A stretch of 64,000 bases of DNA from Flavobacterium psychrophilum (GTDB lineage Bacteria; Bacteroidota; Bacteroidia; Flavobacteriales; Flavobacteriaceae), in assembly GCA_945890865.1 (NCBI GenBank), contig CAMDDB010000002.1, forward strand, positions 62,001-126,000. Reading direction: 5' to 3'. Under the pieces are notes generated by a model. The model was not told the origin of the DNA. It did no database searches and worked only from the letters and a program-made list of their open reading frames with translations. The position numbers and the translations under genes are program-made. Shown here piece by piece: positions 1 through 64,000 of the stretch. How positions within the stretch are numbered: position 1 is the first letter of the stretch; every line of letters starts with the position of its first letter.

Positions 1-404
1 ACCACTAAAGAATCTCTAAAATCTACCACAGTATATTGTATTCTGTCTTCAATATAAACCATGGCCTTGAGTGTATTGGGCTTTTTCTTATCCAAAAAAA
101 GAATATAGGGTTTTCCAACTTTGATTCTTCTAACGTTGAAAGAATCTTTTACTTTTTCGGTAACTTGATGAACGGTAAGACTATCTCGCAAAGGGAATTT
201 TTCTAAAAGTGCCCCAAACGTATCTCCCGAACGTATGGTGTCTCTTATTACTTTATAATCATTAAAAGTAAACCCATACTCTTTTATAATGGGCTCTTTT
301 TTTGCTATTTTAGTCTTCTTATTGTCCTCTTTTGTAGTACATGCTGTAAAAAAAGAGAAAAAGAAAACAAGTGCGATTAGGTATCTCAATATTTTTATTT
401 TCAA
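1..404 (-). CDS. LysM/M23-type peptidoglycan peptidase lipoprotein, N-terminal part (partial)
   Basis: This frame is open to the left edge, so only about 134 N-terminal residues are present. The best start is a TTG at 404, six bases inside the end region of the preceding gene, giving LKIKILRYLIALVFFFSFF and then a lipobox-like TAC with a cysteine; a second TTG at 389 is possible and no in-frame ATG is available. After the lipoprotein signal comes a region with RSGDTFGALLEKF, then LRDSLTVHQV and RRIKVGKPYILF, which resembles the LysM-like/OapA-like segment that precedes M23 metallopeptidase domains in Bacteroidetes. The catalytic domain itself lies outside the window, so peptidase activity is inferred. 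It is probably exported to the periplasm or outer membrane as a lipoprotein and cotranscribed with the dioxygenase gene just upstream. Confidence 0.65.
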   Translation of the reverse strand, partial: MKIKILRYLIALVFFFSFFTACTTKEDNKKTKIAKKEPIIKEYGFTFNDYKVIRDTIRSGDTFGALLEKFPLRDSLTVHQVTEKVKDSFNVRRIKVGKPYILFLDKKKPNTLKAMVYIEDRIQYTVVDFRDSLV

Positions 405-409
405 TGGTG

Positions 410-1336
410 TTAGGCGCCCCAATTTTCAATTTCTTCAGCCGACCATAATTCGGGGAAGAAAATACGTTTTTGATATTTTGGCAACATGTATTTTTTCCAA
501 TCACTACCTCCTGTGGCTTCGTGATTTCCAGGAACACTCTCAATATATTTTTTTGCTGCGTTAAAATGTCCCATAACCCAAGTAATATTTACCGTAACAT
601 CATAATGACGCATGGCGGCAACTAACGTAGGATTTTTTTGATCAACATCGGGTAATTGTTTAAACTTGCGCCATAGATTAATTGTATTATATTCTTCCAT
701 ATAGGCCAAGAATTGTTTTTTGTATTTTCTTTCGAATTCTAAAATTAAAAATGATTTTTTGCCCGTTTGATAATCCTTACCCGCTGCTTGCCAATACAAA
801 TGTTCAAAGGCATGTTCGTAGGGCGTATTTCTATCGATGGAAGCTCTAAAACGATTGTCGATTAAATTGATCAAATCGGTAGAAGAAAATTCAATGAATC
901 GATACTGCGCCGATTGAAATCCGCTGGCAGGAGTTAAGGTGTTTCTAAATTTTAAATACTGTTCGGGTTCCATTCCATCTTTCATGATATCAAAAGAGGT
1001 GGTTAACATGTCAAAATAGCGACTAATGCGCCCTAATTTTTCGGTAAAATAGGCGGTGGAAGGGTGCTCGTTATGACACAGCTGCTCCATTTCCCAAAGG
1101 ATCATTTTAAACAACAATTCGTTCACCTGATGGTACATCACAAAAACCATTTCGTCTGGCAAAGTGGTGCGTTGTGTTTGTAAATTAAGCAAGGCGTCGG
1201 TTTGAATATACTCCCAATAGGTAATGGGCTTTGCCCAAAGCAATCCTTCTAGATGGGTAGAAGTATTTTGATTGATCGCGGTGAACTTATCATTCAGTTG
1301 ATTGAGTTGTTCTTGGATTTTTGGGGTAATTTCCAT
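410..1336 (-). CDS. kynA: tryptophan 2,3-dioxygenase family protein
   Basis: This 308-residue cytoplasmic heme enzyme is predicted to open the indole ring of L-tryptophan with O2, giving N-formylkynurenine, the first step of the kynurenine pathway. The sequence shows the family landmarks in order: HQVNELLFK at 69-77, GFQSAQYR at 139-146, a histidine in WVMGHFNA at 257 that is the likely axial heme ligand, and the substrate-loop motif ATGGSDW near 274-280. Length is normal for bacterial members. The gene abuts a DUF3108 gene (3 bases upstream) and a putative peptidase (about 5 bases downstream), so it is probably in an operon. A second kynurenine-pathway enzyme, 3-hydroxyanthranilate dioxygenase, is at 52.9 kb; kynureninase and kynurenine monooxygenase are not in the window. 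Family assignment is firm; exact substrate is inferred. Confidence 0.9.
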   Translation of the reverse strand: MEITPKIQEQLNQLNDKFTAINQNTSTHLEGLLWAKPITYWEYIQTDALLNLQTQRTTLPDEMVFVMYHQVNELLFKMILWEMEQLCHNEHPSTAYFTEKLGRISRYFDMLTTSFDIMKDGMEPEQYLKFRNTLTPASGFQSAQYRFIEFSSTDLINLIDNRFRASIDRNTPYEHAFEHLYWQAAGKDYQTGKKSFLILEFERKYKKQFLAYMEEYNTINLWRKFKQLPDVDQKNPTLVAAMRHYDVTVNITWVMGHFNAAKKYIESVPGNHEATGGSDWKKYMLPKYQKRIFFPELWSAEEIENWGA

Positions 1337-1339
1337 TAT

Positions 1340-2113
1340 TTATTTGCTTTTAATTTTAAATGAGTATTTTAATCCTTTAAAGGCTTCAAGGTCTGCTTTT
1401 AAGGACCCTACGGCTAAAGTAGCTTTTACTCGAATGGGTGTTTTGTTGTCGTCATCAGATACCCAAACCGTTAGACTCTCTTCTTCTTTAAATACTCTAC
1501 CGGCTTGAACTAATGGTCTAAAAATTAGACACTGAACTTTTCCAAATTTAGTACTAATATCTTCTCTACCTAAAAATTTTAACTTAAATTTTGTGGTTTC
1601 TCCATCAAAAAACATATCTATCGCAATGGACTCGCCAACTTTTAATTTGTCGATTTTGGGGTGATTTCTCAAATAATAATAGGAAGAAACAATGTCTTGG
1701 ACTTCTTCAGGAACGGACATTGTCATTTCCTTATTGTGTTTGTAGTCTTTAACCAAGACTGTATTTTTGGACTGATTGAAAAACCCTTCTTGGTTTTTCG
1801 TGTAACCTCCTTCGTCGATTTTACGTACAAACTGATACGGTTTCCCGGTTTCTTTGTCAAAATAGCTTTCGTAATTATCCTCTACTTTAAAGAAAAATCT
1901 AGTCATTCCAATGGTCCAGCCTTTTCCAATGACATGATGTACTTTTTTGTTATTTTTGGTAGCCTCTTTAATTTCAAGTGTAGCATACCCCGCATTAACT
2001 AGCCCATAATGAATTCTCATTTTAAGCCATTCGCCCGAACTGAATGCATTTTCTCTTTGAACAAAAGAATTTGTAACTATAAAAAGCACTAAAAGTGTTA
2101 CTATTTTTTTCAT
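1340..2113 (-). CDS. DUF3108 domain-containing exported protein
   Basis: The frame is open from 2170 but the start at 2113 is preferred because it begins with a clean signal peptide (MKKIVTLLVLFIVTNSF); the upstream extension is aromatic and uninformative. The mature part of about 235 residues carries the DUF3108 pattern: an N-terminal GEWLKMRIHYGLVNAGYA segment, repeated beta-strand-like stretches with FFFKVEDNYESYFD, and a C-terminal WVSDDDNKTPIRVKA followed by G-S-x-KADL. DUF3108 proteins are predicted periplasmic or outer-membrane-associated beta-rich proteins without a settled function. It is the first gene of the run DUF3108, kynA, peptidase, three bases from kynA, so the three are probably cotranscribed. 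A predicted terminator of the upstream hppD transcript lies between it and hppD. Confidence 0.85.
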   Translation of the reverse strand: MKKIVTLLVLFIVTNSFVQRENAFSSGEWLKMRIHYGLVNAGYATLEIKEATKNNKKVHHVIGKGWTIGMTRFFFKVEDNYESYFDKETGKPYQFVRKIDEGGYTKNQEGFFNQSKNTVLVKDYKHNKEMTMSVPEEVQDIVSSYYYLRNHPKIDKLKVGESIAIDMFFDGETTKFKLKFLGREDISTKFGKVQCLIFRPLVQAGRVFKEEESLTVWVSDDDNKTPIRVKATLAVGSLKADLEAFKGLKYSFKIKSK

Positions 2114-2173
2114 ATATCGATTTAAGTCTGAGAAGAAAACGCAATTTCTGTTCCAAAAATAGTAAAACAAAAA

Positions 2174-2199
2174 AACCCAATCAAAATTATGACTGAGTT
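2174..2199 (-). terminator. rho-independent terminator of the hppD/hmgA transcript
   Basis: Read on the minus strand, AACTCAGTCA pairs with TGATTGGGTT over 10 bp with two G-U pairs and a 6-base loop, followed by seven T residues. On the plus strand the same arms mismatch at both wobble sites, so the orientation is minus. It separates hppD from the DUF3108 gene. Confidence 0.7.
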
Positions 2200-2251
2200 T
2201 TTATGCTATTAACCAACCAATAAACTATAAATTATGAAAATTTACTTCAAA

Positions 2252-2280
2252 TTGTAGAGCAAACTACCTCTCTACATTTG
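2252..2280 (+). promoter_or_regulatory. possible orphan promoter facing hppD
   Basis: TTG at 2252-2254, an 18-base spacer and TACATTTG at 2273-2280 match the Bacteroidetes promoter pattern, but point right into the 3' end of the minus-strand hppD gene. No plus-strand gene follows. The same bases include the inverted repeat TGTAGAG/CTCTACA (2253-2259 and 2270-2276). The match may be chance in AT-rich DNA. Confidence 0.3.
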
Positions 2281-2402
2281 CATGGCAAAGTTAAAATGAT
2301 TTTTGTGCTATTCTCAACAAAAATTAAACTTTAACATATTTTTATCAATAATATCACTACTACAACGTTGTATTCTGATAATTATTTAAAGAAAATTGCT
2401 TT

Positions 2403-3563
2403 TTATAGTGTTCCTCGTAACGCTTGTTCTCTTTCAATAGATTCAAAAAGCGCTTTAAAATTTCCTGCCCCGAATCCTTTAGCACCCATTCTTTGAATAA
2501 TTTCAAAAAATAAGGTAGGACGGTCTTCTACCGGTTTAGTAAAAATTTGCAGTAAATACCCGTCTTCATCTGCATCCACTAGAATGGACAACTCTTGTAA
2601 TTTTTTAATGTCCTCTTTCATCATGTCACGATGTACCCCTAAACGATTAGGAATATCATCATAATAGGCTTGAGGTGGTGGTGGTAAAAACTCGACCCCT
2701 CTTGCTTTTAATCCAGTAACGGTTGTAATAATGTCATCGGTAGCTACCGCTATATGTTGAACCCCTGCTCCTTCATAAAAATCTAAATATTCTTCTATTT
2801 GTGACTTTTTGTTGCCTTTAGCAGGTTCGTTTATAGGAAATTTAATGCGGCCATTGCCATTACTCATTACCTTACTCATCAGTGCCGAATATTCGGTATG
2901 AATTTGAGTATCGTCAAAGGAAAGAAAGTTCTCAAATCCCATGACATCTTCATACCATTTTACCCATTGGTTCATTTCTCCCCATCCCACATTTCCTACC
3001 ATGTGGTCTACATATTTTAATCCTAGTGGTTCTGGATTGTAGTCTGATTTCCATGCAACAAACCCAGGTAAGAATAATCCATTATAATTTTTGCGTTCTA
3101 CAAATATGTGAACGGTTTCTCCGTAAGTGTAAATTCCAGAGCGAATCACTTCGCCGTGTTCGTCTTTTTCTAGGGTAGGTTCCATGAAAGATACCGCTCC
3201 TCTTTTTGTGGTTTCATTCCAAGCTGATGTCGCATCGTCAACCCATAATGCAATTACTTTTACACCGTCTCCATGTTTAGCTAGATGTTTGTTGATGGGC
3301 GAATTGCTATTCAAGGGTGTTGTCAAAACCAATTTTATTTTGTCTTGTTTTAAAACATAACTCACCGAATCTCTTGAGCCGGTTTCTAGCCCGCGGTAAG
3401 CATGTGATTGAAAACCAAAAGCGGTTTTATAAAAATGGGCCGATTGTTTGGCATTACCCACGTAAAATTCAACGTAATCGGTGCCTAATAGAGGAAGAAA
3501 ATCTTGCGCTCCTTCAAATATTTTTTCTAATCCGTATTCTACAGATGTTACTTCTTTTGCCAT
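2403..3563 (-). CDS. hppD: 4-hydroxyphenylpyruvate dioxygenase
   Basis: This 386-residue non-heme iron enzyme converts 4-hydroxyphenylpyruvate and O2 to homogentisate and CO2, the second step of tyrosine degradation after transamination. It has the two vicinal-oxygen-chelate halves of the family; the iron ligands of the C-terminal half are visible as H187 in VDHMVGN, H270 in VQHIAVATDDI and E354 in LFFEIIQR. The C-terminal FGAGNFKALFESIEREQ is the usual gate helix. Length is normal. It lies 47 bases downstream of hmgA on the same strand, whose product uses homogentisate, so the two are almost certainly one operon; a terminator follows hppD. Nothing is missing or truncated. Confidence 0.96.
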   Translation of the reverse strand: MAKEVTSVEYGLEKIFEGAQDFLPLLGTDYVEFYVGNAKQSAHFYKTAFGFQSHAYRGLETGSRDSVSYVLKQDKIKLVLTTPLNSNSPINKHLAKHGDGVKVIALWVDDATSAWNETTKRGAVSFMEPTLEKDEHGEVIRSGIYTYGETVHIFVERKNYNGLFLPGFVAWKSDYNPEPLGLKYVDHMVGNVGWGEMNQWVKWYEDVMGFENFLSFDDTQIHTEYSALMSKVMSNGNGRIKFPINEPAKGNKKSQIEEYLDFYEGAGVQHIAVATDDIITTVTGLKARGVEFLPPPPQAYYDDIPNRLGVHRDMMKEDIKKLQELSILVDADEDGYLLQIFTKPVEDRPTLFFEIIQRMGAKGFGAGNFKALFESIEREQALRGTL

Positions 3564-3610
3564 ATTCTAATGTATATTATTGGTACTAAATACCTGTTTT
3601 GTATTTATTT

Positions 3611-4771
3611 TTATGCATCTAACCACGATAGATAATAGGAGTCGTCTGCTATACCTAATGCCTCTTCGGTGACCATTAAGGGTTTGAAGGTGTCTACCAT
3701 TACCGCTAATTCTAAGGTTTCTTTCTTTCCAATACTGCGTTCTGCTGCTCCTGGGTGAGGTCCGTGCGGAATTCCGGCAGGATGTAGCGAAATATTTCCT
3801 GGCGCTACATCATTTCTACTCATAAAATCTCCATCTACATAATACAAGACCTCATCAGCATCTATATTACTATGGTTGTAGGGAGCAGGAATAGATAACG
3901 GATGATAATCATATAATCTGGGTACGAAAGAACAAATTACAAAAGCACTGGTTTCAAAAGTTTGATGAACAGGGGGTGGTAAGTGTATTCTACCGGTTAT
4001 TGGTTCAAAATCGTGAATGGAAAAAGCATATGGATAGTTGAATCCGTCATAGCCGATAACATCAAAAGGGTTAGAAGCGTAGACCATTTCAAAAATTTCG
4101 TCTTTCTTTTTTACCTTAATAATAAAATCGCCTTTTTCATTATATGTTTCTAATTCTTCTGGACGACGAATGTCTCTCTCACAAAAAGGGGAATGTTCTA
4201 ATAATTGCCCGAACCAGTTTCTATATTGTTTGGGGGTATAAACCGGTGCATGTGATTCTACAATAAACAAACGATTATCTTCGGTATCAAAATCCATTTT
4301 ATAAATCATCCCTCTTGGAACCACAAGATAATCTCCATAACTAAAATCTAAGTTTCCGAGCATCGTTCTAAGCTTACCGGTTCCTTTATGAATAAAGATC
4401 ACTTCATCCGAATCGGTATTTTTATAAAAATAATCGGTCGTGGATTTTCGCGGTGCTGCTAATACAATATGGCAATCCGAATTGGTTAAAACGATTTTTC
4501 TACTTTCCAGATAATCGTCTTGTGGCGCCACATCAAATCCTCTTAGTTTATAGGATTGTATATTGTTTGTTTTGGCAATTTTAGGTGCAACACTATATTG
4601 TTTTCTAATTTCTTTTACCTGAGTAGGTCTTTGTTCGTGATAGGAATTGGTCGACATACCGTCAAATCCTACGGTTCCAAACAATTGCTCATAATATAAA
4701 TCTCCGTTTGCTTTGCGAAATTGTGTATGTCGTTTGCGAGGAATTTCTCCTAATTTATGATATATTGGCAT
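3611..4771 (-). CDS. hmgA: homogentisate 1,2-dioxygenase
   Basis: This 386-residue cupin-type iron enzyme opens the ring of homogentisate to maleylacetoacetate, directly following the HppD reaction. Visible family features are the N-terminal GEIPRKRHTQFR, the central FEMVYASNPFDVIGYDG, and candidate iron ligands H300 and E307 in YNHSNIDADE plus the histidine cluster in HPAGIPHGPHP (330-340). It is shorter than the roughly 440-residue fungal and animal enzymes, as is usual for this bacterial group. It is the first gene of the hmgA-hppD pair. The next steps, maleylacetoacetate isomerase and fumarylacetoacetase, are not in the window. The 204 bases before it carry no convincing promoter box. Confidence 0.94.
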   Translation of the reverse strand: MPIYHKLGEIPRKRHTQFRKANGDLYYEQLFGTVGFDGMSTNSYHEQRPTQVKEIRKQYSVAPKIAKTNNIQSYKLRGFDVAPQDDYLESRKIVLTNSDCHIVLAAPRKSTTDYFYKNTDSDEVIFIHKGTGKLRTMLGNLDFSYGDYLVVPRGMIYKMDFDTEDNRLFIVESHAPVYTPKQYRNWFGQLLEHSPFCERDIRRPEELETYNEKGDFIIKVKKKDEIFEMVYASNPFDVIGYDGFNYPYAFSIHDFEPITGRIHLPPPVHQTFETSAFVICSFVPRLYDYHPLSIPAPYNHSNIDADEVLYYVDGDFMSRNDVAPGNISLHPAGIPHGPHPGAAERSIGKKETLELAVMVDTFKPLMVTEEALGIADDSYYLSWLDA

Positions 4772-4949
4772 TGTATTTTTTGTTTAAAAGTTACTGTTAC
4801 GCGTTTTATAGTGCACACTAAAAACGATACTAATTAATCAAAAAAAGCAGTTCTCATTCCGGATTTCTCTTGATGAGGAATTTAAGATGCGATAATAACC
4901 CGATCCAAAATGATTCCATACCTTACAAATTTCGTAAAAATTTAAAAAA

Positions 4950-4968
4950 AGCCACTATAAAAGTGGCT
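4950..4968 (-). terminator. terminator of the APC permease gene
   Basis: On the minus strand AGCCACT and AGTGGCT form a 7-bp stem around a 5-base loop, followed by seven T residues (4949-4943). It begins 8 bases after the permease stop and ends that transcript before hmgA. Confidence 0.85.
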
Positions 4969-4975
4969 TGATTTT

Positions 4976-6439
4976 TTATTTTTCTTCTTTGCCTAATTTA
5001 GCATTTCGTTTGCCGTATAAAAAATACACTACAATTCCGATTGCCAACCAACCCAATGAAAGCAATTGAGCATCTTTACTCAAATTAATCATCAAATAGG
5101 TGTTGATTAGTATACCGCAAATTGCAATTACAGGAAGTGCAGGCACTTTAAAAGTTCTTACTAAATGTGGCTGTTTTATTCTAAGAATCCAAACCGCTAT
5201 ACAAACCATAGTAAAGGCAAATAATGTTCCGAAACTGGTCATATCTGCTAATTTATTAATAGGAGTAAATGCAGCAACAATAGCGATCACGCCCCCTAAA
5301 ATCATTAAGTTCGTTTTTGGTGTTCCAGAAATAGGATTAATTTTTGAAAATACTTGAGGAATTAGTCCGTCTTTTGACATTCCTAAGAATATTCTTGACT
5401 GTCCCATGATCATTACCATTAATACTGAAATTAATCCAACTGTAGCAGCAATTGTTATAATGTAACCTGCCCAAGCTTGTCCTGCAATATCAAAAGCATA
5501 CGCCACAGGAGCTTTAATAGCATCTGGATATTGACCTAGTGGATCAAAATCTTTGTAGTTCATCATACCGGTTAATACCAAAGACACCAGAATATACAAT
5601 ACTGTACAAATTAATAGAGATGTAATTATAGCAAATGGCACGTCTTTTTTAGGATTTTTTGCCTCACCCGCTTGAGTTGAAACGGCGTCAAAACCAACAT
5701 AGGCAAAAAAGATAGCAGCCGCTCCGGAAACAATTCCAGTTAAACCGTATGCATTATGCGTAGATTCTTTGTCAATAATTTGAGTCGCTTCTGGGATAAA
5801 TGGTGTCCAGTTTTCTACATTGATAAAGAAAGCCCCAGCAATAATCACAAAAATAATGGCTGAAACTTTTAAAATTACAATCATATTATTTGCTTTTGCA
5901 GCACTTTGTGTTCCTTTAATTAAGATAGAAATTACAAAAAGCACAATTAACAAAGCGGGTAAATTCATTGAAAACCCTTCGCCAGTATAACTTGCAGGAT
6001 CTGAAGTTAGCCATTCGGGAAGTTTTATGCCAAACATTTTGAGCAGTTTATTAAAATAGCCCGACCACGAAACCGCAACAGTCATGGATCCCATAGCATA
6101 TTCTAAAATTAAACCCCAACCGATAATCCAAGCAAATATCTCACCAATGGTTCCATATGCATAGGCATAGGCCGAACCTTCAACAGGTAATATAGAAGCA
6201 AACTCTGAATAACAAAGCGCGGCAAATACGCAGGCAATACCAGCAATTATGAACGAAAGAGCTAATGCGGGTCCTGCATGATAATAGGCCCCTGTTCCTG
6301 TCAATACAAAAATTCCTCCTCCAATAATAGCTCCTACACCAATTGCAGTCAAACTCCATTTACCAAGAACTTTCTTCAACTCACTTTTTTTCATATCTGC
6401 TTCAAAAGCAGCAACTGGTTTAACTCTCCAAATAGACAT
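4976..6439 (-). CDS. APC-family amino acid permease
   Basis: This 487-residue inner-membrane protein is predicted to carry amino acids, probably as an APC-superfamily symporter or exchanger. The first membrane segment holds the family motif GVGAIIGGGIFVLTG (about 36-50), followed by the conserved SFIIAGIACVFAALCYSEFAS region and about 12 hydrophobic segments in all. The pattern is closest to the cationic amino-acid transporter branch, but substrate cannot be read from sequence. The start used gives a charged N-terminus MSIWRVKPVAAFEADMKKSE; an internal Met at 16 would remove only that tail. It sits next to the tyrosine catabolic genes but has its own promoter-like box and terminator, so a role in tyrosine uptake is only suggested. 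Confidence 0.9.
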   Translation of the reverse strand: MSIWRVKPVAAFEADMKKSELKKVLGKWSLTAIGVGAIIGGGIFVLTGTGAYYHAGPALALSFIIAGIACVFAALCYSEFASILPVEGSAYAYAYGTIGEIFAWIIGWGLILEYAMGSMTVAVSWSGYFNKLLKMFGIKLPEWLTSDPASYTGEGFSMNLPALLIVLFVISILIKGTQSAAKANNMIVILKVSAIIFVIIAGAFFINVENWTPFIPEATQIIDKESTHNAYGLTGIVSGAAAIFFAYVGFDAVSTQAGEAKNPKKDVPFAIITSLLICTVLYILVSLVLTGMMNYKDFDPLGQYPDAIKAPVAYAFDIAGQAWAGYIITIAATVGLISVLMVMIMGQSRIFLGMSKDGLIPQVFSKINPISGTPKTNLMILGGVIAIVAAFTPINKLADMTSFGTLFAFTMVCIAVWILRIKQPHLVRTFKVPALPVIAICGILINTYLMINLSKDAQLLSLGWLAIGIVVYFLYGKRNAKLGKEEK

Positions 6440-6464
6440 AACTAATTATTTAAAATTTGAATTT

Positions 6465-6472
6465 CAAAAATA
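6465..6472 (-). promoter_or_regulatory. -7 promoter box for the permease gene
   Basis: TATTTTTG on the minus strand, 25 bases before the start codon, matches TAnnTTTG. A TTG lies only 14 bases further upstream, so the -33 element is not ideal. Confidence 0.4.
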
Positions 6473-6538
6473 AACTTTTTTAAAAACAATACGACAGAAA
6501 ATTGCATTAAATGTAATTTTTTATTGTTTTTTTTAATT

Positions 6539-8737
6539 TTAAAACCAAAAACCTATGGAAAACCATGTAAAATGATTTCTTGTTTCTGGCGACCATGAAT
6601 GTTTTATTTCTAGTGGCCCTACAATGGATTCCATGCCATAACCAATAGCATAACCGGTGTGCTTTGGTCTTTCTAACCATTGTGATTTATGCTCAAAAAT
6701 GCGATTCCCAATAGTAGCAAAATTTCCGGCAAAATTAACGTGGTGTTTTTTATAAAATTCGTAATCTAATGTTAGTGCTTGTTTGATATAACTATCTCCG
6801 GCTACACTAAGAAAATCATACCCAAAGAACGGTTTAAAGTTATTGGTGGGGACAAATCCATATCCTCCAAGCACAAAATCAAAGAACGAAATGGACCGTC
6901 TACCTATGGCAAATCCAATTTCGGTTTGTGATTTAATGGTGCATTTTTTGAGCGGTTCAAACACGATAGCTCCTTCTGATCTTGCAATTGAAAAGCTTTC
7001 AAACTGTTCGGTAAAATTTGAAGAATATAAATATGATTTTAATTCTCCAGCAAACGACCAGCCTTTATTTGGAAAATATTTGTGATTGAAAGAATCGTAT
7101 TTTAGATACCCAAAAACAGATAGATAATCACTATTATCAAAAATAGGAGTCGTATTTTGAAGGGTTTGGGATTGGATTTTTAGGTGTTTAAACTCGACGC
7201 CGGCCCCCACCGAAAATTTTTGAGCAAATAAAGTTTGCAAATAGGCATGATGCGTTAATTCGGTAAAGTCAATGTTAATCGAATTGATGCCTAAATCGGT
7301 GAAAACTACTCCATTTTCAAAATCGGTAGAAATATTTCTATTGAAGGCATTTAATTTAGAATTTACCCCGAAACTCCAATAAAATCCATTGTCAATATAA
7401 TAATCAAAATTGTATCTGAAATTATCTCCAAGAACTACATCTAAAGCAACTACATCATTTTTGGTAATGATTTTTTTATGGGTATAATTGACCAAAACGC
7501 CACTTTTATATAAATCATCATAGTGTATTCCGAATTTCAAAAAGGTATTGTTTTTATTTTCCTTTAAATTAAGTACCAAACGCTCCCCTTTGTTTCTTTT
7601 TTCAAAGGAATAGGTAATTGCACTAAAATTTTGAGTAGCGTTTATGTTTGAAATTGCTTTTTCCAATTGGAGGTGCGTAATAGTCGTATTTTTTTTAATT
7701 TTTAATTTCCCAACTAGGTATGCTTTGGTGTAATTTTCGAGTTTATTTGAAGTAATGTCAGCAATAGTAATTGAATCGTTTTGAATTACTTTTCGATTTT
7801 GTGCGGAATGATGTGCAAACGCTTTTATTTGATTTGAATATTCATTGGCTTTATCTTTCCCTTTTTGTATTATTTCTATGCCCTTTTCAAAAGAAACTAC
7901 AGAGTATCCTTTTACTTCAGGATTTATATAAATTGTAGTAAGCCTTTTCTTTTCTTCCATTTTTTCAATCATGGAAAAATTATTAATTTGAGAAAGTACG
8001 GCGGTTACATCATTTAATTGCGTTCTGTTTTTTAATCCTTCTTGTACATCTACACCTATAATTACTGTAATTCCTCTGCTTGTCAATTCTTCTACAGGAT
8101 AATTATTTACTACTCCTCCATCAATCAATAGCCTTCCGTTGATTTCTATAGGATTGTAAAGCGTAGGTAATGCGCCACTAGCTATGATGGCTTCGGCCAA
8201 TATCCCTTTTTCTAAAACTACTTGATTGCCCGTTTCGAGATCTGTGGCGATGCATAAAAAAGGAATAGGAAGCTGATTAAATTCACTAATATGACTTACA
8301 TGCTTCGTTAATCTTGAAATTAAATTAAAATTATACAAGCCTTTTGATAATCCAGAAGGGAGTCCTAATTTAAAATTAGAAAAAGGCAAAGTCAATGCAT
8401 AAATTTCGTCGTTTCGTTTTTCATAAAACGACTTGGATTCCCGAGGAGTATAATCTTGTAACAACGCATTAACATCTAGCTTAGAGAAAATAGAATCCAA
8501 TTGCTTGGCCGAATATCCGGAAGCATATAAACCTCCTACTACAGCTCCCATACTAGTACCGGCAATATAATCGACTTTGATGTTTAGTGAGTCAAGGGTT
8601 TTTAATACTCCTATATGTGCTAACCCTTTTGCGCCACCTCCACTCAATACTAAGCCTACTTTTGGACGCACCGTTTCTTGTCCAAAACTAAGTTGGAAAA
8701 ACAAAAATAGGCCAATCCATAATAGGTGCTTGTTCAT
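6539..8737 (-). CDS. patatin-like phospholipase fused to an outer-membrane beta-barrel (type Vd-like)
   Basis: This 732-residue protein joins a lipase and an outer-membrane pore. After a signal peptide (MNKHLLWIGLFLFFQLSFG) the patatin domain shows the oxyanion motif SGGGAKG (32-38), nucleophile S62 in GTSMG, and the catalytic D206 in DGG; the dyad is complete. Residues about 310-390 form a POTRA-like segment, and the rest is a series of amphipathic strands ending in WFSIGFWF, with a terminal aromatic as in Omp85-type barrels. This architecture matches PlpD and FplA, so it is predicted to act on phospholipids at or outside the outer membrane. It starts 5 bases after uvrC and is probably cotranscribed with it, although no functional link is evident. 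Confidence 0.9.
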   Translation of the reverse strand: MNKHLLWIGLFLFFQLSFGQETVRPKVGLVLSGGGAKGLAHIGVLKTLDSLNIKVDYIAGTSMGAVVGGLYASGYSAKQLDSIFSKLDVNALLQDYTPRESKSFYEKRNDEIYALTLPFSNFKLGLPSGLSKGLYNFNLISRLTKHVSHISEFNQLPIPFLCIATDLETGNQVVLEKGILAEAIIASGALPTLYNPIEINGRLLIDGGVVNNYPVEELTSRGITVIIGVDVQEGLKNRTQLNDVTAVLSQINNFSMIEKMEEKKRLTTIYINPEVKGYSVVSFEKGIEIIQKGKDKANEYSNQIKAFAHHSAQNRKVIQNDSITIADITSNKLENYTKAYLVGKLKIKKNTTITHLQLEKAISNINATQNFSAITYSFEKRNKGERLVLNLKENKNNTFLKFGIHYDDLYKSGVLVNYTHKKIITKNDVVALDVVLGDNFRYNFDYYIDNGFYWSFGVNSKLNAFNRNISTDFENGVVFTDLGINSINIDFTELTHHAYLQTLFAQKFSVGAGVEFKHLKIQSQTLQNTTPIFDNSDYLSVFGYLKYDSFNHKYFPNKGWSFAGELKSYLYSSNFTEQFESFSIARSEGAIVFEPLKKCTIKSQTEIGFAIGRRSISFFDFVLGGYGFVPTNNFKPFFGYDFLSVAGDSYIKQALTLDYEFYKKHHVNFAGNFATIGNRIFEHKSQWLERPKHTGYAIGYGMESIVGPLEIKHSWSPETRNHFTWFSIGFWF

Positions 8738-8742
8738 ACTCG

Positions 8743-10533
8743 CTAATTATTCTTGTAAAAGTCGGAAATTTTTTTGGCTTTTGAAAGACCTACTACTTCA
8801 GCAATAGCTTCGGTAGAGGCCAGTTGTAATCTTTTTACACTTTTAAAGTGTTTCATCAAGGCAATCATTGTTTTTTCTCCTATTCCTGGAATTGCCTCCA
8901 AACTGTTATTTAGTGCCGATTTACTGCGTTGATCTCGATGGTGTGTAATGCCAAATCGATGGGCTTCGTTTCGTAAATACTGAATTACTTTTAGCGTTTC
9001 CGATTTTTTATCCAAATACAAAGGGGCCGAATCGCCCGGATAATATAATTCTTCCAAGCGTTTTGCAATGCCAATGATAGCAATTTTTCCGCGCAATCCT
9101 AATTCGTCAATACTTTTTAGTGCCGACGATAATTGCCCTTTACCCCCATCGATAATAATTAATTGGGGTAGAGGTTGGTTTTCCTCCAGCATTCGCTTGT
9201 AGCGACGGTACACTACTTCTTCCATAGAAGCAAAATCATTGGGCCCTTCTACGGTTTTAATGTTAAAATGGCGGTAGTCTTTTTTGCTCGGTTTCGCGTC
9301 TTTAAAAACCACACAGGCCGAGACAGGATGAGTGCCTTGAATATTGGAATTATCAAAACATTCAATGTGTCTAGGGGCTTCAGATAAACGTAAATCTTTT
9401 TGCATTTGTGCCATGATACGATGGGTATGTCGCTCGGGATCTACAATTTGAATTTGTTTTAACTGTTCCAATCGGTAATATTTTGCATTGCGTTCAGACA
9501 AGTCTAAAATTTGTTTTTTATCGCCCAATTGCGGCACGGTAACTTTGATGTTTTCTCCTAAATCAAGTGCCATGGGCACTATTACTTCTTTTGCATTCAA
9601 ATGAAAGCGTTCCCGCAATTCAACTACTGCTAGTGCGAGTAATTCTTCATTGGTTTCATCTAGTTTTTTCTTAATTTCTAGTGTGTGTGACCGTACAATA
9701 GCCCCGTGTGAAATTTGTAAAAAATTAACATAAGCCATCGTTTCATCAGACACGATGGAAAATACGTCGATGTTAGATATTTTTGGATTTAATATAGTAG
9801 ATTTTGATTGATAATTTTCTAAGATCTCTATCTTTTCTTTTGTTTTTTGAGCTTCTTCAAATTGCATTTGCTGCGCCAAATCGATCATCGTTTTTTTAAA
9901 ATCTTTCAAACTTTCTTTGAAATTTCCTCTTAAAATTTGTCGGATTTTTTCGACTTGTGTTTGGTAATTTTCAAAAGATTCGAAAGCTTCACATGGCCCT
10001 TTACAATTACCAATGTGATATTCTAAACATACTTTGTACTTTCCATTATCAATATTGGCTTTTGACAAATCATAACTACAGGTGCGCAGTGGATATAAAG
10101 CCCCTATTAAATCTAAAATGGTGTGTACTGTTTTAAAACTCGTATAAGGGCCATAATATTCGGAACCGTCTTTGATCAATTTTCGAGTCGAAAAAATCCG
10201 GGAGAAGCGTTCGTTTTTGATACAAATCCAAGGATACGTTTTGTCATCGCGAAGCAGAACATTATAGCGGGGTTGCAACTTTTTGATCAAATTGTTTTCT
10301 AATAACAAAGCATCTGATTCTGTAGGAACCACAATGTGCTTGATACTTACTATTTTTTTTACTAATACCGCTGTTTTGTAATTATCATGGTTTTTTGTAA
10401 AATAGGATTGTACCCTTTTTTTTAGGTTTTTTGCTTTGCCAACATATAAAATTTTTTCATCCTTATCATAATACTGATATACCCCGGGATTTTCAGGTAG
10501 CGTTTGGATTTGAAGTTCTAATGGTGTTTGCAT
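8743..10533 (-). CDS. uvrC: UvrABC excinuclease subunit C
   Basis: This 596-residue nuclease makes both incisions around UvrB-bound DNA lesions in nucleotide excision repair. The start at 10533 (MQTPLELQIQTLPENPGVYQ) is chosen over the Met at 10560 because it begins at the GIY-YIG domain and follows the promoter box at the right distance. Domains in order are the GIY-YIG nuclease with GVYQYYDKDEKILYVGKAKN, a cysteine-containing stretch CLEYHIGNCKGPC near 165-177, the UVR motif around QMQFEEAQKTKEKIEILE, the RNase H-like nuclease with ECFDNSNIQGTHPV and IIIDGGKGQL, and a C-terminal helix-hairpin-helix (IPGIGEKTMIALM). Length is typical. It is the promoter-proximal gene of a uvrC-patatin pair. 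Confidence 0.96.
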   Translation of the reverse strand: MQTPLELQIQTLPENPGVYQYYDKDEKILYVGKAKNLKKRVQSYFTKNHDNYKTAVLVKKIVSIKHIVVPTESDALLLENNLIKKLQPRYNVLLRDDKTYPWICIKNERFSRIFSTRKLIKDGSEYYGPYTSFKTVHTILDLIGALYPLRTCSYDLSKANIDNGKYKVCLEYHIGNCKGPCEAFESFENYQTQVEKIRQILRGNFKESLKDFKKTMIDLAQQMQFEEAQKTKEKIEILENYQSKSTILNPKISNIDVFSIVSDETMAYVNFLQISHGAIVRSHTLEIKKKLDETNEELLALAVVELRERFHLNAKEVIVPMALDLGENIKVTVPQLGDKKQILDLSERNAKYYRLEQLKQIQIVDPERHTHRIMAQMQKDLRLSEAPRHIECFDNSNIQGTHPVSACVVFKDAKPSKKDYRHFNIKTVEGPNDFASMEEVVYRRYKRMLEENQPLPQLIIIDGGKGQLSSALKSIDELGLRGKIAIIGIAKRLEELYYPGDSAPLYLDKKSETLKVIQYLRNEAHRFGITHHRDQRSKSALNNSLEAIPGIGEKTMIALMKHFKSVKRLQLASTEAIAEVVGLSKAKKISDFYKNN

Positions 10534-10557
10534 GGGTAAAGAAAAAAGAGGAAAGAA

Positions 10558-10590
10558 CAAAGATAGGAGATTTGTTTATGAATTTTGCAA
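10558..10590 (-). promoter_or_regulatory. uvrC promoter
   Basis: On the minus strand TTG (10590-10588), a 22-base spacer and TATCTTTG (10565-10558) match the Bacteroidetes promoter, 24 bases before the chosen uvrC start. The longer uvrC frame would begin inside the box, which supports the start at 10533. Confidence 0.55.
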
Positions 10591-10740
10591 GTTTTTTAGC
10601 CCTCAAATGCCCAGAAAAAAACAAAGCGCACCCCATTTTTTATATTTTTTTCTATTTGTTGCCCTAATTATTGATATTTGAACTTGTTCTAGTGCTTGTT
10701 CTGGAAGTTTTTGTATTTTTAGCACATCAGATTTTAAATA

Positions 10741-11700
10741 ATGAGTACCACAAAACCACTAAGAATTCTAAAAGAAACCATTTTACCGGGAGAAAGCAAA
10801 ACCATTAATATGGAAATTGCAAAGTTACACACCATGACCAAATTGAAAATTCCGATCATTGTGGAGCGCTCAAAAGTGGACGGCCCGACAGTATTGTTTT
10901 CAGCTTGTTTACACGGTGATGAAATTAATGGAACCGAAATTGTGCGGCAACTCATTACCCAAAAAATAAATAAGCCCAAATGCGGTACCATCATTTGTAT
11001 TCCGATTATAAATATTTTTGGCTTTGTGAATCAGACTAGAGAATTTCCTGATGGTCGCGATTTAAATCGGGTTTTCCCAGGAAGCAAAACTGGTTCGCTG
11101 GCCAGTCGATTTGCCTATTATATTTTAAAAGAAATTATGCCGCATGTTGACTATGCCATTGATTTTCATGCAGGTGGAGCCAGTAGATTTAATGCCCCAC
11201 AACTTAGAATTGTTCCCGAAAATTCAGAATTAAAAGAACTTTGCGACGTTTTTAATGCGCCGTTTACCTTGTATGCAAAAAACATTTCCGGATCTTTCCG
11301 AAATTCCTGTGATAAATTAAACATCAAAATGCTTTTGTTTGAAGGAGGAAAATCATTAGACATTAACGAAAAAATTACTCAAGAAGCTGTAGAAGGCACC
11401 AAGCGCTTTTTATACCATTTGGGCATGTTAAACCCTAAAAAGAAAACAAGTCTTCCGCTACACGCTACCATTTACATTGAAAAATCAAACTGGGTTAGGG
11501 CTAAATATTCTGGAATGTTTCACGGTTTAACTACAATTGGGAGTTATGTAAAAAAAGGAGATGTACTTGCAACCATTTCAGATCCGTATGGAAAAGTGGA
11601 ACACAAGGTGAAAGCCCCTCATGCTGGCTACATTATAAACGTAAATGATGCTCCCATTATTTATCAAGGCGATGCCCTTTTTCATGTTTCAATTGAATAA
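10741..11700 (+). CDS. succinylglutamate desuccinylase/aspartoacylase family protein
   Basis: This 319-residue cytoplasmic protein belongs to the M14-like zinc hydrolases that remove acyl groups from N-acyl amino acids. The zinc-binding motif is visible as CLHGDEINGTE (H58, E61), with NLNR-like DGRDLNRVFPGS near 98-109 and the third-ligand region AIDFHAGG near 139-146. The C-terminal beta-rich part ending KAPHAGYIINVNDAPIIYQGD is typical of the bacterial branch. Such genes in many bacteria lie beside rimK-like ligases; that partner is not here, and the neighbour instead is 5-formyl-THF cyclo-ligase two bases downstream, implying cotranscription. The exact substrate is unknown. Confidence 0.88.
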   Translation: MSTTKPLRILKETILPGESKTINMEIAKLHTMTKLKIPIIVERSKVDGPTVLFSACLHGDEINGTEIVRQLITQKINKPKCGTIICIPIINIFGFVNQTREFPDGRDLNRVFPGSKTGSLASRFAYYILKEIMPHVDYAIDFHAGGASRFNAPQLRIVPENSELKELCDVFNAPFTLYAKNISGSFRNSCDKLNIKMLLFEGGKSLDINEKITQEAVEGTKRFLYHLGMLNPKKKTSLPLHATIYIEKSNWVRAKYSGMFHGLTTIGSYVKKGDVLATISDPYGKVEHKVKAPHAGYIINVNDAPIIYQGDALFHVSIE

Positions 11701-11702
11701 AA

Positions 11703-12266
11703 ATGAATAAAACAGTCGCCAGAAATAAGTGCAAAGCAGCAAGAAATATCCTTTCGCAAGAGGAAATTGAAAACAAAAGTTTAGCAATTGCAAACCAATT
11801 ATTGCGAATGGATATTTGGGAAAAATTGTATTACCATTTGTTTTTAACGATTGATGAGCAAAAAGAAATTAATACCGAGTATATACTGCATATTTTAGCA
11901 GGAAAAGATAAAGAAATTGTAGTTTCAAAATGTGATTTTAAGCACTTAACTTTGGTTCATTTTTTAATGACCGACAATACTAAAATCAAAAAAAATAGCT
12001 ATAATATTCCAGAACCCGTTGAGGGCATAGAAGTTCCAGATGCAAAAATTGATGTCGTTTTTTTGCCGCTTTTAGCCTACGATGAAGAAGGAAATCGAGT
12101 GGGATATGGAAAGGGGTTTTATGACCGCTTTCTAAAAAAATGTAGACCAGAAACCATTAAAATTGGATTATCCTTCTTTCCTCCTGAAGAAAAAATTGAG
12201 GATGTATCCTCAAATGACATAAAATTGGATTTTTGTGTAACGCCGAATGGAATTATTAAATTTTAA
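11703..12266 (+). CDS. 5-formyltetrahydrofolate cyclo-ligase
   Basis: This 187-residue enzyme uses ATP to turn 5-formyl-THF into 5,10-methenyl-THF, returning a storage folate to one-carbon metabolism. The family signature VGYGKGFYDRFL (about 137-148) is intact, preceded by IDVVFLPLLAYDEEGNR, and the N-terminal arginine/lysine-rich helix (ARNKCKAARN) is the ATP-binding region. Length matches the family. It follows the aspartoacylase-like gene by two bases. Its stop overlaps the stop of lspA on the other strand by four bases, leaving no room for a terminator between them. Confidence 0.94.
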   Translation: MNKTVARNKCKAARNILSQEEIENKSLAIANQLLRMDIWEKLYYHLFLTIDEQKEINTEYILHILAGKDKEIVVSKCDFKHLTLVHFLMTDNTKIKKNSYNIPEPVEGIEVPDAKIDVVFLPLLAYDEEGNRVGYGKGFYDRFLKKCRPETIKIGLSFFPPEEKIEDVSSNDIKLDFCVTPNGIIKF

Positions 12267-12886
12267 TTTTCTTCAACTGCTTCCTCCTCTTTGTTAGCTT
12301 GGGCAAATGCTCTTTTATTGAACACTATTAATATCCCAACACCCGTTGAGATCGCTAAATCAGCTACATTGAAGATCGCGTTAAAAAAAGTAAAGTGTTT
12401 TCCGCCCCAAAAAGGCAACCATGAAGGAAGATCTCCTTCCCAAATGGGGAAATAAAACATATCCACTACTTCGCCATGGAACCAACTACCATAAGGTTCT
12501 GCAAAAAAAGTAGCTACTTGATGGTAACTGTCATTAAAAATAACCCCATAAAAAACCGAATCGATAATATTTCCTAGAGCGCCTGTAAAAATTAAGGCAA
12601 TGGCTACAATGAGAAAATTTGACGCCTGCTTTTTTACTGAATCCCATAACCACCATGCGATTCCTCCCACTGCAATAATTCTAAAAAGGGTTAATATTAA
12701 TTTCCCATATTCTCCGGGAATTTCTGCACCCCAAGCCATGCCTTCGTTTTCGATAAAATGAATTCGAAACCAATCAAACACTTTCACTTCTTCGTTGATG
12801 AAAAAATGGGTTTTGATATAGAGCTTCGAAATTTGATCAATGAGTAAAATACTTATAATAAGTAAGTAGGCTTTCTTTAAAGACAT
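12263..12886 (-). CDS. lspA: lipoprotein signal peptidase (signal peptidase II)
   Basis: This 207-residue inner-membrane aspartic protease cleaves the signal peptide of diacylglyceryl-prolipoproteins. The start at 12886 (MSLKKAYLLIISILLIDQIS) is preferred over 12940, because the longer frame would begin inside the dksA-like gene's terminator and downstream of no promoter box. The catalytic aspartates are D109 in GNIIDS and D176 in FNVADLAIS. Compared with the roughly 165-residue E. coli enzyme there is an insertion of about 50 residues between them, rich in aromatics, which is common in Bacteroidetes. The tail ends in a glutamate-rich stretch. It is convergent with and overlaps the folate gene by 4 bases. 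Confidence 0.95.
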   Translation of the reverse strand: MSLKKAYLLIISILLIDQISKLYIKTHFFINEEVKVFDWFRIHFIENEGMAWGAEIPGEYGKLILTLFRIIAVGGIAWWLWDSVKKQASNFLIVAIALIFTGALGNIIDSVFYGVIFNDSYHQVATFFAEPYGSWFHGEVVDMFYFPIWEGDLPSWLPFWGGKHFTFFNAIFNVADLAISTGVGILIVFNKRAFAQANKEEEAVEEN

Positions 12887-12902
12887 TTGCAAAAATTTTA
12901 AG

Positions 12903-12910
12903 CAAAAATA
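12903..12910 (-). promoter_or_regulatory. -7 box for lspA
   Basis: TATTTTTG on the minus strand lies 16 bases before the chosen lspA start and downstream of the dksA-like terminator, supporting independent transcription of lspA. No TTG at the right spacing. Confidence 0.4.
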
Positions 12911-12930
12911 GTGGTTTTTATCAAATAAAA

Positions 12931-12950
12931 AACGCTCCAAACGGAGCGTT
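12931..12950 (-). terminator. terminator of the DksA-like gene
   Basis: AACGCTCC and GGAGCGTT form a perfect 8-bp stem with a 4-base loop; on the minus strand it is followed by T residues (12930-12927), then ATTTGA. It lies about 20 bases after the stop of the DksA-like gene. Confidence 0.85.
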
Positions 12951-12971
12951 AGTAAATTTTTTTAAAAAAGG

Positions 12972-13352
12972 TTAACGTTGCAAATTTTTTGCTTCGATGC
13001 TCATGGTAGCATGAGGCACAATTTTTAAACGTTCTTTGCTTATTAATTTGCCAGAAACTTTACACAAACCATAGGTTTTATTTTCTATGCGAATTAAAGC
13101 ATTTTTTAAATCTCTAATGAACTTTTCTTGACGAATGGCCAACTGCGAGTTTGCTTCTTTACTCATCGTTTCGCTGCCTTCTTCAAATGCTTTAAATGTG
13201 GGGGATGTGTCATCCGTTCCATTATTCAAATCATTCATGTAGGCACTTTTTATTAATTCTAAGTCCCCTTTTGCTTTTTCTAATTTAGCCTGAATCAAAG
13301 CTTTGAATTCTGCTAAATCTGCGTCTGAATATCTCATTTGCTCCTCTATCAT
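12972..13352 (-). CDS. DksA/TraR-family transcription regulator, degenerate zinc finger
   Basis: This 126-residue protein resembles DksA, which binds in the secondary channel of RNA polymerase and tunes transcription with (p)ppGpp. It has the expected long coiled-coil N-terminal half (AEFKALIQAKLEKAKGDLELI), the acidic turn region with NNGTDDTSPTF, and the C-terminal segment YGLCKVSGKLISKERLKIVPHA. Only one of the four zinc-binding cysteines of classical DksA is present, so the finger probably folds without zinc, as in other cysteine-poor DksA paralogues. It follows ileS by about 35 bases and ends in a strong terminator, so the two may be cotranscribed. The family call is sound; whether it responds to ppGpp is unknown. 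Confidence 0.88.
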   Translation of the reverse strand: MIEEQMRYSDADLAEFKALIQAKLEKAKGDLELIKSAYMNDLNNGTDDTSPTFKAFEEGSETMSKEANSQLAIRQEKFIRDLKNALIRIENKTYGLCKVSGKLISKERLKIVPHATMSIEAKNLQR

Positions 13353-13387
13353 AATTTCAAATTTTTTATTTTACTATTTATTAATTT

Positions 13388-16300
13388 TTATTTTGAAATT
13401 AAAATGATGGTTTTAATTTCGTCAAACTCAATTTCAATTCCCTTTTGAAAACCGTCTTCAAATACTAATGTTTTAGTTAGTGTTTCCGACATTATATAAT
13501 CTAAATTTGCTGCTACTGCCTCTTCTAATTGGGTATTTTTCTCCATTTTTACCACAATTTTATCCGTAACTTCAAAGCCAGAGTCTTTTCTAATATTCTG
13601 AATTCTATTAACCAATTCTCTAGCAATTCCCTCTTTGCGCAATTCGTCTGAAATGGTAATGTCTAAAGCTACCGTAATTCCGTTTGCATTGGCTACCAAC
13701 CATCCTTCAATATCTTGTGAAGAAATTTCCACATCGGCAAGTGTTAAAATTATGCTTTTTCCAGCAATATCAATTTCCAATGCATTGTCGCGTTCTAATG
13801 TTGCAATTTCTACCGGACTAAATCCTTGTATCTTATTGGAAATCAATCCCATATCTTTTCCAAAACTAGGCCCTAATGTTTTAAAATTGGGCTTAATTTG
13901 CTTCACCAATATCCCTGAAGCATCATCTAATAACACCACTTCTTTTACGTTTACCTCTGCTTTTATTAGGTCTGAAACTGCCTCGATTTCAGCACGTTGA
14001 ACGGCGTCAAGTACCGGAATCATAACCTTTTGCAAGGGTTGGCGTACCTTAATCATTTCCTTTTTTCGAAGCGATAACACTAAGGAAGAAACCGTTTGTG
14101 CCTTTAACATTTTGCTTTCCAACGATTTATCAACAAAGTTTTCAACTGATACAGGGAATTTTGCCAAATGTACGCTGTCAAAATTTTCTGAAGATGTTGC
14201 AGCTGTTAAATCTTTGTAAAGTTTGTCCATAAAAAATGGTGCAATAGGCGCGCCTAATTTTGCAACGGTCACTAAACAGGTGTAAAGTGTTTGATACGCT
14301 GCAATTTTATCTTGGGCATAATCGCCTTTCCAAAATCTTCTTCTACACAAACGAACATACCAGTTACTTAAGTTTTCTTGCACAAAATCTGAAATAGCTC
14401 TAGCGGCTCTGGTAGGTTCATAATCGGCATAGGCATCGTCTACTTCTTGAATTAACGTATGCAATTCCGACAAGATCCAACGGTCAATTTCTGGACGTTC
14501 AGCTACCGGAATTTCTGCTTCACTATAGGTAAATCCGTCAATATTTGCATACAAAGCAAAAAACGAATAGGTATTATAAAGCGTACCGAAGAATTTTCTT
14601 CGAACTTCCGCTACGCCTTCAATATCAAATTTTAAATTGTCCCAAGGATTGGCATTAGCAATCATATACCAACGCGTTGCATCGGGGCCATATTCTTTCA
14701 AGGTTTCAAAAGGATCTACCGCATTTCCTAAACGTTTTGACATTTTTTGCCCGATTTTGTCCAATACCAATCCATTAGAAACTACATTTTTGTAGGCAAT
14801 TTTATCAAAAACCAAGGTTCCGATAGCGTGAAGTGTATAAAACCACCCTCTTGTTTGGTCTACACCTTCGGCGATGAAATCGGCAGGAAAATCTTTGTTT
14901 TCGTCTATTTTATCTTTATTCTCAAAAGGATAATGCCATTGTGCATAAGGCATCGCACCCGAATCAAACCAAACGTCAATCAAGTCCGATTCGCGTTTCA
15001 TTGGTTTTCCAGATGGTGAAACCAAAACAATAGTATCCACTATATTTTTATGCAAGTCAACTAAATCATAGTTGGCTTCGCTCATGTCGCCGCTTTTAAA
15101 TCCTTTGTAGGGATTTTCCGATTGGAATCCGGCAGCGATTGCGTTTTCAATTTCGTTGTACAATTCCTCCACAGAACCTACTAAGAGTTCTTCGGTCCCA
15201 TCTTCTGTTCTCCAAATAGGCAATGGAATACCCCAATAACGAGAACGTGATAAGTTCCAATCGTTTGCATTTTTTAACCAATTTCCAAAACGCCCTTCTC
15301 CGGTTGCTTTAGGCTTCCAATTGATAGTTTCGTTGAGGTCAAACATTCTATCCTTGATTTCGGTTACTTTAATGAACCAGGAATCTAACGGATAATATAA
15401 AATCGGTTTGTCTGTTCTCCAACAATGTGGGTAACTGTGGACATATTTTTCGACTTTGAAAGCCTTGTTTTCTTCTTTTAATTGGATTGCAATTTCCACA
15501 TCGGCAGAACGTTCTGGAGCTTCTCCGTCGTTGTAATATTCATTTTTAACGTATTTTCCAGAATATTCTCCTAGCCCATGAATAAATTTTCCTTGTAAAT
15601 CTACTAAAGGGACCTCATTCCCGTTTTCGTCCATCACTAACAGGGGCGGTACTTCTGGTGTTGCTGCTGCCGCTACTTTAGCATCGTCTGCGCCAAAAGT
15701 AGGTGCAGTGTGTACAATTCCAGTTCCGTCTTCGGTTGTAACGAAATCTCCTGAAATAACTCTAAATGCATTTTCAGGATGCTGATACGGCAAGGCTAAT
15801 GGCATCAATTGTTCGTAACGAATTCCGACTAAATCTGAACCTTTGCATTCGGCAAGAATTTCATAGGGAATCTTTTTGTCGTCCGCTGTATAACTGGCAA
15901 AATCTGCTTGCGATTCCGCCACAAAATATTTTCCGCCGAATTGTTTTCCTACTAAATTCTTGGCCAAAACCACATTGACAGGTTCAAACGTATATTGATT
16001 GAAGGTTTTCACCAAAACATAATCGATTTTTGGGCCAACGGTTAGCGCTGTGTTTGACGGCAACGTCCACGGTGTTGTTGTCCATGCTAAAATATGTATA
16101 TCTCCAAAACCTTGTAAAAAGCTTGGTAAGGTGTCTTCTTTAGTTTTAAACTGAGCTACAATGGTAGTGTCGGTAACATCGCGGTACGATCCTGGCTGAT
16201 TTACTTCGTGAGAAGATAAGCCCGTTCCTGCTTTTGGAGAATAGGGTTGAATGGTGTAGCCTTTGTATAATAAATCTTTGTTATAAATTTGTTTGAGCAA

Positions 16301-16789
16301 CCACCAAACGGTTTCCATGTATTTGGATTTGTAGGTCACGTAGGGATCTTCCATATCTACCCAATACCCCATTTTTTCAGTCAAGTCGTTCCACACATCC
16401 GTGTAACGCATTACTGTTTTTTTACACGCTTCGTTGTATTCAGTTACCGATATGGTTTTACCGATATCTTCTTTGGTGATGCCTAATTCCTTTTCTGTTC
16501 CTAATTCTACTGGCAAACCGTGTGTATCCCAGCCTGCTTTACGCTTAACTTGGTAGCCTTTTTGGGTTTTATACCGACAAAAAATATCTTTAATCGCACG
16601 AGCCATTACGTGGTGAATTCCAGGCAATCCATTTGCTGAGGGTGGCCCTTCAAAAAACACATACGGCGTAGCTCCTTCACGTGAAGTGACCGATTGTTCA
16701 AAGATGTTGTTTTTTTTCCAAAAATCAAGAACTTCGGATGCCACTGTGGGCAAGTCAAGTCCTTTGTATTCAGTAAATTTTGTGCTCAT
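13388..16789 (-). CDS. ileS: isoleucyl-tRNA synthetase, type 2, with GIHH instead of HIGH
   Basis: This 1133-residue class I synthetase charges tRNA-Ile. It is about 190 residues longer than the E. coli type-1 enzyme and has the features of the eukaryote-like IleS2 group. The KMSKR loop (GQKMSKRLGN) is normal. The first ATP-binding signature, usually P-P-x-x-N-G-x-x-H-x-G-H, here reads PPSANGLPGIHH, so residues 57-60 are GIHH: the first and third positions of HIGH are exchanged. The editing domain carries TTTPWTLPSNTALTVGP. The start is supported by the promoter box 25 bases upstream and conserved N-terminal FTEYKGLDLP. Published work on IleS2 enzymes with the swapped GXHH motif reports very high mupirocin resistance; I infer the same here. 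Confidence 0.97.
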   Translation of the reverse strand: MSTKFTEYKGLDLPTVASEVLDFWKKNNIFEQSVTSREGATPYVFFEGPPSANGLPGIHHVMARAIKDIFCRYKTQKGYQVKRKAGWDTHGLPVELGTEKELGITKEDIGKTISVTEYNEACKKTVMRYTDVWNDLTEKMGYWVDMEDPYVTYKSKYMETVWWLLKQIYNKDLLYKGYTIQPYSPKAGTGLSSHEVNQPGSYRDVTDTTIVAQFKTKEDTLPSFLQGFGDIHILAWTTTPWTLPSNTALTVGPKIDYVLVKTFNQYTFEPVNVVLAKNLVGKQFGGKYFVAESQADFASYTADDKKIPYEILAECKGSDLVGIRYEQLMPLALPYQHPENAFRVISGDFVTTEDGTGIVHTAPTFGADDAKVAAAATPEVPPLLVMDENGNEVPLVDLQGKFIHGLGEYSGKYVKNEYYNDGEAPERSADVEIAIQLKEENKAFKVEKYVHSYPHCWRTDKPILYYPLDSWFIKVTEIKDRMFDLNETINWKPKATGEGRFGNWLKNANDWNLSRSRYWGIPLPIWRTEDGTEELLVGSVEELYNEIENAIAAGFQSENPYKGFKSGDMSEANYDLVDLHKNIVDTIVLVSPSGKPMKRESDLIDVWFDSGAMPYAQWHYPFENKDKIDENKDFPADFIAEGVDQTRGWFYTLHAIGTLVFDKIAYKNVVSNGLVLDKIGQKMSKRLGNAVDPFETLKEYGPDATRWYMIANANPWDNLKFDIEGVAEVRRKFFGTLYNTYSFFALYANIDGFTYSEAEIPVAERPEIDRWILSELHTLIQEVDDAYADYEPTRAARAISDFVQENLSNWYVRLCRRRFWKGDYAQDKIAAYQTLYTCLVTVAKLGAPIAPFFMDKLYKDLTAATSSENFDSVHLAKFPVSVENFVDKSLESKMLKAQTVSSLVLSLRKKEMIKVRQPLQKVMIPVLDAVQRAEIEAVSDLIKAEVNVKEVVLLDDASGILVKQIKPNFKTLGPSFGKDMGLISNKIQGFSPVEIATLERDNALEIDIAGKSIILTLADVEISSQDIEGWLVANANGITVALDITISDELRKEGIARELVNRIQNIRKDSGFEVTDKIVVKMEKNTQLEEAVAANLDYIMSETLTKTLVFEDGFQKGIEIEFDEIKTIILISK

Positions 16790-16814
16790 TTTGTCGCTTA
16801 CTTAAATCAATTTG

Positions 16815-16844
16815 CGAAAGTAATGATTTAAAGGTAAAAGGCAA
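16815..16844 (-). promoter_or_regulatory. ileS promoter overlapping a heptamer repeat
   Basis: On the minus strand TTG (16844-16842), exactly 19 bases, then TACTTTCG (16822-16815), one mismatch from TAnnTTTG, 25 bases before ileS. The -33 TTG and part of the spacer lie inside the 7-base tandem repeat at 16830-16864. Confidence 0.5.
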
Positions 16845-16864
16845 AAGGTAAAAGGTAAAAGTTG
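16830..16864. repeat. 7-base-period tandem repeat, consensus AAAGGTA
   Basis: Five consecutive 7-base units: AAAGGTA, AAAGGCA, AAAGGTA, AAAGGTA, AAAGTTG. It lies between the recO stop and the ileS start and ends 4 bases before the recO stop codon. Confidence 0.85.
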
Positions 16865-16868
16865 TCGC

Positions 16869-17582
16869 TTACAAAAAAACTTCTTTGAGCACTTCAAGTG
16901 ATTTTGGTTTTTTAAACCCCTCTAAATGTAACGTATAGTAATCTAAAAGTATTTTAAGAAGTAATTGGCGTTCTATGCCGGCAAACACTTTTTGATCACT
17001 ATCAAATTTTAATTGGAGTAATCGCTTGAGTAAATGGGTTTCATGATCACTGAGCGTGTGGGTATTTTGAAGAGGCGTAAAATACCCTTCTTTAGTATCA
17101 AAAAACGGAAAATCAATTTCGGAATCATCGGGATAAAATCCTAAATATTTGGTAACTTCAGTCATTAAAATCAAATGAAAATTAGTGACCTCATCGTGGG
17201 TGTCTAACCACAACAATGCGGTTTCTAAAAAAGAAAATAAATTTTGGTTTTTTTCTTCCTCTTTGATGGCGTGGTGTAAAATTTCGGAAAGAAATATAAC
17301 GAGGGTGCTTTTGACAATATCGGTGTTGATTGTGTAATAACTGTGTGCCAAACGAATTTCTTTAAAATGCTCTAACGTGCCTTTATTCTTATGAATAGCT
17401 TCGATTTCTAGTAGTGTTAAGGGTTGAAAATAAGCAATTTTTTGATTCGCTTTTTTAGCCGAATAAGCGCTGGGTACAAAATAACTTTTTAGTCCGTCAC
17501 TTTCGGTAAAGCATTTTACGATCAAACTTTTTTCTTGATATTTTAGAGAAGAAAGAACGATAGCTTTAGTTTTTACTTGCAT
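16869..17582 (-). CDS. recO: DNA repair protein RecO
   Basis: This 237-residue cytoplasmic protein helps load RecA onto SSB-coated single-stranded DNA in recombinational repair. It begins with the OB-fold region typical of the family, MQVKTKAIVLSSLKYQEKSLIVKCFTE, followed by the helical domain containing SEILHHAIKEEEKNQNLFSFLE and LILMTEVTKYLGFYPDD. The zinc-finger cysteines found in some RecO proteins are absent, which is common. It directly follows porZ (the porZ stop and recO start share one base), an arrangement seen in many Bacteroidetes, so expression is probably translationally coupled. Confidence 0.93.
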   Translation of the reverse strand: MQVKTKAIVLSSLKYQEKSLIVKCFTESDGLKSYFVPSAYSAKKANQKIAYFQPLTLLEIEAIHKNKGTLEHFKEIRLAHSYYTINTDIVKSTLVIFLSEILHHAIKEEEKNQNLFSFLETALLWLDTHDEVTNFHLILMTEVTKYLGFYPDDSEIDFPFFDTKEGYFTPLQNTHTLSDHETHLLKRLLQLKFDSDQKVFAGIERQLLLKILLDYYTLHLEGFKKPKSLEVLKEVFL

Positions 17583-19846
17583 TATCGAATAATCATTACT
17601 TTTTTTACGTTAGTCTCTAAGCCGTCTTCTGAGGAAATAAAAATCAGGTATACCCCTGATGCTACTTTGTATTTTCCGAAGGCGGAAGTATCCCACTCAA
17701 TCGTGCCTCCTGCAGTAGTGGTTTCGTGCACTAAATTTCCTTCGATATCGGTAATTTTTACGGTAGCCTTATCGGTCAATCCGCTAATTTTAACCGTTCC
17801 CGAAAAACCCGGTCGAACCGGATTTGGATACACGTATACATCGGCTAAATTATCGCTGGGCTGTGTAGATGTTCCTAAAAAAGATACCATGCCTTTATCG
17901 GTTGCAAAAAAAACTTCGCCGGTTACCCCATCTATTTCAATATCTGTGACGTTATTACTAGGTAATGGCGAATTGTCTTTTGAAAATTGATAAAGAGTCT
18001 CTTGTCCATTAGCAGCTACCAAGAAAACGCCTCCATTTTCTATCGCAACCCATTTCCGATTGGCGCCATCTACGGCAATGTCTACGATCAATTGTTGGTA
18101 AAATAACTCTTGCGCCAAATCTCCTTCTTGGATAATTATACTGGACACATTGAGTTCATCTTGACGTACAAATTGATCCACGCTAGATAATACTCTAAGT
18201 CCTGCCGCAGTTCCAATCCAGAGTTGGTTTCGTTTGTCTATTGCTACACACAACACATTGGTAGACGGCAATCCGCTTTCGGTGTTGATGACCAAAGTTT
18301 TATTGTTTTGAATGTCATTAAAAGCGATCACCCCATCATCCCGTGTGGGAAGCCACTTGGTTTGATTCTTGTCGATCGCCATTGGGGCAAACCTTCCATT
18401 TGTGATGTAATCTCCGATGTCATAGGATTGCCATTGATTAGAGGCGCGAAGTACTTTTAAGGCTTTATCGGTTCCTCGATTGGTTACCCATAAATTTCCA
18501 TCTTTATCAAATGCGGGGCTATTTATTCTGAAATCTTGAATATTTGCTGCGAGCGACTCTATGCCATCGGGTCCTGAATTTGTATCATTAAAAAGTACTA
18601 TGTCTTGGTTGTTAATCTTTAAAACTCCTGAATAATAGGATGTTGCATAAACTAAATTTGGATTAATTGGACTAACCGCTAGGTCTGAAATTGATTTTGC
18701 TTCCAATAAACTTTCATAGGGAATTGTTTCCCAACCATTACTAGCAGAATATTTGGTGATCCCATATTCATCTAAAGGATACGGGTTGTAATCAAAGGTA
18801 TAATCTCCGTAGACTGTCCATAAAAAATCGGGTGCTTTTTTTACTCTAAATATTAAATTTCGCAATGGGCCATTTGGCGATATCTTTTCAAAAGTATTAG
18901 GATTTGGCAATTCGGTGGAAAACAGCCCATCCTTTTGAGTACCGATATATATTTTATTTCCCACAACCGTAGCTGCTGTAAATGCTGCCGAAATATCAGG
19001 AATAGTAGTAATATTTGCGAGTTGGGAAAAGGCTTGATTTAAAACAAAAACGTGATTCAATGTTGTGATAATTAACTGAGAGCCGTTGGTTTTTAGTTTT
19101 AATCCGGGTTGGGTTTGATTGAGAATAACCTGTGGCGAGGATCCATTAAATTTATAGGTTTTTGCATCGGCATTCATGGCAATTAATTGATTGTTGAAGG
19201 TCACAATCCCGGTCCAAGTTCCCGTAGTAAAAGTTTGCCATTGATTGAAATCGAAGAGGTTAGGGTTGGAAACTGTTGCTTTTCGAATGCCAAAATCGCG
19301 GGTAACCGCATATATTTCGTTTCCTAAAACAGTAGTTTGCATAACGCCGGTTTCTTCGCCGGTAGTTCCAATAAAATAGGTGCTAATAAATTCTAATGTT
19401 GTGGTATCTACTACCGATATGCCATAATCTGTAGCTATGTATAAACGGCCGTTGTGTTCATACAAATCATTGATTTTCTTTTTATTGGGCGCTACGGGGA
19501 CTTCGTTGATAATGTCAACTTTGGTGGTCACCGATCCGTCGGGTTGAAGGACTAAGAGTAATCCATTTGAGTTTCCCGCAAAAATTTTGCGTGTAGTTTC
19601 TGAATAATGAATGGCGGTAATGAATTCGGGTTTAAACCCAGTAATTGAATTGTGAATAGTTGTTTCGGAAGTGGCCGTTGTTTGAGTAAAAACAGTGTTT
19701 TGAGTGGCGGCCAACATTTGGACAGAACTGCCTTCTACATCTACAATTTCATTGTACGAAAAATAGCCTTTCCATAGTTGATTGTTGGGTTGCGAAAACA
19801 CAACTTGGAAAAGAAAAAAAACAAAAATGTACACCGATTGCTTCAT
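17582..19846 (-). CDS. porZ: type IX secretion system protein PorZ
   Basis: This 754-residue exported protein matches PorZ, the surface component of the type IX secretion attachment complex that works with the PorU sortase and delivers anionic LPS. After a signal peptide (MKQSVYIFVFFLFQVVFSQ) come two beta-propeller regions of two-component-regulator-propeller type, with repeats such as DKNQTKWLPTRDDGVIAFND and DKRNQLWIGTAAGLRVL, then a C-terminal type A sorting domain from about 670 with VYPNPVRPGFSGTV and ending KKVMIIR. That domain order and the position next to recO support PorZ over a generic propeller protein. It starts downstream of a TATATTTG box. Confidence 0.92.
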   Translation of the reverse strand: MKQSVYIFVFFLFQVVFSQPNNQLWKGYFSYNEIVDVEGSSVQMLAATQNTVFTQTTATSETTIHNSITGFKPEFITAIHYSETTRKIFAGNSNGLLLVLQPDGSVTTKVDIINEVPVAPNKKKINDLYEHNGRLYIATDYGISVVDTTTLEFISTYFIGTTGEETGVMQTTVLGNEIYAVTRDFGIRKATVSNPNLFDFNQWQTFTTGTWTGIVTFNNQLIAMNADAKTYKFNGSSPQVILNQTQPGLKLKTNGSQLIITTLNHVFVLNQAFSQLANITTIPDISAAFTAATVVGNKIYIGTQKDGLFSTELPNPNTFEKISPNGPLRNLIFRVKKAPDFLWTVYGDYTFDYNPYPLDEYGITKYSASNGWETIPYESLLEAKSISDLAVSPINPNLVYATSYYSGVLKINNQDIVLFNDTNSGPDGIESLAANIQDFRINSPAFDKDGNLWVTNRGTDKALKVLRASNQWQSYDIGDYITNGRFAPMAIDKNQTKWLPTRDDGVIAFNDIQNNKTLVINTESGLPSTNVLCVAIDKRNQLWIGTAAGLRVLSSVDQFVRQDELNVSSIIIQEGDLAQELFYQQLIVDIAVDGANRKWVAIENGGVFLVAANGQETLYQFSKDNSPLPSNNVTDIEIDGVTGEVFFATDKGMVSFLGTSTQPSDNLADVYVYPNPVRPGFSGTVKISGLTDKATVKITDIEGNLVHETTTAGGTIEWDTSAFGKYKVASGVYLIFISSEDGLETNVKKVMIIR

Positions 19847-19861
19847 TCGAATTATTTACTA

Positions 19862-19869
19862 CAAATATA
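19862..19869 (-). promoter_or_regulatory. -7 promoter box for porZ-recO
   Basis: TATATTTG on the minus strand, 15 bases before the porZ start. No clear TTG at 17-23 bases upstream. Confidence 0.4.
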
Positions 19870-19913
19870 CTATAAACGAATTAATTTCGATTTTGATATC
19901 TATTCCAAAAAAA

Positions 19914-19939
19914 AGCGCCTTCAAATGAATGAAAGCGCT
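19914..19939 (-). terminator. gdhA terminator
   Basis: On the minus strand AGCGCTTTCA and TGAAGGCGCT pair over 10 bp (one G-U) around a 6-base loop, followed by eight T residues. It begins 22 bases after the gdhA stop. Confidence 0.88.
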
Positions 19940-19961
19940 AAATTATTTTAAACCAATTGGG

Positions 19962-21305
19962 TTATACAACTCCTTGAGCAAGCATTGCATCGGCAACTTT
20001 AACGAAACCTGCAATATTGGCACCTTTCACATAATCAACATAACCCGTAGCGTCCGAACCATATTTTAGACAAGCTGCGTGAATATTTGCCATAATTGCT
20101 TTTAGTCTGTCGTCTACTTCTTCTGAAGTCCAACTTAAACGTAAAGAATTTTGTGACATTTCAAGACCAGAGGTAGCAACACCACCAGCATTTGAAGCTT
20201 TTCCTGGAGCAAATAATATTTTTGCATTTTGAAATACGATAACTGCTTCTGGCGTAGAAGGCATATTTGCCCCTTCAGCCACACAGATACATCCGTTTGC
20301 AACTAATGTTTTAGCTTCTTCTTCATTTAACTCATTTTGAGTAGCGCAAGGAAGTGCAATATCACATTTAACTTCCCATGGACGTTTTCCTGCTACGAAT
20401 TTTGCATTAGGATATTTAGTTACATAATCAGAAATTCTTCCGTAGTTAACGTTTTTAATTTCCATTACATATGCCAATTTCTCAGCTGTAATTCCATCTG
20501 CATCGTAAATGTATCCAGAAGAATCGGACATTGTTACTACTTTACCACCCAATTGCGTGGCTTTTTCAGTGGCATATTGTGCCACATTTCCAGATCCAGA
20601 AACTACTACAGTTTTCCCTGTAAAGCTGTCTCCTTTAGTAGCAAGCATGCTTTGTGCAAAATACACATCGCCATATCCTGTAGCTTCCGGACGGATTAAT
20701 GAACCTCCAAAAGAGATTCCTTTTCCGGTTAAAACTCCAGTAAATTCATTTCTTAATCTTTTATATTGACCAAACATGTAGCCAACTTCTCTTCCACCCA
20801 CACCAATATCTCCAGCAGGAACGTCAGTATCAGCACCAATATGTTTTGATAATTCGGTCATGAAAGCTTGACAAAACTTCATGATTTCAATATCAGATTT
20901 CCCTTTGGGATCAAAATCAGCTCCTCCTTTTCCTCCACCCATTGGCAAAGTTGTTAAGCTATTTTTGAACGTTTGCTCGAAAGCTAAAAATTTCAAAATA
21001 CTTAAATTTACAGATGGATGAAAACGAATTCCTCCTTTATAGGGTCCGATAGCAGAGTTCATTTGAATTCTATACCCTCTATTAACTTGAGTTTTACCAG
21101 CATCGTCAATCCATGTTACTCGAAACATGATAACTCTTTCTGGCTCAACCATTCTTTCCAAAAGCATTTTGCCTTCGTACTTTTTATTTTCTTCGATAAA
21201 TGGAATTACTGTTTCAGCTACTTCCTTAACTGCTTGTAAAAATTCTGACTCATTAGGGTTTTTTTTAGCAACCGCTTCAATAAAGTTGTGGATACTTTGT
21301 GTCAT
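19962..21305 (-). CDS. gdhA: NADP-type glutamate dehydrogenase
   Basis: This 447-residue cytoplasmic enzyme interconverts 2-oxoglutarate plus ammonium and L-glutamate. Its length and the N-terminal region match the hexameric NADP-dependent small-subunit group. The catalytic lysine is K126 in PMGGGKGGADF, preceded by GPYKGGIRFHPSVN; the nucleotide-binding fold begins at VVVSGSGNVAQYA and the C-terminal SNAGGVATSGLEMSQN is conserved. It is a single-gene transcription unit with a promoter box about 48 bases upstream and a strong terminator downstream. Cofactor preference is inferred from family. Confidence 0.95.
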   Translation of the reverse strand: MTQSIHNFIEAVAKKNPNESEFLQAVKEVAETVIPFIEENKKYEGKMLLERMVEPERVIMFRVTWIDDAGKTQVNRGYRIQMNSAIGPYKGGIRFHPSVNLSILKFLAFEQTFKNSLTTLPMGGGKGGADFDPKGKSDIEIMKFCQAFMTELSKHIGADTDVPAGDIGVGGREVGYMFGQYKRLRNEFTGVLTGKGISFGGSLIRPEATGYGDVYFAQSMLATKGDSFTGKTVVVSGSGNVAQYATEKATQLGGKVVTMSDSSGYIYDADGITAEKLAYVMEIKNVNYGRISDYVTKYPNAKFVAGKRPWEVKCDIALPCATQNELNEEEAKTLVANGCICVAEGANMPSTPEAVIVFQNAKILFAPGKASNAGGVATSGLEMSQNSLRLSWTSEEVDDRLKAIMANIHAACLKYGSDATGYVDYVKGANIAGFVKVADAMLAQGVV

Positions 21306-21352
21306 AAATTATGATATTAATGTTTTAAGAAAACGTTTTCGTAATAATTCGA

Positions 21353-21360
21353 CAAATATA
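21353..21360 (-). promoter_or_regulatory. -7 promoter box for gdhA
   Basis: TATATTTG on the minus strand, 47 bases before gdhA. At the -33 position there is ATG rather than TTG after a 19-base spacer. The rest of the 200-base gap up to 21508 shows only AT-rich DNA. Confidence 0.4.
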
Positions 21361-21508
21361 CATTTTATTAAAATAATGCCATACTTTTTTTTGAATTCTC
21401 ATAACTATTATATTTTTCTTACTACTTTTTGATAATTGTTGAAGTTACTCACTCATTTTATATCTATTTCCGCTTTTTTTGTATGGATATAAGTGATTTA
21501 TTTTATTT

Positions 21509-22651
21509 TTATCTAAATGCTTGTTCGATATCGGCAAGTAAATCGGCAATATCTTCTACCCCTACACTTAGTCTTACTAAGTCGTCAGTAATTCCTACTT
21601 CAAGTCGCTTGTCTTCAGGAATGGATGCGTGGGTCATTAATGCCGGATGGTTGGCTAACGATTCTACTCCGCCAAGAGATTCTGCTAACGTGAATACTTT
21701 TAGTTTTTCTAAAAAGGAAATGGAGTCTGCTTTTTTTCCTGTTTTAAAAGTGAAAGATACCATTCCCCCAAAACCACTCATTTGCTTTTTAGCAATGTCA
21801 TGGTGCGGATGATCTGGCAACCCAGGATAATACACCCGTTCCACATTGGGATGGTTACTTAAAAATTCGGCTACTTTTATTCCGTTTTCACAATGCCTTT
21901 GAACACGTAAATGCAAGGTTTTAATTCCTCTCAACACCAAAAAAGAATCCATTGGCCCTAAGGTTGCGCCTGTTGCAAATTGCTTAAAATGCAATTCTTC
22001 GCCCAACGTTTTGTCTTTTACAATTAAGGCTCCAGCAATAACATCGCTATGGCCCCCTAGATACTTAGTTGCCGAATGCATTACAATATCTGCTCCGAGG
22101 TCTAGGGGTTTTTGCAAATAGGGTGTTGCGAAAGTATTATCCACTGCAAATAAAATATTATGCTTTTTAGTGATTTTGGCAATTTCTTGGATATCGGCCA
22201 ATTTCATTAACGGATTGGTTGGCGTTTCCACCCAAACTAATTTGGTGTTTTCATTAATTAACGATTGGAATTTTTCCAAATCATTCATATCTACAAAATG
22301 AAATTGGATGCCGCTATCTTTATATAATCGAGTAAATAATCGATAGGTTCCGCCGTATAAATCGTCCATGGCAATAATTTCATCGCCCGCTTTGAACATG
22401 CGTAATAAACAATCGGTTGCTGCTAATCCCGAAGAAAACGCTAAGCCTCTAGCGCCATTTTCAATACTCGCTAGGGCATCTTCCAAGGCGGTTCTAGTTG
22501 GGTTTGCCGCTCTACTGTACTCATAATCCCCTACTGGTTTTCCGGGACTCGTTTGCACATAGGTCGATGTTTGAAATACGGGTGGCATTACTGATCCGGT
22601 TACTTTTTCATGGTGTTGTCCTCCATGAATGGTTTTGGTATTGAATTTCAT
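21509..22651 (-). CDS. cystathionine gamma-synthase/lyase-type PLP enzyme
   Basis: This 380-residue enzyme belongs to the trans-sulfuration family that moves sulfur between cysteine and homocysteine. The cofactor lysine is K196 in HSATKYLGGHSDV; SSGLAATDC near 73-81 and DDLYGGTYRLF near 96-106 bind the phosphate and substrate, and the active-site Y-x-R motif is present as YEYSRAANPTR near 43-53. Synthase (metB) and lyase (metC, cystathionine gamma-lyase) activities cannot be told apart from these residues. It is divergent from the ArsC-like gene with 81 bases between their starts. Confidence 0.9.
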   Translation of the reverse strand: MKFNTKTIHGGQHHEKVTGSVMPPVFQTSTYVQTSPGKPVGDYEYSRAANPTRTALEDALASIENGARGLAFSSGLAATDCLLRMFKAGDEIIAMDDLYGGTYRLFTRLYKDSGIQFHFVDMNDLEKFQSLINENTKLVWVETPTNPLMKLADIQEIAKITKKHNILFAVDNTFATPYLQKPLDLGADIVMHSATKYLGGHSDVIAGALIVKDKTLGEELHFKQFATGATLGPMDSFLVLRGIKTLHLRVQRHCENGIKVAEFLSNHPNVERVYYPGLPDHPHHDIAKKQMSGFGGMVSFTFKTGKKADSISFLEKLKVFTLAESLGGVESLANHPALMTHASIPEDKRLEVGITDDLVRLSVGVEDIADLLADIEQAFR

Positions 22652-22667
22652 TCGAAATATTTTTTTA

Positions 22668-22675
22668 CAAAATTA
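22668..22675 (-). promoter_or_regulatory. -7 promoter box for the cystathionine gamma-synthase-like gene
   Basis: TAATTTTG on the minus strand, 16 bases before the start; TTG occurs 15 bases upstream of it, a little short of the usual spacing. Confidence 0.4.
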
Positions 22676-22700
22676 CTGATTTTTAGAATTCAAAAGACTG

Positions 22701-22708
22701 TATTTTTG
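22701..22708 (+). promoter_or_regulatory. -7 promoter box for the ArsC-like gene
   Basis: TATTTTTG, 24 bases before the ATG at 22733, within the divergent control region. No TTG at standard spacing. Confidence 0.4.
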
Positions 22709-22732
22709 TAGCTGCTAATAAAAAACCACAAA

Positions 22733-23089
22733 ATGAACAAAATATACTACTTAGCGTCGTGTGATACCTGCCGAAAAATCATTAAATCGTTACCTAATGC
22801 TGACCGATTAACGTTTATAGACATTCGTCAAAATCCAATTTCGGGAAGTGATTTAGAAGAAATGTACCAACTTTCAGGAAGTTATGAAGCGCTATTCAGT
22901 AAAAAAGCACAATTGTATAAATCCTTAGGTTTAAAAGATAAAAATTTAACGGAAGCCGATTATAAAAAATATCTTTTAGAACATTATACCTTTTTAAGTC
23001 GTCCTGTTGTTCTTTTTAATAATGAAATTTTTATCGGTAACACACAGCCCAATGTCCTTAAATTAACAAAAGCTCTTCAAAGTGTCTAA
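22733..23089 (+). CDS. ArsC/Spx-family thioredoxin-fold protein
   Basis: This 118-residue protein has the ArsC/Spx/YffB thioredoxin fold. It begins MNKIYYLASCDTCRK with a C10-x-x-C13 redox pair, and has the RPVVLFNNEIFIGN segment typical of the family near 93-106, where ArsC arginines contact substrate. True arsenate reductases of this family use C12 with three arginines; conservation of these is incomplete, so arsenate reduction should not be assumed and a glutathione- or thiol-linked redox role or Spx-like regulation remains possible. No ars genes are adjacent. The next gene overlaps its last 8 bases, implying translational coupling. Confidence 0.85.
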   Translation: MNKIYYLASCDTCRKIIKSLPNADRLTFIDIRQNPISGSDLEEMYQLSGSYEALFSKKAQLYKSLGLKDKNLTEADYKKYLLEHYTFLSRPVVLFNNEIFIGNTQPNVLKLTKALQSV

Positions 23090-23975
23090 AAGAAATTGGG
23101 CATTATTTGCCGCAACCTTAGTGTCCATCATTTACGGCGTAACCTTTACGATTGCTAAAGATGTTATGCCGAAATATGTCGATGCCTTTGGGTTTATCGT
23201 ATTGCGGGTAGGCGGATCGGTGGTGTTGTTTTGGTTGCTTTCCATTTTTGGCCCCAAAGAAAAAATTGCCAAAGCCGATTTTCCCAGAATAATTGCGGCA
23301 GCCTTGTTTGGTGTTGCAATAAACATGTTAACCTTCTTTAAAGGACTGAGTTATACTTCGCCCATTATGGGAGCTGTTTTGATGGTAACCACGCCTATGA
23401 TTGTTTTGGTGTTGTCGGCTTTCATCATGAAAGAACGCATGAAAAATCGAAAATTAATAGGTATTGTTTTAGGATTGGCTGGAACAACTACCTTAATTCT
23501 ATATGGTAAATCAATGGTGAATGCGCCCAATGCCACATTAGGAAATCTATTGGTATTTATCAATGCTGTTTCTTACGGATTTTATTTGATTATCGTAAAA
23601 AAATTAATGGATAAATACAACGCGTTTACGTTTGTAAAGTGGATTTATACCTTTGGATTCTTGATGGTATTGCCTTTTGGTTGGAGTGAATTTCAAGCCA
23701 TAGATTTTGGGCATTTACCAACGGATATTTTCTGGAAAATTGGGTTTGTAGTCGTATTTTCAACCTTCTTAACGTATTTACTCAATTTAGTTTCTATGCG
23801 CGAACTAAAACCCACAACCGTGGCCGTTTTTATTTATTTACAACCGCTTTTTGCTACTATTTTTGCCGTAAGTCTAGGCAAAGACGAATTGAATTGGGTA
23901 AAATTGCTTTCGGCAGTGTTGATATTTATTGGCGTTTATTTGGTCACCCAGAAAAAAGTGCCTAGTGAAAAGTAA
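23082..23975 (+). CDS. EamA/DMT-superfamily transporter
   Basis: This 297-residue inner-membrane protein has about ten hydrophobic segments arranged as two EamA repeats (roughly 5-140 and 150-290), the pattern of drug/metabolite transporters. Typical features are VLRVGGSVVLFWLL in the first repeat and ELKPTTVAVFIYLQPLFATIF in the second. It starts with GTG at 23082, inside the stop region of the ArsC-like gene (8-base overlap), so the two are coupled. Substrate and direction are unknown. The last codons merge into a 7-base-period repeat. Confidence 0.88.
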   Translation: MSKRNWALFAATLVSIIYGVTFTIAKDVMPKYVDAFGFIVLRVGGSVVLFWLLSIFGPKEKIAKADFPRIIAAALFGVAINMLTFFKGLSYTSPIMGAVLMVTTPMIVLVLSAFIMKERMKNRKLIGIVLGLAGTTTLILYGKSMVNAPNATLGNLLVFINAVSYGFYLIIVKKLMDKYNAFTFVKWIYTFGFLMVLPFGWSEFQAIDFGHLPTDIFWKIGFVVVFSTFLTYLLNLVSMRELKPTTVAVFIYLQPLFATIFAVSLGKDELNWVKLLSAVLIFIGVYLVTQKKVPSEK

Positions 23976-23984
23976 CTAGCATTT
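23957..23984. repeat. 7-base-period repeat, units starting AGT/AGC
   Basis: Four units AGTGCCT, AGTGAAA, AGTAACT, AGCATTT, covering the last codons and stop of the transporter gene. Confidence 0.5.
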
Positions 23985-23995
23985 TTGAAAAAACC

Positions 23996-24030
23996 AATCA
24001 CTATTCCCTGCTAACTAATTACTAAGAACT
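23996..24030. repeat. 7-base-period repeat, consensus AATNACT
   Basis: Five units AATCACT, ATTCCCT, GCTAACT, AATTACT, AAGAACT; every unit ends in CT. It lies just upstream of the yicC promoter box. Confidence 0.7.
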
Positions 24031-24035
24031 TTTCT

Positions 24036-24043
24036 TATCTTTG
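24036..24043 (+). promoter_or_regulatory. -7 promoter box for yicC-gmk-nadD
   Basis: TATCTTTG, 19 bases before the yicC ATG. The region where a -33 TTG would sit is occupied by the 7-base repeat at 23996-24030. Confidence 0.45.
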
Positions 24044-24062
24044 AGGACCTATTTAAAACAAT

Positions 24063-24923
24063 ATGATACAATCCATGACGGGTTTTGGGAAAGCTTCTTT
24101 GCAATTACCAACCAAAAAAATTACCGTAGAAATCAAATCGCTAAACAGTAAAGGTTTAGACTTAAATACACGCATGCCTTCTGTTTTTCGTGAAATGGAA
24201 TTGGGTTTGCGCAATCAAATTTCGCAACGATTAGAACGTGGTAAAGTCGATTTTTCACTTTATGTTGAAGTTACCGGTGAAGAAACGACTTCTAAAATCA
24301 ATGTGCCAATTGTAAATGGTTACATCAATCAAATGAAAGCCGTTATTCCTACTGCCGATGCAACCGAATTACTGAAAATGGCAGTTCGTATGCCCGATGC
24401 TTTAAAAACAGAGCGCGACGAAATTGATGCAACGGAATGGAAACAAATTCAAACCGTAATTGATGAAGCCATGGAAAATATCGCAAATTTCAGAAAAGAC
24501 GAAGGTGCTTCTTTGGAAAAAGAATTCCAATTGCGTATTTCCAACATCAATAATTTAATGAACGAAGCGGTTTCTTATGATGCCGAACGCGTGGAAACGG
24601 TAAAAACTCGTTTACGCACCGCTTTAGACGAATTAAAAGTGAATGTTGACGAAAATCGTTTCGAACAAGAATTGATTTTTTATTTGGAAAAATATGATAT
24701 TACCGAAGAAAAAGTGCGTTTAGGCAACCATTTGAACTATTTCATAGAAACGCTAAATGGGACGGAAGCAAACGGAAGAAAATTAGGGTTCATTACCCAA
24801 GAAATGGGAAGAGAAATCAACACCATGGGTTCAAAATCCAACCATACCGAAATGCAAAAATTGGTTGTGTTGATGAAAGATGAATTGGAAAAGATTAAGG
24901 AGCAAGTATTAAATGTACTTTAA
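24063..24923 (+). CDS. YicC/YloC family endoribonuclease-like protein
   Basis: This 286-residue cytoplasmic protein matches the YicC family, whose members act on RNA as endoribonucleases in E. coli and B. subtilis. The N-terminal signature MIQSMTGFGKASL and IKSLNSKGLDLN are present, and the C-terminal DUF1732 region shows GRKLGFITQEMGREINTMGSKSN. It precedes guanylate kinase, as in many bacteria, with an 88-base gap that holds two heptamer arrays. Confidence 0.93.
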   Translation: MIQSMTGFGKASLQLPTKKITVEIKSLNSKGLDLNTRMPSVFREMELGLRNQISQRLERGKVDFSLYVEVTGEETTSKINVPIVNGYINQMKAVIPTADATELLKMAVRMPDALKTERDEIDATEWKQIQTVIDEAMENIANFRKDEGASLEKEFQLRISNINNLMNEAVSYDAERVETVKTRLRTALDELKVNVDENRFEQELIFYLEKYDITEEKVRLGNHLNYFIETLNGTEANGRKLGFITQEMGREINTMGSKSNHTEMQKLVVLMKDELEKIKEQVLNVL

Positions 24924-24930
24924 AACTATG

Positions 24931-25008
24931 TGCCGTAAGCTTTAGGCTTTGGGCAAAACGTAACAATAAAAAAAGCTTAAAGCATATTGCCTAAAGCCTA
25001 AAGTAATA
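24931..25008. repeat. paired 7-base-period arrays forming a stem-loop before gmk
   Basis: First array 24931-24958: TGCCGTA, AGCTTTA, GGCTTTG, GGCAAAA. Second array 24974-25008: AGCTTAA, AGCATAT, TGCCTAA, AGCCTAA, AGTAATA. The two are roughly complementary: CTTTAGGCTTTGGGC (24940-24954) pairs with GCCTAAAGCCTAAAG (24989-25003) over 15 bp with one G-U, leaving a 34-base loop. The stem ends 8 bases before the gmk start. Confidence 0.8.
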
Positions 25009-25011
25009 AAA

Positions 25012-25584
25012 ATGAAAGGAAAATTATTAGTATTCTCAGCGCCTTCTGGTTCAGGAAAAACAACTATAGTAAGACATTTATTGTCTCAACCCGATTTGAA
25101 TTTAGAATTTTCGGTTTCATGCACCACGCGGGCGTCTCGCGGGGAAGAAGTTGACGGAAAAGATTATTATTTTATTTCTTGGGATACATTTAAAAAGCAC
25201 ATCAAAGCAGAAGATTTTGTGGAATGGGAAGAAGTATACACCGACAATTTCTATGGCACGTTAAAAACCGAAGTAGAACGCATATGGGCTTTAGGAAAAC
25301 ATGTAATTTTTGACATCGATGTGGCAGGAGGTTTGCGCATAAAGCATAAATTCCCAAACGAAACCTTAGCTGTTTTTGTGAAGCCGCCTAGTGTTGACGA
25401 ACTCAAACGCCGTTTAAAACAACGGTCTACAGAAAGTGAAGATAAAATAAACATGCGCATTGCCAAAGCATCTGTCGAATTAGCAACCGCACCACAGTTT
25501 GATACTATTATCAAAAATTATGATTTAGAAGTAGCCAAAGAAGATGCGTACAATTTGGTAAAAGATTTTATTAATAAAGAGTAA
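25012..25584 (+). CDS. gmk: guanylate kinase
   Basis: This 190-residue cytoplasmic enzyme phosphorylates GMP to GDP with ATP. It has the P-loop SAPSGSGKTT at 9-18, the GMP-binding CTTRASRGEEVDGKDYYF segment near 37-54, and the lid region RLKQRSTESEDKINMRIAKA. Length is standard. The start follows a predicted stem-loop formed by the repeat arrays between yicC and gmk, which could affect translation. nadD follows by 11 bases. Confidence 0.96.
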   Translation: MKGKLLVFSAPSGSGKTTIVRHLLSQPDLNLEFSVSCTTRASRGEEVDGKDYYFISWDTFKKHIKAEDFVEWEEVYTDNFYGTLKTEVERIWALGKHVIFDIDVAGGLRIKHKFPNETLAVFVKPPSVDELKRRLKQRSTESEDKINMRIAKASVELATAPQFDTIIKNYDLEVAKEDAYNLVKDFINKE

Positions 25585-25595
25585 TTAGTAAAATA

Positions 25596-26177
25596 ATGAG
25601 AATAGGTCTCTACTTCGGAACGTTTAATCCCATTCATATTGGGCATTTAATTATTGCCAATCATATGGCAGAAAATACCGATTTAGATCAAATATGGATG
25701 GTGGTTACGCCGCACAATCCGCAAAAAAAGAAAAACAGTTTATTAGGAGATTACCATCGTTTGGAGATGGTACATTTGGCAACTGAAGATTTTCAGAAAA
25801 TCCAACCTTCAGCTATCGAATTCAAATTACCGCAACCTAATTATACCGTACATACCCTTGCGCATTTGCAGGAAAAATTTCCAAAACACGCTTTTTCCTT
25901 ACTCATGGGCGAAGACAACTTGAACTCGTTACACAAATGGAAAAACTACGAAGTCATTTTGCAAAATCATGATATTTATGTCTACCCAAGATTCAATTCT
26001 GGTGAAATAGATGAACAATTTATCAATCATCCTAAAATTCATCGGGTAGGTGCTCCTATTATTGAATTGTCTTCCACATTCATTCGCGAAAGTATTAAAA
26101 AGGGCAAAAATATAGTTCCAATGTTACCCCATAAAGTTTGGGAATATTTGGATCACAATAACTTTTATAAAAAGTAG
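25596..26177 (+). CDS. nadD: nicotinate-nucleotide adenylyltransferase
   Basis: This 193-residue enzyme adenylates nicotinate mononucleotide to deamido-NAD, a late step of NAD synthesis. The nucleotidyltransferase motif GTFNPIHIGH (8-17) and the C-terminal ELSSTFIRESIKKGK, the ISSTxIR motif, are intact. It is the last gene of the yicC-gmk-nadD unit. The kynurenine-pathway genes elsewhere in the window could feed quinolinate into the same NAD pathway. Confidence 0.95.
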   Translation: MRIGLYFGTFNPIHIGHLIIANHMAENTDLDQIWMVVTPHNPQKKKNSLLGDYHRLEMVHLATEDFQKIQPSAIEFKLPQPNYTVHTLAHLQEKFPKHAFSLLMGEDNLNSLHKWKNYEVILQNHDIYVYPRFNSGEIDEQFINHPKIHRVGAPIIELSSTFIRESIKKGKNIVPMLPHKVWEYLDHNNFYKK

Positions 26178-26216
26178 ATTAACATTCTTTTACCATTCGT
26201 TCCCAATCACATTGTG

Positions 26217-26224
26217 TAACTTTG
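26217..26224 (+). promoter_or_regulatory. -7 promoter box for the iron alcohol dehydrogenase gene
   Basis: TAACTTTG, 31 bases before the ATG at 26256. Only a TTC occurs at the -33 position. Confidence 0.4.
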
Positions 26225-26255
26225 CCAAACTTCTTAACAAAATTCAGCTTAAATC

Positions 26256-27422
26256 ATGCTCAACTTCGAATTATACAATCCCGTAAATTATGTCTTTGGA
26301 AAAGGACAAATGGAAAAACTAACCGGATTGGTTCCTTCAAATACTAAAATTCTTATTGCTTATGGCGGTGGAAGCATCTTTAAAAATGGTGTTTACGACC
26401 AAGTAAAAGCGGCATTACCCAATCATGAAATTTTAGAATTTGGAGGCATCGAACCCAATCCTCGCTTTGAAACCTTAATGAAGGCCGTCGAACTTATACG
26501 TACTGAAAAAATTGGATTCATCTTAGCTGTTGGGGGCGGAAGCGTAATTGATGGCGTAAAATTTATTTCGGCAGCGGTTAACTTTGAAGGGGATGCGGCT
26601 GAAATTTTGAAAAAACGTATTTTATTCAAAGATGTTTCCAAGGTAATTCCTTTTGGAACGGTTTTAACCTTACCTGCTACCGGTTCTGAAATGAATTCGG
26701 GCGCTGTGGTTACTCTTGAAGCTACTCAAGAAAAACTTACCTTAGGCGGAAGTGCTTTGTTTCCAGTTTTTTCAATTGTAGATCCAACAGTAATTACTTC
26801 GTTACCCAAAAGACAATTACAAAATGGCGTGGTAGATGCCTTTACACACGTATTGGAGCAATATTTAACCTATCCGCATGATGCCTTATTGCAAGATCGA
26901 ATATCGGAAAGTATTCTTCAAACTTTAATTGAAATTGGACCTAAAGTTGTAGAAAACCCAAGCGATTATAAATTGGCTTCTAATTTTGTGTGGTGTGCTA
27001 CAATGGCATTAAACGGATTGATTCAAAAAGGGGTTCCCTCCGATTGGGCCACGCACATGATTGGTCATGAACTTACTGCTTTATACGAAATTGATCATGC
27101 AAGAACATTAGCCATCATTGGGCCGAATTTATACCGCGTGATGTTTGACACCAAAAAAGAAAAATTAGCACAATACGGCCAACGCGTTTGGAAAATTCAA
27201 GGCAATTCAACCGAAGAAATTGCAGAAAAATCGATTGAAAAAACAGTGGCATTCTTCCATGAGATGGGGATGAAAACTAAATTATCGGAAAACACAGAAA
27301 ATTATGAAAAAACAGCCGATTTTATCGTTAAACGATTTGAAGAAAGAGGTTGGAAAACTTTGGGCGAAAAGCAAAACATATCCTTAGATAAGGTAAGAAC
27401 TATTGTAAAAATGAGTTATTAA
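26256..27422 (+). CDS. iron-containing alcohol dehydrogenase, YqhD/BDH-like
   Basis: This 388-residue cytoplasmic NAD(P)-dependent dehydrogenase belongs to the group III iron-type alcohol dehydrogenases. The cofactor motif GGGSIF and GGGSVIDGVKFI (near 93-104) and the metal-binding histidines in HVLEQYLTYP, WATHMIGHELTALYEIDHARTL (about 265-290) are present. The GGGSV(I/V)D pattern and overall length fit the butanol-dehydrogenase/YqhD branch, which reduces a broad range of aldehydes. The physiological substrate is unknown. It is a single-gene unit followed by a short terminator that overlaps the next promoter. Confidence 0.93.
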   Translation: MLNFELYNPVNYVFGKGQMEKLTGLVPSNTKILIAYGGGSIFKNGVYDQVKAALPNHEILEFGGIEPNPRFETLMKAVELIRTEKIGFILAVGGGSVIDGVKFISAAVNFEGDAAEILKKRILFKDVSKVIPFGTVLTLPATGSEMNSGAVVTLEATQEKLTLGGSALFPVFSIVDPTVITSLPKRQLQNGVVDAFTHVLEQYLTYPHDALLQDRISESILQTLIEIGPKVVENPSDYKLASNFVWCATMALNGLIQKGVPSDWATHMIGHELTALYEIDHARTLAIIGPNLYRVMFDTKKEKLAQYGQRVWKIQGNSTEEIAEKSIEKTVAFFHEMGMKTKLSENTENYEKTADFIVKRFEERGWKTLGEKQNISLDKVRTIVKMSY

Positions 27423-27447
27423 ACGCCGATAAAAAGAAGCGTTTTTT
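27421..27447 (+). terminator. terminator of the iron alcohol dehydrogenase gene
   Basis: AAACGC and GCGTTT form a 6-bp stem with a 12-base loop followed by TTT, beginning in the stop codon. Short stem; moderate support. Confidence 0.5.
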
Positions 27448-27475
27448 GTATATCCTTTTAATTTGATTATTTTTG
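27446..27475 (+). promoter_or_regulatory. gpsA promoter
   Basis: TTG (27446-27448), exactly 19 bases, TATTTTTG (27468-27475): a full match to the Bacteroidetes consensus, 22 bases before gpsA. The -33 element overlaps the T-tract of the upstream terminator. Confidence 0.7.
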
Positions 27476-27497
27476 GTTATCTAAATCGAAAAACCTA

Positions 27498-28493
27498 ATG
27501 GAAAAAAAGCCAAAATTTGCAGTTATTGGAGGGGGTAGTTGGGCTACTGCAATTGCAAAAATGCTTTGTGAAAATCAAGATGAAATTGCTTGGTATATGA
27601 GAAGCACCTATGCCATAGAGCATTTGAAACAACAAAAACATAACCCAAATTATTTAAGTTCGGTTTCCTTTGATACCTCTAAATTAAAACTTACAAACGA
27701 TATTAACGAGGCAGTTGCTTTTGCTGAATATATAATTTTTGTTGTGCCTTCGGCTTTTTTAAGCAAAGAATTAGAAAATCTAACGGAAAGTTTAAATGAC
27801 AAAATTATTTTTTCAGCCATTAAAGGAATCGTACCCGAATCTAGTTTAATTGTGGGCGAACATTTTCATACCAAATACAATATCCCTTTTGATAACATCG
27901 GAGTAATAACCGGTCCCTGCCACGCGGAAGAAGTTGCCATGGAAAGGCTATCCTATTTGACCATAGCTTGTAGCGATCGGAAAAAAGCAAAATATGTAGC
28001 GCAGAATTTAAGCTCCCATTACATAAAAGCAAAAACCACCGATGATATTATTGGGACAGAATATGCCGCCGTTTTAAAAAACATCTATGCGATTGCTGCC
28101 GGAATGGCACATGGTTTAGGCTATGGTGATAATTTTCAAGCGGTTTTAATGAGTAATGGCATTCGAGAAATGAAAAAATTCATTCGAAAAGTACACAGGA
28201 TGAAACGAAATATTAATAATTCGGCTTATTTAGGTGATCTATTAGTAACCGGATATTCGGTGTTTTCTAGAAATAGAATGTTTGGAAATATGATTGGAAA
28301 AGGATATACCGTAAAATCGGCTCAAATGGAGATGAGCATGGTGGCTGAAGGGTATTATGCGGTAAAAAGTGCCTATAAATTGAACCAAGAATACGGAGCC
28401 GATACTCCAATTATTGATGCGGTTTACCAAATTCTCTACGAAAACAAGGAGGCAAAAATTGTTTTCCAAAAATTAACCGACAAACTAGACTAA
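27498..28493 (+). CDS. gpsA: NAD(P)H-dependent glycerol-3-phosphate dehydrogenase
   Basis: This 331-residue enzyme reduces dihydroxyacetone phosphate to sn-glycerol-3-phosphate, the backbone for phospholipids. The Rossmann motif is VIGGGSWATAIAKML at 9-23; GPCHAEEVAMER near 139-150 and the catalytic lysine region EYAAVLKNIYAIAAGMAHGLGYGDN near 187-211 are conserved. The TerC-family gene starts 3 bases after its stop, so they are probably cotranscribed. Confidence 0.95.
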   Translation: MEKKPKFAVIGGGSWATAIAKMLCENQDEIAWYMRSTYAIEHLKQQKHNPNYLSSVSFDTSKLKLTNDINEAVAFAEYIIFVVPSAFLSKELENLTESLNDKIIFSAIKGIVPESSLIVGEHFHTKYNIPFDNIGVITGPCHAEEVAMERLSYLTIACSDRKKAKYVAQNLSSHYIKAKTTDDIIGTEYAAVLKNIYAIAAGMAHGLGYGDNFQAVLMSNGIREMKKFIRKVHRMKRNINNSAYLGDLLVTGYSVFSRNRMFGNMIGKGYTVKSAQMEMSMVAEGYYAVKSAYKLNQEYGADTPIIDAVYQILYENKEAKIVFQKLTDKLD

Positions 28494-28496
28494 CCC

Positions 28497-29498
28497 ATGC
28501 TAGCAGTTTCAACAGGTGCTATGGATCAACTGATTGATCATCCCGCTATAATTTCAGTATTTACAATAATCATTCTTGGAATGTTAGTGCTGGATCTGGG
28601 CATTTTAAATAAAAAAGGCCATGTGGTTTCCAATCGCGAAGCGGCCATTTGGTCGGCCATTTGGATTTCCTTAGCCATGGGATTTAGTGCCATTATTTAT
28701 TACTATATGGGTTCCGAAAAATTCATGCAGTTTCAAGGGGCTTATTGGATTGAAAAAGCACTCTCAGTTGATAATTTATTCGTTTTTATATTGGTTTTTG
28801 GTTATTTTAATGTTGCCAAAGAAGCCCAACATAAAGTGTTATTTTGGGGTGTACTTGGCGCCTTGGTATTTAGAGCCATCTTTATATTTACAGGAGTTTG
28901 GTTGTTAAATTACACGTATTTGCCCGAATTGAATCTATTCGGCGAAGGAGTTAAAATCAATTATCTCTTAACGATTTTTGGAATTATTTTGATCCTTGCC
29001 GGAATCAAATCGGGATTTAGTACTGAAGAAGACGAAGGCAGCACCGATTTTAGTAAAAGTGCCGGGTCAAAATTTGTACACAAATTTTTTAAAGTAAGTC
29101 CCCATTTTGATGGCGATAAATTCTTCTCTGTTCAAAACGGAATTAAAATGGCAACCCCCTTATTTGTAGTGGTGGCTATTGTTGAGTTTACCGATTTATT
29201 ATTTGCAGTTGATAGTATTCCGGCTATTTTTGCTATCGCTCCTGATGATCCGTTTATTTTATATACCTCCAATATTTTTGCCATTTTAGGATTACGCTCG
29301 TTGTATTTCTTGTTGGCCAACTTTATGTACATGTTTAGCAAATTGAAATATGGACTAGCCGTTATCCTATCATTTATTGGAGTAAAAATGATCATAGCGC
29401 CGTTTTACCACATTGAAACCACTGTGTCTTTGCTAGTTGTTGGCAGCTTGTTAATCCTGTCTGTAATTGCTTCTTTGCTGTTTCCTGATAAAGATTAA
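28497..29498 (+). CDS. TerC/Alx-family membrane protein
   Basis: This 333-residue inner-membrane protein with eight to nine hydrophobic segments matches the TerC/Alx family, linked to tellurite resistance, manganese export and metal insertion into exported proteins. The conserved acidic positions in the membrane are visible in EKALSVDNLFVFILVFGYF (about 85-103) and EFTDLLFAVDSIPAIFAI (about 230-247). A soluble loop around 170-200 contains STEEDEGSTDF. The first possible start is used; translation from Met 9 would remove only a short tail. It follows gpsA by 3 bases. Convergent with the GH92 gene. Confidence 0.92.
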   Translation: MLAVSTGAMDQLIDHPAIISVFTIIILGMLVLDLGILNKKGHVVSNREAAIWSAIWISLAMGFSAIIYYYMGSEKFMQFQGAYWIEKALSVDNLFVFILVFGYFNVAKEAQHKVLFWGVLGALVFRAIFIFTGVWLLNYTYLPELNLFGEGVKINYLLTIFGIILILAGIKSGFSTEEDEGSTDFSKSAGSKFVHKFFKVSPHFDGDKFFSVQNGIKMATPLFVVVAIVEFTDLLFAVDSIPAIFAIAPDDPFILYTSNIFAILGLRSLYFLLANFMYMFSKLKYGLAVILSFIGVKMIIAPFYHIETTVSLLVVGSLLILSVIASLLFPDKD

Positions 29499-29525
29499 AT
29501 CTATATCCTTTTTTATTAGTACGCT

Positions 29526-32333
29526 TTACTTTATCGTAATCTCATCTATAAAAATAAATGCATCGCCACCTGCACCTTGGTGCCACTCAGGTAATTTTCC
29601 AAAGTTTTTGGCGATGACTTTTATAAACCGTGCTTTTTGCCCTTTCGTTGCCTTGGAAGTAAAGTTTACAATTGTATTTTCTTCTGCTTTTGGAGCTATC
29701 GTATTAGCAACCGAACCGAAAAATTTGAAATTCACATTGTCCTCAGAAACATAATAGTCTGCTTTTGTTGGCATTAAAATCCAGGAGCGTTGGTCTTGTA
29801 AAAAACGAGCCGAAACCTCAGCAATCTCTTTCACTTCTTGTAAATCTACCACTGCTTCAAAATCCTGACTTTGATAGCCTTGCCAGTCGCCTTTGCGCCA
29901 GTTTTCGGTGCCTAAAATTCCATCTAACAAACCTTCTGCGCCACCGGCATGGTATTGTGGATTGTATTTGGATTTGATGTTAATGGTGTAATTGTTTGGT
30001 TTTTTGAAAAAGGTTGCCGAAATGGTTTTGCTTTGTCCTTCTTTTGTTTTTACATACGCCTGAATTTCGCAAGTTTTCTCAATTTTAAAAGGTTTCAAAT
30101 AGGGAGCAAAAGCTCTTTTCTTTGTGCTATAATCTTCCCCATCAATAGTTTCCAAATAATAAATCACATCCTTCGGATTTTGAGACTGCAATTCAATCTC
30201 CAATTTATCTTTAAACGCTTTACTTTCCGCTAGAATTACTGGTACTGGAATGATTAATTGATACGCTGGTTTGTCAACGTTTTCCATTCCAAATTGTGGT
30301 AAAATTCCTCTATCATTTGGTAAGTGAAGATAGTTTGGTTGATTATCATCAATACTAACTTTTGCGTCTAAAAAAGGTTCATTAATATCCCATGTGGGCT
30401 GCCCCGGCGTCACTTGATAAATTCCCATCGAGCTCAACACATACCACGCACTCATTTGACCGCAATCTTCGTTGCCTATTAAACCATCGGGTGTGTTTTT
30501 GTAGAAATTATCTAAAATATACTTTACTTTTTCTTTTGTTTTTTCAGGTTTGCCTACGTAATTGTACAAATAGGCCATATGGTGACTGGGTTCATTACCA
30601 TGAGCATATTGTCCGATTAATCCGGTAACATCGACTTGTTCTCTTCCTGTCGTTTTGCTTTCGCTGTTGAACATTTCGTCTAATTTGGCTTCAAATTTTT
30701 CAGGCCCGCCATACGCTTCAATCATTCCGTAAATATCTTGAGGCACGAAAAACGAATAGTGCCACGAATTTCCTTCGGTAAAATTATTATTGACTTCCCT
30801 TGGATCAAAAGGTTTGTCCCATCCATCGTTTTTCTTTGGACGCATAAAACCCGTCTCCCAATCGAATAGGTTTTTCCAATTTTGAGAACGTTGCATATAA
30901 TACTGATAGTCTTCTTGCTTGTTTAAAAGTTGTGCCATTTGGGCAATGCACCAATCGTCATAAGCATATTCCAACGTTTTGGAAACACTTTCGTGTTCGT
31001 CATCCATCGAAATAAAGCCGTTTTTCTTATAGGCATCCAAGCCCAACACATCGCGCATCGCGGAAGCTTTACTGGCTTCAAAGGCTTTTTCGTAATCAAA
31101 ACCGGTAATGCCTTTTGCCATGGCATCGGCAATTACGGAAACCGAATGATAGCCAATCATGCAATCCGTTTCATTTGACGCCAATTCCCAAACGGGTAAT
31201 CTACCCCCTTGTTCGTATTGTTTGATGAAGGTATTGATGTAATCGGAAGTTCGTTTTTTATCGATTAAAGTGTACAACGGATGCGCCGCTCGAAACGTGT
31301 CCCACAATGAAAAAACCGTATAATAATCAAATCCTTCGGCTACATGAATTTGGTTGTCTCTTCCGCGGTATTTTCCATCCAAATCTTGTGCAATATTGGG
31401 TTGCATCATTGTGTGATACAAAGCTGTATAGAAAATCGCTAACTTATCTTTATCATCAGAAGTTACTTGAATTTTTGATAATTCTTTGTTCCAAAGTGTT
31501 TCTGACTCTTTCTTAACTTTTTCAAAATTCCAATGGTTAATTTCGGAACTGTTTAGTTTGGCGCCTTCATAACTCGTTGGCGAAAGCGAAACTTTTACGA
31601 GGATTTTTTCGCCTTTTTTGACAAGTTTGGAGAAACTTAAAGCCAATTTTGTTCCTTTGTATATCCCTTGTAATTTAGTGTTTTGCGTGTTTTCTTCTTC
31701 AATCAAATTCACTTTTAAAGGTGCGTTAAACTCCATTCGTGCATACACATATTGGTCTCTGGCCCAAGCTTCGCTTCTTCGAAGTATTTCTATGGTTGTT
31801 GGATTTACAATTCTAACTTCGCCATATAATAACTTATCGCGATGATTCAAATCCAATATGATATTTGCTTGTCCTGCTTTATTAAACGTATATTCATGGA
31901 AACCAACACGAGTAGAAGCGGTTAAACGCACATCAATATTGTGTTTGTCTAATTTCACGGAGTAAAATCCAGCGGACGCATTTTCATTGGCATGCAAAAA
32001 AGTAGAAGAATAGATTTTGTTATCCAACGAAGGTTCGCCCATTGTTGGCATCAACATAATATCGCCATAATCTGAAACACCGGTTCCGTTCAAATGCGTG
32101 TGCGAAAATCCGTAAATTAAATTATCGGAATAATGATAACCTCCACAGCCATCCCAACTGCCGTCAATTCTAGTATCAGGAGACAATTGTACCATTCCGT
32201 AAGGCACAGTAGCGCCTGGAAATGTATGGCCATGACCGCCTGTCCCAATAAATGGGTTGACGTGTTGGGCAAAATCTTGTGCTTGGAAAATAGTAGTGCT
32301 TAATAAAACAAAAGCAATAAGAAATGATTTCAT
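29526..32333 (-). CDS. GH92-family alpha-mannosidase, secreted
   Basis: This 935-residue exported protein matches glycoside hydrolase family 92, calcium-dependent exo-alpha-mannosidases. After a signal peptide (MKSFLIAFVLLSTTIFQAQ) it starts at once with VNPFIGTGGHGHTFPGATVP and SPDTRIDGSWDGCGGYHY, both typical of the family N-terminus; the catalytic acid region is IGNEDCGQMSAWYVLSSMG and a second core block is ETDCMIGYHSVSVIADAM. A C-terminal beta-rich extension from about 720, ending DAFIFIDEITIK, resembles a chitobiase/F5-8-type carbohydrate-binding module. No susC/susD pair or other glycosidase is nearby, so it is not in an obvious polysaccharide locus. Linkage specificity is inferred. 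Confidence 0.93.
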   Translation of the reverse strand: MKSFLIAFVLLSTTIFQAQDFAQHVNPFIGTGGHGHTFPGATVPYGMVQLSPDTRIDGSWDGCGGYHYSDNLIYGFSHTHLNGTGVSDYGDIMLMPTMGEPSLDNKIYSSTFLHANENASAGFYSVKLDKHNIDVRLTASTRVGFHEYTFNKAGQANIILDLNHRDKLLYGEVRIVNPTTIEILRRSEAWARDQYVYARMEFNAPLKVNLIEEENTQNTKLQGIYKGTKLALSFSKLVKKGEKILVKVSLSPTSYEGAKLNSSEINHWNFEKVKKESETLWNKELSKIQVTSDDKDKLAIFYTALYHTMMQPNIAQDLDGKYRGRDNQIHVAEGFDYYTVFSLWDTFRAAHPLYTLIDKKRTSDYINTFIKQYEQGGRLPVWELASNETDCMIGYHSVSVIADAMAKGITGFDYEKAFEASKASAMRDVLGLDAYKKNGFISMDDEHESVSKTLEYAYDDWCIAQMAQLLNKQEDYQYYMQRSQNWKNLFDWETGFMRPKKNDGWDKPFDPREVNNNFTEGNSWHYSFFVPQDIYGMIEAYGGPEKFEAKLDEMFNSESKTTGREQVDVTGLIGQYAHGNEPSHHMAYLYNYVGKPEKTKEKVKYILDNFYKNTPDGLIGNEDCGQMSAWYVLSSMGIYQVTPGQPTWDINEPFLDAKVSIDDNQPNYLHLPNDRGILPQFGMENVDKPAYQLIIPVPVILAESKAFKDKLEIELQSQNPKDVIYYLETIDGEDYSTKKRAFAPYLKPFKIEKTCEIQAYVKTKEGQSKTISATFFKKPNNYTINIKSKYNPQYHAGGAEGLLDGILGTENWRKGDWQGYQSQDFEAVVDLQEVKEIAEVSARFLQDQRSWILMPTKADYYVSEDNVNFKFFGSVANTIAPKAEENTIVNFTSKATKGQKARFIKVIAKNFGKLPEWHQGAGGDAFIFIDEITIK

Positions 32334-32386
32334 AGGATTGAAAAATTTCTTAAAGGTAAAAATATTTTGGAGAAAATGTGTTAAAT

Positions 32387-32794
32387 CTAATTTGCAAAAA
32401 CCCCTCTTTTGTTGATAATCGGTAAATCTGCAGTGGCTTTATCGTTGATGGAATTAGTTCTGAAAACAAAGGTTTTATCGAATAATTGTCCGTTTGAAAA
32501 GTACGACAGCATGAATTCGTTATTCAATTGTAAGACATTGTTTTCTAACAATTCTACTTTAACGGCTGTTCTGGGTTCTACTTTAGCAAACGCATGACGA
32601 AAAGTTCCTGTTTTGCGTTCTTCGCCATTGATTAAACCGTAAGCTCGTGAAACTACCATGGCCATTTCTAACAAATTATCGGTATCGTTGATCAAATAGG
32701 CATACCAAGAATTTTCCATGAAATCGTCGTTCCATTCTTGATAAGCTACTAAGTGAACCCCTTCTACCTTTGGGATGATAATATCTTTCTTCAT
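32387..32794 (-). CDS. conserved protein of unknown function next to pheS
   Basis: I do not recognise a named domain in this 135-residue protein. It has no signal peptide or membrane segment. It starts MKKDIIIPKVEGVHLVAYQEWND and is rich in beta-strand-like stretches (WYAYLINDTDNLLEMAMVVSRAY; TAVKVELLENNVLQLNNEFMLSYF), suggesting a small soluble beta-sandwich. It follows pheS on the same strand after 42 bases that are occupied by a 7-base-period repeat. Genes of this kind are sometimes labelled as a PheS-like subunit because of position, but nothing in the sequence resembles a synthetase. Confidence 0.75.
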   Translation of the reverse strand: MKKDIIIPKVEGVHLVAYQEWNDDFMENSWYAYLINDTDNLLEMAMVVSRAYGLINGEERKTGTFRHAFAKVEPRTAVKVELLENNVLQLNNEFMLSYFSNGQLFDKTFVFRTNSINDKATADLPIINKRGVFAN

Positions 32795-32801
32795 TGAAAA
32801 A

Positions 32802-32836
32802 GTACTAAGATTAAAGAATTAAGACTTTATCTTAAA
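32802..32836. repeat. 7-base-period repeat, consensus GANTTAA
   Basis: Five units GTACTAA, GATTAAA, GAATTAA, GACTTTA, TCTTAAA fill the gap between pheS and the downstream unknown gene, ending at the base before the pheS stop codon. Confidence 0.7.
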
Positions 32837-33859
32837 TTATATACTCGATTTGAATTGCTCTAAGAAACGCACATCGTTTTCATAAAACATACGAATATCG
32901 CCAATTTGGTACAACAACATCGCAATACGCTCTACGCCCATTCCAAAAGCAAAACCGGTGTGCTCGTCTGGATTGATATCGCAGTTTTTCAAAACATTAG
33001 GATCGACCATACCGCAACCGCCAATTTCTAACCAACCGGTTCCTTTGGTAATTCGGTAATCGGTTTCGGTTTTTAATCCCCAATAAATATCGATCTCCGC
33101 ACTGGGCTCTGTAAATGGAAAATAGGATGGACGCAAACGAATTTTTGACTTCCCGAACATTTCTTTCGTGAAATACAACAAGGTTTGTTTTAAATCGGCA
33201 AAAGAAACGTCTTTATCAATATACAAACCTTCCACTTGATGAAAAATACAGTGTGAACGTGATGAAACGGCCTCGTTACGAAATACCCTTCCTGGAGAAA
33301 TTGTACGAATGGGCGGTTTGTTGTTTTCCATGTAACGTACTTGCACGGATGAAGTATGCGTTCGCAACAAAACATCCGGATTAGTTTGAATGAAAAACGT
33401 ATCCTGCATGTCTCGTGCTGGATGATATTCTGGTAAATTTAAAGCGGTGAAATTATGCCAATCGTCTTCGATTTCTGGCCCTTCAGATACGTTGAAACCT
33501 AAAGTTGAAAAAATATCAATCATTTGGTTTTTTACAATTGAAATAGGGTGTCGAGAACCTACATTGATTGATTCCCCCGGACGTGTGGTGTCGCCGTAAA
33601 TGCCTTTTGCTACTTCTTTATTCTCTAAAGCGTCTTGAATGGTTTTTACTTTGTCCTCTGCCGAAGTTTTCAATTCGTTGATCACTTGTCCAAATGCCGA
33701 CTTTTGTTCGTTTGGAACATTTTTAAATTCGGCGAAAAAGTCTTTCAATAAGCCTTTACTTCCTAAATACTTGATTCGGAAAGCTTCTAATTGTTCTTTG
33801 CTATCGGTTTGAAAAGCGGTTACTTCTTCAATATGGGCTTTAATCGTTTCTATCATCAC
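32837..33859 (-). CDS. pheS: phenylalanyl-tRNA synthetase alpha subunit
   Basis: This 340-residue subunit carries the class II catalytic core that, with PheT, charges tRNA-Phe. It has the N-terminal coiled-coil arm (residues 1-90), motif 1 around HPISIVKNQMIDIF, motif 2 in LLRTHTSSVQVRYM and GRVFRNEAVSSRSHCIFHQVEG, and motif 3 in GFAFGMGVERIAMLLYQIGD. Length is typical. The two N-terminal methionines are adjacent, so the start is uncertain by one residue. pheT is not next to it, as is common in this phylum. A TAAATTTG box lies just upstream. Confidence 0.96.
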   Translation of the reverse strand: MMIETIKAHIEEVTAFQTDSKEQLEAFRIKYLGSKGLLKDFFAEFKNVPNEQKSAFGQVINELKTSAEDKVKTIQDALENKEVAKGIYGDTTRPGESINVGSRHPISIVKNQMIDIFSTLGFNVSEGPEIEDDWHNFTALNLPEYHPARDMQDTFFIQTNPDVLLRTHTSSVQVRYMENNKPPIRTISPGRVFRNEAVSSRSHCIFHQVEGLYIDKDVSFADLKQTLLYFTKEMFGKSKIRLRPSYFPFTEPSAEIDIYWGLKTETDYRITKGTGWLEIGGCGMVDPNVLKNCDINPDEHTGFAFGMGVERIAMLLYQIGDIRMFYENDVRFLEQFKSSI

Positions 33860-33875
33860 GCTGGGTATAAAGGTG

Positions 33876-33883
33876 CAAATTTA
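33876..33883 (-). promoter_or_regulatory. -7 promoter box for pheS
   Basis: TAAATTTG on the minus strand, 16 bases before pheS. The expected -33 position falls in the 7-base repeat at 33890-33924, which contains no TTG on this strand. Confidence 0.4.
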
Positions 33884-33889
33884 GTAAAA

Positions 33890-33924
33890 AGTTCGGAGTT
33901 GGAAGTTGGAAGTTCAGAGTTTTT
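33890..33924. repeat. 7-base-period repeat, consensus AGTTNGA
   Basis: Five units AGTTCGG, AGTTGGA, AGTTGGA, AGTTCAG, AGTTTTT; all five begin AGTT. It sits directly upstream of the pheS -7 box. Confidence 0.85.
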
Positions 33925-33929
33925 TAAGT

Positions 33930-33950
33930 AAACCGTCACCGTCACGGTTT
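33930..33950 (-). terminator. stem-loop after the 118-residue unknown gene, possible terminator
   Basis: AAACCGT and ACGGTTT form a perfect 7-bp stem with a 7-base loop (CACCGTC). On the minus strand the downstream bases are ACTTAAAAAA, without a T-run, so terminator function is doubtful; on the plus strand only one further T follows. Confidence 0.4.
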
Positions 33951-33985
33951 TCAGAATTTACAAATTTGTCAACTGCGACTGAAAA

Positions 33986-34342
33986 CTAATTTATCAACTC
34001 TTTCTCTAAAAAGTAACTCACGATGGCTTCTTTCATTAACACGGCTTGTTCCCCTGCTTTTAGTGGCGGCAATTCTTCTTTTGCTTTATAATGGGGCCAA
34101 CCTTCGTTATCAAAATATTCAAATTCATAATATCCATAAGGTTCTAGTAAACGACAAATGGCAATGTGCATCAGGTTTACTTTTTCGTCTTTCTTAAAAG
34201 TAGCATGAATTTTTCCTAATTCTTGCACCCCTATTAAGTAGATTATCCCTTCTAAATCGAGATCTTCTCCGCCTGAAAATTTTTCTGATAATATGTTGAC
34301 AACGCTTTCCCAACGCTGTTTTAATTGTTCGTCTCTTGACAT
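33986..34342 (-). CDS. conserved small soluble protein of unknown function
   Basis: This 118-residue protein has no signal peptide, membrane segment or recognised domain. It is mostly helical in appearance at both ends (DEQLKQRWESVVNILSEKFS; EQAVLMKEAIVSYFLEKELIN) with a central aromatic patch YGYYEFEYFDNEGWPHYKAKEELP. I do not recognise a function. It stands alone on the minus strand upstream of pheS with its own promoter, divergent from cvpA. Absence of basic patches argues against simple nucleic-acid binding. Confidence 0.8.
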   Translation of the reverse strand: MSRDEQLKQRWESVVNILSEKFSGGEDLDLEGIIYLIGVQELGKIHATFKKDEKVNLMHIAICRLLEPYGYYEFEYFDNEGWPHYKAKEELPPLKAGEQAVLMKEAIVSYFLEKELIN

Positions 34343-34350
34343 TTTTTTGG

Positions 34351-34378
34351 GTTTTAAGTGATGGGTGATGGGTTCCTA
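34351..34378. repeat. 7-base-period repeat with GTGATGG units
   Basis: Units GTTTTAA, GTGATGG, GTGATGG, GTTCCTA; two are identical. It lies in the 5' region of the 118-residue unknown gene. Confidence 0.55.
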
Positions 34379-34408
34379 TGACCTATTTACCGATAACCAA
34401 ATTTCATG

Positions 34409-34440
34409 CAAAGATAACAACAGAAAACCAGTTTCAGCAA
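34409..34440 (-). promoter_or_regulatory. promoter of the 118-residue unknown gene
   Basis: On the minus strand TTG (34440-34438), 21 bases, TATCTTTG (34416-34409). The start codon is 66 bases further on, leaving a leader that includes the GTGATGG repeat. Confidence 0.55.
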
Positions 34441-34446
34441 TTCTTT

Positions 34447-34454
34447 TATCTTTG
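34447..34454 (+). promoter_or_regulatory. -7 promoter box for cvpA
   Basis: TATCTTTG, 23 bases before cvpA, back to back with the minus-strand promoter at 34409-34440. No TTG at the normal distance. Confidence 0.4.
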
Positions 34455-34477
34455 TTCTTTCATCTATTTTTTTTACT

Positions 34478-34999
34478 ATGGTTTTTATTGATATTGTTTT
34501 TGCTATTTTATTAGGTTTTGCCGTGTATAAAGGATTTAAAAACGGCTTTTTTGTGGAAGTCGCTTCCTTTGTAGGATTATTGGTTGGAATTTATTTTGCC
34601 CTTAAATTTTCGAATTGGATGGGTGCGGTTTTTTCAGAAATCGTTCCTACTTGGAATCCTAATTATATTAAAATAACAGCCTTTGTCATTACCTTTTTGT
34701 TGGTGGTAATTGGCATTCACCTGAGTGCAAAAATTATAACAAAAATGGCCGATTTTGCTTTTCTTGGTTGGTTTAACAAATTGGCTGGGGGCGTTTTTTG
34801 TGTAATGAAAACAATTTTAGCATTAAGTATAGTGCTCATTATTGTTGAAAAAATAAACAATGATAACCTAATAATTTCAAGAGAAACGAAAGAGCATTCT
34901 ATTTTTTATCAACCCATTCAAAATAGTTCAAAATTGATTTATCCCAAATTGGAGGGTTGGTATACGGGATTGAAGTCGGAAATAAAGAGTGAGGGATAA
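34478..34999 (+). CDS. cvpA: CvpA family membrane protein
   Basis: This 173-residue inner-membrane protein matches the CvpA family, needed for colicin V production in E. coli and linked more generally to envelope stress tolerance. It has four hydrophobic segments: FIDIVFAILLGFAVYKGFKNG, EVASFVGLLVGIYFALKFS, ITAFVITFLLVVIGIHLSA and LAGGVFCVMKTILALSIVLII. The conserved Y-K-G-x-x-x-G-F turn after the first helix is present. It is a single-gene unit, convergent with batE. Confidence 0.9.
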   Translation: MVFIDIVFAILLGFAVYKGFKNGFFVEVASFVGLLVGIYFALKFSNWMGAVFSEIVPTWNPNYIKITAFVITFLLVVIGIHLSAKIITKMADFAFLGWFNKLAGGVFCVMKTILALSIVLIIVEKINNDNLIISRETKEHSIFYQPIQNSSKLIYPKLEGWYTGLKSEIKSEG

Positions 35000-35016
35000 A
35001 ATAGAGTCCCTATTTT
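34998..35016. terminator. weak bidirectional stem-loop between cvpA and batE
   Basis: AAAATAG and CTATTTT form a 7-bp AT-rich stem with a 5-base loop, overlapping both stop codons, with a T-run on the plus strand. Low stability. Confidence 0.35.
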
Positions 35017-35771
35017 TTCACTTCCTTAATCGCATCTTTTTGAATCCACGCTTTGGTTTTATCGGTTAATTCTACCTGTGACCAATTTCCTAAGGTTTCT
35101 AAAACGAAAACTTTTGTTCCTTCGTGTACCGTTGCCACGTCTTCCGAACTATTTTTTGGGGCTGCTTTTAATGCAATCGATTCTGCAAAAACAATAGCTG
35201 GCTTGTACTTTGAAACCATTTTTTTCTGCAAGAATGCAGAGAAAACGGTTAAGCCAATACCCACTAAAAACAACAGAAATAAACTGAAAAAAGTGCGTTT
35301 TAGCAAAACGGTATTTCCAAAATAATAGCCTAAAAAAGAAAGCAAACTCAAAAAGGCTATAACAACAGCAATCCATGCCCAAGTATCATAATGAAATACC
35401 CTTGTAAAGTCTTTTAGTATTTTCTTGAGGCCCACTTCTGGAAGTATTTTAATGTCGTCTATAGCCATTTTTTGGGCAAAAGATAAGTTTGTTTGTGCTG
35501 CTTCGTCTTCGGGGTTTAAAAGCAATGCTTTTTCGTAATAATAAATAGAGGGAGCTACTTTTCCTAATTTATAATAACAATTGGCAATATTAAAATACAA
35601 ATCGGCAGAAGAATTGCCTTGTTTTTCAATACTTTCAAAAAGCGCTATCGCTTCGGTATACTTTTCTTTGATATATAATTCGTTTGCTCTTTTGAACGTT
35701 GCTTGGATCGATTCGTTTGCATTAGCAAATGAAATCAAAAACAAAAGCAATAGTAGTATTTTACTTCTCAT
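35010..35771 (-). CDS. batE: BatE, TPR and SH3 membrane protein
   Basis: This 253-residue protein is the last product of the Bat aerotolerance operon. It has a signal peptide (MRSKILLLLLFLISFANA), two to three TPR repeats (about 25-105, for example ADLYFNIANCYYKLGKVAPSIYYYEKALLLNPEDE), two membrane segments near 133-180, and a C-terminal SH3b domain with EGTKVFVLETLGNWSQVELTDKTKAWI. The start ATG overlaps the batD stop by four bases. Its periplasmic or cytoplasmic orientation is not settled. Role in resisting oxygen or stress is known from Bacteroides and Leptospira work on the family. Confidence 0.92.
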   Translation of the reverse strand: MRSKILLLLLFLISFANANESIQATFKRANELYIKEKYTEAIALFESIEKQGNSSADLYFNIANCYYKLGKVAPSIYYYEKALLLNPEDEAAQTNLSFAQKMAIDDIKILPEVGLKKILKDFTRVFHYDTWAWIAVVIAFLSLLSFLGYYFGNTVLLKRTFFSLFLLFLVGIGLTVFSAFLQKKMVSKYKPAIVFAESIALKAAPKNSSEDVATVHEGTKVFVLETLGNWSQVELTDKTKAWIQKDAIKEVKK

Positions 35772-37555
35772 GATTTCAATTGTTTTTCAAGTTCGGTTAT
35801 GATTGCAATGGCTCGATCAAAATCATTGTTCATTGCTGTATCGGTTGCCGGAGCATAGCGAGCAAATTCACAGTCATTCATTAGCTCCATAAACTGAACA
35901 ATACTCGTTTCCGAAGCATATTTTTGTTGCAACATCTCTACTATATTATCTTTACTCATTTCTACCGTTTCAATATGCAATTTGGCTTTTAAGAAATTGT
36001 GGAGTGCTTTTTCCATGGCCATGTAGAACGGTACTTTATCGCCCATTTGTTTTTTGGCATCCGACAAATATTTTTTCACCAATCTGTTGTTTTTTCTTAC
36101 TCTATTGCCAAAAGCATCGGCATCTTTCGCTTCTTTTTGTTTGCGGAGTACCACCACAACCGGAATCAAAAGCAATGGCGCAATCAATAAACCATAAAAC
36201 AATCCTGAGCCCAAGAAATCTGCTGTTGAAGGGGTCACAAATTCTGTTGAGCGCTTGTTATATTGGAACACTTCTTTTTTCTGTATTGCTTGTTTACTTG
36301 CCGCTGTATTGTTGGATGCCACGGCGGCATCTCCTTCTAACACCTCGAGAGTAATTTCTGGCGAAGAAAGGGTAATGTAGCTTTTACTATTCAAATCATA
36401 ATAGGAAAAAGCAATAGTTTTTATAGTGTATTTTCCTTTAAACTGTGGAATAATGGTATATTTATCAGACACCCTTCCTGTCATACCCGTAACCGGAGTT
36501 TGCACATTTTCTTGATGTGCCGGATCATACATTTCTAACGAACTAGGAACGATTGGTTTTGGGAGTGTAAACAATTTTAAATTTCCTTTTCCCGAAACGC
36601 TGACTTCTAAATCTAGTGACTCCCCTGCTTTTAATTTGGTTTTGGAAGGGGTTGCTTTAAATGCAAAAGCGCCAACAGCTCCTGTAAAACTGGCTGGTTT
36701 TCCTTTTTCGGGAAGGGGTTTTACGGTTATCGTTTGGATTCCGGTGGAGAGTGCTTTTTCAACAGTGGTCATTTCCATTCGACCAAACCAATCACTTCTT
36801 CCGGTGGGCACCTCAGCATCTACATCAATTTTAAAAGGTTCAATACGTTTTGACCCCGCTTCTAATGGATATAAAATTACTTTTCTTAGCTCAACCACAC
36901 TGTAATCTTTTCCGTTAAATTTTCCTTTTTCGGCACGAAGTTGTTTCAGGTCGATGTATTGACTCCAGAAATCTTGGTATTTTGGCGCTTGAAAATTACG
37001 TAAGTTGGAAACCGAACTGTTATAAGGAAAATACAATTTATAAATTACCGTAACAGGTTCGTTGACATAGGCCGTTTTGGCAGATAATTCCCCCACGAGA
37101 TGAATGCCTTCACCAAAATTGTAGTTTTGTTGCTGTCTCGGGTTTTGGCCGGGATAACTCGGCATTTGAATAGGATCTGAAATCGTGATTTTTATCGGAA
37201 CCGTTTTATAAACTGTTCCGTTGTATTCGATGCTTGCCGAACCTATGGTAAATGTACCTTTTTTTGTAGGTGTTAAATAAAAAACAACTTGTGTTGTAAT
37301 TTCCCTTTTTTGGGTCATTTTTCCATTAATAATGGTAATAGAGGTTTGATTTCCTCTATTGATAAAAGGGCCTTCTGCCTTGAACCCGGTAAATTTTGGC
37401 CCTTGAAAATTATCGCCTTCGTTATTGATAGAAAACGCAATTGGGAATCGTTCGTTTAAACCATATACCTCTCTATCGGTTTGTGCTTCAAATTTTACTT
37501 GGGCTGAAACAAACGAATAGAAAAATAAAAAAAATACAACTACACTTTTTTTCAT
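35768..37555 (-). CDS. batD: BatD, oxygen-tolerance protein
   Basis: This 595-residue exported protein has a signal peptide (MKKSVVVFFLFFYSFVSA), a long periplasmic region of tandem Ig-like beta domains (about 20-420), one membrane helix near 447-470 (GLFYGLLIAPLLLIPVVVVL), and a cytoplasmic helical tail with KALHNFLKAKLHIETVEM and a DCEFARYAPATD motif. This is the standard BatD layout. It sits between batC (3-base gap) and batE (4-base overlap). The tail motif, E/CxARF/Y, also occurs in the unnamed protein at 40.4-42.0 kb, suggesting a shared fold that may contact the VWA proteins. Confidence 0.93.
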   Translation of the reverse strand: MKKSVVVFFLFFYSFVSAQVKFEAQTDREVYGLNERFPIAFSINNEGDNFQGPKFTGFKAEGPFINRGNQTSITIINGKMTQKREITTQVVFYLTPTKKGTFTIGSASIEYNGTVYKTVPIKITISDPIQMPSYPGQNPRQQQNYNFGEGIHLVGELSAKTAYVNEPVTVIYKLYFPYNSSVSNLRNFQAPKYQDFWSQYIDLKQLRAEKGKFNGKDYSVVELRKVILYPLEAGSKRIEPFKIDVDAEVPTGRSDWFGRMEMTTVEKALSTGIQTITVKPLPEKGKPASFTGAVGAFAFKATPSKTKLKAGESLDLEVSVSGKGNLKLFTLPKPIVPSSLEMYDPAHQENVQTPVTGMTGRVSDKYTIIPQFKGKYTIKTIAFSYYDLNSKSYITLSSPEITLEVLEGDAAVASNNTAASKQAIQKKEVFQYNKRSTEFVTPSTADFLGSGLFYGLLIAPLLLIPVVVVLRKQKEAKDADAFGNRVRKNNRLVKKYLSDAKKQMGDKVPFYMAMEKALHNFLKAKLHIETVEMSKDNIVEMLQQKYASETSIVQFMELMNDCEFARYAPATDTAMNNDFDRAIAIITELEKQLKS

Positions 37556-37558
37556 GAT

Positions 37559-38326
37559 TTACCAGTCTTTTTCATTTGAAGCCGGACGTGCTTTTACTTT
37601 TTTAGCATTCACTTTGTCTTGCACTTTCTTTTCAGCATTATTAACGGCGTCTAAAATATTATCGATGCGTTGTTTGTCGGCACCACTTGGTTTTGGCGAT
37701 TCGTTTTTGTCTTCTTTCTTTTCGCCGTCGCCTTTCCCTTGTTGCTTATCGCCTTGTTTTTCTTTGTTATTTTGCTGGTCTTTATCGGAATCTTTTTTGT
37801 CGTTCCCTTTGTCTTTGTTGCCTTCGTTATCTTTAGGTTGTGGTTTGTTGTCTTTTCCGCCGCCGCCTTTATTGTCTTTTTTATTGTCTTTGGGCGGATT
37901 TTCTTTTTTCTTCTTTTTTGCCAACGCATAATTGTAACGCGTTTCTTCGTCAGTAGGATTATTGCGCAAGGCATTTTTATAGGCATCTGCTGCGGCTTCA
38001 TAATTTTTTTCCAACATAAAGGTGTTGCCTAAATTGTGATAGATGCGGTGTTTTTCTGTTTTTGATTTGGCTAATTCGAGGGCTTGAATGTATTTAAATT
38101 GTGCTTCCCCATGCTGGTTTTGACGGTAAATACTATTGCCTAAATTATACCTTGCCACTACTTTTTTTGGCGATTTCTTAGATTCGATTACTCGAAAATC
38201 GGCTTCGGCAGTTGCATAGTTTTTTTGAGCAAAGGATTGGTTTCCGTTGTAGAGGTTTTTATCGCTCTGCTGACCGAAAAGGAATCCACTGATTAATAAA
38301 AGAATACTATAGATGATCTTATTCAT
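37559..38326 (-). CDS. batC: BatC, TPR protein with low-complexity tail
   Basis: This 255-residue exported protein starts with a signal peptide (MNKIIYSILLLISGFLFG), has about four TPR motifs in residues 22-140 (for example KHRIYHNLGNTFMLEKNYEAAADAYKNAL), then about 85 residues made almost only of K, D, N, G, E and Q (145-215), and a short conserved end ADKQRIDNILDAVNNAEKKVQDKV. TPR plus charged linker is typical of BatC. The repeat-like coding gives long open frames on the opposite strand that are not genes. It overlaps batB by 8 bases. Confidence 0.92.
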   Translation of the reverse strand: MNKIIYSILLLISGFLFGQQSDKNLYNGNQSFAQKNYATAEADFRVIESKKSPKKVVARYNLGNSIYRQNQHGEAQFKYIQALELAKSKTEKHRIYHNLGNTFMLEKNYEAAADAYKNALRNNPTDEETRYNYALAKKKKKENPPKDNKKDNKGGGGKDNKPQPKDNEGNKDKGNDKKDSDKDQQNNKEKQGDKQQGKGDGEKKEDKNESPKPSGADKQRIDNILDAVNNAEKKVQDKVNAKKVKARPASNEKDW

Positions 38327-39362
38327 GTTTTTTCTCGTTAAATAAATTCAACTTCTGTACCCAATTCGTTTTTTTCTCCAACAAGAAGATATCGGCTAGA
38401 AGTAATAGAAATCCTAAGCCCAAAAACCATTGGTATTGCGACTCAAAATCAGCTATCTGTTGCGATTCAAATTCTGACTTTTCTATTTTATCCAAAGCGT
38501 TTTTTACTTCTTCTACCACCTCTTTTGTGTTGGTTCCTACAATGTATTTCGATTTGGTTTGCGTAGCAATGTTCTTTAATACTTCGGGATATAATTTAGT
38601 GATCACATTTTCTCCCTTTTGATCTTTTTTATACCCCGAAATAGTACCGCTGGCATTTTTCAATGGAATCAAACCTCCTTTTTCTGTTCCCACCCCAATT
38701 GTTACAATGCGAACGCCTTTTTCTTTGGCCATTTCAATGGCTTCTTCGGCGCCATCACCATGATCTTCTCCATCAGAAACTAGAATGATTAACTTGCTTG
38801 TATCTTTGATGTCAAAATAATCCACCGAAAGCTTAATCGCATCATTAAAAGCGGTTCCTTGGGAAGAAACCATATTGGTATTCATGCTTTGCAAATACAT
38901 TTTGGCAATGCTGTAATCGGTAGTCATCGGTAAAACAGGATAGGCGCTTCCCGCATAACCTACAATACCAACACGGTCGTTTCCTAATTGATTGATAATT
39001 TGCGAAACCAATTGTTTTGTTTTTTCCAATCGATTAGGAGCAATATCCTCCGCTAACATACTTTTTGAAATGTCAACAGCAAATACGATATCAATTCCTT
39101 GACGCTTCACCGTTTCCATTTTGGTCCCCATCTTCGGATTGACCAAAGCAATAATAACACAGGCCAGTGCTGCTAGTACGATTCCTAATTTTAAAACCGA
39201 TTTAAACGCCGATTGTTCCGGACTTAATTTTTGAAATAAGACCGCATCTGCAAAGGCAGTTTGTTGCTTTCTTTTCCAAAATAAATTGAATAGAAAAAAA
39301 GCAACCACTAATGGTATTAGGGCAAACAAATAAAAATAGATGGGGCTTTCTAGTTCAAACAT
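38319..39362 (-). CDS. batB: BatB, von Willebrand factor A membrane protein
   Basis: This 347-residue protein has two N-terminal membrane helices (PIYFYLFALIPLVVAFFLFN and VLKLGIVLAALACVIIALV), a VWA domain with the metal-ion adhesion motif DISKS at 97-101, the conserved VGIVGYAGSAYP block, SDGEDHGDGAEEA, and a final membrane helix WFLGLGFLLLLADIFLL. This anchors a VWA domain next to the inner membrane. It follows batA by 11 bases and overlaps batC by 8 bases. Confidence 0.94.
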   Translation of the reverse strand: MFELESPIYFYLFALIPLVVAFFLFNLFWKRKQQTAFADAVLFQKLSPEQSAFKSVLKLGIVLAALACVIIALVNPKMGTKMETVKRQGIDIVFAVDISKSMLAEDIAPNRLEKTKQLVSQIINQLGNDRVGIVGYAGSAYPVLPMTTDYSIAKMYLQSMNTNMVSSQGTAFNDAIKLSVDYFDIKDTSKLIILVSDGEDHGDGAEEAIEMAKEKGVRIVTIGVGTEKGGLIPLKNASGTISGYKKDQKGENVITKLYPEVLKNIATQTKSKYIVGTNTKEVVEEVKNALDKIEKSEFESQQIADFESQYQWFLGLGFLLLLADIFLLEKKTNWVQKLNLFNEKKHE

Positions 39363-39373
39363 GATTATTTTTT

Positions 39374-40378
39374 CTAAACGATTCCTCTAAAAACAGTATT
39401 TCTAGCCAGTACTTCAATTGCTAATAAAACAAAAGCAAATAGGGCAAACATTTTATATTTTTCGTCGTAATTATAAAATTTTTGTTCGTTGATTTCAGTG
39501 GTTTCCAGGGTATTGATTTCGTCGTAAATGGCTTGTAATTTTCGATTTGAGGTGGCTCTAAAATATTTTGCATCCGTTGTTTTTGCAATTACTTGCATCA
39601 ATTTTTGATCGATTTCAACAGGCATCATCCTAAATACCAATTTCCCATTAGCGTCTTTTGCTACTGGAAATAAGGCATTACCGTTTGTGCCAATTCCAAT
39701 AGTATATACTTTTATTCCGTATTCTTTAGCAATATTTGCTGCGGTTCTTGGATCAATAGTTCCCGAATTGTTCACCCCATCGGTCAACAATATTACTATT
39801 CTACTTTTTGCTTTGCTGTCCTTAATTCGATTTATGGCTGTGGCCAATCCAACCCCAATTCCGGTTCCATCGGCCAAAACTGAATCGTCATATTGAATGG
39901 TTTTTAATGATTGTAGCAGAATGGCTTTGTCGGAAGTTACCGGTGTTCGGGTATAACTTTCTCCAGCATAGACCACTAATCCAATACGATCATTAACTCG
40001 ATCTTGCACAAAAGCAGAAGCTACTTTTTTTAGCGCTTCTAATCGATTCGGTTTTAAATCGTTTGCCAACATACTGCTCGAAACGTCAATGGCCATCACA
40101 ATATCAACTCCTTTTGTCATTTTTGATTTTGACGTTACATCAACGCTTCTTGGTCGAGCCAAGGCAATAATAATCGAGCACAAAGCTAACAATCGCAAGA
40201 CATACAATAGTGGCTTTGCTTTTGCTAAAAAAGTACGATGAGATACAAAGGGCGCAATCGAAGGCAGAGTTAGGGTTGCCGAAAGTTGATTTCGTTTATA
40301 AAACAGCCAAGCTATTGCAATCGGTAAAACCAAAAACAGCCACAAAAATTCTGGATGTAAAAATGTTACTTTTCCCAT
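39374..40378 (-). CDS. batA: BatA, von Willebrand factor A membrane protein
   Basis: This 334-residue protein is a paralogue of BatB: two N-terminal membrane helices, a VWA domain with DVSSS at 98-102, IGLVVYAGESYTRTPVT and LLTDGVNNSGTIDP, and a C-terminal membrane helix ending the protein. BatA and BatB share the sequence KGVDIV/QGIDIV before the metal site. The start overlaps the stop of the preceding gene by one base (TAATG), a sign of translational coupling. It is thought to work with the MoxR ATPase. Confidence 0.94.
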   Translation of the reverse strand: MGKVTFLHPEFLWLFLVLPIAIAWLFYKRNQLSATLTLPSIAPFVSHRTFLAKAKPLLYVLRLLALCSIIIALARPRSVDVTSKSKMTKGVDIVMAIDVSSSMLANDLKPNRLEALKKVASAFVQDRVNDRIGLVVYAGESYTRTPVTSDKAILLQSLKTIQYDDSVLADGTGIGVGLATAINRIKDSKAKSRIVILLTDGVNNSGTIDPRTAANIAKEYGIKVYTIGIGTNGNALFPVAKDANGKLVFRMMPVEIDQKLMQVIAKTTDAKYFRATSNRKLQAIYDEINTLETTEINEQKFYNYDEKYKMFALFAFVLLAIEVLARNTVFRGIV

Positions 40379-41994
40379 TATTGCTTCGCTTTTCTTAGTT
40401 CGATTGAGTTTTGAATCTTCTCCATAATTTGTTTGGCGTATTTGTCCTCTTCCTTATACATCAACAAAAATTCCTGTGCGCCTCCCGATTGAGCAAACAC
40501 CACAATTTCATAGCTCATTTTTTGATCTTCTTCCGTTTTGGGATTGAATGCAGAAAAAGTACCAAAGGCTTTTTTTCCCGATAATCCTTTTACATTTTCA
40601 AAATCGGTCATTTTTACAATGATATTTTTTGCGCCAAAACGTTCCAATTCTTTCAAATCATTTTCGATTGCTACTTCTAGATCTAATTGGGTCGTGTCTT
40701 TGAATGCCGTAGTGATTAATACAATCGAAAAATCATCCACAATACTTCCATACATAAAGCGATTGGTTGATTTTACGTTTTCGGGCAGGTTATTTTGAAT
40801 TTTTTCATCGTTATTTCGCTGCAACACCTTTGGCGTTTCTATAATAATTGCAGGTTCGCCATATTCTGAAAAAACCCACTCTTTTTTTAATAATTCTTCG
40901 GTAGAATAGCCGATATAATTTTCTTTTAAATAGTCAAAACCGATGGTATATAAAAATAGAGAAACCGCGGCTATGAAAAAGGATGCTGCTATGCCAACGG
41001 CAATTACTGTTCGTTTAAATTTTTGCTTTTTCAATTCTTTTTTACGGACTTCTTCTGCAAAAAGCACTTCGGCTTCGGCTTCAGTTCGAGGCAAGGCTTT
41101 GTCTATGATAATTAAAAATTTATCGATAATTCCTTTGTCTTTTTCGATTTCAAACTGCATGGGTTTTGATTTGGCAAATTTGACCAAATCGGCGTTTTCT
41201 AATACCACCTTAAATTGATTTAACTCCTCTCTATTGATGAACATTTTCTTCTCAGAAATTGCTTTTTTCAATGCTGCAATCAACTCGCTCGAGGTGCTTT
41301 CCAAGGCAGGAACATTTACCGATTCTTCGATATACGTTCGAGCAATATCAGTCATTTCCGAATAGTATTCTTTAACTTCTCCTTTTTGAATTAATTGCTT
41401 TTTATCTAAATTTTGAAGATACGCAATTGCTTTTTCAATGGGGGAAGCAAAAAATTCTTCTGCCGTTTCCTCTCTTTTTTGAATTTTTTTAATGATAAAA
41501 TAAGACGCAAAACCAGAGGCTACAATTAAAGCCAGCAAGAGCAACCATTTCCACCACTCGCTGCTAGGAGCTTCTTCGGTGGCAATAATGTTTTTGATAT
41601 CATACATTTGTTGCTTTGTGGTATCGACTTTTACATTGTTTACCAAAATAGAGAGCGAATCGGTTCTGAATGCCGTTTGATTGATTTTTACCAATAAATT
41701 TGGAAGGGTATATCGCCCCGAATCAAATTGTGTTAAACCATATTTTTTAATCAATTCATATTGTGAATTATTTTTAATGGTATCAACGGGATAGGATTCT
41801 AAAATTTCTAATGCTCCAAAAAACTTCCCTTCTGGAAAAACAACTTTATCTTTTGCGTTTACCGATGCTTTTATAGTTAACTTAAATTGCGATCCAATTT
41901 TTATTTGAGAAGAATCAATACTGGTTGTAATTTTTTGAGAAAAACCAAAAAACACAAACAGTAAAGCAATAGGTAAGTAAATTGTTTTTTTCAT
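40378..41994 (-). CDS. Bat-operon membrane protein of unknown function (BatD-like)
   Basis: This 538-residue protein is always placed between the DUF58 and batA genes in such operons but has no common name. It has a signal peptide (MKKTIYLPIALLFVFFGFSQ), a BatD-like periplasmic beta region (20-140), a membrane helix near 149-168 (WKWLLLLALIVASGFASYFI), a helical cytoplasmic part with YYSEMTDIARTYIEESVNVPALESTSSEL, a second membrane helix near 327-349 (TVIAVGIAASFFIAAVSLFLY), and a C-terminal domain with DTTQLDLEVAIENDL. The helical part resembles DUF4381-type proteins. Likely works with MoxR and the VWA proteins; mechanism unknown. Confidence 0.85.
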   Translation of the reverse strand: MKKTIYLPIALLFVFFGFSQKITTSIDSSQIKIGSQFKLTIKASVNAKDKVVFPEGKFFGALEILESYPVDTIKNNSQYELIKKYGLTQFDSGRYTLPNLLVKINQTAFRTDSLSILVNNVKVDTTKQQMYDIKNIIATEEAPSSEWWKWLLLLALIVASGFASYFIIKKIQKREETAEEFFASPIEKAIAYLQNLDKKQLIQKGEVKEYYSEMTDIARTYIEESVNVPALESTSSELIAALKKAISEKKMFINREELNQFKVVLENADLVKFAKSKPMQFEIEKDKGIIDKFLIIIDKALPRTEAEAEVLFAEEVRKKELKKQKFKRTVIAVGIAASFFIAAVSLFLYTIGFDYLKENYIGYSTEELLKKEWVFSEYGEPAIIIETPKVLQRNNDEKIQNNLPENVKSTNRFMYGSIVDDFSIVLITTAFKDTTQLDLEVAIENDLKELERFGAKNIIVKMTDFENVKGLSGKKAFGTFSAFNPKTEEDQKMSYEIVVFAQSGGAQEFLLMYKEEDKYAKQIMEKIQNSIELRKAKQ

Positions 41995-41999
41995 CTTTC

Positions 42000-42866
42000 T
42001 TAATTTCTCGCTTTAAAATAGCTTAATAATTTTGTTACAAAGCTTTCATCTACTCTTGAACTTAAGGTTCCGGCCCCACATTTTGAAAAGATATCTTTAA
42101 AATAAGACACATTCTCAAGATGATATTTCTCATAGTTTTGACGAACCGCTTTTGAATTGGTATCCACTACTAAGGTTTCTCCGGTTTCGGCATCTAAGAG
42201 GTTTACAATTCCAATATTGGGGAGGCGTTCTTCTCTGGCATCAAATACTCTTATTCCGGTAACATCATGACGCTTTGCTGCAATTTTTAAAGTGTGTTCG
42301 TAGGATGTTGTCATAAAATCGGAAATCACAAAAACAATCGCTTTCTTTTTCATCACGCTTGATAAATATTTCAAGGCATGTGACAAATCGGTTTTTTTGC
42401 TTTTGGGTTCAAATTCGATCAATTCACGAATGATCCGTAAAACGTGCGATTTCCCTTTTTTAGGTGCGATATATAATTCGATTTGATCTGAAAACAACAG
42501 TAACCCAATTTTATCATTATTTTGGGTGGCCGAAAAAGCCAATGTAGCTGCTATTTCAGTAATCATGTCTCTTTTCTGTTGATTTTTTGTACCAAAACTT
42601 TCCGAACCCGAAATATCCACGAGCAACATCATTGTCAATTCGCGCTCTTCTTCAAAGACCTTAACAAAAGGTTCGTTATAGCGCGCAGTGACGTTCCAAT
42701 CAATCGCACGAACATCGTCTCCGTATTGGTATTGACGCACTTCCGAAAACGTCATCCCTCGTCCTTTAAAAGATGTGTGGTATTCGCCCGAAAAGATGTG
42801 ATCGCTCAATCTTCGGGTTTTGATTTCAATTTTTCGAACTTTCTTTAGAATTTCCTTGGTATCCAT
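42000..42866 (-). CDS. DUF58 domain protein with VWA fold
   Basis: This 288-residue cytoplasmic protein has the DUF58 signature GDDVRAIDWNVTAR at 49-62 and an embedded VWA-like domain with DISGS at 84-88. DUF58 proteins almost always accompany MoxR ATPases, as here. It ends 5 bases before the next gene and follows moxR by 100 bases that are filled with two 7-base-period arrays. Its role is inferred from operon partners. Confidence 0.94.
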   Translation of the reverse strand: MDTKEILKKVRKIEIKTRRLSDHIFSGEYHTSFKGRGMTFSEVRQYQYGDDVRAIDWNVTARYNEPFVKVFEEERELTMMLLVDISGSESFGTKNQQKRDMITEIAATLAFSATQNNDKIGLLLFSDQIELYIAPKKGKSHVLRIIRELIEFEPKSKKTDLSHALKYLSSVMKKKAIVFVISDFMTTSYEHTLKIAAKRHDVTGIRVFDAREERLPNIGIVNLLDAETGETLVVDTNSKAVRQNYEKYHLENVSYFKDIFSKCGAGTLSSRVDESFVTKLLSYFKARN

Positions 42867-42872
42867 AATTTA

Positions 42873-42907
42873 GTTTCGGGTTTCAGGTTTAAAGTTTCGG
42901 GTTTGAA
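42873..42907. repeat. 7-base-period repeat, consensus GTTTCGG
   Basis: Five units GTTTCGG, GTTTCAG, GTTTAAA, GTTTCGG, GTTTGAA, all starting GTTT; a weaker sixth (TTTGGAG) follows. Between moxR and the DUF58 gene. Confidence 0.88.
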
Positions 42908-42932
42908 TTTGGAGTTAAAATAACAAACATTT

Positions 42933-42967
42933 AACTCGTAACTCGTAACTTTTAACTCGTAACTAGT
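42933..42967. repeat. 7-base-period repeat, consensus AACTCGT
   Basis: Five units AACTCGT, AACTCGT, AACTTTT, AACTCGT, AACTAGT, three of them identical, ending at the first base of the moxR stop codon. Confidence 0.9.
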
Positions 42968-43971
42968 TAAGGCACTTCGATTTCGTTTACAATTTTGCTA
43001 ATGATGTCTTCCGTTGTCACATTCTCTGCTTCGGCTTCATAGGTGATTCCGATTCTGTGACGCAATACATCATATACTACCGCGCGCACATCTTCTGGAA
43101 TGACATACCCTCTTCGTTTAATAAAAGCATAGCATTTTGCGGCTGTTGCCAAATTGATACTTCCTCTTGGCGAAGCACCAAAACTGATCAACGGTTTTAG
43201 ATTTTCTAATTTGTATTTTTCGGGATAACGCGTAGCAAAAATAATATCTAAGATGTACTTTTCGATTTTCTCGTCCATATATACTTCACGAACGGCCTCT
43301 TGTGCTTTGAGTATTTGATCCAAAGAAACCACTTCGTTTATTTTTTCGTAGGCTCCTTTTAAATTTTGACGAATCACCAAACGTTCGTCGTCCATTTTAG
43401 GATAATCAATAACCACTTTTAACATGAATCGGTCTACTTGAGCCTCAGGCAAAGGATATGTCCCTTCTTGATCCACTGGGTTTTGAGTAGCCATTACTAA
43501 AAAGGGTTTGTCTAATTTAAAGGTTTCATCGCCAATGGTAACCTGCTTTTCTTGCATAGCTTCTAATAAGGCAGACTGCACTTTAGCTGGCGCACGATTG
43601 ATTTCGTCGGCCAAAACGAAATTAGCAAAAATGGGCCCTTTTCGAATGGTGAAGTCGTTTTGCTTGATGTTATAAATCATGGTTCCGACCACATCGGCAG
43701 GTAATAAATCTGGGGTAAACTGTATGCGGCTAAACGAACCATGAACCGCCTGCGATAGTGTATTAATTGCTAAGGTTTTTGCTAAACCAGGCACCCCTTC
43801 TAATAAGATGTGGCCTTGTCCTAATAATCCTATCAATAATCGTTCAACCATGTGCTTTTGACCAATAATTACTTTATTCATTTCAAGGGTAAGCAAGTCA
43901 ATAAAAGCACTTTCACGTTCTATCTTTTCGTTGATGGCTCTAATGTCTAAGGTCGAGGTATTTTCTTCCAT
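42967..43971 (-). CDS. MoxR-family AAA ATPase
   Basis: This 334-residue cytoplasmic AAA+ protein has the Walker A motif GVPGLAKT at 59-66, Walker B in FVLADEINRAPAKVQSALLEAMQE, the sensor 1 region VMATQNPVDQEGTYPLPEAQ and the sensor 2 lid with SFGASPRGSINLATAAK. MoxR ATPases act as chaperone-like partners of VWA proteins; here it is the first gene of the moxR-DUF58-unknown-batABCDE operon. The start at 43971 gives a full-length protein. A TAAAATTTG sequence with a three-base spacer lies upstream but is not a clean promoter box. Confidence 0.95.
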   Translation of the reverse strand: MEENTSTLDIRAINEKIERESAFIDLLTLEMNKVIIGQKHMVERLLIGLLGQGHILLEGVPGLAKTLAINTLSQAVHGSFSRIQFTPDLLPADVVGTMIYNIKQNDFTIRKGPIFANFVLADEINRAPAKVQSALLEAMQEKQVTIGDETFKLDKPFLVMATQNPVDQEGTYPLPEAQVDRFMLKVVIDYPKMDDERLVIRQNLKGAYEKINEVVSLDQILKAQEAVREVYMDEKIEKYILDIIFATRYPEKYKLENLKPLISFGASPRGSINLATAAKCYAFIKRRGYVIPEDVRAVVYDVLRHRIGITYEAEAENVTTEDIISKIVNEIEVP

Positions 43972-44149
43972 TTTTAGGTTTAATTTAATACTTTGAAATT
44001 AATAACAAATTTTAACGGTGCAAATTGTGATTTTTTTTACTTATTCGTTGTTAACATTGCGTTAAAAAACAATAAAAAAAGGGGAATTTATGCCGCATTT
44101 GTGATTCTAATTTTATAATTTTAAGAAAAATTTAAAAATTACAACGACT

Positions 44150-45022
44150 ATGTCTATACAATTATCTCCTATTATTGCCGGAGTTATGAATTGGGGAGTT
44201 TGGGATAAAAACCTTAACACAAAGGAAATGAATCACTTAATTCACCTTTTTTTTGAAAACGGCATCACTACATTTGATCAGGCAGATATTTATGGCGGTT
44301 ATACAACAGAGGCAAGTTTTGGAAAAGCTTGGGCCAATACAAAAATTGATCGCGAAAAAATTCAATTAATTTCAAAATGTGGTATCCAATATGTTTCGGA
44401 AAATCGACCAGAAAATAAATTAAAACATTATGATTATTCAACAAACTATATTATTTGGTCGGTAGAAAATTCATTGAAAAATCTACATACCGATTATTTA
44501 GACGTTTTTCTTTTGCACCGTCCTAGCCCATTAATGCAGGCCGACGAAATTGCATTAGCAGTTGAAAAATTAAAAGCCGCAGGTAAAATTCGTTCGTTTG
44601 GCGTGTCTAATTTTACCCCATCTCAAACCGAATTATTGCGTCAAAAAACCGAAATTGGCTTCAATCAAATTCAGTTTTCTGCTACAAATCATGAAGCCAT
44701 GATCGATGGAAGTTTAGATTATATGCAATTACACGGAATTCAACCCATGGCTTGGAATCCGTTAGGTGTTGTTTTTAGAGAAAATACCGAACAAACCCAA
44801 CGATTGAAATTGTTGTTTTCTAAATTAATTGAAAAATATCATGTGGGTTCTGATTTAATATTATTGGCTTGGATTTTACAACATCCTGCAAATATTTTAC
44901 CGGTTGCTGGAACCATTAATGTGAGTCGCATACAACAATTAATGAAGGCAAAATCATTAGTGTTAGAGGCGCAAGATTGGTTTGCCATTTGGACGGAAAG
45001 TATGGGCAATAAAGTCCCATAA
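44150..45022 (+). CDS. aldo/keto reductase
   Basis: This 290-residue NADPH-dependent oxidoreductase has the TIM-barrel catalytic residues in TFDQADIYGGYTTE (D and Y near 44-48), the lysine in LISKCGIQY, and HRPSPLM after DYLDVFLL. The C-terminal LPVAGTINVSRIQQLM is the cofactor-binding end. It is closest to the YdhF-like group. Substrate unknown. The 178-base gap before it is AT-rich; no clear promoter box was found. Confidence 0.92.
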   Translation: MSIQLSPIIAGVMNWGVWDKNLNTKEMNHLIHLFFENGITTFDQADIYGGYTTEASFGKAWANTKIDREKIQLISKCGIQYVSENRPENKLKHYDYSTNYIIWSVENSLKNLHTDYLDVFLLHRPSPLMQADEIALAVEKLKAAGKIRSFGVSNFTPSQTELLRQKTEIGFNQIQFSATNHEAMIDGSLDYMQLHGIQPMAWNPLGVVFRENTEQTQRLKLLFSKLIEKYHVGSDLILLAWILQHPANILPVAGTINVSRIQQLMKAKSLVLEAQDWFAIWTESMGNKVP

Positions 45023-45049
45023 AAAAACAATTAGTGAAAGCGATTGGTT

Positions 45050-45084
45050 TCTCTTGTCACTTGTTGCGTGTTACTAATCAATTA
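45050..45084. repeat. 7-base-period repeat, consensus TCACTTG
   Basis: Five units TCTCTTG, TCACTTG, TTGCGTG, TTACTAA, TCAATTA, each starting with T. Degenerate; it ends 4 bases before the next gene's start. Confidence 0.55.
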
Positions 45085-45088
45085 AAAT

Positions 45089-46240
45089 ATGATCAACAAG
45101 CGTCTTTTAATCAAAAATTTATTAGCTCACAATGATGAGAATAGTTTTTATGATAAAAAACGCCAATTGAATCTGCATTCAAAAGAAGGAAAAGCAAAAT
45201 TTTTAAAGCATATATGCGCACTTTCTAATTCAAATCCTAGCAACAATTCGTATATTGTAGTTGGTGTAGAAGACACTACGAATGAAATTGTGGGGGATGA
45301 TTTTTTTGATGATAGTCAGATTCAAAATTTGGTCAATGCTTATTTGGAAAATCCGCCAAAAATTCAATATGAAAACGTTCCTTTCCCTAATTTACCGAAA
45401 GACAAAGTGGTAGGATTAGTTACTATTAAACCCAAATCTAAAACATCGTATTTCAAAAAAGGAATTCATACAATAGTTGCTAATAGCGTGTATGTTAGGA
45501 AAGGAAGTAATACTTCTCCCACTTTCGAAAAAATCCCCTATTCAAAACAAAATGTCGAAACGGTTATTCGTTTAGAAAATAACTCCCGAAATAGCATTTC
45601 TTTTACCTTAGAGAGTGTCTTAGATTTTATCAACAACAAACACAAAGATTTAGAATCGAATTATACCGTTTTTAAAGAACTTTTTGTGGTCTGTTGGGCA
45701 GGAAATAAGAAAAAAGTTAGAGATCATATTTACTTTTCAAGAGTTGATATTGAGTTGATTAACGAACAAGTAAAATTGTTCTATTCTGCCCTTGATGAAG
45801 TAAGTATATCATTTGATGAAGAATCATTTTCTATAACCGAATATGTAAGTTTGGGATTAAATGATAAAACCACTTATTACCCACTAGAAAAAGTAACCAT
45901 TCGATTTTTTGATAATGGCTATTACAAAATAGACTCATTAATGCTATTTGAGCCGCCGCAATACAATAAAAAAATGTTGCATCACATTTACAATTCCAAT
46001 ATTGTTCTTCTTAACAAACTTCAAAAAGGAAATAATTTAAATGAAAATGAAAAAAAAGAATTGCTCAATGTGCCACATACTCTAATGATCTGTTATTTGA
46101 ATGGATTTGAAGAAGCCAAACAAAAACTAATTGACACAAAAACGTTTTTGAAAACCTATGATAATCCCCTGGTATATTTGTCTTTTAAAGAAGTGATGCG
46201 AATTTTAAGAAAAATGAAATACAACACAAAGAATGAGTAG
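45089..46240 (+). CDS. Schlafen/AlbA_2-type protein
   Basis: This 383-residue cytoplasmic protein carries an AlbA_2 (Schlafen core) domain in about residues 15-145, shown by LKHICALSNSNPSNNSYIVVGVED followed by IVGDDFF and, later, SVYVRKGSNTSPTFE. These domains are often labelled ATP-binding, but no ATP motif is visible; relatives include tRNA/rRNA-cleaving Schlafen proteins and transcription regulators. Residues 150-383 contain mixed beta segments (SISFDEESFSITEYVSLGL; KVTIRFFDNGYYKIDSLM) and helices and match nothing I recognise. The next gene, a PPP-type phosphatase, begins 8 bases before this gene ends, so the two are coupled. Confidence 0.8.
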   Translation: MINKRLLIKNLLAHNDENSFYDKKRQLNLHSKEGKAKFLKHICALSNSNPSNNSYIVVGVEDTTNEIVGDDFFDDSQIQNLVNAYLENPPKIQYENVPFPNLPKDKVVGLVTIKPKSKTSYFKKGIHTIVANSVYVRKGSNTSPTFEKIPYSKQNVETVIRLENNSRNSISFTLESVLDFINNKHKDLESNYTVFKELFVVCWAGNKKKVRDHIYFSRVDIELINEQVKLFYSALDEVSISFDEESFSITEYVSLGLNDKTTYYPLEKVTIRFFDNGYYKIDSLMLFEPPQYNKKMLHHIYNSNIVLLNKLQKGNNLNENEKKELLNVPHTLMICYLNGFEEAKQKLIDTKTFLKTYDNPLVYLSFKEVMRILRKMKYNTKNE

Positions 46241-46970
46241 AAAATTAGTAATTGGCGATATTCATGGTGGCTTAAAAGCATTGGTTCAGGTTTTAGAAAG
46301 AGCTTCTGTTTCAAAAAGTGACACGTTGCTTTTTTTAGGTGACTTTGTAGATGGGTGGAGCGATTCGCCAGCGGTTTTAGAGTATTTAATTTCGCTTCAA
46401 CGCCAACAAAATTGTATTTTTATTAGAGGGAATCATGATGATTTATTACTAAAATGGTTGTGCAATGATCCTGAAGGGTTTGATGAAAAAATGTGGTTTG
46501 CTCATGGTGGTGAATCCTCGGCTTTATCCTACCAAAACATCGATTTTGCTACAAAAGAAAAACACATTCACTTTTTACAATCGTTACAAAATTACTATTT
46601 AGATGATGAAAACCGATTGTTTATTCATGCCGGGTTTACCAACCTAAGAGGTGTTGCACACGAATTTTTTACGCCTTTATTCTATTGGGATAGAACGTTA
46701 TGGGAAATGGTTTTATCTATGGACAACGAACTTTCGGAAGACGCTCTTACCTATCCAAATCGATTAAAACTGTATAAAGAAATTTATATTGGTCACACAC
46801 CTGTTACAAAAATTAAGGAAGCTACGCCAATAAATAAAGCGTGTGTTTGGAATGTAGATACAGGTGCCGCCTTCCAAGGGAAATTAACCCTTATGGATGT
46901 AGACACCAAAGAATATTGGCAAAGTGATGCCTTACCTGATTTATACCCAAATGAAAAAGGTAGAAATTAA
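46233..46970 (+). CDS. PPP-family metallophosphatase
   Basis: This 245-residue cytoplasmic enzyme has all the metal-binding blocks of the calcineurin-like PPP family: GDIHGG at 8-13, GDFVDGW at 36-42, RGNHDD at 65-70, a histidine in FIHAGF and another in YIGHTPV. Bacterial members are protein serine/threonine phosphatases (PrpA/PrpB type) or diadenosine tetraphosphatases; these cannot be told apart here. The start overlaps the AlbA_2 gene by 8 bases. Confidence 0.9.
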   Translation: MSRKLVIGDIHGGLKALVQVLERASVSKSDTLLFLGDFVDGWSDSPAVLEYLISLQRQQNCIFIRGNHDDLLLKWLCNDPEGFDEKMWFAHGGESSALSYQNIDFATKEKHIHFLQSLQNYYLDDENRLFIHAGFTNLRGVAHEFFTPLFYWDRTLWEMVLSMDNELSEDALTYPNRLKLYKEIYIGHTPVTKIKEATPINKACVWNVDTGAAFQGKLTLMDVDTKEYWQSDALPDLYPNEKGRN

Positions 46971-47003
46971 TTGCATTTTTTAATGCTGTTCTGTTACAAT
47001 TTA

Positions 47004-47011
47004 TACCTTTG
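47004..47011 (+). promoter_or_regulatory. -7 promoter box for the PhnA-domain gene
   Basis: TACCTTTG, 34 bases before the ATG at 47046. No TTG at the usual -33 position. Confidence 0.4.
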
Positions 47012-47045
47012 TCACAAAATATTATTTACGTAAAATCCATTCAAA

Positions 47046-47621
47046 ATGAGTGTAATAGAAAGAAAATTAAAAGACCGTAGTGGTTCCGTTTGCGAAATTA
47101 GCGGCGCAGAACATGACTTAGTGGTGTATGTATTGCCCCCAGCAAATGAAAGAACCGTTGAAAATAGTGTGTTGGTTTCAAAACACTTAAAAGACCAAAT
47201 TGAAAACCCAGAAACTACCGACGAAAAAGACTGGAGAGGCTTGTCGGAAAGTATGTGGAGCGAGCATTTACCGGTTCAAATTGTATCTTGGCGCATGTTA
47301 GCGCGTTTAAAAAACACCGATTTGTTAGACATGATGTATCTGGATGAAGAAGCCTTAGAATGGGCAAAAGCAACGGGTGAAGGCGAAGAAGAAGACGAAA
47401 ACAAAATTGTACATAAAGACAGTAACGGTGTCACTTTATTAGATGGCGACTCCGTTGTGTTGATCAAAGATTTAGATGTAAAAGGCGCTACTTTTACGGC
47501 AAAACGTGGAGCTGCCGTGCACAATATTAAACTCGTTTGGGACGATGCGAACCTAATTGAAGGTAGAGTAGAAAACCAAAACATTTATATTTTAACACAG
47601 TACGTGAAGAAAACGAAGTAA
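47046..47621 (+). CDS. PhnA/YjdM-domain protein with degenerate zinc ribbon
   Basis: This 191-residue protein ends in a PhnA (YjdM C-terminal) domain, residues about 120-188: KDSNGVTLLDGDSVVLIKDLDVKG, then GAAVHNIKLV and a final QYVKKTK. The N-terminal half begins MSVIERKLKDRSGSVCEISGAEHDL, where longer relatives have a CxxC zinc pair; only C17 remains. Despite the name, PhnA proteins are not shown to metabolise phosphonates, and no phn genes are adjacent. Acidic middle region (GEGEEEDEN). Confidence 0.88.
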   Translation: MSVIERKLKDRSGSVCEISGAEHDLVVYVLPPANERTVENSVLVSKHLKDQIENPETTDEKDWRGLSESMWSEHLPVQIVSWRMLARLKNTDLLDMMYLDEEALEWAKATGEGEEEDENKIVHKDSNGVTLLDGDSVVLIKDLDVKGATFTAKRGAAVHNIKLVWDDANLIEGRVENQNIYILTQYVKKTK

Positions 47622-47703
47622 TTTTCAAGGTGCCTTTGTGGCAATTTGACACTATGAAACCCCGCAAATTTGATTTTGTGGTTTTTTTTTAAAATTAATG
47701 TAG

Positions 47704-47711
47704 TATTTTTG
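47704..47711 (+). promoter_or_regulatory. -7 promoter box for the DUF1800/DUF1501 pair
   Basis: TATTTTTG with TTG at 47676-47678 (25-base spacer, longer than usual), 61 bases before the DUF1800 start. The 151-base gap before DUF1800 shows no other structure beyond an imperfect AAACCCCG/TTGTGGTTT stem after the PhnA gene. Confidence 0.4.
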
Positions 47712-47772
47712 ATAACAAACTAAACTTTTTTTGTTTTTAATTGTCTAATATTAAATTCCTTAAGCTGGCGAT

Positions 47773-49569
47773 ATGGAAAAAAAATATTCTAGAAGAAATT
47801 TATTTAAAAAAGTATTTCTACGGAGAGCAGAAAATCAGGATCTTCTGTTTGAAAAATATAAAAGAAAAAATTATGGCCATAGAAGTTATTCGTCTCCTGT
47901 TACCGATAGAATTGGCAACATCACTAGCGGATTAGCTCCCTATTCTGGTTTGTGGAACACCGCTTCGGCATTGCATTTGTTGCGACGCACCCAATTTGGC
48001 TTTAAATTTTCAAATGTTAATGGTTTAGTACAAGCCGGATTAAATTCAAGTGTCAATTCACTATTAACAATTCCAAATTCAACAACAAACCCACCCGTTA
48101 ATTATTATCAAAATGTTTTTGCGGATGAAGGAAATGTCCCCTACGGAAGCGATTGGACCCAACATGCTTTCAATTCTAACTCCATTGGAAACACAACCAA
48201 TAGTTATCGAATTACGGGTCTTTCTGCCTGGAATTTAGGACAAGGATTAAACCAACAGCTCAATATAAGAGAAAAAATGACCTGGTTTTGGTATCATTTT
48301 ATTCCGATTGATTTTAATACGGTTAGAGTTTCTCAAAATATTTATTGTGCTACTAATTCTGCACGAATATCTCATGAATATATTCAACATTTTAGAAATA
48401 ATGGTTTAGGAAATTTTAAAACCTTAATACGAAATGTTGCCACGCAACCTGCTATGATGTATTATTTGAACAATCAAGCCAATACAAGCAGTGCGCCAGA
48501 CGAAAATTTTGCTCGTGAAATCATGGAACTTTTTACCCTTGGGAAAGATCCTATGAGCCAATTTACTGAAGCGGATGTAATTGCGGCGGCAAAAATTCTT
48601 ACCGGGTGGCGTGTTCAAAATCTAAATACACACCCTACAACAACCTCTTTTGTTGCAACACAACACAACACTTCAAACAAAACATTTTCTTCTTTTTTTA
48701 ATAATACGACAATAACAAATAACGGAAGTGCTGAATTAGATGCATTCATAGATTTGATCTTTTTAAAATCGCAAGTCGTATCCGAATACATATGCCGTAG
48801 ATTGTATCGCTATTTTGTGTACTATGACATTGATGCCAATATTGAAGCGAATGTAATCGTTCCTTTAGCTCAACATTTTGTAGCAAACAATTGGGAAATA
48901 GCGCCTGTTTTAGATAAATTATTCAAAAGCCAACATTTTTATGATATGGCAAATTATGGCGTATACATCAAATCTCCATTTGATTTAATTCTTGGAAGTA
49001 TGCGTACTTTTAATTTGAATTACAATGTTTCAGACGCCACTAATCATCATGCGCAATATTATGTTTGGGGAGCTATAAATACAAGATTTTTAGTCCCTAA
49101 CGATCAATCAATGGGTAATATGCCTAATGTTGCCGGTTGGCCTGCCTATTATCAAAATCCAAATTTCCATGAATACTGGATCAATTCTAATACCGTTCAA
49201 AAAAGAGCTGCATTTATTGACAGTATTTTTAATGGCTTCAACCTCAACTATAACGGTTTAACAACTCGCATTGAGGTTGATGTAATTGCTTGGGTCTCAC
49301 AATTTTCAGGAGCAACCATTGCAGATCCAGATGCTTTAGTAAATGAATGTGTTAAATATCTATTACCTGTAGATATAAGTGCTGCTGCAAAAACAAATTT
49401 AAAAGTACAAAATTTGTTATCTAATCAAGTAGATAATCATTATTGGTCGGGTGCATGGAATAATTATACCAGCAATCCAACAAATGTGAGTTATACCAAT
49501 ACCGTAAAATCGCGTTTAAAAAGTTTACTGCTTGCTATTACTCAATTATCTGAATATCAATTAATGTAA
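47773..49569 (+). CDS. DUF1800 domain protein
   Basis: This 598-residue protein has the DUF1800 hallmarks: LHLLRRTQFGF near the start, REKMTWFWYHFI, the central NFAREIMELFTLG, DVIAAAKILTGWRV and, near the end, MPNVAGWPAYYQNPNFHEYWI. There is no obvious signal peptide: the N-terminus is MEKKYSRRNLFKKVFLRRAENQD, which resembles a twin-arginine motif (SRRNLFKK) without a clear hydrophobic stretch. DUF1800 genes are found next to DUF1501 genes in many bacteria, with function unknown. The DUF1501 gene starts 5 bases after this stop. Confidence 0.92.
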   Translation: MEKKYSRRNLFKKVFLRRAENQDLLFEKYKRKNYGHRSYSSPVTDRIGNITSGLAPYSGLWNTASALHLLRRTQFGFKFSNVNGLVQAGLNSSVNSLLTIPNSTTNPPVNYYQNVFADEGNVPYGSDWTQHAFNSNSIGNTTNSYRITGLSAWNLGQGLNQQLNIREKMTWFWYHFIPIDFNTVRVSQNIYCATNSARISHEYIQHFRNNGLGNFKTLIRNVATQPAMMYYLNNQANTSSAPDENFAREIMELFTLGKDPMSQFTEADVIAAAKILTGWRVQNLNTHPTTTSFVATQHNTSNKTFSSFFNNTTITNNGSAELDAFIDLIFLKSQVVSEYICRRLYRYFVYYDIDANIEANVIVPLAQHFVANNWEIAPVLDKLFKSQHFYDMANYGVYIKSPFDLILGSMRTFNLNYNVSDATNHHAQYYVWGAINTRFLVPNDQSMGNMPNVAGWPAYYQNPNFHEYWINSNTVQKRAAFIDSIFNGFNLNYNGLTTRIEVDVIAWVSQFSGATIADPDALVNECVKYLLPVDISAAAKTNLKVQNLLSNQVDNHYWSGAWNNYTSNPTNVSYTNTVKSRLKSLLLAITQLSEYQLM

Positions 49570-49574
49570 TTGCT

Positions 49575-51176
49575 ATGAAAAGAAGAAATTTTATAAAAAC
49601 AACTGCATTAGCCTCAACTCCTTTATTATTAAGAGGAATTCCGGTAATGGCATCTTCAGAGTTTGATAGTTTAACACTAGAAAAAATGGCGCTTTCTGCC
49701 ATAAATTGTGGCAAAATATTAGTTATTATTCAGCAAAATGGAGGAAATGACGGTTTAAACACAGTGTTCCCATTAGACCAATGGAGCAAACTATTTAATG
49801 CGCGATCAAATATTTTAATGGACGAAACTAGCGTGTTAACCTTAAACAACAATAGCTCAACGGGACTTCATCCAGCAATGACAGAAATGAAAAATCTGTA
49901 TAATAATGGCAAAATGATGATTATGCAAGGGGTGTCCTATCCCAATCCTAATTACAGCCATTTTAGAGCAACCGATATTTGGTTCACAGCATCAGGAAGT
50001 AATCAAAACCTTGATAGTGGTTGGTTGGGAAGGGCATTAGATATTAAATATCCAAATTACCCAACAGCGTATCCTTCATCCGAAATGTCAGATCCATTAG
50101 CCATACAAATAGGTTCCACGCTGCCTTTTTCATTACAAGGGCCAAATATGAATATGGGGTATAGCGCTCCTGATCCGAATGCGCTTTTAAATGTCATAAA
50201 TGGTATTACCGACCCTGCGCCTAATTCTGATTATGGACACGAACTTACTTTTCTTCGTTTGATGAAAGACCAAAGTAATGTGTATAGAAATGTAATTCAA
50301 GCGGCATATAACAGCCCTTTGAACTCGGGAGTCACTTATCCGACAAACAATAAACTAGCCGATCAATTAAAAATTGTTGCCAAGTTAATTAACGGAGGAT
50401 TGCAAACGCCTGTTTATATTGTAAACCATCCAAACACGCATGATACCCATGAAAATCAAGTTAGCAATACGGATAAAACACAAGGTTCTCAGGCGGTTAA
50501 CTTAACGCTATTGTCGCAAGCTATTGGTGCTTTTCAACAAGAAATAGCTTACATGGACAAAGAAGACAAAGTAACCGGAATGACTTTTAGTGAATTTGGA
50601 AGAAGAATAAAAAGTAATGCCAGTATGGGAACCGATCATGGTGCAGCTGCGCCTGTTATATTTTTTGGTGGCGCCTTAAATACAAACCCCTCTGCAGTTG
50701 CAAATACAGCTTACCCAGTTTCGGGTATGATAGGTACAAGTCCGGTATTGCCCAATAATGCTTCTGTAAATGATCAAGTGCCTATGCAATTTGATTATCG
50801 CCAACTCTATACAACCGTAATGCAAGATTGGTTGTGCATGTCTGAAAGTGAAGCTACTGAAGTTTTAGGAGGCAATTATGTGAAATTACCCATTTTTGAC
50901 AGCACCTTGCTCAGCACCATAACTCTTGATGATGTAATTACGCTCTATCCAAATCCATCAAGCGATGGTTCAATTTCTTTATTGTTCCCTGAAGCAGTAA
51001 ATACCAATGTTCAATTTACCGTTTTTTCTATAAATGGCAGTTTAATTGACAACCGTGTTGCCTATGTAACCGACAAAAATATAACCTTAGATTATCTATC
51101 ACTGGCCTCTGGGACCTATATTCTTTCTATTGAATGGAACCGACAAAAAGTGTTTAAGAAATTTGTGATTTTGTAA
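49575..51176 (+). CDS. DUF1501 protein, Tat-exported, with type IX sorting domain
   Basis: This 533-residue protein has a twin-arginine-like start KRRNFIKTTALASTPLLLRG, the DUF1501 core (QQNGGNDGLNTVFPLDQW; GVSYPNPNYSHFRATDIW; MTFSEFGRRIKSN; TDHGAAAPVIFFGG), which is related to the sulfatase/alkaline phosphatase fold, and a type A type IX sorting domain from about 452: TLYPNPSSDGSISLLF, ending FKKFVIL. It is predicted to cross the inner membrane folded or via Sec and then be secreted to the cell surface by the type IX system. Last gene of the pair; a strong terminator follows. Activity unknown. Confidence 0.92.
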   Translation: MKRRNFIKTTALASTPLLLRGIPVMASSEFDSLTLEKMALSAINCGKILVIIQQNGGNDGLNTVFPLDQWSKLFNARSNILMDETSVLTLNNNSSTGLHPAMTEMKNLYNNGKMMIMQGVSYPNPNYSHFRATDIWFTASGSNQNLDSGWLGRALDIKYPNYPTAYPSSEMSDPLAIQIGSTLPFSLQGPNMNMGYSAPDPNALLNVINGITDPAPNSDYGHELTFLRLMKDQSNVYRNVIQAAYNSPLNSGVTYPTNNKLADQLKIVAKLINGGLQTPVYIVNHPNTHDTHENQVSNTDKTQGSQAVNLTLLSQAIGAFQQEIAYMDKEDKVTGMTFSEFGRRIKSNASMGTDHGAAAPVIFFGGALNTNPSAVANTAYPVSGMIGTSPVLPNNASVNDQVPMQFDYRQLYTTVMQDWLCMSESEATEVLGGNYVKLPIFDSTLLSTITLDDVITLYPNPSSDGSISLLFPEAVNTNVQFTVFSINGSLIDNRVAYVTDKNITLDYLSLASGTYILSIEWNRQKVFKKFVIL

Positions 51177-51192
51177 GTATGCTTTTACCAAC

Positions 51193-51224
51193 AAAAAACC
51201 CTGCAAAAATTTGCAGGGTTTTTT
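51193..51224. terminator. strong bidirectional terminator after the DUF1501 gene
   Basis: AAAAAACCCTGCAAA and TTTGCAGGGTTTTTT form a 15-bp perfect stem with a 2-base centre, flanked by T-runs in both directions. It ends the DUF1800/DUF1501 transcript and could also stop the aldehyde dehydrogenase transcript from the right. Confidence 0.92.
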
Positions 51225-51235
51225 ATATCCAAAAA

Positions 51236-51270
51236 GTAACTAATCACTTATTACTTTTCACTAATCCCTT
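51236..51270. repeat. 7-base-period repeat, consensus ATCACTT
   Basis: Five units GTAACTA, ATCACTT, ATTACTT, TTCACTA, ATCCCTT, with CT fixed at positions 5-6. It ends 2 bases before the aldehyde dehydrogenase stop codon. Confidence 0.75.
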
Positions 51271-51272
51271 AA

Positions 51273-52823
51273 TTATAAATCAAATTTAATACCTTGAGCC
51301 AACGGTAACGCTGTTCCGTAGTTGATAGTGTTGGTTTGTCTTCTCATGTAGGCTTTCCAGGCATCAGAACCAGATTCACGGCCACCGCCGGTTTCTTTTT
51401 CACCACCAAAAGCACCACCAATTTCAGCACCAGAAGTTCCAATGTTTACGTTAGCAATACCACAATCAGAACCCGCAGCCGAAAGGAACAATTCCATTTC
51501 TCTCATGTTATTGGTAAAGATCGAAGACGATAATCCTTGAGGAACTGCATTTTGCATCGCAATTGCTTCTTCAATAGTGCTGTATTTCATTACATATAAT
51601 ACAGGTGCAAATGTTTCGTGTTGAACAATTTCGAACTCATTTTTCGCTTCAATAATACATGGTTTTACATAACAACCGCTTTCGTAGCCTTTCCCTTCTA
51701 AAACACCACCTTCTACAATAACTCTTCCGCCTTCAGCTTTTGCTTTTTCAATCGCATCTAAATAGTCTTGCACTGCACCTTTATCGATAAGTGGTCCCAC
51801 GTGATTGTTAGCATCTAATGGGTTTCCAATTTTTAACTGAGCATAAGCTTTCGCTAAAACGTCTAAGGTTTTATCGTACACACTTTCGTGCACAATTAAT
51901 CTACGTGTTGAAGTACAGCGTTGTCCTGCTGTTCCTACCGCTCCAAAAACCGCTCCAACCAATACCATGGATAAATCGGCTTCTTGAGAAACGATGATTG
52001 CGTTGTTTCCACCTAATTCTAGGATAGTATTTCCAAAACGTTCTGCCACTGTTTTTGATACGTGACGACCAATTCTGGTAGAACCGGTAAACGATACTAA
52101 TGGAATACGTTTGTCGTTATTGATTAAATCACCCGATTCGTTACCAACCACTAAACAGCTGATGCCTTCTGGTAAATTGTTTCTTTCTAATACGGTTTGA
52201 ATGATGTTTTGACACGCTACACCACACAAAGGTGTTTTTGAACTGGGTTTCCAAATACACACATCGCCACAAATCCAAGCTAACATGGTGTTCCAAGACC
52301 AAACGGCAACTGGAAAGTTGAACGCCGAAATGATGCCTACAATTCCAAACGGATGCCATTGTTCATACATGCGGTGCATTGGACGTTCTGAATGCATGGT
52401 TAATCCGTGTAATTGACGCGATAAACCAACGGCGAAATCACAGATGTCAATCATTTCTTGCACTTCTCCTAAACCTTCTTGATAGGATTTGCCCATCTCA
52501 AAAGACACTAATTTCCCAAGTGCTTCTTTGTGTTTGCGCAATTCGTCTCCCATTTGACGCACGATTTCTCCTCTTTTTGGAGCCGGAACCAATCGCCAAG
52601 TTTTGAACGCTTCTTCTGCAGCTTTCATGGCAGTTTCGTAATCTTCTTTGGTCGAAGATTTTACTTTTCCAATCAAATCACCTGTAGCAGGGGAATACGA
52701 TTCGATGATTTTTCCGTTTGAAAACCACTTAGAACCCGTTGAAGTTCCTTCGTTAATTTCTTTAATGCCTAATTGTTGCAAAGCGTCTTGCATACCAAAT
52801 TGAATTGCTGCTTCAGATATCAT
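51273..52823 (-). CDS. ALDH7-type aldehyde dehydrogenase
   Basis: This 516-residue NAD-dependent enzyme has the catalytic cysteine C303 in GTAGQRCTSTRR and glutamate E269 in LELGGNNAI, with the N-terminal SPATGDLIGKVKSSTKEDYE and SAFNFPVAVWSWN. It matches the antiquitin (ALDH7) group, which oxidises alpha-aminoadipate semialdehyde in lysine breakdown; in Flavobacteria this is the usual annotation. Substrate is inferred. It precedes the 3-HAO gene on the same strand by 94 bases and has its own TACCTTTG box. Confidence 0.92.
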   Translation of the reverse strand: MISEAAIQFGMQDALQQLGIKEINEGTSTGSKWFSNGKIIESYSPATGDLIGKVKSSTKEDYETAMKAAEEAFKTWRLVPAPKRGEIVRQMGDELRKHKEALGKLVSFEMGKSYQEGLGEVQEMIDICDFAVGLSRQLHGLTMHSERPMHRMYEQWHPFGIVGIISAFNFPVAVWSWNTMLAWICGDVCIWKPSSKTPLCGVACQNIIQTVLERNNLPEGISCLVVGNESGDLINNDKRIPLVSFTGSTRIGRHVSKTVAERFGNTILELGGNNAIIVSQEADLSMVLVGAVFGAVGTAGQRCTSTRRLIVHESVYDKTLDVLAKAYAQLKIGNPLDANNHVGPLIDKGAVQDYLDAIEKAKAEGGRVIVEGGVLEGKGYESGCYVKPCIIEAKNEFEIVQHETFAPVLYVMKYSTIEEAIAMQNAVPQGLSSSIFTNNMREMELFLSAAGSDCGIANVNIGTSGAEIGGAFGGEKETGGGRESGSDAWKAYMRRQTNTINYGTALPLAQGIKFDL

Positions 52824-52860
52824 TTTATAACTTTTTATTCCGTTTTTGTTAAATTTTCAT

Positions 52861-52868
52861 CAAAGGTA
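52861..52868 (-). promoter_or_regulatory. -7 promoter box for the aldehyde dehydrogenase gene
   Basis: TACCTTTG on the minus strand, 37 bases before the start. TTG occurs only at unsuitable spacings (12 or 26). Confidence 0.4.
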
Positions 52869-52917
52869 AAAAATATATTTCAAATGCTACGTTGCAAATG
52901 ATACGGATCACTTACGG

Positions 52918-53451
52918 TTATTTTGTATACTTTGGATTGGTTTCCATTACTGTACCACATTGTTTACACGTTCTTTTTTCTTCCGAATTATAGAACTCTT
53001 GAAAATGGGGTAAAAAATCCTTTTCGATATCGTGTAATTCAAAATAAACGTCATGTAATTTATGGTTACAGATGTCACAAAACCACAACAAGCCATCGTT
53101 AAAACCTTTTCCGACGCGTTTTCTTTCGATAACCAATCCAACAGAGCCTTCCGATCTTGCGGGCGAATGGGGTACTTTTGCAGGATGCAAGTACATGTCT
53201 CCAGCCAAAAGTTTCATGGCTTTTTTTTGACCTTCTTCTTGAATAAAAACGGTGATTTCGCCTTCTAATTGGTAAAATAATTCTTCGGTTTCGTTGTAAT
53301 GATAGTCCTTTCGGGCATTGGGTCCGCCCACAACCATAACAATGTAATCTTCTGAATCGATATATACATTTTTGTTACCAACAGGAGGTTTTAATAGTTC
53401 TCTATTCTCTCTGATCCACTTTTGTAAGTTGAATGGTTTTGCTATTGCCAT
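52918..53451 (-). CDS. nbaC: 3-hydroxyanthranilate 3,4-dioxygenase
   Basis: This 177-residue cupin iron enzyme opens 3-hydroxyanthranilate on the way to quinolinate. The iron-binding motif is ETEELFYQLEGEITVF (E, E), with the histidine in YLHPAKVPHSPAR; the C-terminal rubredoxin-like site, CDICNHKLHDVYF and CKQCG, gives the two CxxC pairs found in bacterial members. Length matches the 174-residue Ralstonia enzyme. Together with the tryptophan dioxygenase at the left of the window it covers two steps of the kynurenine route. Confidence 0.94.
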   Translation of the reverse strand: MAIAKPFNLQKWIRENRELLKPPVGNKNVYIDSEDYIVMVVGGPNARKDYHYNETEELFYQLEGEITVFIQEEGQKKAMKLLAGDMYLHPAKVPHSPARSEGSVGLVIERKRVGKGFNDGLLWFCDICNHKLHDVYFELHDIEKDFLPHFQEFYNSEEKRTCKQCGTVMETNPKYTK

Positions 53452-53491
53452 TGAGTTGTTATTTTAATAGGTAAAGTTACTAAAAAGAAAA

Positions 53492-53526
53492 AAGGTTAGC
53501 TGTGCTTTTTGTGACAAACTAACCTT
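53492..53526 (-). terminator. terminator of the EEP nuclease gene
   Basis: On the minus strand AAGGTTAG and CTAACCTT pair over 8 bp around a 19-base loop, followed by TTTTCTTTTT. It lies 19 bases after the EEP stop. Confidence 0.8.
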
Positions 53527-53544
53527 ATTTCTGGTGATTAATAT

Positions 53545-54660
53545 TTATTTTACTTCTTGTACTAAATAAATATATACGGGGAAGTGGTCTGAAAACCCTG
53601 GAATGCCGTTTTGGTTTCGCAACGGATACCCTTTCCATTGCCCTGTTTTTTGGATGAGAAAAGGTTTGTTGTAAATTCCTGCTTTCCAATATTTAAACGT
53701 AGCATAATCGTTTTTGTCTTTTGAAATAAATTGTTCGCTCACCATGATTTGGTCAAAAATATCTCCAGAATCCCTATAAAAAAGAGTGGCATGACCCTCT
53801 TTTGCCATTTGTTCAAACGGATTAAAAATGTCTGCAGGCTTTTTAAGCTCTTCTTTTTTCAGTTTTGCACCAATCCCTTCTTTGACACTGTTATTATACG
53901 ATCCGTCATTCAAATCGCCCATCGTAATAATTTTTGCATTGGGATTGATTTTAATGATGGAATCCATAATTTTTCTATTTAATCGCCCCGCGGCTTCTCT
54001 ATAGGGGCTGCTTTTTTTCTCTCCACCCGAGCGAGAAGGCCAGTGATTTACAATGATATTTATCTCCTCATTGTCTAACATGCCTGTAACTAATAATTGA
54101 TCGCGGGTATAAATTCTTTTGGTTTTAGCGTCTACAGCTCCTTTGTCATCAGTTTCTTCTGCTTCTTTTTTGTCTTTTTTATCGGATGCGGTCTCATTTT
54201 CATAAATATACAAAGGGACATTGATATAACTTATAGGCTGAAAATGCTTTTCTTGATATAAAAAACCAACATCGATACCTCTTTTGTCTGGCGAATCAAA
54301 ATGCACCACTTTATATCCTTTATTGATTAAAGTGGGGTGTTTGGTTAAATCTTCTAATACTCTTCGATTCTCAATTTCGCAAGCGCCAATAATGACTGGT
54401 GAATTCTTTTGATTTTCACTGGTGCCTAGCTCAATCAATACCCTGCTTAGGTTGTCTAATTTCTTTTTATAATTTTTTAACGTCCACCCTTCCGATGGTG
54501 TGTATTCTTCATCATAAGTGTCGGGATCATTGATGGTGTCAAATAAGTTTTCAAAATTATAAAAGGCAACCGTGTGCACTTTAAATTTTTTTTCTTGGGC
54601 AAAACCAGTGCTAATTGACAAAATGATACTACAAATCGATATATAAAGTTTAATTTTCAT
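53545..54660 (-). CDS. secreted endonuclease/exonuclease/phosphatase-family protein
   Basis: This 371-residue exported protein has a signal peptide (MKIKLYISICSIILSISTGFA) and the EEP fold: AFYNFENLFDTINDPDTYDEEYTPSEGW, IGACEIENRRVLEDL (metal-binding E), NIIVNHWPSRSGGEKKSSPYREAA (catalytic N-H), TMGDLNDGSYNNS (D-x-N) and GFSDHFPVYIYL (catalytic D-H). A lysine/glutamate-rich insertion lies near residues 155-180. Such proteins cut DNA or RNA or remove phosphate from lipids or sugars. It is divergent from a TonB receptor operon, with 137 bases between the starts. Confidence 0.9.
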   Translation of the reverse strand: MKIKLYISICSIILSISTGFAQEKKFKVHTVAFYNFENLFDTINDPDTYDEEYTPSEGWTLKNYKKKLDNLSRVLIELGTSENQKNSPVIIGACEIENRRVLEDLTKHPTLINKGYKVVHFDSPDKRGIDVGFLYQEKHFQPISYINVPLYIYENETASDKKDKKEAEETDDKGAVDAKTKRIYTRDQLLVTGMLDNEEINIIVNHWPSRSGGEKKSSPYREAAGRLNRKIMDSIIKINPNAKIITMGDLNDGSYNNSVKEGIGAKLKKEELKKPADIFNPFEQMAKEGHATLFYRDSGDIFDQIMVSEQFISKDKNDYATFKYWKAGIYNKPFLIQKTGQWKGYPLRNQNGIPGFSDHFPVYIYLVQEVK

Positions 54661-54684
54661 AACGGTAGATTATTATATGGTTAT

Positions 54685-54711
54685 GTTTACTTGTAAACAC
54701 CTTTCAAAGGT
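54685..54711. promoter_or_regulatory. two abutting palindromes in the EEP/TonB control region
   Basis: GTTTACTTGTAAAC (54685-54698) is a perfect 14-base inverted repeat and ACCTTTCAAAGGT (54699-54711) a perfect 13-base one, back to back between the divergent genes. The second overlaps a minus-strand TACCTTTG box (54712-54705) for the EEP gene. Possible operators; no regulator gene is nearby. Confidence 0.5.
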
Positions 54712-54732
54712 ATATAATATTATTAAAAGGTG

Positions 54733-54740
54733 TATATTTG
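54733..54740 (+). promoter_or_regulatory. -7 promoter box for the TonB receptor operon
   Basis: TATATTTG, 57 bases before the chosen start at 54798. No TTG 17-23 bases upstream; AAAGGT occurs again just before it (54726-54731). Confidence 0.4.
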
Positions 54741-54797
54741 ATATTGGTTAAGTTTTCACTACTTGACATTAAATTAGTATTAATTTTAATATACTTT

Positions 54798-57572
54798 ATG
54801 AAAAAACTTGTATTGAGCACACTTCTCGTGCTGCAAGCTGTATTTGTTTTTGCTCAGCAAAGTCCGGTCCTAAAAGGAAAGGTAATCGATGCTAAAAGCC
54901 AAAAACCATTACAAAATGTTGTGGCTGTCCTTCAAAGCAACAACCAATCTGTTTTAACGGATGTTGATGGAAACTTTGCTTTTCAAACTTTGCCTTCTGG
55001 GGCACAAGTATTGGTGATAAAATCTACTGGATACAATCAACAAAATTTGATGCTTGAACCGTCTACTGGCGAAACCATAGACTTAGGAACTATCGTTTTA
55101 GAAGAAGATATTACTTCTGAACAACAATTGAGCTTAGTTACCATCACCGAAAATGACTTAGGAGATGATAATAGTGGTTCTGAAAGTACATCGGGTTTAT
55201 TGCAAGCTACACGAGATGCTTACCAACAAGCGGCGGCCTTTAACTGGGGCCAATCTCGTTTCAGAATTAGAGGTTTAGACAACGAATATGGCGTTACCAT
55301 GATTAATGGTATTGTTATGAATAAATTGTATGACGGAAGACCACAATGGAGCAACTGGGGCGGTTTAAATGACGCTACTCGTAATCAAGAATTTACTATG
55401 GGATCTGCCCCATCTGATTATAATTTTGGTAGCGCATTAGGATCGCAAGAAATCAATACACGCGCTTCTTTTTATAGACCAGGATCTCGAATTTCTATGT
55501 CGGGAACTAACACAAATTACAGCTGGAGAACCATGGGAACCTATGCGTCTGGAATGGATAAAAATGGATTGGCTTATGTTATTTCTGCATCCAGAAGATG
55601 GGCACAAGAAGGTTATTTTGAAGGAACAGATTATGCGGCAAATTCTGTATTTGCTAGTATTGAGAAAAAATTTAACGACAATCACAGTGTAAATTTAACG
55701 GCCATTTATGCTCAAAATAGCAGAGGCAAATCATCGCCAAACACCAAAGAAGTGAATGACTTAATGGGAGTTAAATACAACTCATATTGGGGATGGCAAG
55801 ATGGTAAAAAACGAAATTCAAGAGATAAAGACATTGAAGAACCTATGGTTATGTTGTCTCATTATTGGAAATTATCTGAAAAAACAACGTTAAATACTAA
55901 TGTTGCTTTTCAAACTGGAACCATTGGAAATTCAAGATTAGACTTTCAACTAGGAAATAATCCAGATCCAACGTATTATAAAAATTTACCTAGTTATTTC
56001 AGTAATTTAGGAGGTTATACACAAGACCAATTAACACAAATTGGAGGCACTTTTAGAGCCAACAGTCAAATCGACTGGAATGCAATGTATATTGCCAATC
56101 AAAATAGTGCTTTTCCAGGAAGAAGCGTTTATGTGTTATATGAAGACCGCACAGATGACAATTTGTTCAATGCAAATTCTATTCTAAATTCTAATTTATC
56201 AGACCATATTGTATTAAATGCTGGGGTAAATGTGAGAAAATTACGCTCACACAATCACCAAAATTTATTGGATTTAATGGGAGGTGATTATTTCCTTGAT
56301 ATTGATCCGTTTTATTCTGGAAATGCTGGTCAATCTGATTTGAACAATCCAAATAGAGAAATTGGTGAAAATCAAACATATGGATACAACTACTTGTTGC
56401 ATGCATTAACCATGGATGGTTTTACACAATTTAAATTTACCTATGATAAAGTAGATTTTTATTTGGCACAAAACTTCTCTAGAACTGAATATCAAAGAGA
56501 AGGTTTATATCAAAATGGAATCTATGCCGATAATTCATATGGAAAAGGGAATAGCATCACTTTTGAAAACTTTGGTTTCAAAGGAGGTTTAACCTATAAA
56601 TTAAACGGTAGAAATTATTTTGATTTTAATGGCTTATACCAAACTAAAGCGCCAAGTTTAAGAAATTCGTTTTCAAATGCACGCTTAAATAATGTAATCA
56701 CACCAGACCTTCAAAGCGAACGGATATCGAGTGCAGATGCAAGTTATATTATTAGAGCGCCAAAATTAAAAGCGCGTTTAACCGGGTTTTATGCTAAAAT
56801 TCAAGACGCTACTGAAATTTCATTTTTCTACGGGGAAGGAATTGGAAGCGATGATGGTGGAGACGAAGACACTTTTGTGAGTGAAATTGTAACCGGTATC
56901 GAGAAACAAAATATGGGATTAGAACTTGGTTTAGAGTATCAAATCACCTCAACAATCAAGGCTATTGCCGCAGCATCTTATGGGCAATACATCTATTCCG
57001 ATAATGCCAAATTAAAAACAAACGATGATGCATTAGCTGCTGCTGGATTAAACTCATTGACTGATTTTGGAACCGTATACATCAAAAATTATCACCAAGC
57101 AGGCATGCCACAAACGGCGGCTTCTTTTGGATTAGAATACCGCGATCCTAATTTCTGGTGGGTGGGTGCTAATGTAAATTATTTGGCCAATAGCTATGTT
57201 GATTTTGCTAATATCTTACGAACAGACAACTTTAGTATCGACAGCGCAACCGGCGATAATTATGCGGGCGCTACCCCAGAAACCGTTAGAGCAATTCTTA
57301 AACAAGAAAAATTTGACGCCTTTACCTTAGTTAATTTAACAGGAGGGAAATCATGGAGAATTAGCAAAGCCAATAGAAATACTGTAGGGTTCTTTGCTTC
57401 GGTAAATAACTTGTTTGATCTTCAATATAAAACAGGCGGATTTGAGCAATCTAGAAAAGCAACTTTTCCAGACTTACAAGCCGATCAATTAAACGGAACG
57501 CCTTCTTTTGGAGCGAAATACTTCTATGGCTATGGAAGAACATTCTTCGTTAACTTCTACATCAACTTCTAA
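54798..57572 (+). CDS. TonB-dependent outer-membrane receptor with carboxypeptidase-like N-terminal domain
   Basis: This 924-residue receptor is predicted to import a substrate across the outer membrane using TonB energy. The start at 54798 (MKKLVLSTLLVLQAVFVFAQQ) gives a clean signal peptide; the longer frame from 54738 adds an unlikely leader. Next comes a CarboxypepD_reg-like domain (VLKGKVIDAKSQKPLQNVVAV), a plug domain with FRIRGLDNEYGVTMINGIVM, and a barrel of about 22 strands ending FFVNFYINF with a terminal aromatic. It is not a SusC type: no SusD follows. Two lipoprotein genes follow on the same strand. Confidence 0.93.
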   Translation: MKKLVLSTLLVLQAVFVFAQQSPVLKGKVIDAKSQKPLQNVVAVLQSNNQSVLTDVDGNFAFQTLPSGAQVLVIKSTGYNQQNLMLEPSTGETIDLGTIVLEEDITSEQQLSLVTITENDLGDDNSGSESTSGLLQATRDAYQQAAAFNWGQSRFRIRGLDNEYGVTMINGIVMNKLYDGRPQWSNWGGLNDATRNQEFTMGSAPSDYNFGSALGSQEINTRASFYRPGSRISMSGTNTNYSWRTMGTYASGMDKNGLAYVISASRRWAQEGYFEGTDYAANSVFASIEKKFNDNHSVNLTAIYAQNSRGKSSPNTKEVNDLMGVKYNSYWGWQDGKKRNSRDKDIEEPMVMLSHYWKLSEKTTLNTNVAFQTGTIGNSRLDFQLGNNPDPTYYKNLPSYFSNLGGYTQDQLTQIGGTFRANSQIDWNAMYIANQNSAFPGRSVYVLYEDRTDDNLFNANSILNSNLSDHIVLNAGVNVRKLRSHNHQNLLDLMGGDYFLDIDPFYSGNAGQSDLNNPNREIGENQTYGYNYLLHALTMDGFTQFKFTYDKVDFYLAQNFSRTEYQREGLYQNGIYADNSYGKGNSITFENFGFKGGLTYKLNGRNYFDFNGLYQTKAPSLRNSFSNARLNNVITPDLQSERISSADASYIIRAPKLKARLTGFYAKIQDATEISFFYGEGIGSDDGGDEDTFVSEIVTGIEKQNMGLELGLEYQITSTIKAIAAASYGQYIYSDNAKLKTNDDALAAAGLNSLTDFGTVYIKNYHQAGMPQTAASFGLEYRDPNFWWVGANVNYLANSYVDFANILRTDNFSIDSATGDNYAGATPETVRAILKQEKFDAFTLVNLTGGKSWRISKANRNTVGFFASVNNLFDLQYKTGGFEQSRKATFPDLQADQLNGTPSFGAKYFYGYGRTFFVNFYINF

Positions 57573-57583
57573 TAAATTATTCT

Positions 57584-58204
57584 ATGAAAATAAAATTTTT
57601 AAAAACAATATTTTTGTTGGGGCTTATTACAAGTTCGTTAACAAGCTGTGTAGGAGATGACGATTATGTGATTCCTACGGTATATGAATATGCTTTCAAT
57701 GAGGGCTTTGAAACAGCAACAACAGGAAGCGGTTCAAATGAAGTTCCTATCGCATTAACGGGCTGGGTAAATTATAATGCTACAGCAACGCGCTTGTGGC
57801 ATGCCAGAACCTTTACGAATAATATTTATGCCGAATTTTCGTCGTTTTATTCTGCAACAGGAACCAATGATGTCGCATGGTTGATTTCTCCTGCCATTGA
57901 CTTAACTAGAACCACAGGTGAAATGTTGTCGTTTGCTACTAAAACGAGATATTCTAATGGATACCCTTTAACTGCTTTTGTTTCTGCCAATTATGATGGA
58001 ACAACTGCCGGTATTGCAACCGCCACATGGACCCCTTTAACTTTTGCAAGACCAACTGCAGATGATATATTTGTTAGCAGTGGAAACATTGATATTAGCA
58101 CCTTTGAAAACAATAATGTACGAATTGCTTTCAAGTATACCGGTAGCAAATCTGGGGTAACTACAACTTGCCAATTAGATAATATTAAGATTACTAAAAA
58201 TTAA
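57584..58204 (+). CDS. lipoprotein with choice-of-anchor J domain
   Basis: This 206-residue protein has a lipoprotein signal (MKIKFLKTIFLLGLITSSLTSC, cysteine at 22), followed by VGDDD, an acidic surface-export-like signal. The rest resembles the choice-of-anchor J/DUF5017 beta-sandwich: NEGFETATTGSGSNEVP, WLISPAIDLTRTTGEML, VRIAFKYTGSK and a terminal TTCQLDNIKI. It starts 11 bases after the receptor. The same TTxQ(I/L)D(D/N)I ending occurs in the next gene. Confidence 0.82.
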   Translation: MKIKFLKTIFLLGLITSSLTSCVGDDDYVIPTVYEYAFNEGFETATTGSGSNEVPIALTGWVNYNATATRLWHARTFTNNIYAEFSSFYSATGTNDVAWLISPAIDLTRTTGEMLSFATKTRYSNGYPLTAFVSANYDGTTAGIATATWTPLTFARPTADDIFVSSGNIDISTFENNNVRIAFKYTGSKSGVTTTCQLDNIKITKN

Positions 58205-58209
58205 TACCT

Positions 58210-59583
58210 ATGAAAAATTATAAATTAATAGTAACAACACTAATTTTAGCAACTTTTTCGAGTTGTGTAAATAGTGACGAATTTGGGGTGCCAAACTTGT
58301 CCAATGAATGTGTAACGATAGCCAAAACAAAGGAAGTTAGCGATATTACAACTCTTGCTACTGCTACTACGGTTCCTTATACTACTTCTGAAACAGTAGT
58401 AGATTATATTGAAGCGTATGTTACATCAAGTGATGAAGGTGGAAATTTTTACAAATCAATTTCAATGATGTCGTTAGACGGTTTGAAAGGATTTAGTATG
58501 CCTGTTGATAATTACAATTTATACACGGAATTTGAACCGGGCAGAAAAGTAACCATCAAACTAGACAAAAACCGTTATTTTAACAAACAACACGGTTCTA
58601 CTGTTATTGGTTCTTCTTATAACGCAGGTGTTGGTAGAATTTCAGGGGTAGAATATAAAAATGTAATACTGCGATCATGTGACGATGTGGATGAAATCTC
58701 GATAGTAAAAAACTTAACAATTGCTCAAGCTAAAAACGATCAATACTTGAACATGTTGATTGAATTTGATGCGGTGCAATTTACGGATGCTTCTGTAGGA
58801 AAAAAATATTTTGATGCTACACTAAATAGTATCGGTGGAGCTACAAACCATGAAATAACGGACCAATTTGGCAATAAAGTTATTGTGAGAGTGAGTGAAT
58901 TTGCTGTTTTTGCTTCAAATGCCGTGCCTTCAAAAAATGGTAAAATTCGTGGGGTTATGACCAAATACAATAGCGATTATCAGTTTATGATTAGAACATT
59001 GAAAGATGTTGATTTATCAAACGACCGTTTAGATATCGATTTATATCCTCCTATTGTTGGAACAGCATTAGTGTATGATACAACATTAAACGAGCCCTTT
59101 ACTTCATACACAACGACAAACCAACAAATATTCCCAAAATACATCAACGATGCTGCTGTTGGTAGCAGATATTGGCAAGTAAAAACTTTTAGTGGTAATA
59201 AATACATTCAAATGTCATCTTTTGGAGGCACTCCAGAAGCAAATAGATCACTATTTATTGTTCCTGTTAACATGACAACAGCAAATACTTTATCGTTTAA
59301 AACAAAAGATGGTTTTAATAATGGTGCGGTTTTAAAAGTTTATTATACAACAAATTACGTTCCGGGAACACAAATTAGTTCCGCAACTTTAAACAACATT
59401 ACATCTAGTTTTACAATTGCTTCAGGGACGGTTACTGGGTATGCTACCAACTTTACAAATAGCGGAACCTACACTATTCCAGCAAGTGTAACTGGAAACG
59501 GTTTCTTCGTTTTTGAATATGTAGGAAACGGTTCTGGAGGTGCAACTACCACTATGCAAATAGACGATATTGTAATTAACTAA
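58210..59583 (+). CDS. DUF5689 lipoprotein with C-terminal choice-of-anchor J domain
   Basis: This 457-residue protein has a lipoprotein signal (MKNYKLIVTTLILATFSSC), an N-terminal DUF5689 region (about 50-280) with YIEAYVTSSDEGGNFYKSISMMSLDG and GRKVTIKLDKNRYF, resembling OB-fold nucleic-acid-binding domains, and a C-terminal choice-of-anchor J beta domain ending GGATTTMQIDDIVIN. It starts 5 bases after the previous gene and ends the operon. It probably sits on the outer membrane surface beside the TonB receptor. Ligand unknown. Confidence 0.85.
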   Translation: MKNYKLIVTTLILATFSSCVNSDEFGVPNLSNECVTIAKTKEVSDITTLATATTVPYTTSETVVDYIEAYVTSSDEGGNFYKSISMMSLDGLKGFSMPVDNYNLYTEFEPGRKVTIKLDKNRYFNKQHGSTVIGSSYNAGVGRISGVEYKNVILRSCDDVDEISIVKNLTIAQAKNDQYLNMLIEFDAVQFTDASVGKKYFDATLNSIGGATNHEITDQFGNKVIVRVSEFAVFASNAVPSKNGKIRGVMTKYNSDYQFMIRTLKDVDLSNDRLDIDLYPPIVGTALVYDTTLNEPFTSYTTTNQQIFPKYINDAAVGSRYWQVKTFSGNKYIQMSSFGGTPEANRSLFIVPVNMTTANTLSFKTKDGFNNGAVLKVYYTTNYVPGTQISSATLNNITSSFTIASGTVTGYATNFTNSGTYTIPASVTGNGFFVFEYVGNGSGGATTTMQIDDIVIN

Positions 59584-59603
59584 TTGCATTTCAATAGAAA
59601 AGT

Positions 59604-59626
59604 AAAGCGACTCTTTGGGTCGCTTT
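59604..59626 (+). terminator. terminator of the TonB receptor operon
   Basis: AAAGCGACTC and GGGTCGCTTT pair over 10 bp with one G-U around a 3-base loop, followed by TTTT. It starts 20 bases after the DUF5689 gene. Confidence 0.88.
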
Positions 59627-59645
59627 TTTTATGCTTGCTATTTCG

Positions 59646-59653
59646 TACCTTTG
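59646..59653 (+). promoter_or_regulatory. -7 promoter box for hflX
   Basis: TACCTTTG, 18 bases before the start. No TTG at the right distance; the T-tract of the preceding terminator occupies that position. Confidence 0.4.
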
Positions 59654-59671
59654 TTTTCTTAATGAACAATT

Positions 59672-60895
59672 ATGTTAGAGAAAGAAGTAATTGACTTTGA
59701 AAAATCAATTATAGTTGGAATAATAACCCAAAACCAAAGTGAAGATAAACTAAACGAATATCTTGACGAATTGGAGTTCTTAACCTTCACTGCTGGTGGA
59801 ACGGTGGTGAAACGCTTTTCCCAAAAAATGGACAAACCCAATCCGAAGACCTTTGTAGGAACAGGAAAACTAGAAGAAATCAAATATTATATCAAAGATA
59901 ACGACATTAAAACCGTAATTTTTGATGACGAATTAACGCCTTCACAATCTAAAAATATTACCAAAGAATTGGATTGCAAAGTACTAGACCGAACCAATCT
60001 AATCTTGGATATTTTTGCACAGCGTGCCGAAACTTCGTATGCACGAACACAAGTAGAATTAGCCCAATGCCAATATTTATTACCTCGTTTAACCGGAATG
60101 TGGACCCACTTGGAACGTCAAAAAGGAGGTATCGGGATGCGCGGTCCGGGGGAAACCGAAATTGAAACCGACCGTCGTATTGTGCGTGATCGGATTTCGT
60201 TACTGAAAGACAAAATCAAAGTGATTGACAAGCAAATGGCTACCCAACGCAGCAATCGCGGCGCTATGGTTCGTGTGGCTTTAGTGGGATACACCAATGT
60301 AGGTAAATCAACCTTAATGAATGCCGTAGGAAAAAGCGATGTATTTGTCGAAAATAAATTATTTGCAACCCTTGACACTACCGTTCGAAAAACCGTAATT
60401 AAGAATTTACCGTTTCTTTTAAGCGATACCGTAGGATTTATTAGAAAACTTCCCACGCAATTGGTTGAGTCGTTTAAAAGCACCTTAGATGAAGTGAGAG
60501 AGGCTGATTTATTGCTTCATGTGGTAGATATTTCACATCCCGAATTTGAAGATCATATTGCATCGGTTAATCAAATTTTGCAGGATATAAAAAGTGCTGA
60601 CAAACCCACTATTATGGTGTTCAATAAAATTGATGCCTTTCAACCGGTTTATTTTGATGAAAACGATTTAAGTGTGGAGAAAACTACCAAACATTACACC
60701 TTGGAAGATTGGAAAAATACGTGGATGAGCAAATTAGGCGAAAGCAAAACCTTGTTTATTTCGGCTACCGAAAAAGCCAACTTTGAAGAGTTTCGAGAAA
60801 AAGTATATGAAGCGGTTCGTGAAATTCACATTACACGCTTTCCGTACAATAAATTCTTATATCCTGATTATAAAGACGCAGTTGAGAACGAGTAA
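59672..60895 (+). CDS. hflX: ribosome-associated GTPase HflX
   Basis: This 407-residue GTPase rescues stalled or heat-damaged ribosomes by splitting the subunits. It has the N-terminal HflX domain with FVGTGKLEEIK, the conserved GIGMRGPGETEIETDRR at 153-169, the P-loop GYTNVGKS at 206-213, DTVGFIRKLP (G3) and NKID (G4). Single-gene unit, convergent with the suf operon. Confidence 0.95.
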   Translation: MLEKEVIDFEKSIIVGIITQNQSEDKLNEYLDELEFLTFTAGGTVVKRFSQKMDKPNPKTFVGTGKLEEIKYYIKDNDIKTVIFDDELTPSQSKNITKELDCKVLDRTNLILDIFAQRAETSYARTQVELAQCQYLLPRLTGMWTHLERQKGGIGMRGPGETEIETDRRIVRDRISLLKDKIKVIDKQMATQRSNRGAMVRVALVGYTNVGKSTLMNAVGKSDVFVENKLFATLDTTVRKTVIKNLPFLLSDTVGFIRKLPTQLVESFKSTLDEVREADLLLHVVDISHPEFEDHIASVNQILQDIKSADKPTIMVFNKIDAFQPVYFDENDLSVEKTTKHYTLEDWKNTWMSKLGESKTLFISATEKANFEEFREKVYEAVREIHITRFPYNKFLYPDYKDAVENE

Positions 60896-60897
60896 AA

Positions 60898-60912
60898 AAC
60901 CTCAAATCGGTT
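60898..60912 (-). terminator. very weak stem-loop between hflX and the DUF2480 gene
   Basis: On the minus strand AACC and GGTT (4 bp) flank a 7-base loop followed by T residues. Too short to be secure. Confidence 0.25.
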
Positions 60913-60917
60913 GTTTT

Positions 60918-61421
60918 CTATTTGCGCTTATACAAAGGCACTGCCGAACACGCCTCGCCAAACATGATGCTTTTGGCTACTTTTTGTAGTTTTTGTATGG
61001 CTACGGTATACACTTGGTTGGGTACGACTTTTTTAGAACAGCCTTTTAAAATAACGGGTTTATCAAAATAATCGGTGTAGTCGAGTTTGTTTAAAATGTC
61101 TTCATACCAGGCGATAACGGCCAACTCTTTTGTGCCGTGAACGACGTGTAAAGCAAACGGCGCTAAATGAACCGCAACCAAAGCAAACGCCCAAGCGGGT
61201 AAAATGGCATCCGTAGCACAATACAAGGCTACATATTTGTCCTGGTACTTAGACCAATCGGTGCTTTTTAATTGGGCTCTAAAATCAGCTTCTTTCAATA
61301 AAAAACCCTCCACTAACCATTGTGAAATATCAACCTCAACCACATGACCCTCCGGATAGTAATCTTCTAAATCGAATACCATCAAAGAACTTTGCGCTAC
61401 TTTGTTTACTATTTCATCCAT
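60918..61421 (-). CDS. DUF2480 family protein
   Basis: This 167-residue soluble protein matches DUF2480, found at the end of suf operons in Bacteroidetes. The start at 61421 (MDEIVNKVAQSSLMVFDLEDYYPEG) is chosen because the longer frame to 61532 runs into the end of the preceding suf gene. Visible features are FDLEDYYPEGHVVEVDISQWL, the ALVAVHLAP segment and a cysteine in LKGCSKKVVPNQVY. Function unknown; its position suggests a link to iron-sulfur assembly. Confidence 0.88.
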   Translation of the reverse strand: MDEIVNKVAQSSLMVFDLEDYYPEGHVVEVDISQWLVEGFLLKEADFRAQLKSTDWSKYQDKYVALYCATDAILPAWAFALVAVHLAPFALHVVHGTKELAVIAWYEDILNKLDYTDYFDKPVILKGCSKKVVPNQVYTVAIQKLQKVAKSIMFGEACSAVPLYKRK

Positions 61422-61427
61422 TGTTTT

Positions 61428-61455
61428 AGATTGTGGTTGATTGTTTATAGTTAGA
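61428..61455. repeat. weak 7-base-period repeat, consensus NGTTNAT
   Basis: Four units AGATTGT, GGTTGAT, TGTTTAT, AGTTAGA, with G at position 2 and T at position 4 in all. Between the DUF59 and DUF2480 genes; the weakest array of the set. Confidence 0.4.
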
Positions 61456-61477
61456 GATGAACCATAAACAACAAACT

Positions 61478-61801
61478 TTACAACATGCCTAATTCTAATT
61501 TTGCTTCTTCGCTCATTAAATCTTTGCTCCACGGCGGATCAAATGTAATTTCTACCTCACACGATTTTACAGCATCAATAGATTTTACTTTTTCTTCCAC
61601 TTCTTGCGGCAACGTTTCTGCCACAGGGCAATTGGGTGATGTTAATGTCATTAAGATTTTTACATCATTATCTTCGTTAATCATCACGTCATAGATGAGT
61701 CCTAATTCGTAAATATCAACCGGTATTTCGGGATCAAAAATTCCTTTCAACACTTTTACTACGTCTTCGCCTAAGTTGATTGTATCGTTAAATTCTTCCA
61801 T
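61478..61801 (-). CDS. DUF59/MIP18-type iron-sulfur assembly factor (SufT-like)
   Basis: This 107-residue protein is a small DUF59 protein of the type that helps mature iron-sulfur clusters. It has DPEIPVDIYELGLIYDV and LTSPNCPVAETLP with the conserved cysteine, and ends DPPWSKDLMSEEAKLELGM. The start at 61801 (MEEFNDTINLGEDVVKVL) is preferred; a Met at 61822 (MKKKDIIMEE) is possible. It follows sufE, in the standard flavobacterial suf order. Confidence 0.92.
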   Translation of the reverse strand: MEEFNDTINLGEDVVKVLKGIFDPEIPVDIYELGLIYDVMINEDNDVKILMTLTSPNCPVAETLPQEVEEKVKSIDAVKSCEVEITFDPPWSKDLMSEEAKLELGML

Positions 61802-61856
61802 AATTATATCTTTTTTTTTCATAGGAGGCTCGTTAATCCCATAAAGTATTTTAAAA

Positions 61857-62276
61857 TTATTGCTTTGCTTGAAATGCCAAAGCATACATTTTTATTTGTT
61901 TTATCATGGATACCAATCCGTTGGCTCGGGTTGGTGATAAATGTTCTTTTAATCCTATCTCGTCTATAAAATCAGTGTTTGCCTCTAAAATTGAGCTTGG
62001 CATTTGATTTGAAAACACCCGAATCAAAATGGCAATGATTCCTTTGGTTAAAATGGCATCGCTATCGGCGGTAAATATAATTTTACCTTCTTGTTCCTCG
62101 CCATGCACCCAAACTTTCGATTGGCACCCCTTGATAATGTTTTCGTCTACTTTATACTGCTCATCAATTAACGGAAGTGATTTTCCTAATTCTATGATGT
62201 ATTCATAGCGTTGCATCCAGTCGTCAAACAGCGAAAACTCGTCTACAATTTCGTCTTGTATTTGTTTTATTGTCAT
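61857..62276 (-). CDS. sufE: SufE sulfur acceptor protein
   Basis: This 139-residue protein takes persulfide sulfur from SufS and hands it to the SufBCD scaffold. The acceptor cysteine is in NIIKGCQSKVWV near 48-59, and the SufE/NifU-like fold ends with LSPTRANGLVSMIKQI. It lies 13 bases after sufS. Confidence 0.95.
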   Translation of the reverse strand: MTIKQIQDEIVDEFSLFDDWMQRYEYIIELGKSLPLIDEQYKVDENIIKGCQSKVWVHGEEQEGKIIFTADSDAILTKGIIAILIRVFSNQMPSSILEANTDFIDEIGLKEHLSPTRANGLVSMIKQIKMYALAFQAKQ

Positions 62277-62289
62277 CTGAATAAATTTG

Positions 62290-63504
62290 TTAAGACAACA
62301 TCATTTGTGCTTTTATAACCGCTTCTACAAAGATATCAATTTCTTCCTTGGTGTTGTAAAAAGCAAAACTTGCTCTTATGGTGCCCGGAATGTTGTAAAA
62401 ATTCATAATAGGTTGTGCACAATGATGACCAGTTCTTACGGCTATTCCCAATTTATCTATAATAGTTCCAATATCATACGGATGAATACCTTCGAGATTA
62501 AACGAAATGACCGAAGCTTTATTTTCGCTCGTTCCATAAATCGTTAACCCTTCTATTTCTTGTAATCTTTTGGTTCCGTATAGTAATAGTTCGTGTTCGT
62601 ATGTTGCTATATTGTCAAAACCGATGGCATTCATGTAATCAATAGCGGTTCCTAAAACAATTCCGCCTTCGATATTTGGAGTTCCTGCTTCAAATTTATG
62701 CGGTAAATCGGCATACGTAGTTTTTTCAAACGTTACTTCAGCAATCATTTCGCCTCCCCCTTGATAGGGTGGCAATTTTCGCAACCAGTCTTCTTTTCCG
62801 TATAAAATTCCAACGCCTGTCGGTCCGCAAACTTTATGTCCCGAAAACACATAAAAATCACAATCCAGAGCTTGTACATCGGGACGTAAATGCGGTGTAG
62901 CTTGTGCGCCATCAATTAAGACAGCGGCTCCAGCTAAATGGGCTTTTTTTATAATATATTCAATTGGATTAACCGTTCCTAACGCGTTTGAAATGTGATT
63001 AACGGCTACAATTTTTGTTTTTTCGGAAAGTAAGTTGTCGAATTCGGAAAGGATCAATTCACCTTTTTCATTCATTGGAATAACCACCAACTTTGCGCCC
63101 GTTTTTTCGCATAAAAATTGCCAAGGCACAATGTTGCTATGATGTTCTAATGCCGAAACCAATACCTCATCGTCTGTTTTTAGCAAACTTGCAAAACCAT
63201 TCGCCACCAAGTTAATTCCAAATGTGGTTCCAGAAGTAAAAATGATTTCGTAATTCTGTTTTGCATTAATGTGCTTTTGTATTGTATTTCTTGATTGTTC
63301 ATAGGCATCCGTTGCCAATTGACTCAAGGTATGAACCCCACGGTGAATGTTTGCGTTGTATTCACGGTAATACCTAGAAATAGCATCGATAACCACTTGT
63401 GGTTTTTGCGAAGTAGCCCCGTTGTCAAAATACACCAAAGGTTTCCCGTTTACCTTTTGAGATAAAATAGGAAAATCGGCTCTTACTTTTTGGATGTCTA
63501 ACAT
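62290..63504 (-). CDS. sufS: SufS-type cysteine desulfurase
   Basis: This 404-residue PLP enzyme removes sulfur from cysteine to form a protein persulfide for cluster assembly. The cofactor lysine is K224 in FSGHKVCGPTG and the catalytic cysteine is in RTGHHCAQPIM near 362. The start at 63504 (MLDIQKVRADFPIL) is preferred to 63531, which would overlap sufD. Group II (SufS/CsdA) features such as the RxGHHCA loop are clear. Confidence 0.96.
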   Translation of the reverse strand: MLDIQKVRADFPILSQKVNGKPLVYFDNGATSQKPQVVIDAISRYYREYNANIHRGVHTLSQLATDAYEQSRNTIQKHINAKQNYEIIFTSGTTFGINLVANGFASLLKTDDEVLVSALEHHSNIVPWQFLCEKTGAKLVVIPMNEKGELILSEFDNLLSEKTKIVAVNHISNALGTVNPIEYIIKKAHLAGAAVLIDGAQATPHLRPDVQALDCDFYVFSGHKVCGPTGVGILYGKEDWLRKLPPYQGGGEMIAEVTFEKTTYADLPHKFEAGTPNIEGGIVLGTAIDYMNAIGFDNIATYEHELLLYGTKRLQEIEGLTIYGTSENKASVISFNLEGIHPYDIGTIIDKLGIAVRTGHHCAQPIMNFYNIPGTIRASFAFYNTKEEIDIFVEAVIKAQMMLS

Positions 63505-63520
63505 ATTTCTAAGTATATTT

Positions 63521-64000
63521 CTATAAATCAAATCCCATATTTACGCCTAATTTATCGGCGATAATACGTGCAATTTTTGCTTTTAATTCGGGTATTTTTA
63601 TGCTATTGGTCACTTCACTAGTAAACGCATACATCAACAAAGCTTTGGCTTCTTTTTTAGGAATGCCGCGTTGTTGCATATAAAACATGGCGGTTTCGTC
63701 TAATTGTCCAATGGTACAACCATGAGAGCACTTTACATCATCGGCAAAAATTTCCAATTGAGGCTTGGCGTTGATCGTCGCTTTATCTCCAATTAATATG
63801 TTATTATTTTGTTGGAAGGCATCGGTTTTTTGCGCTTCTTTTTCTACAAATATTTTTCCGTTGAAAACACCCGTAGAACTATCATGTAATATCGTTTTAT
63901 AGTTTTGGTGGCTTTCGCAATTTGGCGAGGCATGTTGCACTAACGTATAATGATCGACATGTTGTTTGTCTCCAATAATAGTAATCCCTTTTAAGGTTGA
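63521..64000 (-). CDS. sufD: SufD scaffold protein, C-terminal part (partial)
   Basis: The frame is open to the right edge, so about 159 C-terminal residues are present. They show the beta-helix core of SufD: VDHYTLVQHASPNCESHQNYK, GKIFVEKEAQKTDAFQQNNN, EIFADDVKCSHGCTIGQLDE and the helical tail KEAKALLMYAF. SufD pairs with SufB and SufC to build Fe-S clusters. A GTG at 63940 is an internal codon and not the start. sufS begins 16 bases after the stop. Confidence 0.94.
   Translation of the reverse strand, partial: STLKGITIIGDKQHVDHYTLVQHASPNCESHQNYKTILHDSSTGVFNGKIFVEKEAQKTDAFQQNNNILIGDKATINAKPQLEIFADDVKCSHGCTIGQLDETAMFYMQQRGIPKKEAKALLMYAFTSEVTNSIKIPELKAKIARIIADKLGVNMGFDL

Follow-up and report, generated by a model that had tools for sequence, protein, structure and literature searches.

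Inverted heptamer arrays in operon-like gaps of Flavobacteriaceae: a recurrent stop-to-start layout of free sequence, with a possible role in translational coupling

Two short tandem repeats of Flavobacterium psychrophilum, lying between a MoxR-type ATPase gene and a DUF58 gene, have the same seven-base period and almost no sequence in common. The question raised by this locus is what keeps the unit length and the arrangement when the unit itself is free to change. The window analyzed here is the whole stretch of 64,000 nucleotides that contains the locus. A sequence-only reading of it had reported two period-7 arrays, at 42873 and 42933, and Tandem Repeats Finder recovers both (42873-42904, GTTTNNN, 4.6 copies; 42932-42964, AACTCGT-like, 4.7 copies). 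What that reading missed is the architecture: the two arrays are the inverted arms of a single element that fills the gap between the two genes, G-richer after the stop codon and C-richer before the start codon. The features concerned are as follows.

42867..42966, minus strand: MoxR-DUF58 intergenic gap of 100 nt, with a predicted hairpin of 29 bp in broken helices
42932..42964, minus strand: stop-proximal, G-richer arm; mRNA strand AGTTACG AGTTAAA AGTTACG AGTTACG AGTTA
42873..42904, minus strand: start-proximal, C-richer arm; mRNA strand AAACCCG AAACTTT AAACCTG AAACCCG AAAC
42967..43971, minus strand: upstream gene, MoxR-type AAA ATPase (Pfam AAA_3, 1.6e-65)
42000..42866, minus strand: downstream gene, DUF58/VWA protein (Pfam DUF58, 1.6e-86)
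43972..44149, minus strand: array-free control gap upstream of moxR, in which 178 of 178 columns align with relative L001

The stem of the predicted hairpin has its base 1 nt past the stop codon and 4 nt ahead of the start codon. It should be noted that the window carries one of the weaker copies of the element: the two arms have only GTT:AAC in common, the fold has a z of -1.6 in one test and of -2.3 in another, and the arm duplex, at -0.37 kcal/mol per nt, misses the cut of -0.45 that is applied below. With respect to intrinsic terminator features, the stems in the MoxR gap of the window and of most relatives are AT-rich and have no U run. Rfam returns no match above the gathering score anywhere in the window.

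The heptamer unit length is enriched over other periods, both in the window and in the loci of relatives. Mean identity at lag 7 in the window's gaps (31 gaps, 3.5 kb) is 0.347, compared with 0.306 after shuffling (z 5.0); lags 14 and 21 give z values of 4.1 and 2.1, and lags 6 and 8 values of 1.6 and 1.9. Scored as segments (threshold 12, 30 gaps), the window holds five period-7 arrays, and dinucleotide shuffles hold 0.2. Relatives were sampled by one scan with the MoxR protein, which yielded 80 loci (labelled L###; 1.59 Mb, 879 gaps, 124 kb of gap), most of which share ancestry and come from genomes named Flavobacterium, Winogradskyella, Aquimarina, Maribacter, and other Flavobacteriaceae. 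In these loci z reaches 27.7 at lag 7 and 9.5 at lag 8, and 119 period-7 arrays are found against 4.6 in shuffles. An excess at lag 7 over shuffles was the check proposed in the sequence-only reading, and it is present in both samples. Equal enrichment at lags 6 and 8, which that reading had said would count against it, is not seen at lag 6, whereas period 8 is a weaker second signal (32 arrays against 4.0 in shuffles of the 80 loci); array counts at periods 5, 6, 9, 10, and 11 are at chance in the same 879 gaps. Gaps shorter than 30 nt, longer than 1200-1500 nt, or containing N were left out, and gene ends throughout are those of simple longest-ORF calls made here, not of annotation.

Independent 20-kb stretches of further genomes (labelled G###) give period-7 arrays in excess of shuffles in G003 (19 against 1.8, and 16 against 1.2 in a second sample), G001 (15 against 1.7), and G006 (6 against 0.8). 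G074 has six against 1.4, plus seven arrays of period 8, and in G004 period 8 outnumbers period 7 by ten to four. Four small samples from other genomes contain three period-7 arrays (G039), one (G101), and none (G109 and G013). No period-7 array was found at the same threshold in 150 kb (80 gaps) of E. coli K-12.

The units within an array have a common core and vary elsewhere. This was measured on 127 of 153 arrays, those longer than 60 nt, shorter than 28 nt, or with fewer than four mismatches having been excluded. Column variance within these arrays is 1.10, compared with 0.83 in simulation (the maximum of 200 simulations being 0.92), and the longest run of invariant columns is 2.20, compared with 1.51. 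Thus, arrays retain a contiguous core while the remainder of the unit is variable. The core is not the same everywhere. The suggestion that ACT/AGT is shared holds in part: ACTNNNN exceeds a backward control in three of six genomes (29 against 2, 25 against 0, and 37 against 7), the others being G006 (52 against 43), G005 (zero of both), and G001, where the relation is reversed (24 against 170). A strict ACT core for every array is rejected, since cores differ and G001 is richer in the backward control pattern. At the MoxR gap alone, units by species include GTTTCAA, GATTTTA, CAGTATT, AGTAATT, and AGCTTTA, among others, and the second arm contains the reverse complement of the same core.

Arms fit their own partners. 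In the pair tests, right arms were swapped between sites or species as a control; the distant genomes G013, G039, and G101 were excluded, as were arrays longer than 60 nt, which were also left out of the orientation tests. Across 22 two-array gaps of the genome stretches, the duplex with the own partner averages -0.628 kcal/mol per nt and the swapped duplex -0.323, a difference reached in 0 of 5000 permutations. At the MoxR gap, 24 of the 80 loci have two detected arrays, with values of -0.700 (own) and -0.387 (swapped; 0 of 2000); the ten of these loci with distinct left arms give -0.728 and -0.425 (0 of 2000). Each site therefore has a sequence mostly its own, on which its two arms agree. 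The earlier claim of a fixed unit length with free sequence, and of no single dispersed element, is upheld. Arm matching is predicted both by selection for pairing and by template-switch correction.

Placement is equally regular. Sixteen of the 22 two-array gaps are codirectional, four convergent, and two divergent. In 13 of the 16 codirectional gaps the arrays are flush with both gene ends (within 12 nt and within 15 nt); these 13 gaps are 51-143 nt long, and in ten of them the duplex is stronger than the cut of -0.45 kcal/mol per nt. The remaining three gaps measure 185, 370, and 450 nt, and all fall below the cut, one narrowly; among all codirectional gaps longer than 150 nt (293 of 942) no pair lies above it. 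In codirectional gaps, 59 of 67 and 24 of 26 start-proximal arrays are separated from the next gene by no more than 15 nt. The sequence-only reading had many arrays abutting a stop codon. Some do, but others adjoin a promoter-like core or the start codon of the following gene. Depletion of two-arm pairs in divergent gaps was also considered and set aside as not significant (12 of 1132 codirectional and convergent gaps, 1 of 282 divergent ones, p 0.48).

Base composition follows position as well. In codirectional gaps, read on the mRNA strand, G exceeds C in stop-proximal arrays by 55 to 13, compared with 229 to 246 in the array-free background, and C exceeds G in start-proximal arrays by 75 to 14, compared with 302 to 163 (ties, five arrays, excluded). 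The corresponding p-values, 2e-7 and 3e-4, are too small because many of the counted arrays are orthologous; the genome stretches and the window by themselves give 18 to 6 and 24 to 1. Convergent gaps are mixed, with C>G to G>C counts of 4 to 4 in the 80 loci and 0 to 5 in the genome stretches.

The MoxR-DUF58 gap was read in 80 relatives, at lengths of 42-194 nt, which with the window makes 81 genomes. Many of these gaps consist of two inverted arrays, one starting a few bases past the MoxR stop and the other stopping a few bases before the DUF58 start. A spanning hairpin, defined by at least 12 bp with at most 5 nt unpaired on the 5' side and at most 12 nt on the 3' side, is predicted in 51 of the 81 gaps, compared with 8.1 expected from dinucleotide shuffles; 30 gaps miss the definition. 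The excess is found in the closest group (27 of 32, compared with 3.6) and in the rest (24 of 49, compared with 5.1). The median unpaired length is 2 nt 3' of the stop and 6 nt 5' of the start, and of the 80 gaps folded, 74 have a minimum-energy structure whose pairing begins no more than 5 nt past the stop (the 194-nt gap of L041, left out of the first round for its length, was folded later). An outer hairpin of 12 bp or more is predicted in 66 of the 81 gaps; among these, longer gaps do not leave more unpaired sequence on the 3' side (rho 0.04, p 0.77) and leave slightly more on the 5' side (rho 0.25, p 0.04). In the alignable GTTT-class subset of nine gaps, 4 of 24 predicted pairs changed on both sides (covariation term +0.1). 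Distant Bacteroidota are often without a hairpin at this gap. Gap length in these organisms, considered as proof of bridging, proved mixed (3 to 151 nt at 18 loci with DUF58 identity below 60%) and was rejected as such.

Outside the MoxR gap, a strict test with a z cut-off finds spanning stems in 17 of 297 codirectional gaps of the genome stretches, compared with 1.9 in shuffles, and nine of the 17 show some period 7. Convergent gaps are enriched too (10 of 56, compared with 0.56), mostly in terminators, which are also frequent among the other hairpins in the gaps examined. A looser spanning test applied to the codirectional gaps of one genome gave no excess (14, compared with 16.05 in shuffles).

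The layout recurs at the MoxR gap in many species despite turnover of its sequence. Between the window and L001, identity is about 86% over the moxR-bearing stretch and 99% for the MoxR protein; the MoxR array gap is 54% identical, compared with 46% for shuffled sequence, while the next intergenic gap, the array-free control, is 89% identical. The comparison of orthologous gaps that the sequence-only reading had proposed thus reveals nearly complete replacement at this site. At a second site, between recO and ileS, units are different in three of the relatives compared and no array is present in two. Nevertheless, the window and G003 agree at 72 of 75 positions (96%) of the recO-ileS gap, its CTTTTAC array included; set beside the almost wholly changed MoxR gap, this shows turnover to be episodic.

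In a few genomes the MoxR gap is filled by palindromes unrelated to the heptamers. The outer stem in L046 has 20 bp and ends 0 nt past the stop and 3 nt before the start; for L041 the corresponding values are 16 bp, 9 nt, and 6 nt; and the gap of L091 resembles that of L046. Since the layout outlives the heptamer in these three clear cases, they are, in our opinion, a good argument for selection. The palindromes of L058 and L065 are closed by a mere 5-bp outer stem. Counting the MoxR gap, the palindrome motif has 5 copies in the genome of L046, 2 in L091, 6 in L058, and 13 in L041, and that of L065 does not recur in its own genome.

A further regularity concerns promoters. The sequence TAnnTTTG, which we take to be the Bacteroidota promoter motif, is absent from all 80 MoxR gaps and all 13 two-array gaps but occurs in 175 of 494 array-free gaps of similar length; one-array gaps have it in 5 of 36. 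Shuffles predict 5.0, 1.0, and 38.1 occurrences in the MoxR, two-array, and array-free gaps, respectively. The zero in 13 two-array gaps therefore fits composition, the contrast being one of enrichment elsewhere, and two-armed gaps are without the promoter enrichment of other gaps. They look operon-internal.

The sequence-only reading had explained the arrays by a copying or slippage mechanism of fixed unit length. That accounts for fixed length and free sequence; slippage alone does not explain the inverted paired arms, the flush placement at stop and start, or the strand rule. Our preferred explanation, offered tentatively, is that slippage supplies the arrays and that the predicted stop-to-start hairpin in the shared mRNA is kept by selection and couples translation of the second gene to that of the first. 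Slippage during replication, in steps that favor 7 and sometimes 8 bases, would create and recreate the arrays; being repeatedly remade in this way, they would have a unit that drifts fast and differs by site and species. Selection would retain any sequence that still pairs arm to arm, G-richer after the stop and C-richer before the start. With the fold in place, only a few bases of a 50-145 nt gap would stay unpaired, so that a stem ending a few bases 5' of the A-rich start might hold down initiation until a ribosome finishing at the first gene's stop opens the stem base and frees the start region. Such freeing would matter in a phylum without Shine-Dalgarno signals; the available text of one study describes Flavobacterium johnsoniae and the phylum as lacking these sequences, with initiation tuned by local structure and upstream nucleotides (PMC6847099). 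The wider generalization, a hairpin class of Flavobacteriaceae defined by layout alone, in which inverted heptamer arrays clamp a stop to the next start, the unit is rewritten on both arms between species while position and function are kept, and translation is coupled without Shine-Dalgarno sequences, is put forward with still more reserve.

A different account, which we regard as rather unlikely, dispenses with function altogether: slippage and template switching would act wherever the compact genome tolerates them, arms would arise by quasi-palindrome correction, and the period of 7 would come from the polymerase. The replacement of the MoxR gap next to a well-kept control gap is what such turnover predicts, and matched arms can be obtained through template switching without selection, but it is harder to see why the layout should then be held at one gap in 51 of 81 genomes, or why unrelated gap-spanning palindromes should substitute for the arrays in three. 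Flush placement would likewise follow from array growth inside a once-short operon gap; the strand rule is tied to gene ends, and promoters are missing from two-armed gaps, neither of which favors neutrality. In codirectional gaps of 45-150 nt, one-array cases exceed two-array cases by 36 to 13, as neutral turnover would allow, although some of the 36 contain two arms merged into one segment (for example, L133:15754 and L151:19619). According to the literature available, most genomes have heptamers as their most frequent longer repeat, a preference ascribed there to the polymerase. Period 7 is raised only mildly deep within coding DNA, with 15 segments against 2-8 at lags 4, 5, 8, 10, 11, and 13; as proof of a purely mutational origin this excess is too weak, because it is small and several of the segments are of low complexity.

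REP and BIME palindromes are intergenic hairpins, found in operons as well, that belong to sequence families dispersed through a genome. The present elements are like them in being predicted intergenic hairpins that also occur inside operons, and an element of this kind might stabilize, process, or insulate the upstream message independently of initiation at the next gene. We consider this doubtful, and less probable than a functionless origin. One sequence family at many sites, the REP/BIME trait, was not found: unlike REP arms, the present arms do not match those at other sites and fit their own partner best. Two-array gaps do lie after the stop codons of convergent genes in 4 of 22 cases, and in a 153-nt gap of L116 a period-7 hairpin sits at the stop codon with 70 nt remaining to the next start; yet in the 13 flush codirectional gaps the start-proximal end is held as tightly as the stop-proximal one, and the three exceptions are precisely the long gaps with duplexes below the cut, a range in which no codirectional pair exceeds it. 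Published observations lend this alternative some weight. In Xanthomonas, the mean distance of heptamer arrays is 28 nt to the ORF on their 5' side and 160 nt to the following one (PMC4692102). A review relates that, in a random-sequence screen, coupling was lower where structure was predicted just 3' of the upstream stop (PMC12548453), so that such hairpins would be insulators. The sign of the effect, coupling or insulation, would accordingly be debatable for our preferred reading too, structure after a stop being also compatible with insulators.

That start-proximal A/C-rich heptamers dock S1, Csp, or Csr-type proteins, as the accessible text of MacGregor (2015, PMC4679880) proposes for TAACTGA in Beggiatoaceae, is very improbable: it fits the closeness of start-proximal arrays to the next gene and a tandem TAACTGA-type array directly before the DUF58 start in L103, but the core varies by species (GTTT, GATT, CAGT, and AGCT classes, by eye), so that a sequence-specific binder would not fit, and arms match their own partner.

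No account of inverted heptamer arrays spanning operon gaps in flavobacteria was found in our literature searches, for which subscription journals were mostly beyond reach. Mrazek et al. 2007, as relayed by citing papers, reportedly described long simple sequence repeats with a heptanucleotide excess and explained them by slippage. The preferred unit length of 7 and the slippage explanation are shared with the present arrays; inverted arms, gene-end placement, and a strand rule are not mentioned in those passages that others cite. Closer in architecture are the GGGAATC repeats of Xanthomonas, which form 70 inverted pairs in one genome and 75 in another (Rehm et al. 2015, PMC4692102). They resemble the present arrays in having a heptamer unit whose positions 1-4 and 6 are conserved, in being for the most part intergenic and four units long, in their inverted pairs, few of them between divergent genes, and in length and sequence that vary among relatives. 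They differ in being a single G-rich unit genome-wide, studied as a G-quadruplex, whereas the flavobacterial core is AT-rich, differs by site and species, and belongs to arms that end at stop and start codons; no G-tract or G-quadruplex core is present in the window's units, whose cores are AGTT/AACT and GTTT/AAAC.

The claim that nothing of the kind had been described in this group was too strong. TAACTGA repeats are reported from Beggiatoaceae, Cyanobacteria, and five Bacteroidetes, beside other heptamers in Gramella, Aequorivita, and Elizabethkingia (MacGregor 2015, PMC4679880; accessible text). These share the 7-base period and often lie directly upstream of start codons; they are, however, defined by one sequence, and the main genome treated in that text has one indirect repeat against 169 direct sets. 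The TAACTGA unit is absent from the window, where units are AACTCGT, GTTTCAG, and others, and L103 was, by eye, the one case of a tandem array of that type, forming one unit class, among 28 MoxR gaps inspected from 30 wider loci. Unlike the Xanthomonas and TAACTGA arrays, the present ones are defined by no unit sequence. Heptamer arrays, inverted pairs in Xanthomonas included, are thus known, and what appears to be new, to judge from the literature searched, is a class of fixed layout and free sequence. As for mechanism, the available part of the review cited above lists RNA unfolding by upstream ribosomes as one of two coupling models, with a stem over the downstream initiation region that those ribosomes open (PMC12548453). 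The putative coupling considered here would be similar, and would differ from the single hairpins treated there in that its hairpins recur, are built of repeats, and belong to a phylum lacking Shine-Dalgarno sequences.

If the preferred reading is right, the element is an RNA structure made by slippage and maintained by pairing, in which the arrangement is conserved and the sequence is not. The joint translation of operon genes in Bacteroidota, on mRNAs without Shine-Dalgarno sequences, could then be tested directly. The reading would also explain the missing annotation, since a sequence family or covariance model can hardly gather such elements. Even on the functionless account, the arrays would be a clean system for heptamer slippage and arm correction, with one orthologous gap readable in 81 genomes.

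The sequence-only reading had extended the family to nine other sites of the window. Tandem Repeats Finder (score 30) recovers those at 16830, 24972, 33889, and 34358, and does not call those at 23996, 24931, 32802, 45050, and 51236; 24931 and 45050, though uncalled, lie within arms of predicted hairpins. Period-7 rows that had not been named appear at 2858, 7692, 10538, and 13361. The other sites with a defined feature are listed below.

16830..16861, minus strand: single CTTTTAC-type array between recO and ileS, adjoining a conserved promoter-like core
24924..25011, plus strand: a third gap, from a YicC-like endoribonuclease gene to the guanylate kinase gene, with inverted arms at 24936-24954 and 24972-25003
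33890..33921, minus strand: single AACTTCC-type array upstream of promoter-like TAAATTTG ahead of the phenylalanyl-tRNA synthetase gene (pheS)
34358..34373, minus strand: short CCATCAC array in a divergent gap, 15 nt ahead of a start codon
45023..45088, plus strand: gap from an aldo/keto reductase gene to a Schlafen AlbA_2/DUF5929 gene, with a predicted spanning hairpin (stem 45030-45078)

The gaps orthologous to 45023..45088 in L002, L004, L006, and L009 contain inverted heptamer arrays of two unit classes. The gene 3' of this gap (45089-46240) encodes a Schlafen AlbA_2 domain protein with DUF5929. The single arrays at recO-ileS and upstream of pheS adjoin a promoter-like core, and their units differ by species; the array at 33890..33921 is retained in L001 with three substitutions, none of them within AACT. 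The recO-ileS array (gap 16790-16868) includes a possible -33 TTG. The L002 gap orthologous to that at window position 33860 contains a palindrome, and window positions 33800-34500 gave no plasmid match.

Some minor observations on the relatives may be added. Palindromes of the types CCCCTAACCCC..., ATTCCTGCnnnnGCAGGAAT, and GTACAGACAAGTC... occupy gaps that have heptamer arrays in other species, namely the MoxR gaps of L041, L046, L058, L065, and L091, the gap at 7894 in L117, and the L002 gap just mentioned; the first two types recur within genomes. Period-8 arrays of the AAACGATT type are found at about 16.6-17.2 kb in L011, L012, L013, L017, L018, L020, L024, L031, and L052, as inverted pairs in several of these loci, the gaps being presumably orthologous by position alone. 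Finally, near-perfect TTCACTA arrays of about 11 units, single and without an inverted partner, are present in two genomes (L029:8884-8967 and L030:8886-8970).
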